Shown here piece by piece: positions 1 to 17,407 of a DNA stretch of 17,407 bases. The notes under the pieces are model-generated. The model was not told the DNA's origin. It saw only the letters and a program-made list of their open reading frames with translations, and did not search any database. Numbering within the stretch: position 1 is the first letter of the stretch; each line of letters opens with the position of its first letter. Location of the stretch: contig JAABQT010000009.1 in the NCBI GenBank assembly GCA_011391295.1, positions 1 to 17,407 of the forward strand. The letters run 5' to 3'. The translations under genes were made by a program, and so were the position numbers. Origin of the DNA: Betaproteobacteria bacterium (GTDB lineage: Bacteria; Pseudomonadota; Gammaproteobacteria; Burkholderiales; SG8-39).

Positions 1-5
1 AAGGC

Positions 6-28
6 GGGGTCAGACCCGGGGTCAGACC
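6..28. repeat. Tandem 12-bp repeat, unit GGGGTCAGACCC
   Basis: Two head-to-tail copies lie at 6-17 and 18-28; the second lacks only the last C. Each unit contains GGGTC-A-GACCC, a perfect 5-bp inverted repeat around a single A. The secF stop codon (22-24, minus strand) lies inside the second copy. GGGGTCAGACC-type motifs are, as I recall, dispersed at high copy in many betaproteobacterial genomes and may belong to REP/IS-like elements. Only the edge is visible here, so that link is inference. Confidence 0.5.
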
Positions 29-963
29 ACGGCGCCCTCGTCGCCGTCCTTGCCGGGCTTCTTCAGCGGTCGCACGAACTGGGCGCGATCCACGCCGAAC
101 CACATGAGCAGGGGGCTCGCCACCAGCACCGAGGAATAGATGCCGAACAGGATGCCGATGGTGAGCGCCAGCGCGAAGTAGTGCAGCGCCGGCCCGCCGA
201 AGATCAGCATGGTGGTGACCATCACCTGGGTGCTGCCGTGCGTGATGATGGTGCGCGAGATGGTGCCGGTGATGGCGCTGTCGATGACTTCCGGCACCTG
301 CGCCTTGCGCAGCTTGCGGAACATCTCGCGCACCCGGTCGAACACCACCACCGATTCGTTCACCGAGTAGCCGAGCACGGCGAGCACCGCCGCCAGCACC
401 GGGAGCGAGAACTCCCACTGGAAGAAGGCGAAGAAGCCGAGGATGATCACCACGTCGTGCAGGTTGGCGATGATCGCGGAGAGCCCGAAGCGCCATTCGA
501 AGCGCATCCACAGGTACAGCACGATGCCCACTGCGGTGACCAGCAGCGCGAGTGCGCCGTACTCGGCGAGCTCCTCGCCCACCTGCGGGCCGACGAACTC
601 CACGCGGCGCAGCTCGACCGACTTGTCGTCTGCGCGCAGCACCCCGAGCACCTGCTCCGACAGCGCGGCGCTGGAGCGGCTGTTGTCGACGTGCATGCGG
701 ATCAGTACATCGCGCGACGAGCCGAAGGTCTGCACTTCGGCCTTGTAGCCCGCGCGTTCGAGCGAATTGCGGATGCGGTCGACCTGTGCGGACTGCTGGT
801 AGCTCACCTCCAGCAGGGTGCCGCCGGTGAATTCGATGGAGTAGTTGAGGCCGCGCGTGCTGAGGAAAAACACCGCCAGCGCGAAGGTGATCAACGAGAT
901 GACGTTGAACACCAGTGCATGCCGCATGAACGGGATGGTGCGCCGGATCTTGAAGAACTCCAT
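22..963 (-). CDS. secF: Protein translocase subunit SecF
   Basis: SecF is the membrane partner of SecD. The SecDF-YajC complex uses the proton gradient to help pull proteins through SecYEG on the periplasmic side. The 313 residues match the family length (E. coli 323). Visible features are an N-terminal membrane segment (about 17-35), the periplasmic P1-like part with the IEFTGGT motif (43-49), then a five-helix membrane block (about 135-300) with the conserved GYSVNESVVVFDRVRE segment (199-213). In E. coli the equivalent membrane acidic residue is Asp213; here it is Glu203, a conservative change. The gene is last in the queA-tgt-yajC-secD-secF operon and starts 8 bases after the secD stop. 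The ATG at 963 has a purine-rich stretch just upstream inside the secD end. No terminator is visible before the window edge. Confidence 0.97.
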   Translation of the reverse strand: MEFFKIRRTIPFMRHALVFNVISLITFALAVFFLSTRGLNYSIEFTGGTLLEVSYQQSAQVDRIRNSLERAGYKAEVQTFGSSRDVLIRMHVDNSRSSAALSEQVLGVLRADDKSVELRRVEFVGPQVGEELAEYGALALLVTAVGIVLYLWMRFEWRFGLSAIIANLHDVVIILGFFAFFQWEFSLPVLAAVLAVLGYSVNESVVVFDRVREMFRKLRKAQVPEVIDSAITGTISRTIITHGSTQVMVTTMLIFGGPALHYFALALTIGILFGIYSSVLVASPLLMWFGVDRAQFVRPLKKPGKDGDEGAVV

Positions 964-971
964 GGCTCAGC

Positions 972-2831
972 TCACTTCCATGCCGTGTCGCCGATCATCA
1001 GGCGCTGCACCTTGCGCCGGTGGCCGTAGAACAGGTTGACCATCGCGCGCGACACCACCACCGAGGAGAAAATCGAAGTGAGGATGCCCAGGACGTGAAC
1101 CACGGCGAAACCGCGCACCGGCCCCGAGCCGAAGATCAGCAGTGCCAGGCCGGCGATCAGCGTGGTGACGTTCGAGTCGACGATGGTGCCCCAGGCGCGC
1201 TCGTAGCCTGCAGCGATCGCCGCCTGCGGCGTGGCTCCGCCGCGCAGCTCTTCGCGGATGCGCTCGTTGATCAGCACGTTGGCGTCGATCGCCATGCCGA
1301 GCGTGAGCGCGATGGCGGCGATGCCCGGCAGGGTCAGCGTGGCCTGCAGCAGCGACAGGAGCGCCACCAGGAACAGCAGGTTCACGGCCAGCGCCACTGA
1401 CGAGATCAGGCCGAACACCGCGTAGTACGCCGACATGAACACCACGATGGCGAAAAAGCCCCAGCGCGTGGCGTCGAAGCCCTTCTGGATATTGTCGCGC
1501 CCGAGGCTCGGGCCTACGGTGCGCTCTTCGATGATCTCCATTGGCGCGGCGAGGGCACCCGCGCGCAGCAGCAACGCGACGTCGGCTGCCTCGGTGGTGC
1601 TCATGCGCCCGGAAATCTGCACGCGGCCACCGCCGATCTCGCTGCGGATCACCGGCGCGGTCACCACCTCGCCCTTGCCTTTCTCGATCAGCAGGATCGC
1701 CATGCGCTTGCCGACGTTGTCGCGCGTCACGTCCTTGAAGATTCGCGCGCCGGCGCCGTCCAGCGTCAGGTGCACGGCCGGCTCGTTGGTCTGGTTGTCG
1801 AAGCCCGGCTGCGCGTCGGTCAGCCGGTCCCCGGTCAGCACCACGTCCTTGCGCACCAGCAGCGGCGCGCCGTCGCGCTCCACGTAGTACTCGGTGCCAA
1901 AGGGCACGTCGCCGCGCGCTGCGGCGGCGAGCAGGTCTGGCGTCATCTTCTCGTGGTCCACCATGCGGATCTCGAGCGTGGCGGTGCGCCCGAGGATGTC
2001 CTTGGCTTTCGCCGTGTCCTGCACCCCGGGCAGCTGCACCACGATGCGGTCGGCGCCCTGCTGCTGGATCACCGGCTCGGAAACACCCAGCTCGTTGATG
2101 CGGTTGTGCAAGGTGGTGATGTTCTGCTTGAGCGCGAAATCCTGGGTGCGCCGGGCGGCCTCGGGCTTGAGCGTGGCGACGAGCAGGAACTCGGCGCCTT
2201 CCTCGCGCTCGGTGAGCACCAGGTCGGTGAGGCCGGTGGCAACGACGTCGCTCGCCTTGGCGCGCACTTCGGCGTCGCGGAAGCGGATGCGCAGGCTCTG
2301 TCCCGCGCGCACCACGCCGCCGTGGCGGATGCTCTTGTCGCGCAGCAGGCTGCGGATGTCCCCGGTGAGGCTTTCCAGGCGCTTGGTCAGCGCCGCCGGC
2401 ATGTCCACCTGCAGCAGGAAGTGCACCCCGCCGCGCAGATCGAGGCCGAGGTACATCGGCAGGGCGCGAATCGCGGTCAGCCAGCCCGGCGACGCGGACA
2501 GCAGGTTGAGCGCCACGACGTAGGAGGCGTTGGCGGGGTCCGGGTTGACCGCCTTGTCGATCGCTTCCTTTGCCTTGAGCTGGACATCGGTGTCGGCGAA
2601 GCGCACGCGCAGGCTGTTGGCGTCGAGCACAGCGCCCGTATAGGGGATCGAGGCCTGGTTGAGCACGCTTTCCACGCGCTGCAGCAGCGCGCTGTCCACG
2701 CGCACCGTGGCCCGGACGCTGGACACCTGCACCGCGGGTGATTCGCCGAAGAAATTGGGCAGCGTGTAGAGCGCCGCGAGCGCCACGCACAGCGCGACCA
2801 GCGCGTACTTCCAGGTCGGATAGCGGTTCAC
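972..2831 (-). CDS. secD: Protein translocase subunit SecD
   Basis: SecD is the larger proton-driven subunit of SecDF-YajC and acts in the inner membrane and periplasm after SecA-driven translocation. The 619 residues fit the family (E. coli 615). Visible features are an N-terminal membrane helix (about 8-24), the LGLDLRGG motif (128-135) opening the P1 region, a long periplasmic domain, and a C-terminal six-helix region with GMAIDANVLINERIREEL, whose Asp lies on the proton path in E. coli. The start is GTG at 2831: NRYPTWKYAL directly precedes the membrane helix as in homologues. It lies 10 bases after the yajC stop with no clear Shine-Dalgarno sequence, so translation is probably coupled. 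A second long ORF over the same DNA in another frame is a shadow. Confidence 0.97.
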   Translation of the reverse strand: MNRYPTWKYALVALCVALAALYTLPNFFGESPAVQVSSVRATVRVDSALLQRVESVLNQASIPYTGAVLDANSLRVRFADTDVQLKAKEAIDKAVNPDPANASYVVALNLLSASPGWLTAIRALPMYLGLDLRGGVHFLLQVDMPAALTKRLESLTGDIRSLLRDKSIRHGGVVRAGQSLRIRFRDAEVRAKASDVVATGLTDLVLTEREEGAEFLLVATLKPEAARRTQDFALKQNITTLHNRINELGVSEPVIQQQGADRIVVQLPGVQDTAKAKDILGRTATLEIRMVDHEKMTPDLLAAAARGDVPFGTEYYVERDGAPLLVRKDVVLTGDRLTDAQPGFDNQTNEPAVHLTLDGAGARIFKDVTRDNVGKRMAILLIEKGKGEVVTAPVIRSEIGGGRVQISGRMSTTEAADVALLLRAGALAAPMEIIEERTVGPSLGRDNIQKGFDATRWGFFAIVVFMSAYYAVFGLISSVALAVNLLFLVALLSLLQATLTLPGIAAIALTLGMAIDANVLINERIREELRGGATPQAAIAAGYERAWGTIVDSNVTTLIAGLALLIFGSGPVRGFAVVHVLGILTSIFSSVVVSRAMVNLFYGHRRKVQRLMIGDTAWK

Positions 2832-2841
2832 GCCCGGGGCG

Positions 2842-3159
2842 CTACTTCAGCGACTTCATCGTGCCCTTGGGCAGCAGCGTCTGCACCGCGGTGCGCTGCA
2901 CGCTGATCGTGGTGTTGGGCGCGATTTCCAGGCCGACATAGGCCTCGCCCATCTCGCCGATGCGCCCCACGACGCCACCCGCGGTCACCACTTCGTCGCC
3001 CTTTTGCAGCGCCTCGACCATCTGCTTGTGCTCCTTGGCGCGCTTCATCTGCGGCCGGATCATGAGGAAATACAGCAGCACGAACATCAGCACGATGGGC
3101 AATAAGCCCATGAAGCCGGCATCGCCGCCGGCAATCTGTGCGTAGGCGTTGGAAATCAT
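2842..3159 (-). CDS. yajC: Sec translocon accessory protein YajC
   Basis: A small membrane protein of 105 residues (E. coli 110) that associates with SecDF. It has a single hydrophobic segment (about 17-35) followed by the family signature IRPQMKRAKEH and a basic, soluble C-terminal part with GDEVVTAGGVVGRI (about 54-67). The ATG at 3159 is preceded by a GAGGGAG stretch at a rather long spacing. It lies between tgt (30 bases upstream) and secD, the usual position in proteobacteria. Its precise biochemical role in the complex is not settled for the family. Confidence 0.96.
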   Translation of the reverse strand: MISNAYAQIAGGDAGFMGLLPIVLMFVLLYFLMIRPQMKRAKEHKQMVEALQKGDEVVTAGGVVGRIGEMGEAYVGLEIAPNTTISVQRTAVQTLLPKGTMKSLK

Positions 3160-3189
3160 CGCGACGAACTCCCTCTGAAAGGGCGCGAA

Positions 3190-5288
<2,099 letters not shown>

Positions 5289-5296
5289 GCCGCGGC

Positions 5297-5314
5297 ATTA
5301 TAGGGTTCTATAAT
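5297..5314. promoter_or_regulatory. Palindromic divergent -10 boxes for queA operon and tRNA-Leu
   Basis: ATTATAG (5297-5303) and CTATAAT (5308-5314) form a perfect 7-bp inverted repeat around GGTT. This gives a consensus TATAAT on each strand: minus-strand 5302-5297 facing queA and plus-strand 5309-5314 facing the tRNA gene at 5327. The plus-strand box predicts a start near 5321 with a C-rich discriminator, usual for stable-RNA promoters. No good -35 hexamer is visible on either side: the plus-strand position falls on the queA start codon, and the minus-strand candidate TGGGGA (5325-5320) is poor. The perfect boxes in GC-rich DNA make the call reasonable. Confidence 0.65.
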
Positions 5315-5326
5315 TCCGCTCCCCAC

Positions 5327-5413
5327 GCCGGAATGGCGGAATCGGTAGACGCAGCGGACTCAAAATCCGCCGGGGGCAACCCCATGAGAGTTCGAGTCTC
5401 TCTTCCGGCACCA
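5327..5413 (+). tRNA. tRNA-Leu (anticodon CAA), CCA encoded
   Basis: A complete long-variable-arm (class II) tRNA can be folded by eye. The acceptor stem GCCGGAA pairs with TTCCGGC (5403-5409). The anticodon stem GCGGA/TCCGC encloses loop CTCAAAA, giving anticodon CAA, which reads UUG. The variable arm CGGGGGCAACCCCATG follows, then a T-arm with loop TTCGAGT. Discriminator A5410 is followed by CCA at 5411-5413. It lies divergently from queA and has its own TATAAT box 12 bases upstream. No T-tract terminator is visible in the 53 bases before the next gene end. Confidence 0.96.
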
Positions 5414-5466
5414 GGCTCCAGTTGGCTGAATCTGGCGTGCCGTCGCGCGCCAGCCGCGCGCCTTCC

Positions 5467-7044
5467 TCAGGTCGCGGCGGGGAGCTCGGCGACGCACACC
5501 TGGTCCCGCCCCGCGTGCTTGGCGCTGTAGAGCGCGACGTCGGCGGCCTTGAGGACGTCGGCCGGATTTTCCCCATGTATCGGATAGGCCGCGACGCCGA
5601 ACGAGGCGGTCGGCGCCGGCAGCGTCTGGCCGAGATGCGTGAGATTGGTGTCCCGAATCGCGACGCGCAGCGTCTCCGCCCGTGCGCGCGCGCACTCGAG
5701 GTCCGCATCGACCAGCACCACCACCAGCTCTTCGCCGCCGTAGCGGCAGGCAATGTCGGAGGGGCGGATGTTCTTGCCGATCGCGCGTGCCACGGCGCTC
5801 AGCACGAAGTCGCCAGCATCGTGGCCGTATTTGTCGTTGAACTGCTTGAAATGGTCGATGTCGATCATGATGATCGAGGCGGGCTTGCCACTGCGCTTGG
5901 CGCGGTGCAGTTCCCGCTTGAGCGAGTCCTCCATGTAGCGCCGGTTGTACAACCCGGTGAGGGTGTCGTGCAGCGCGAGCTCGCGCAGCGCATCGCGCAG
6001 CCTGAGATTGGCCAGCGCCGGCCCGATGCTGTCGGTGAACGCGCGCAGGCGCCGGTCGGCTTCCTCGGGCGGACGCGCGCCGCGGCCGCCCAGATCCAGG
6101 GCCAGGTGCAGCAACCCGAGCACTTGTCCCTGGCCCTGCACCGGCATGCACACGTAGCTGCTGCCCTCTTCGGGCGCATGCCGGCAGCGCACGGCGCCCT
6201 GGCGGGTCACGTAGTGCGGACGGCCGAGGCGCATCGCCCAGCAGTCCTCCGGCGCCACCACCTGTTCGCGTGCCTGCGCGGAATTCCATTCCGCGGCGTG
6301 CTCCAGCACGTCGCGCGACTCACGGAAGATATAGAGCGCCCCGGGGACGCCGGGGAACAGTTGCGCCGCCGTCTCGCGCACGATGGCGTAGGACTCGCCG
6401 CGCTGCGTGCTGGACTGCAGCAGTTCGGCCATGCGCGACAGTGCCTCGCCGTCGCGACGGAAGCCTTCGAGCTGGCGCACGGTCGACGCCAGCGCCAGAT
6501 TGGATTTGCGCATCGCGGATTCCGTCTTGCGGCGGGCGCCGATTTCGCGAGTCAGGTTGCGGTTCGACTCGCGGATGGCGGCCAGCCGCCCTTCCAGCGC
6601 AGCCTGGGCGCCGCGCAACGCCTCTTCGGTATGGTGCAGCGCAGTGACGTCGCGCGCCACAGTGATCTCGCCCGCGAGCCGCCCTTGCCTGTCGCGCAGC
6701 GGCGTGGTCTTCAGCGCTACGCGTACGGTCTCGCCGGTGCGCTTGCGCCGGTCGGCGGTCGAGGCGGTCGGCTTGCCGGCGCGGATGCGCTCAAGGATGC
6801 GGGCGTAGTCCGCTTCCGACAGGTCGGCGGCGTGCAGCTGCCGCAAGGTGCGCCCGACGGCCTCTTCGGCGCTGAAGCCGTACAGCGAGCTCGCCTCGCG
6901 GTTCCAGTAAGTGACGAGCGCGTTCATGTCCTTGACGATGATCGCCTCGCCCGTGTGCTCGAGCACCTGCTCGAGCTCGCGCACGTGCGCTGCAAGCTGG
7001 TCGCCCGCGCTGCCTCGAATCGGCACTGCCTTGACACTACGCAT
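5467..7044 (-). CDS. PAS-GAF-GGDEF diguanylate cyclase
   Basis: A predicted cytoplasmic diguanylate cyclase of 525 residues making cyclic di-GMP from two GTP. Domain order: PAS with C-terminal PAC motif (about 20-135; includes EAIIVKDMNALVTYWNREA), a predicted coiled coil (about 140-200), a GAF-like domain (about 205-345), then GGDEF (about 355-520). The active-site motif is GGEEL (436-440), a competent variant. An RxxD product-inhibition site (R427-D430) lies five residues before it, so feedback control is expected. No membrane segment is seen. AGGAGG at 7054-7049 sits just upstream of the ATG at 7044. It is divergent from the HD-GYP phosphodiesterase gene across 200 bases, which suggests opposed control of one pool. 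The sensory ligand cannot be told from sequence. Confidence 0.95.
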   Translation of the reverse strand: MRSVKAVPIRGSAGDQLAAHVRELEQVLEHTGEAIIVKDMNALVTYWNREASSLYGFSAEEAVGRTLRQLHAADLSEADYARILERIRAGKPTASTADRRKRTGETVRVALKTTPLRDRQGRLAGEITVARDVTALHHTEEALRGAQAALEGRLAAIRESNRNLTREIGARRKTESAMRKSNLALASTVRQLEGFRRDGEALSRMAELLQSSTQRGESYAIVRETAAQLFPGVPGALYIFRESRDVLEHAAEWNSAQAREQVVAPEDCWAMRLGRPHYVTRQGAVRCRHAPEEGSSYVCMPVQGQGQVLGLLHLALDLGGRGARPPEEADRRLRAFTDSIGPALANLRLRDALRELALHDTLTGLYNRRYMEDSLKRELHRAKRSGKPASIIMIDIDHFKQFNDKYGHDAGDFVLSAVARAIGKNIRPSDIACRYGGEELVVVLVDADLECARARAETLRVAIRDTNLTHLGQTLPAPTASFGVAAYPIHGENPADVLKAADVALYSAKHAGRDQVCVAELPAAT

Positions 7045-7127
7045 GGCCCCTCCTGCAAATTGTGCGGCGCCCCGGCCTGAGCCTGAGCGAGTGGCCGATC
7101 AGGCGCCCATCCTACGCTTGCGCGCGC

Positions 7128-7151
7128 CCGGGCCAGGCTTCCTCGGCCCGG
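7128..7151. repeat. Inverted repeat CCGGGCC/GGCCCGG in the divergent intergenic region
   Basis: Perfect 7-bp arms (7128-7134 and 7145-7151) are separated by 10 bases, between the cyclase gene and rpfG. It is followed on the plus strand by a pyrimidine-rich stretch but not by an immediate T-run. It could be an operator, an RNA hairpin in the cyclase leader, or chance in GC-rich DNA. Confidence 0.35.
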
Positions 7152-7187
7152 CATCACGCTTTCTTGCTTTTGGCTCAGGGTGTTAAC

Positions 7188-7216
7188 TGGACAGCCGGAG
7201 CAGTGGGGGGTAGGCT
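7188..7216 (+). promoter_or_regulatory. Candidate sigma-70 promoter for rpfG-rpfC
   Basis: TGGACA (7188-7193, one mismatch to TTGACA) and TAGGCT (7211-7216, a weak -10) are 17 bases apart. They predict a start near 7223, about 22 bases before the rpfG ATG. The spacing and position fit; the -10 box is poor, which is common where an activator helps. Confidence 0.4.
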
Positions 7217-7244
7217 TGCCGGTCCGTTTTCCCACGGGAAGTGC

Positions 7245-8336
7245 ATGGCAAAAGCGCAGCTCTTCGTGCTGCCGGCAGCGCGCAACACCGCGATGGTGGT
7301 CGATGACCAGTCGACCGGCCGCGCAATTCTCGAACAGGTGGTGCGTTCGCTCGACGATCGCGTGGCAGTCGAGGGCTTCCTGCGCCCGGTGGACGCGGTG
7401 GTGTGGGCCACGCGCCACGTCGCCGACCTGGTGCTGATCGACTACATGATGCCGGACATGAACGGCATCGAACTGGCCAAGCGCCTGCGCGCGCTGCCCG
7501 GCTACGAGAACGTGCCAATCATGATGGTCACCGCGCACGATGACCGTAAGGTGCGCTACGACGCGCTGGACGCGGGCGTCACCGATTTCCTCACCAAGCC
7601 GGTGGATGCGCGCGAGTGCATGGCGCGCTGCCGCAACCTGCTCACGCTGCGCCGCCAGCACCTGGCGCTGGAAGACCGCCGGCGCCTGCTCGAGGGCCTG
7701 GTGGACGAGGCGACGCGCGAAGTGCGCGACCGCGAGAAGGAGACATTGATGCGCCTGGCGCGCGCCGGAGAATTCCGCGACGAGGAAACCGGCTACCACC
7801 TGGTGCGCATGGCGCGCTACTCGCGCCTGATCGCCGACACCATCGGCCTGGAGCATGAGGAAGCGGAGTCCATCGAGCTCGCCGCGCCGCTGCACGACAT
7901 CGGCAAGATCGGCATCCCGGACCAGATCCTGCTCAAGTCGAGCCGGCTGGACGACACCGAGTCCGAGGTCATGCGCCGCCATCCGGTGATCGGTCACGAG
8001 ATCCTCAAGGGCAGCGCCTCGAAGTACGTGCGCATGGGTTCGCTGATTGCGCTCGGCCACCACGAAAAATACGACGGCTCGGGCTATCCCAACGGTCTGG
8101 TGGGCGACCACATCGCGCTGTGCGCGCGCGTCGTCGCCGTGGCGGACGTCTACGACGCGCTCACCTCGACGCGGCCGTACAAGAAGGCTTGGGGCGTCGA
8201 CCAGGCCTTCGAGTTCCTGGGGGCGCAGCGCGGCAAGCACTTCGATCCGCAGCTGGTGGACGCGTTCTCCGGCGTGCGCGAGAAGGTAGCGCGCATCCAG
8301 CTCGAGTTGCGCGACCCCGAGGCGGTGCGGCCATGA
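7245..8336 (+). CDS. rpfG: RpfG-like response regulator, HD-GYP cyclic di-GMP phosphodiesterase
   Basis: Two-domain regulator of 363 residues (Xanthomonas RpfG about 378). An N-terminal receiver carries phosphoacceptor Asp66 in LIDYMMPDMNG and the TKP lysine near 120. A short helical linker follows (about 135-170), then an HD-GYP domain with the HD pair His217-Asp218 (LHDIGKIGIPD), His272-His273 and DGSGYP with Gly280-Tyr281-Pro282. All catalytic motifs are intact, so it should hydrolyse cyclic di-GMP when phosphorylated. The start ATG at 7245 was chosen because it has a GGGAAG purine run upstream and directly precedes the receiver. The frame is open further upstream to 7062, but that stretch is unlike any receiver. 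The stop overlaps the rpfC start (ATGA), so the two are co-translated partners. Confidence 0.93.
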   Translation: MAKAQLFVLPAARNTAMVVDDQSTGRAILEQVVRSLDDRVAVEGFLRPVDAVVWATRHVADLVLIDYMMPDMNGIELAKRLRALPGYENVPIMMVTAHDDRKVRYDALDAGVTDFLTKPVDARECMARCRNLLTLRRQHLALEDRRRLLEGLVDEATREVRDREKETLMRLARAGEFRDEETGYHLVRMARYSRLIADTIGLEHEEAESIELAAPLHDIGKIGIPDQILLKSSRLDDTESEVMRRHPVIGHEILKGSASKYVRMGSLIALGHHEKYDGSGYPNGLVGDHIALCARVVAVADVYDALTSTRPYKKAWGVDQAFEFLGAQRGKHFDPQLVDAFSGVREKVARIQLELRDPEAVRP

Positions 8337-10852
8337 CGCTGCCGGGCGCAGTCTGGCTGCACGCGCTGCGCGCGCGGCTCGCGGCGCGGCCCGACTCCGA
8401 GCACGAGCAGGCGATCGTGCGTGTGGTGGTCGGATTGCTGCTCGGCCTGTACCTGCTGCCCGAGATCCTGGAGCGGTACGCCGAGGGCCTGCCCGAGCCG
8501 CATATTTTGGTCTGGAGCGGTTTTCTGGTTTTGTCGACGGCGATGTTCGTTGCGATTCTCGCGTCGCCAGGCGTGTCGCCGGCGCGTCGCGTCGCCGGTA
8601 CGGTCCTCGATGCCGCCACGCTCAGCTGGTGCGTCGCGTATTTCCAGGAGCTGGGCATTCCGCTGTTCCTGGTCTATCTCTGGTTTACTTTCGGCAACGG
8701 TTTTCGCTACGGCGCGCGCTACCTCGTGCTGTCACTGGTCCTGAGCATGCTCGGATTCGCGGTGGCGCTGAACGTGAGCGAGTACTGGCAGGCGCGACTC
8801 GACGTGGGCCTCGGCATGATCGTCGGCTTCGTCGCCCTGAGCCTGTACGTACTGACGCTGGTGAGGCGCATGTTCGATGCTGTCGCACGCGCCGAGGCGG
8901 CAAACCAGGCCAAGCGGCGCTTCATCTCGGTGGTGAGCCACGAACTGCGCACGCCGCTCAACGCCATCATCGGCATGGCCGACCTGATGCGCGACACCAC
9001 GCTGTCGCGCGAGCAGGCCGACATGCTGCAGACGCTGCGCGGCTCGAGCCAGTTGATGCTGGGCCTGGTGGAGGACGTGCTCGACTTCTCCAAGATCGAG
9101 GCCGGCAAGCTGGTGCTGGAGCGCACCGATTTCGACCTGCACGCGCTGGTCAACAGCACCAGCCGCATCCTGCAGACGCAGGCGCAGGCGAAGGGCGTGG
9201 AATTCGTGGTCTCGATCATGCCGGAGGTGCCGCCGGCCCTGCGCGGCGACGCGCACCACCTGCGCCAGGTGCTGATCAACCTGGCGGGCAATGCGGTCAA
9301 GTTCACCGAGCGCGGCAGTGTCACCGTGCACGTGTCGCTGCAGGAGGAGACCGAGACCGGCGTGCGCCTCAAGTTTTCGGTGCGCGACACCGGCATCGGC
9401 ATCCCGCAGGAGGCGCAGCAGCGCATCTTCGAGAGCTTCACGCAGGCCGACCAGTCCACCACGCGGCGCTTCGGCGGCACGGGCCTGGGCACCACCATCG
9501 CCAAGCAACTGGTCGAATTGATGGGCGGCAAGATCGGGCTGGAGAGCGCGGTCGGCCTGGGCAGCACGTTCTGGTTCGACATCACCTACGAGAAGCAGCC
9601 CGAGCGCGTGAGCGCCGGCGCGGGCGAACTCGCGGGGGCACGCATTCTTCTGGTCGGCATGCCCGCAGACCAGGCGCAGTCGATCGAGCAGGCGCTCGCA
9701 GCCTGGGGCGCGGTGGGCGTGCGCGCCGCCAGTGTGGACGAGGGCGCGGACCGCCTGATCTCCGACATCGCGCTCGCCAGGCCTTATCACAGCGTGCTGA
9801 TGTATTCGGAGCGCGGCGACCCGCAACTGGCGCGGCGCCTGCGTCGTGCCGCGCCCGAGCCGGCGCCGCCGGCGGTGCTGGCCGTGCCGCGCGAGGCCGA
9901 GGTGCAGCGCTTTGCCGCGCTGTCGGCGGGATTCAGCGCCGTGCTCGAGCTGCCGTTCGAGAAGCGCCAGCTGTTCAACGTGCTGCACGCGATCTCCTCT
10001 TCGGACGAGGTGAGCGACGGCGTGGTGCGGCTGAAGGATTACGCCAAGCGCGGTCAGGGCGCCAAGCGCCTGTCGGTGCTGGTGGCGGACGACAATCCGA
10101 CCAACCGCGAGGTGCTTGGCCGCATCCTCGAGCGGGCCGGGCACGGCGTGTCGCTGGTCGCGGACGGCGATCAGGCGCTCGACGCGCTGGAGGCCGGCCA
10201 GTACGACATCGTGCTGCTGGATCGCAACATGCCGGGCCTGAGCGGCCTGGAGACCCTGCAGGCGATCCGTCTGATGACGCGCGGCCGCGAGCGGCTGCCG
10301 GTGGTCATGCTCTCGGCCGACGTCACGCTGGAGGCGAAGCGCGAGTGCCTGGAGGCCGGGGCCGACAGTTTCGTTCCCAAGCCGGTGGAAGCCCTGCGCC
10401 TGCTGGACGAAATGCGCAGCCTGACGGCGGGCAAGTCGCAGGAGGCGGCGCGCGCGGCGCCCGCCGCCGCAGCGGCGCCAATGGGCGCGGAAGTGGTGAA
10501 TACCGAGACCCTGGCGCACCTCGAGGACCTGGGCTCGACACCGGATTTTCTCGAGCGGCTGGTCGGGGTATTCGTCGCTGACAGCCAGTCGTTGCTGGCG
10601 AAAATGGAAGCGTCGGTGGCGGCGCGCAATTTCGGCGACTTCCGCGCACACCTGCACGCCATGAAGGGGTCGGCGGCGAGCATCGGTACCGAGCGCCTCA
10701 CACGGCTGTGCGCGACGCTGGGCAAGAGTTCCGACGCCGAGCTGCGGCTGCAATCCTCGTCGCTGGTGCGCTCGCTGAACGAGGAGTTCGCCCAGGGGCG
10801 CGCCGCCCTGGAGCGCTACGTGCAGGAAAAGCGCAGCCGGTCGGCGAGCTAG
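8333..10852 (+). CDS. rpfC: RpfC-like DSF-sensing hybrid histidine kinase
   Basis: Membrane hybrid kinase of 839 residues predicted to sense a DSF-family fatty acid. A short cytoplasmic N-terminus contains DSEH (21-24), as in Xanthomonas RpfC. Five or six membrane helices follow (about 28-178), with FGNGFRYG and an RRVAGTVLD segment also close to RpfC. Then come HisKA with His203 (VSHELRTP), HATPase with Asn320, DTGIGIP (from Asp352) and the RpfC-typical GGTGLGTTIAK. A degenerate receiver spans about 434-556, with Tyr491 where the phosphoacceptor Asp should be and Leu in place of the conserved Lys. A true receiver follows (Asp586-Asp587, Asp630, Lys683), then an Ala-rich linker and a C-terminal HPt with His775 (LHAMKGSAA). 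Xanthomonas RpfC (726) lacks the degenerate receiver. The ATG at 8333 overlaps the rpfG stop. Confidence 0.93.
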   Translation: MTLPGAVWLHALRARLAARPDSEHEQAIVRVVVGLLLGLYLLPEILERYAEGLPEPHILVWSGFLVLSTAMFVAILASPGVSPARRVAGTVLDAATLSWCVAYFQELGIPLFLVYLWFTFGNGFRYGARYLVLSLVLSMLGFAVALNVSEYWQARLDVGLGMIVGFVALSLYVLTLVRRMFDAVARAEAANQAKRRFISVVSHELRTPLNAIIGMADLMRDTTLSREQADMLQTLRGSSQLMLGLVEDVLDFSKIEAGKLVLERTDFDLHALVNSTSRILQTQAQAKGVEFVVSIMPEVPPALRGDAHHLRQVLINLAGNAVKFTERGSVTVHVSLQEETETGVRLKFSVRDTGIGIPQEAQQRIFESFTQADQSTTRRFGGTGLGTTIAKQLVELMGGKIGLESAVGLGSTFWFDITYEKQPERVSAGAGELAGARILLVGMPADQAQSIEQALAAWGAVGVRAASVDEGADRLISDIALARPYHSVLMYSERGDPQLARRLRRAAPEPAPPAVLAVPREAEVQRFAALSAGFSAVLELPFEKRQLFNVLHAISSSDEVSDGVVRLKDYAKRGQGAKRLSVLVADDNPTNREVLGRILERAGHGVSLVADGDQALDALEAGQYDIVLLDRNMPGLSGLETLQAIRLMTRGRERLPVVMLSADVTLEAKRECLEAGADSFVPKPVEALRLLDEMRSLTAGKSQEAARAAPAAAAAPMGAEVVNTETLAHLEDLGSTPDFLERLVGVFVADSQSLLAKMEASVAARNFGDFRAHLHAMKGSAASIGTERLTRLCATLGKSSDAELRLQSSSLVRSLNEEFAQGRAALERYVQEKRSRSAS

Positions 10853-10908
10853 CGCCACAGTTGGAATTCCGGGTGTTCCTGCACCACCCATACCGCAGCG
10901 TGTGACAT

Positions 10909-11820
10909 TTGGCTTGCGACGACCGATCCGAGCTGGCGGTTGACGAGCAGCCGCTGCGGATCTGCACCCTCGACGGTTACGAGTTGGGCGCGATCCTTTA
11001 CTCGGTGCGCACCGGCGACGCGCCGCGGCGTGCGGTCGTCCTGCACGGGGGCGCCGGGATCCCGGCGCAGCGCTACCGGCGCTTCGCCCGCTTTCTCGCG
11101 CAGTCGGGCATGCCGGTGCTGACCTACGATTTTCGCGGCGTCGGGCTGTCCCGGCCCTTGGCGCTGCGAGGATTCCGCTCGGTCATCGAGGACTGGGCGG
11201 AGTACGACTGCAGTGCGGCGATCGGCTGGTTGCGCGAGCGCTTCCCGCAGGCGGAGCTGATCGGAATCGCTCATTCGCTCGGCGCGCTGCTCTTTGGGGG
11301 GGCGCACAACGCCGCGGAGCAGGCCCGCCTGGTCCTGATCGGCGCCCATACGGGTTACTACGGCGACTATCGTCCGCTCTACCGGTTGCCGATGGCCGCG
11401 CTCTGGCACGGGCTGATGCCGGTGCTCACTCGCCTCATCGGCTACTTCCCGGGGCGCCGCCTGGGTCTCGGCGAAGACATTCCCGCTGGCGTCGCGCTGC
11501 AATGGGCCGCGCGCCGTTCGTCCGACCTGCGACCCGCCGGCGCCAATCCAGACGACGAGCGCACGCGGCGACTGCTCGACCGTTGCGCCGTGCTGGAGCG
11601 TCCCGCGCTCGTGATCCGGTTCAGCGATGACGCGTTTGCCACCGTCGCGGGCATGCGACGATTTCTTGCCTACTATCCACAGCTGTCGCCGCAGCACATT
11701 GTCTTCACACCTGCCGACGGGGGTGCGCGCAAGATCGGCCATTTCGGCTTCTTCAGTCGCAGGGCCGGGCCTGCCCTGTGGCCCCGGTTGGTCGCGCGAC
11801 TGCAGCCGCCGGAGCATTGA
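10909..11820 (+). CDS. Alpha/beta hydrolase, COG4757-like
   Basis: Predicted soluble serine hydrolase of 303 residues, substrate unknown. The alpha/beta fold order is visible: the strand with VVLHGGAGIPAQRYRRFA (about 43-60), YDFRGVGLSRP (about 75-85), the nucleophile elbow AHSLG with Ser123 (Ala replaces the first Gly of GxSxG), an acidic residue at Asp240/241 (RFSDDAF) and His278 (KIGHFGFF). FPGRRLGLGEDIPAG is typical of the COG4757 group as I remember it. The frame opens only at 10906, so the TTG at 10909 is the best start; it has no clear ribosome-binding site. It begins 56 bases after the rpfC stop on the same strand, so it is probably the third gene of the rpfG-rpfC transcript. Lipid ester or acyl thioester substrates are possible but unproven. 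Confidence 0.85.
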   Translation: MACDDRSELAVDEQPLRICTLDGYELGAILYSVRTGDAPRRAVVLHGGAGIPAQRYRRFARFLAQSGMPVLTYDFRGVGLSRPLALRGFRSVIEDWAEYDCSAAIGWLRERFPQAELIGIAHSLGALLFGGAHNAAEQARLVLIGAHTGYYGDYRPLYRLPMAALWHGLMPVLTRLIGYFPGRRLGLGEDIPAGVALQWAARRSSDLRPAGANPDDERTRRLLDRCAVLERPALVIRFSDDAFATVAGMRRFLAYYPQLSPQHIVFTPADGGARKIGHFGFFSRRAGPALWPRLVARLQPPEH

Positions 11821-11847
11821 GCGCCGCGCAAGGGGCTGCTCGGCGAT

Positions 11848-12795
11848 CTAGCCGGAGGCGTCGCGCTCCGCGCCCAGCGAGGCGAGCGGCGCGCGAGCGC
11901 GCGAATCCTCGGGGATGCCGGCGGCGCGCCGGATCGCCCGGGTGGTCTGGCCTGACCCGTCGGCTTTCCAGCCCGGGTGACCGAAGGCGAGGCCGAGCAC
12001 CTCGCGCAGGCTGCGCGCGGCGCGCAGGTCCCTGAACAAGGCCACCCACTCGGCAAACACGATCTTCACCGGGTTGAGCGTGTCGATCTGGCGCACCAGG
12101 CCGTAGGTGCGCGGCGCACCGTCGCGCTCCCTGGCATAGGTGCCGAACAACCGGTCCCAGACGATCAGCACCCCGCCGTAGTTGCGGTCCAGGTACTCGG
12201 GCTCGACGGCATGATGCACGCGGTGCAGCGAGGGCGTGTTCAGCACCGCTTCCAGCGCACCGAGCTTGGGCACCACCTCGGTATGCAGCCAGAACTGGTA
12301 CAGCAGGTTGATCGCGTACATCAGCACCACCGCGCGCGGATCGAAGCCGATCCAGCACACCGGCACCAGGAACAGCCACGGCCCGGCGAAGAACTGCGTC
12401 CAGCCCAGGCGGTAGGCGACCGAGAGCGTGATCTGGCGCGCGGAGTGGTGCACGCTGTGCTGCGCCCACATCCAGCGGATCTCGTGGCTGAAGCGGTGCA
12501 GCCAGTAGTAGGCCAGTTCCACGGCGAGGAACAGCGCCACCCAGCCCTCCCAGCGGTCCAGAGGAATGTCGAAGGGCCGCAACTGGTAGGCGGCGACGTA
12601 GACCGCCGCCACCAGTGCCTTGGTGAAGGCGTCGGTGCCGAGGCGGCCGACGGCCACGGCGAGATTGGAGGTCGTGACTTTCCAGCCGTAAGGCCGGTGC
12701 AGGGCGACGCGGTAGTACAGCGCCTCCAGCGCGATGGCGGCGAAGAACACCGGCAGCATCATCAGGTAAAGCTTGATCGGGTCCATGGCCGTCAT
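11848..12795 (-). CDS. Fatty-acid hydroxylase / sterol desaturase family membrane protein
   Basis: Integral membrane non-haem diiron oxygenase family protein (PF04116 type), 315 residues. Hydrophobic segments lie at about 8-30, 45-70, 85-100 and 135-170. The histidine clusters that bind the diiron centre are complete: HxxxH at His100/His104 (LHRFSHE), HxxHH at 113-117 (HSVHH), His171 (LHTE) and HxxHH at 191-195 (HRVHH). The family tail motif PEYLDRNYGGVL and WDRLFGTY follow. Family members hydroxylate or desaturate fatty acids, sterols or ether lipids; the substrate here is unknown. It is convergent with the hydrolase gene (27 bases between stops) and divergent from the next gene (47 bases). 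ATG 12795 or ATG 12786 could be the start; neither has a good ribosome-binding site. Confidence 0.9.
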   Translation of the reverse strand: MTAMDPIKLYLMMLPVFFAAIALEALYYRVALHRPYGWKVTTSNLAVAVGRLGTDAFTKALVAAVYVAAYQLRPFDIPLDRWEGWVALFLAVELAYYWLHRFSHEIRWMWAQHSVHHSARQITLSVAYRLGWTQFFAGPWLFLVPVCWIGFDPRAVVLMYAINLLYQFWLHTEVVPKLGALEAVLNTPSLHRVHHAVEPEYLDRNYGGVLIVWDRLFGTYARERDGAPRTYGLVRQIDTLNPVKIVFAEWVALFRDLRAARSLREVLGLAFGHPGWKADGSGQTTRAIRRAAGIPEDSRARAPLASLGAERDASG

Positions 12796-12809
12796 TTCAT
12801 ACCATCGGA

Positions 12810-12836
12810 TTGCTGAAACGCGTCTCGCGCTACAAT
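12810..12836 (+). promoter_or_regulatory. Candidate promoter giving a leaderless mRNA for the 12843 gene
   Basis: TTGCTG (12810-12815) and TACAAT (12831-12836) are 15 bases apart, short of the ideal 17. The ATG at 12843 comes 6 bases after the -10 box, where transcription would start. No Shine-Dalgarno sequence is present, in line with a leaderless message. Confidence 0.4.
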
Positions 12837-12842
12837 CCTGCG

Positions 12843-13508
12843 ATGTCTTTTTTCATCGAACTGGTCGAGAATTCCGACGCCAGCCGCCGCACGCTCGAGG
12901 AGGAGCCGCGCGTGCATGCGATGGTCCACCACGGGCTGACGCTGCCCGAATACAGCGCCTTCCTGCACGACCTATTCCACATCGTGTGGCACTTCTGCCC
13001 GGTGATGGCGGCTGCCGCGGCGCGCTGCGGCGACGATTTTCGCGACGTGCGCTACGCGCTGTACGAGCGCATCGAGGAGGAAAAGGGGCACGAGAGCTGG
13101 GTGCTGGAAGACATCGGGGCGTTGGGGGGCGATGTCTCCACAGCGCTTGCCAAACCGCCAAGCGTTCCGGTGCAGGCAATGATCGGGTACAACTACTACG
13201 CGGCCGATCGCGTTCATCCGTGCTCGGTGCTGGGCATGCTCTACGTGCTCGAAGTGATCTCCTCGGTGTACGGCGGGCGGGTCTCGGACTCGATCGCACG
13301 CAAGCTCGGGCGTGACGTGGGCGCGGGCGGATTCAGGTTCCTCAGCTCGCACGCGTCCATGGACCTCGACCACATGGCGAGCCTCAACCGTCTCCTCAAG
13401 ACGGTGCAGGACCCCGCCGCGCAGGCCGCGATCACACGCTCGACGCTGGTGAACTTCCATCAGTTCGGGCAGATTTTCAGGACCGGCGGTCCACTGGGCC
13501 CGGCATAG
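12843..13508 (+). CDS. Haem-oxygenase-like fold, putative diiron (iron-containing redox) enzyme
   Basis: All-helical protein of 221 residues resembling the iron-containing redox enzyme / haem-oxygenase-like diiron oxidase group, which also includes TenA- and UndA-type proteins. Candidate metal ligands are His42, His46 and His50 (FLHDLFHIVWHF), Glu80 and His83 (EEEKGHESW), Glu137 (GMLYVLEV), and His170, Asp174 and His177 (SHASMDLDHM). This spacing is what a diiron site in that fold would need. Known members oxidise or decarboxylate fatty acids or amino acids; the substrate here is unknown. The start ATG at 12843 was preferred over an in-frame ATG at 12810 because a TACAAT box lies between them. 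It is convergent with rpfF, with only four bases between the stop codons. Confidence 0.82.
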   Translation: MSFFIELVENSDASRRTLEEEPRVHAMVHHGLTLPEYSAFLHDLFHIVWHFCPVMAAAAARCGDDFRDVRYALYERIEEEKGHESWVLEDIGALGGDVSTALAKPPSVPVQAMIGYNYYAADRVHPCSVLGMLYVLEVISSVYGGRVSDSIARKLGRDVGAGGFRFLSSHASMDLDHMASLNRLLKTVQDPAAQAAITRSTLVNFHQFGQIFRTGGPLGPA

Positions 13509-13512
13509 GCGT

Positions 13513-14439
13513 TCAGGCCACCGCCGACAGCGCTTCGGCGGCGATGTCGGTGATGTCGCCTTCTTCCAGGCGCCGCACCTGCGCCCGCACCACGCGGCTC
13601 ATCATGCGCAGGTCGCGGTCCTCGAGCCGCAGCGCGCAGTCCACCCAGGTATCGGCGACCGCGTCGAGTTCCTCGCGCGTCACCGGGAACACCTGCTGGC
13701 GCGCACGCAGTACGCCCTGCAGGCCGTTCCTGCGCTTGGCGTTGGCGGCGATCCAGTCGCGCACCGCCGCTTCGCCTTGGCCGTCCTTCGCCAGCACGTC
13801 CACCACGCCCATCTCGTGCAGCTTGGCGGCGCTCAGCAAGCGGCCCGACAGGATCAGGCGTTCCGCGTCGCGCATGCCGATGCGCCGCGCGAGCAGGCTG
13901 TAGGCGCCCATGCCCGGGAACAGGTTGAACAGGATCTCCGGCAGGCCCATCTGCGCCGACTCTTCCGCCACCACCAGGTCGGAGGACAGGGCGGTCTCGA
14001 ATCCGCCGCCCAGCGCGTCGCCCTGCACCAGCGAGATCGTGGTCACCGTCGGGCAGCCGTAGTTGCTGATGCGCGCGTGCACGTTGTCGATGCACAGCCG
14101 CGCGTAGTGCGCGAGCGCGTCGCGGTCGCGCGCCTTGATCAGCAGGAGGAACAGCGCCAGGTCGCCGCCGAGGTTGAACACCTTGGGCACGCGCGAGGCG
14201 GCGACGTACCAGTTCACCGGGTGCAGGTCGCCGGCGAACTCGACGCGCCCGCCGTTGGCGGTGAGCGCCTGGTCGTGGTCGCCGATCTCCTTGAGGATGC
14301 CGAGGTTGAAGCAGGCGTTGCCGCGCTGGTTCATGAATCCCCACAGCGTGCCGCTGGCAGGTTCGAACTCGAACTCGAGCTCGCGGTAGGTTTTCGTGCA
14401 CGGCGCGCGCAGCCCGATCATGTCGTTCATGTTGCTCAT
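13513..14439 (-). CDS. rpfF: RpfF-like DSF synthase (crotonase fold)
   Basis: Predicted synthase of a cis-2-unsaturated fatty-acid signal. RpfF enzymes act on 3-hydroxyacyl-ACP as dehydratase and then thioesterase. At 308 residues it is a little longer than Xanthomonas RpfF (289). The diagnostic segments are present: FNLGGDLALF (88-97), VQGDALGGGFETALSS with catalytic Glu148, and MGLPEILFNLFPGMGAYS with catalytic Glu168. The two glutamates are 20 residues apart, as Glu141 and Glu161 are in Xanthomonas. The C-terminal RVVRAQVRR also resembles RpfF. An ordinary enoyl-CoA hydratase is unlikely because these segments are RpfF-specific. The start ATG at 14439 is set by a strong GGGAGGAG site (14453-14446) six bases upstream. 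The frame is open further to 14688, but without support. Confidence 0.93.
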   Translation of the reverse strand: MSNMNDMIGLRAPCTKTYRELEFEFEPASGTLWGFMNQRGNACFNLGILKEIGDHDQALTANGGRVEFAGDLHPVNWYVAASRVPKVFNLGGDLALFLLLIKARDRDALAHYARLCIDNVHARISNYGCPTVTTISLVQGDALGGGFETALSSDLVVAEESAQMGLPEILFNLFPGMGAYSLLARRIGMRDAERLILSGRLLSAAKLHEMGVVDVLAKDGQGEAAVRDWIAANAKRRNGLQGVLRARQQVFPVTREELDAVADTWVDCALRLEDRDLRMMSRVVRAQVRRLEEGDITDIAAEALSAVA

Positions 14440-14534
14440 CTGAATCTCCTCCCAGATAGAAAAGCCCCCATGGCGGGGGCCAATGCCCGAGGCCCGGATG
14501 CGGCGATAAACCGCGCGAGCCTCCCCGGAGTCAT
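14436..14534 (-). CDS. Possible 32-codon leader ORF overlapping the rpfF start
   Basis: An ATG at 14534 opens a 32-codon frame whose TGA (14438-14436) overlaps the rpfF ATG as ATGA. A modest AAAGAG lies seven to twelve bases upstream. The peptide is rich in Ala, Arg, Gly and Pro, with no run of one amino acid. Codons 22-25 run through a terminator-like hairpin (14480-14464). If translated, ribosomes would melt that hairpin and finish at the rpfF start. It may equally be a chance frame, since rpfF has its own strong ribosome-binding site. Confidence 0.3.
   Translation of the reverse strand: MTPGRLARFIAASGPRALAPAMGAFLSGRRFR
14464..14480 (-). terminator. Terminator-like hairpin in the rpfF leader
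   Basis: On the minus strand GCCCCC (14480-14475) and GGGGGC (14469-14464) form an all-GC 6-bp stem with a five-base loop, followed at once by TTTTC. This has the form of an intrinsic terminator. It lies about ten bases upstream of the rpfF Shine-Dalgarno sequence and 24 bases before the start codon, so it would act as an attenuator on any transcript starting further upstream. The U-run of four is short, so termination may be partial. Confidence 0.5.
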
Positions 14535-14556
14535 TTAACGCTCTTTGACATTCCCT

Positions 14557-14595
14557 GTGCAAATCGGGGAATCCCCGATGCACGCACCGGGGATT
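14557..14595. promoter_or_regulatory. Nested inverted repeats upstream of rpfF
   Basis: The 304-base region between rpfF and the 78-codon gene holds, besides the leader ORF, hairpin and promoter listed separately, this block. ATCGGGG (14563-14569) pairs with CCCCGAT (14573-14579), extended outward by GTGC (14557-14560) and GCAC (14580-14583). AATCCCC (14570-14576) pairs instead with GGGGATT (14589-14595). The two foldings share one arm and exclude each other, as in switching leaders. Alternatively the three GGGGA/TCCCC half-sites could be a protein-binding operator. I see no clear rpfF promoter boxes. Confidence 0.4.
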
Positions 14596-14671
14596 GGCGC
14601 GGTCCTGGGAAGCGCGCGGAATCGGTAATCCGTGCGACTGGCGATGCTCGGCCTGCCAGCGGCAGACTCTG

Positions 14672-14701
14672 TTGTAAATCAGACACACTATCGGTTATAA
14701 A
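14672..14701 (+). promoter_or_regulatory. Promoter of the 78-codon gene
   Basis: TTGTAA (14672-14677) and TATAAA (14696-14701) are 18 bases apart. They predict a start near 14708 and a leader of about 36 bases carrying the GGAGGGG ribosome-binding site (14733-14739). TTATAA at 14695-14700 is its own complement, so weak divergent activity toward rpfF is conceivable. Confidence 0.55.
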
Positions 14702-14743
14702 GGGGTCGTTTTTGCGGCATAGTGCACATCCCGGAGGGGCAGC

Positions 14744-14980
14744 ATGTATGCGATTGTCTACAAGTCCGACGGCATCCCGGTCTGTCGGCAGGTAGCAGGA
14801 GTCAACCCCGACCCCGTGGTGACCTGGAATACCGAGGCGCAGGCGAAAGCGTTCATCGCGGCCAAGAGCGGCGACCAGGATTTTCAGGCGGTTGCCCTGA
14901 CCGATGCAGTGATGGACAAGATGGCCGTGTCGATGGGCTGCCCGGTCGAGTCGATCACCTTCGACCCCTATCCGGTCTAG
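14744..14980 (+). CDS. Small protein of unknown function (78 aa)
   Basis: I do not recognise this protein. It begins MYAIVYKSDGIPVCRQ, has no signal peptide or membrane helix, and is mildly acidic. It contains two cysteines (Cys14, Cys66) and ends in FDPYPV. The alternation of short hydrophobic strands and a helix (about 30-41, EAQAKAFIAAKS) suggests a compact alpha/beta fold, but this is only an impression. Gene status is well supported by GGAGGGG four bases before the ATG at 14744 and by a good upstream promoter. It is divergent from rpfF and convergent with the kinase gene, with eight bases between the stops, so it is its own transcript. A role in the DSF system is not shown. Confidence 0.78.
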   Translation: MYAIVYKSDGIPVCRQVAGVNPDPVVTWNTEAQAKAFIAAKSGDQDFQAVALTDAVMDKMAVSMGCPVESITFDPYPV

Positions 14981-14988
14981 CGCGCCGC

Positions 14989-15621
14989 TCAGCCCAGGTT
15001 GAAGTACTCGCGCCGGCTCTTCATGGCGCGCATGCGCGCCACCAGCAGGTCGAAATCGGCGTCGCGCTCCGCGAAGTTCAGATTCTCCGAATTCACCATC
15101 AGCACCGGCGAGGCCGCGTAGTGGTAGAAGAAGCGCGCATAGCCTTCGGCAAGTAGCGCGAGGTAGTCCTCGCCGATGCCGCGCTCGTAGTCCGTGCCGC
15201 GGCGCCGGACGCGCTCGATGAGCACTTGCGGTTGCGCCTGCAGGTAGATCACCAGGTCGGGCACGGGCGCCTGCGGCCGCAGCGCCTCGTAGATGCGCTG
15301 GTACAGCGCCAGTTCGTCGCCGCTGAGCGTGATGCGCGCGAACAGCGGGTCCTTGTCGATGAGGAAATCCGCAACCGTGGCGCGCGCGAACATGTCGGGC
15401 TGCGCCAGCGGCTCGAGCTGGCGCGCGCGCTGGAACAGGAAGAACAGCTGAGTGGGCAGCGCAAAGCGCGCCATGTCCTGATAGAAACGCGCGAGGAACG
15501 GATTCTCCCCGGGCTGCTCGAGCAGCAGGTCCGCGCCCAGGCGCGCGGCGAGGCGGCGCGCGAGGCTGGTCTTGCCCGAGCCGATCGGGCCCTCCACCGC
15601 GATATAGCGCAGGCGCTCCAT
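14989..15621 (-). CDS. Deoxynucleoside kinase (dAK/dGK/dCK family)
   Basis: ATP-dependent salvage kinase phosphorylating deoxynucleosides, 210 residues, the usual size of the PF01712 family. The P-loop GPIGSGKTS lies at 11-19. DLVIYLQAQPQVLIERV (about 142-158) followed by RRRGTDYERGI forms the lid region with arginines, and the C-terminus is rich in acidic and basic residues. Which base it prefers cannot be read from the sequence. The ATG at 15621 follows the folK stop after a single base. In many betaproteobacteria this kinase follows folK and precedes panB; here panB is not next, and a convergent small gene follows instead. Confidence 0.92.
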   Translation of the reverse strand: MERLRYIAVEGPIGSGKTSLARRLAARLGADLLLEQPGENPFLARFYQDMARFALPTQLFFLFQRARQLEPLAQPDMFARATVADFLIDKDPLFARITLSGDELALYQRIYEALRPQAPVPDLVIYLQAQPQVLIERVRRRGTDYERGIGEDYLALLAEGYARFFYHYAASPVLMVNSENLNFAERDADFDLLVARMRAMKSRREYFNLG

Positions 15622-15622
15622 T

Positions 15623-16102
15623 TCAATCCAGGCGCGTCACACGCTGGCCGGCGCAGGCCGCGGCCAGCGCGCGCGCCGCGCCATGGCCCGGCACCTCCAG
15701 CAGCGGATCGAGCTCCAGCAACGGGATGAGCACGAAGGCGCGCAGGTGCATGCGCGGATGCGGCAGGGTCAGCATGGCCGAGCCGAAGCTCGCCTCGCCG
15801 TAGAGCAGCAGGTCCAGGTCGAGCGTGCGCGGCGCGTTGGCGGAGGGCCGCTCGCGGCCGTGGCGCGCCTCGATGTCCTGCAGCGCGGCGAGCAGCTGCG
15901 CGGCGGACAGATCGGTGTCCACGCCGGCTACGGCATTCACGTAGTCGGGCTGCCCGGGAGCGTCGAGCGGTGCGCTGCGGTACAACCCCGAGCGCGCTTC
16001 GAGCCGCGTCTCGGGCAGCTGCGCGAGCTCCTCGAAAGCCTGCCGGACGTGGGCGCGTGCGTCGCCCTGGTTGGAACCGATGCCGATGTAGGCGGTGCTC
16101 AC
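15623..16102 (-). CDS. folK: 6-hydroxymethyl-7,8-dihydropterin pyrophosphokinase
   Basis: Transfers pyrophosphate from ATP to 6-hydroxymethyl-dihydropterin in folate synthesis. It has 159 residues, exactly the E. coli length. The N-terminal AYIGIGSNQGD (4-14), the PDYVNAV segment (52-58) and the signature RTLDLDLLLYG (92-102) are present. Asp95 and Asp97 are the magnesium ligands, at the same numbers as in E. coli. PHPRMHLRAFVLIPLLEL (about 114-131) is the other family signature. The start is GTG at 16102, overlapping the pcnB stop as GTGA, so translation is coupled. Confidence 0.97.
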   Translation of the reverse strand: MSTAYIGIGSNQGDARAHVRQAFEELAQLPETRLEARSGLYRSAPLDAPGQPDYVNAVAGVDTDLSAAQLLAALQDIEARHGRERPSANAPRTLDLDLLLYGEASFGSAMLTLPHPRMHLRAFVLIPLLELDPLLEVPGHGAARALAAACAGQRVTRLD

Positions 16103-17407
16103 GCCTGTTCGGGACCCGGCTCCGCGCCTTCGTTGCGCTTGCGCCGCCGCCGGCGTTTCTTGCGCGGGCCGCTATCGGGCAGCAGCATCGCCTGGCGGGT
16201 CTCGGCGTCGGCCTGCTGGAACGCACGCCACCAGGCTTCCAGCTCGGGATTCACCTCGCCGCTCGCCGCACGGATCTCGAGGAAGTCGTAGCCCATGCGA
16301 AAACGCGGCGCCTCGAGCAAACGGTAGGGACGCTGCGCGCCGCGGTGCTCGAACCGGGGCTGCATCGCCCAGACTTCGCGCATGGTGGCGGTGAGCTTGC
16401 GTGTCAGCGCCAGTTTCTCGCACTGCGTGTCGAGCACGCGGTCCATCGCCGCTTCCAGCGCCGGCAGCGGGCGCTCGCCCTTGGCCTGGCGCGCTTTCGA
16501 GGCCGCCAGCACCTCGTGCCACAGCAGGGCGGCGAACAGAAACGCCGGCGACACCGGCCGTTCGGTGCGCACGCGCTCGTCGGTCTGCGCCAGCGCCAGC
16601 GTGACGAAGCGCTCGCCCAGCGGCTGCTCGAGGATCACGTCGAGCAGCGGCAGCACGCCCTTGGACAGGCCTTCCTCGCGCAGCTGGCGCACGCAGGCGC
16701 TGGCGTGCCCGGACATGAGCAGCTTGAGCATCTCGTCGAACACGCGCGCCGGCGGCACGTGTTCGATCAGTGGCGCGAGCTTGCGGATCGGCGCGCGCGT
16801 ACCCGCCTCGATGCTCAGGCCGAGCTTGGCCGCCAGCCTGACCGCGCGCAGCATGCGCACCGGGTCCTCGCGAAAGCGCGTCGCCGGATCGCCGATCATG
16901 CGCAGCACGCGCCGCTTGAGGTCGGCGAGCCCGCCGTGGTTGTCGATGATCTGCTCGGTGGCCGGGTCGAAATACAGCGCATTGATGGTGAAATCGCGCC
17001 GGCGCGCGTCCTCTTCCTGCGTGCCGAACACGTTGTCGCGCAGCACGCGGCCGTGCTCGTCTTTTTCCGCGGTGTTGGCGTCGGCCGCGCGAAACGTCGA
17101 AACTTCCACCGTCTCCTGGCCGAGCATCACGTGCACCAGCCGGAAGCGCCGGCCGATGATCAGCGCGCGCCGGAACAGCGGCTTGACCTGCTCCGGGCGC
17201 GCGTCGGTGGCGATGTCGTAGTCCTTGGGCACGATCTCGAGCAGCAGGTCGCGCACCGCGCCGCCCACCACGTAGGCGGCGTGGCCGGCATCGCGCAGCA
17301 CGTCGCAGACTTTGAGCGCGCTGTGACTGAGCGCCTCGCGCCGCAGGCTGTGGCGCTCGCGCGGCACGAGCAGCGCTGCGTGGGCGGACAGCCCGAATAC
17401 GCGGCGA
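16099..17407 (-). CDS. pcnB: Poly(A) polymerase I, 5' end beyond the window
   Basis: Adds 3' poly(A) tails that promote RNA decay. Visible features are the class II nucleotidyltransferase head with VVGGAVRDLLL and the catalytic pair in KDYDIATDA, GRRFRLVHVM, DNVFGTQEEDARRRDFTINALYFD, RFREDPVRMLRAVRLAAKLG, and a basic C-terminal tail (KKRRRRRKR) as in PcnB. tRNA nucleotidyltransferase is less likely because of this tail and the EEDARRRDFTIN form. The frame stays open to the window edge, and the 13 codons upstream of the GTG at 17367 (ending AALL before VPRERH) read as protein. E. coli PcnB also has extra residues before its IPREQH, so the GTG is unlikely to be the true start. First gene of pcnB-folK-kinase here. 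Confidence 0.95.
   Translation of the reverse strand, partial: RRVFGLSAHAALLVPRERHSLRREALSHSALKVCDVLRDAGHAAYVVGGAVRDLLLEIVPKDYDIATDARPEQVKPLFRRALIIGRRFRLVHVMLGQETVEVSTFRAADANTAEKDEHGRVLRDNVFGTQEEDARRRDFTINALYFDPATEQIIDNHGGLADLKRRVLRMIGDPATRFREDPVRMLRAVRLAAKLGLSIEAGTRAPIRKLAPLIEHVPPARVFDEMLKLLMSGHASACVRQLREEGLSKGVLPLLDVILEQPLGERFVTLALAQTDERVRTERPVSPAFLFAALLWHEVLAASKARQAKGERPLPALEAAMDRVLDTQCEKLALTRKLTATMREVWAMQPRFEHRGAQRPYRLLEAPRFRMGYDFLEIRAASGEVNPELEAWWRAFQQADAETRQAMLLPDSGPRKKRRRRRKRNEGAEPGPEQA

Follow-up and report, generated by a model that had tools for sequence, protein, structure and literature searches.

The window examined here, 17,407 nucleotides from a betaproteobacterium, is contig C410 of a MAG whose completeness is 62%. 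Three genes lie between its rpfC and rpfF, and the locus raises the question of what their products do between the sensor and the synthase of a fatty-acid signal. The favored answer, with a probability of about 0.58, is that the cluster serves DSF quorum sensing of the RpfGC/RpfF type and carries its own tailoring oxidase, the haem-oxygenase-like protein HOL, which yields a modified signal. DSF signals are known as simple cis-2-unsaturated acids with RpfF alone as their maker, and for most haem-oxygenase-like dimetal oxidases (HDOs) no substrate is known. In many bacteria a predicted iron oxidase stands beside the DSF synthase or, sometimes, is fused to it; this oxidase probably alters the signal, and the DSF family may therefore be larger than known. 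The partnership of a diiron oxidase with the synthase points to oxidized DSF variants, and it gives HDOs a defined candidate substrate class. No report of an HDO paired with rpfF or DSF was found in the portions of the open-licence literature covered by targeted searches, and the coupling appears to be new, both parent families being known.

The window locus and the HOL protein

The gene order of the window is secF, secD, yajC, tgt, queA, a PAS-GAF-GGDEF gene, the rpf cluster, dNK, folK and pcnB, and the cluster itself reads rpfG>, rpfC>, ABH>, <FAH, HOL>, <rpfF (Table 1).

Table 1. Features of the rpf cluster, in window coordinates
Feature	Position	Strand	Basis
rpfG, receiver and HD-GYP response regulator	7062..8336	+	longest ORF; Response_reg 9.4e-24, HD_5 5.9e-34; HD...GYP motif
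rpfC, hybrid sensor kinase	8120..10852	+	longest ORF; Pfam HisKA, HATPase_c, Response_reg, Hpt
ABH, alpha/beta hydrolase, in-strand after rpfC	10909..11820	+	TTG start; Pfam Hydrolase_4 7.4e-13
FAH, membrane protein of the FA_hydroxylase superfamily, divergent from HOL	11848..12795	-	PF04116 1.9e-29
Spacer between FAH and HOL start codons, 47 bases	12796..12842	.	sequence
HOL, haem-oxygenase-like predicted dimetal oxidase	12843..13508	+	PF14518 1.5e-17
rpfF homologue, convergent with HOL	13513..14688	-	391-aa ORF, crotonase; NCBIfam PRK08788 354.8 bits

The first two genes have the composition of an RpfGC two-component system, with HisKA, HATPase, REC and Hpt domains and a membrane input (at least four hydrophobic segments N-terminal to HisKA) in RpfC, and REC and HD-GYP domains in RpfG. 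An in-frame ATG at 8333, which overlaps the rpfG stop, is a likelier start for rpfC than that of the longest ORF. Similarly, the true start of the rpfF homologue is probably internal to its ORF, because most relatives align only from about residue 74-84. The encoded protein matched the RpfF structure 3m6m at 1.1e-53. In the alignment, E231 and E251 fall on positions 157 and 177 of the 3m6m chain, and both glutamates of the catalytic pair (E141 and E161 in RpfF) are thus kept. Unlike Xanthomonas-type RpfF, the window protein falls short (219.2 bits) of the 550-bit cut-off of the NCBIfam RpfF equivalog, as do five others (181-246 bits), while all six exceed the PRK08788 cut-off of 177.

In Xanthomonas, the rpfGHC operon adjoins rpfF and is convergent with it, and characterized RpfF dehydrates 3-hydroxyacyl-ACP and frees cis-2-enoic acid (PMC4504480, available text). 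The window has in common with that rpf/DSF system (rpfB-rpfF, rpfGHC) a crotonase-type synthase, an RpfC hybrid kinase and an HD-GYP RpfG, and its rpfGC is likewise convergent to rpfF, but an HDO, optionally with FAH and ABH, stands between rpfC and rpfF. The initial annotation had held that Xanthomonas rpfF and rpfC are without such genes, in agreement with the same available text, and had described the three genes as lipid-acting candidates; ORFs and Pfam confirmed that ABH, FAH and HOL are open, intact genes between rpfC and rpfF, and all three products look like acyl-modifying enzymes. Only the window, among the loci examined, holds all three in one locus, and its three-gene junction may reflect a mis-joined contig; both halves, rpfC-ABH and FAH-HOL-rpfF, occur in other loci.

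Upstream of the cluster, a PAS-GAF-GGDEF diguanylate cyclase gene occupies 5467-7044, between queA and rpfG. A tblastn search of those family loci that span the same stretch gave no counterpart, and the gene may therefore be a further local insertion, here beside the c-di-GMP regulator.

The structure model of HOL (pLDDT 93.2, pTM 0.90) has the seven-helix haem-oxygenase fold, with structure matches to 3dde, CADD, UndA and BesC, and CADD and UndA were among its best fold matches (Foldseek, VIA). Its core helices carry a full set of candidate ligands, three histidines and three carboxylates (E80, H83, E137, H170, D174 and H177), which are kept in 80 of 81 alignment rows, D174 once as E, while the remaining row ends after E137. 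Profile comparison aligned the H-x3-D-x2-H motif with CADD and UndA. Together, ligand set and modeled fold place HOL among the HDOs, its use of metal being predicted.

True haem oxygenases have a conserved haem-ligand histidine in the first helix. His25, by position the nearest candidate in HOL, is histidine in 22 of 81 rows. In fold, HOL is about as similar to haem oxygenases as it is to UndA. Identity as a true haem oxygenase is nevertheless disfavored, both by the ligand set and because the HOL profile finds HDOs: its 13 matches in the PDB include MboA, CADD, UndA and BesC, and none of the 13 is a true haem oxygenase.

The fatty-acid decarboxylase UndA is ~15% identical to HOL and matched its profile at 5.1e-5, a remote similarity; unlike UndA, HOL is rpfF-linked, and its oxidation of fatty acids is a prediction. 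The HDOs MboA, an acetylenase, and CADD, a p-aminobenzoate synthase, perform peptide or self-sacrificial chemistry, and an rpf context is not reported for them in the available text of the two sources (PMC13185094, PMC13108848). The 3dde protein, from Shewanella denitrificans and without known function, is ~19% identical to HOL.

HOL and RpfF across genomes

An alignment of 24 HOLs and two peptide patterns from SG8-39-type HOLs were used for an outward scan of genome contigs, from which the best 80 of 81 relatives were kept; because relatives without the two patterns are missed, the scan gives a lower bound. Most of the 80 loci are MAG contigs. An rpfF homologue lay beside or near HOL in 79 of these 80 loci, the exception (L116) being a contig that stops within HOL. 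Three layouts occur among the 79, with HOL then rpfF on one strand in 47, convergent genes in 27 and rpfF then HOL in 5, of which 4 are single-ORF RpfF-HDO fusions. A 4-bp overlap is present in at least seven of the co-directional pairs, gaps being measured to the start of the longest RpfF ORF. The RpfF Glu motif was found in 73 of the 79 HOL-linked RpfFs, the other six being truncated extractions, and a tree of these proteins, from which 7 short rows of the 79 were dropped, split into two deep clades. Outside SG8-39-type loci, where gene calls were rough, the only third genes that recur widely beside HOL-rpfF encode RpfC-like kinases.

Within the SG8-39 family, RpfF (E<=1e-50) was found in 48 of 98 genomes and HOL (E<=1e-15) in 25, and in all 25 the HOL orthologue lies at the rpf locus, with rpfF visible in 24; in G030, the contig stops within HOL, downstream of rpfG-rpfC. 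This census and the outward scan are not independent counts, as ~25 of the 80 loci come from the same genomes or their close kin.

In a wider sample of 250 genomes from the order, 47 contained RpfF (E<=1e-30) and 36 had a match to the HOL profile (E<=1e-10). All four strong HOLs (at least 246 bits) lie beside rpfF. The remaining 32 are paralogues of 124-155 bits that form a separate group, none with an RpfF match nearby; only 4 of these 32 genomes (G041, G135, G151 and G263) have an RpfF match at all. Because only 4 of the 47 RpfF-bearing genomes of the order carry a strong HOL, HOL is an accessory of RpfF systems. It is the core of the present locus, and a conserved and widespread partner of RpfF. 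By record title, culturable carriers include strains of Noviherbaspirillum, Piscinibacter, Azohydromonas, Lacisediminimonas and Schlegelella, which make the pairing directly testable.

The four fusions (L115, L122, L148 and L153), from records titled as two Alphaproteobacteria and two Proteobacteria, consist of RpfF, a linker and HOL in one ORF of 628-688 residues. Crotonase Glu motifs and HDO ligands are visible in all four, and a Pfam scan of two of them returned both domains. When the HDO half was used as a protein query, it matched 14 clusters, 13 of which combine a crotonase with PF14518, one of these being the query's own record.

The fourteenth cluster (P0138) is a 746-aa protein in which an AMP-binding acyl ligase (PF00501) is fused to a distant PF14518 HDO domain that shares ~33% identity with the HOL half of P0121. 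SG8-39-type loci also occur in two MAG records (L088, L116) whose title, Bordetella parapertussis, looks wrong. In three loci that are not of SG8-39 type (L114, L130 and L167, from Herminiimonas and Lacisediminimonas records and G235), the rpf-HOL locus lies near dNK-folK-pcnB; as this association extends beyond the SG8-39-type set, the site is old or repeatedly used.

Possible action of HOL on the signal

A mechanism that would unite the gene content, the pairing in three layouts, the fusions, the full HDO ligand set and fold, and the exchange of neighboring genes described below begins at RpfF, which would release 2-enoic acid, among other free fatty acids, from acyl-ACP. The soluble HOL would bind the carboxylate of such an acid through one iron, activate O2 and oxidize the chain by desaturation, hydroxylation or oxidative C-C cleavage. 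The released signal would be a modified DSF-family compound that is matched to the cell's own RpfC, while FAH and ABH would be optional further acyl enzymes exchanging within the rpfC-rpfF gap. Structures of several HDOs with bound substrate show the substrate as a ligand of Fe1, and in UndA this ligand is the carboxylate of the fatty acid (PMC13108848, available text), which makes a fatty acid freed by RpfF the obvious candidate substrate. That HOL takes this substrate and oxidizes it, and that the product is the signal, is what we infer. A broader proposal, tentative and just short of an even chance, is that RpfF with HOL, or the fused RpfF-HDO, constitutes a two-step synthase of undescribed oxidized DSF-type signals (e.g., 2-ynoic, dienoic or hydroxylated acids), and that such signals are in use across Burkholderiales and in some further Proteobacteria. 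The gap between rpfC and rpfF would then be a site where lineages exchange acyl-tailoring enzymes and thereby change the dialect of their signal.

HOL might instead vent free fatty acids, by turning saturated acids freed by RpfF into 1-alkenes or other products in an UndA-like reaction and so taking the role of Xanthomonas RpfB. The RpfF thioesterase does yield free saturated fatty acids, which RpfB counteracts (PMC4504480, available text), and UndA, which decarboxylates medium-chain fatty acids (PMC13108848, available text), is within both the profile and the fold matches of HOL; swapping of HOL with the esterase-like ABH would also fit. Nevertheless, venting is unlikely, as the similarity to UndA is remote, many RpfF systems have neither gene, and fusion to the synthase would be unneeded for such a role.

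Destruction of the signal by HOL, or by ABH in other genomes, as a means of resetting quorum sensing is quite improbable. In most SG8-39-type loci rpfG, rpfC and HOL lie on one strand, where co-expression with the sensor is possible, and ABH directly follows rpfC in the window and in four other loci (L050, L051, L053 and L054). However, in most other lineages HOL lies directly upstream of rpfF on the same strand or is fused to it, an odd arrangement for a degrading enzyme. Fusion to the synthase would be easier to reconcile with biosynthesis than with degradation, and the pairing in three layouts together with the fusions argues for a biosynthetic step over destruction of the signal.

Exchange of genes in the rpfC-rpfF gap

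The His boxes of FAH (HRFSH, HSVHH and HRVHH) fit those of the PF04116 superfamily (HxxxH, HxxHH and HxxHH) and are invariant in the family but for one residue; against the NCBIfam OlsE equivalog FAH scored 69.7, below the cut-off of 475. At 70% identity or more, FAH lies at the rpf locus beside HOL in all five family genomes that have it, and also in G160. ABH, at ~60% or more, is rpf-linked in six of six family genomes, with rpfF visible in five and one contig ending in ABH; its Ser123 is invariant in the six orthologues, and SDD and GHFG are present in all five complete ones. Weaker matches in the family genomes (7 places for FAH and 18 for ABH) were never on rpf contigs. Among the 250 genomes of the order, FAH at 75% or more occurred in two, both times within a FAH-HOL-rpfF block, none of 39 weaker FAH places shared a contig with an RpfF match, and ABH above 40% identity was confined to the window.

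An SG8-39-like FAH-HOL-rpfF block, at 70-75% identity, is on contig C52 of G160 (L166), a genome placed in family f18, and may represent transfer or bin contamination.

In the 25 HOL-bearing genomes of the family census, HOL stands alone in 18, with FAH in 4 (G098, G114, G115 and G117), with ABH and FAH in the window alone, and with a PF00487 desaturase in one (G031). In G006 (G006:C246; L024/L090), the gap holds HOL, a frameshifted second HOL and a PF00487 desaturase, and in L090 the broken copy and the desaturase separate HOL from rpfF; L022 and L024 are the loci with PF00487 desaturases in the gap. Of the genomes without HOL, three have ABH in the gap (G092, G105 and G018), one has it beyond rpfF (G101) and one contig ends in ABH (G110). 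Five have an ACP and a ketosynthase in the gap (G010, G035, G119, G120 and G121), nine have no inserted gene, their rpfC and rpfF matches lying 125-300 bp apart, and seven have more distant RpfFs (40-47%), three of these with a ketosynthase immediately upstream of rpfF.

On a tree of RpfF from 39 family rows, all full-length or nearly so (fragments such as G002, G031, G100 and G121 were left out), HOL presence requires 7 changes and that of FAH and ABH 4 each. All four groups together require 8 changes against a shuffled mean of 16.2, and the gap contents thus change repeatedly but not at random. The ABH proteins of the window and G092 are 83% identical and their RpfFs 69%, which suggests a recent transfer of ABH.

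FAH and ABH are among several acyl enzymes, including desaturases and ACP with ketosynthase, that come and go in the gap between rpfC and rpfF within one family, and their predicted role is that of optional extra tailoring or release enzymes. Recurrent co-occurrence with rpf genes, the test set by the initial annotation, was found for all three gene families, and for HOL far beyond expectation. The accompanying idea of one three-gene system was rejected: HOL alone is the widespread partner of rpfF, FAH joins it in a few genomes, and ABH, patchy like FAH, usually replaces HOL. The spacer between FAH and HOL does have the 47 bases noted there, but a conserved shared promoter was rejected, as little of the spacer is kept among the five FAH-HOL loci.

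Catalysis on the same molecule is not proved by close pairing and fusion alone, and HOL could instead regulate RpfF, as a structural partner or as a sensor of oxygen or redox state, with no enzymatic role on the RpfF product. This is highly improbable, given that the metal ligands are kept in every complete HOL row and that the same gap holds other acyl-chain enzymes. That the genes are mere passengers at a tolerant site, unrelated to the signal, is barely credible for the locus and unlikely for HOL: the gap does tolerate insertions, and FAH and ABH are patchy, but HOL remains linked to rpfF in all three layouts, in both deep RpfF clades and in fusions, whereas HOL paralogues and weaker FAH and ABH relatives are unlinked to rpfF.

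A dedicated ACP and ketosynthase lie between rpfC and rpfF in five loci of one genus, g8 (L073, L074, L075, L076 and L081), which suggests a private fatty-acid supply for the signal. In five others (L083, L084, L085, L052 and L166), a ketosynthase gene takes one of two positions, immediately upstream of rpfF in three genomes and next to rpfG in two.
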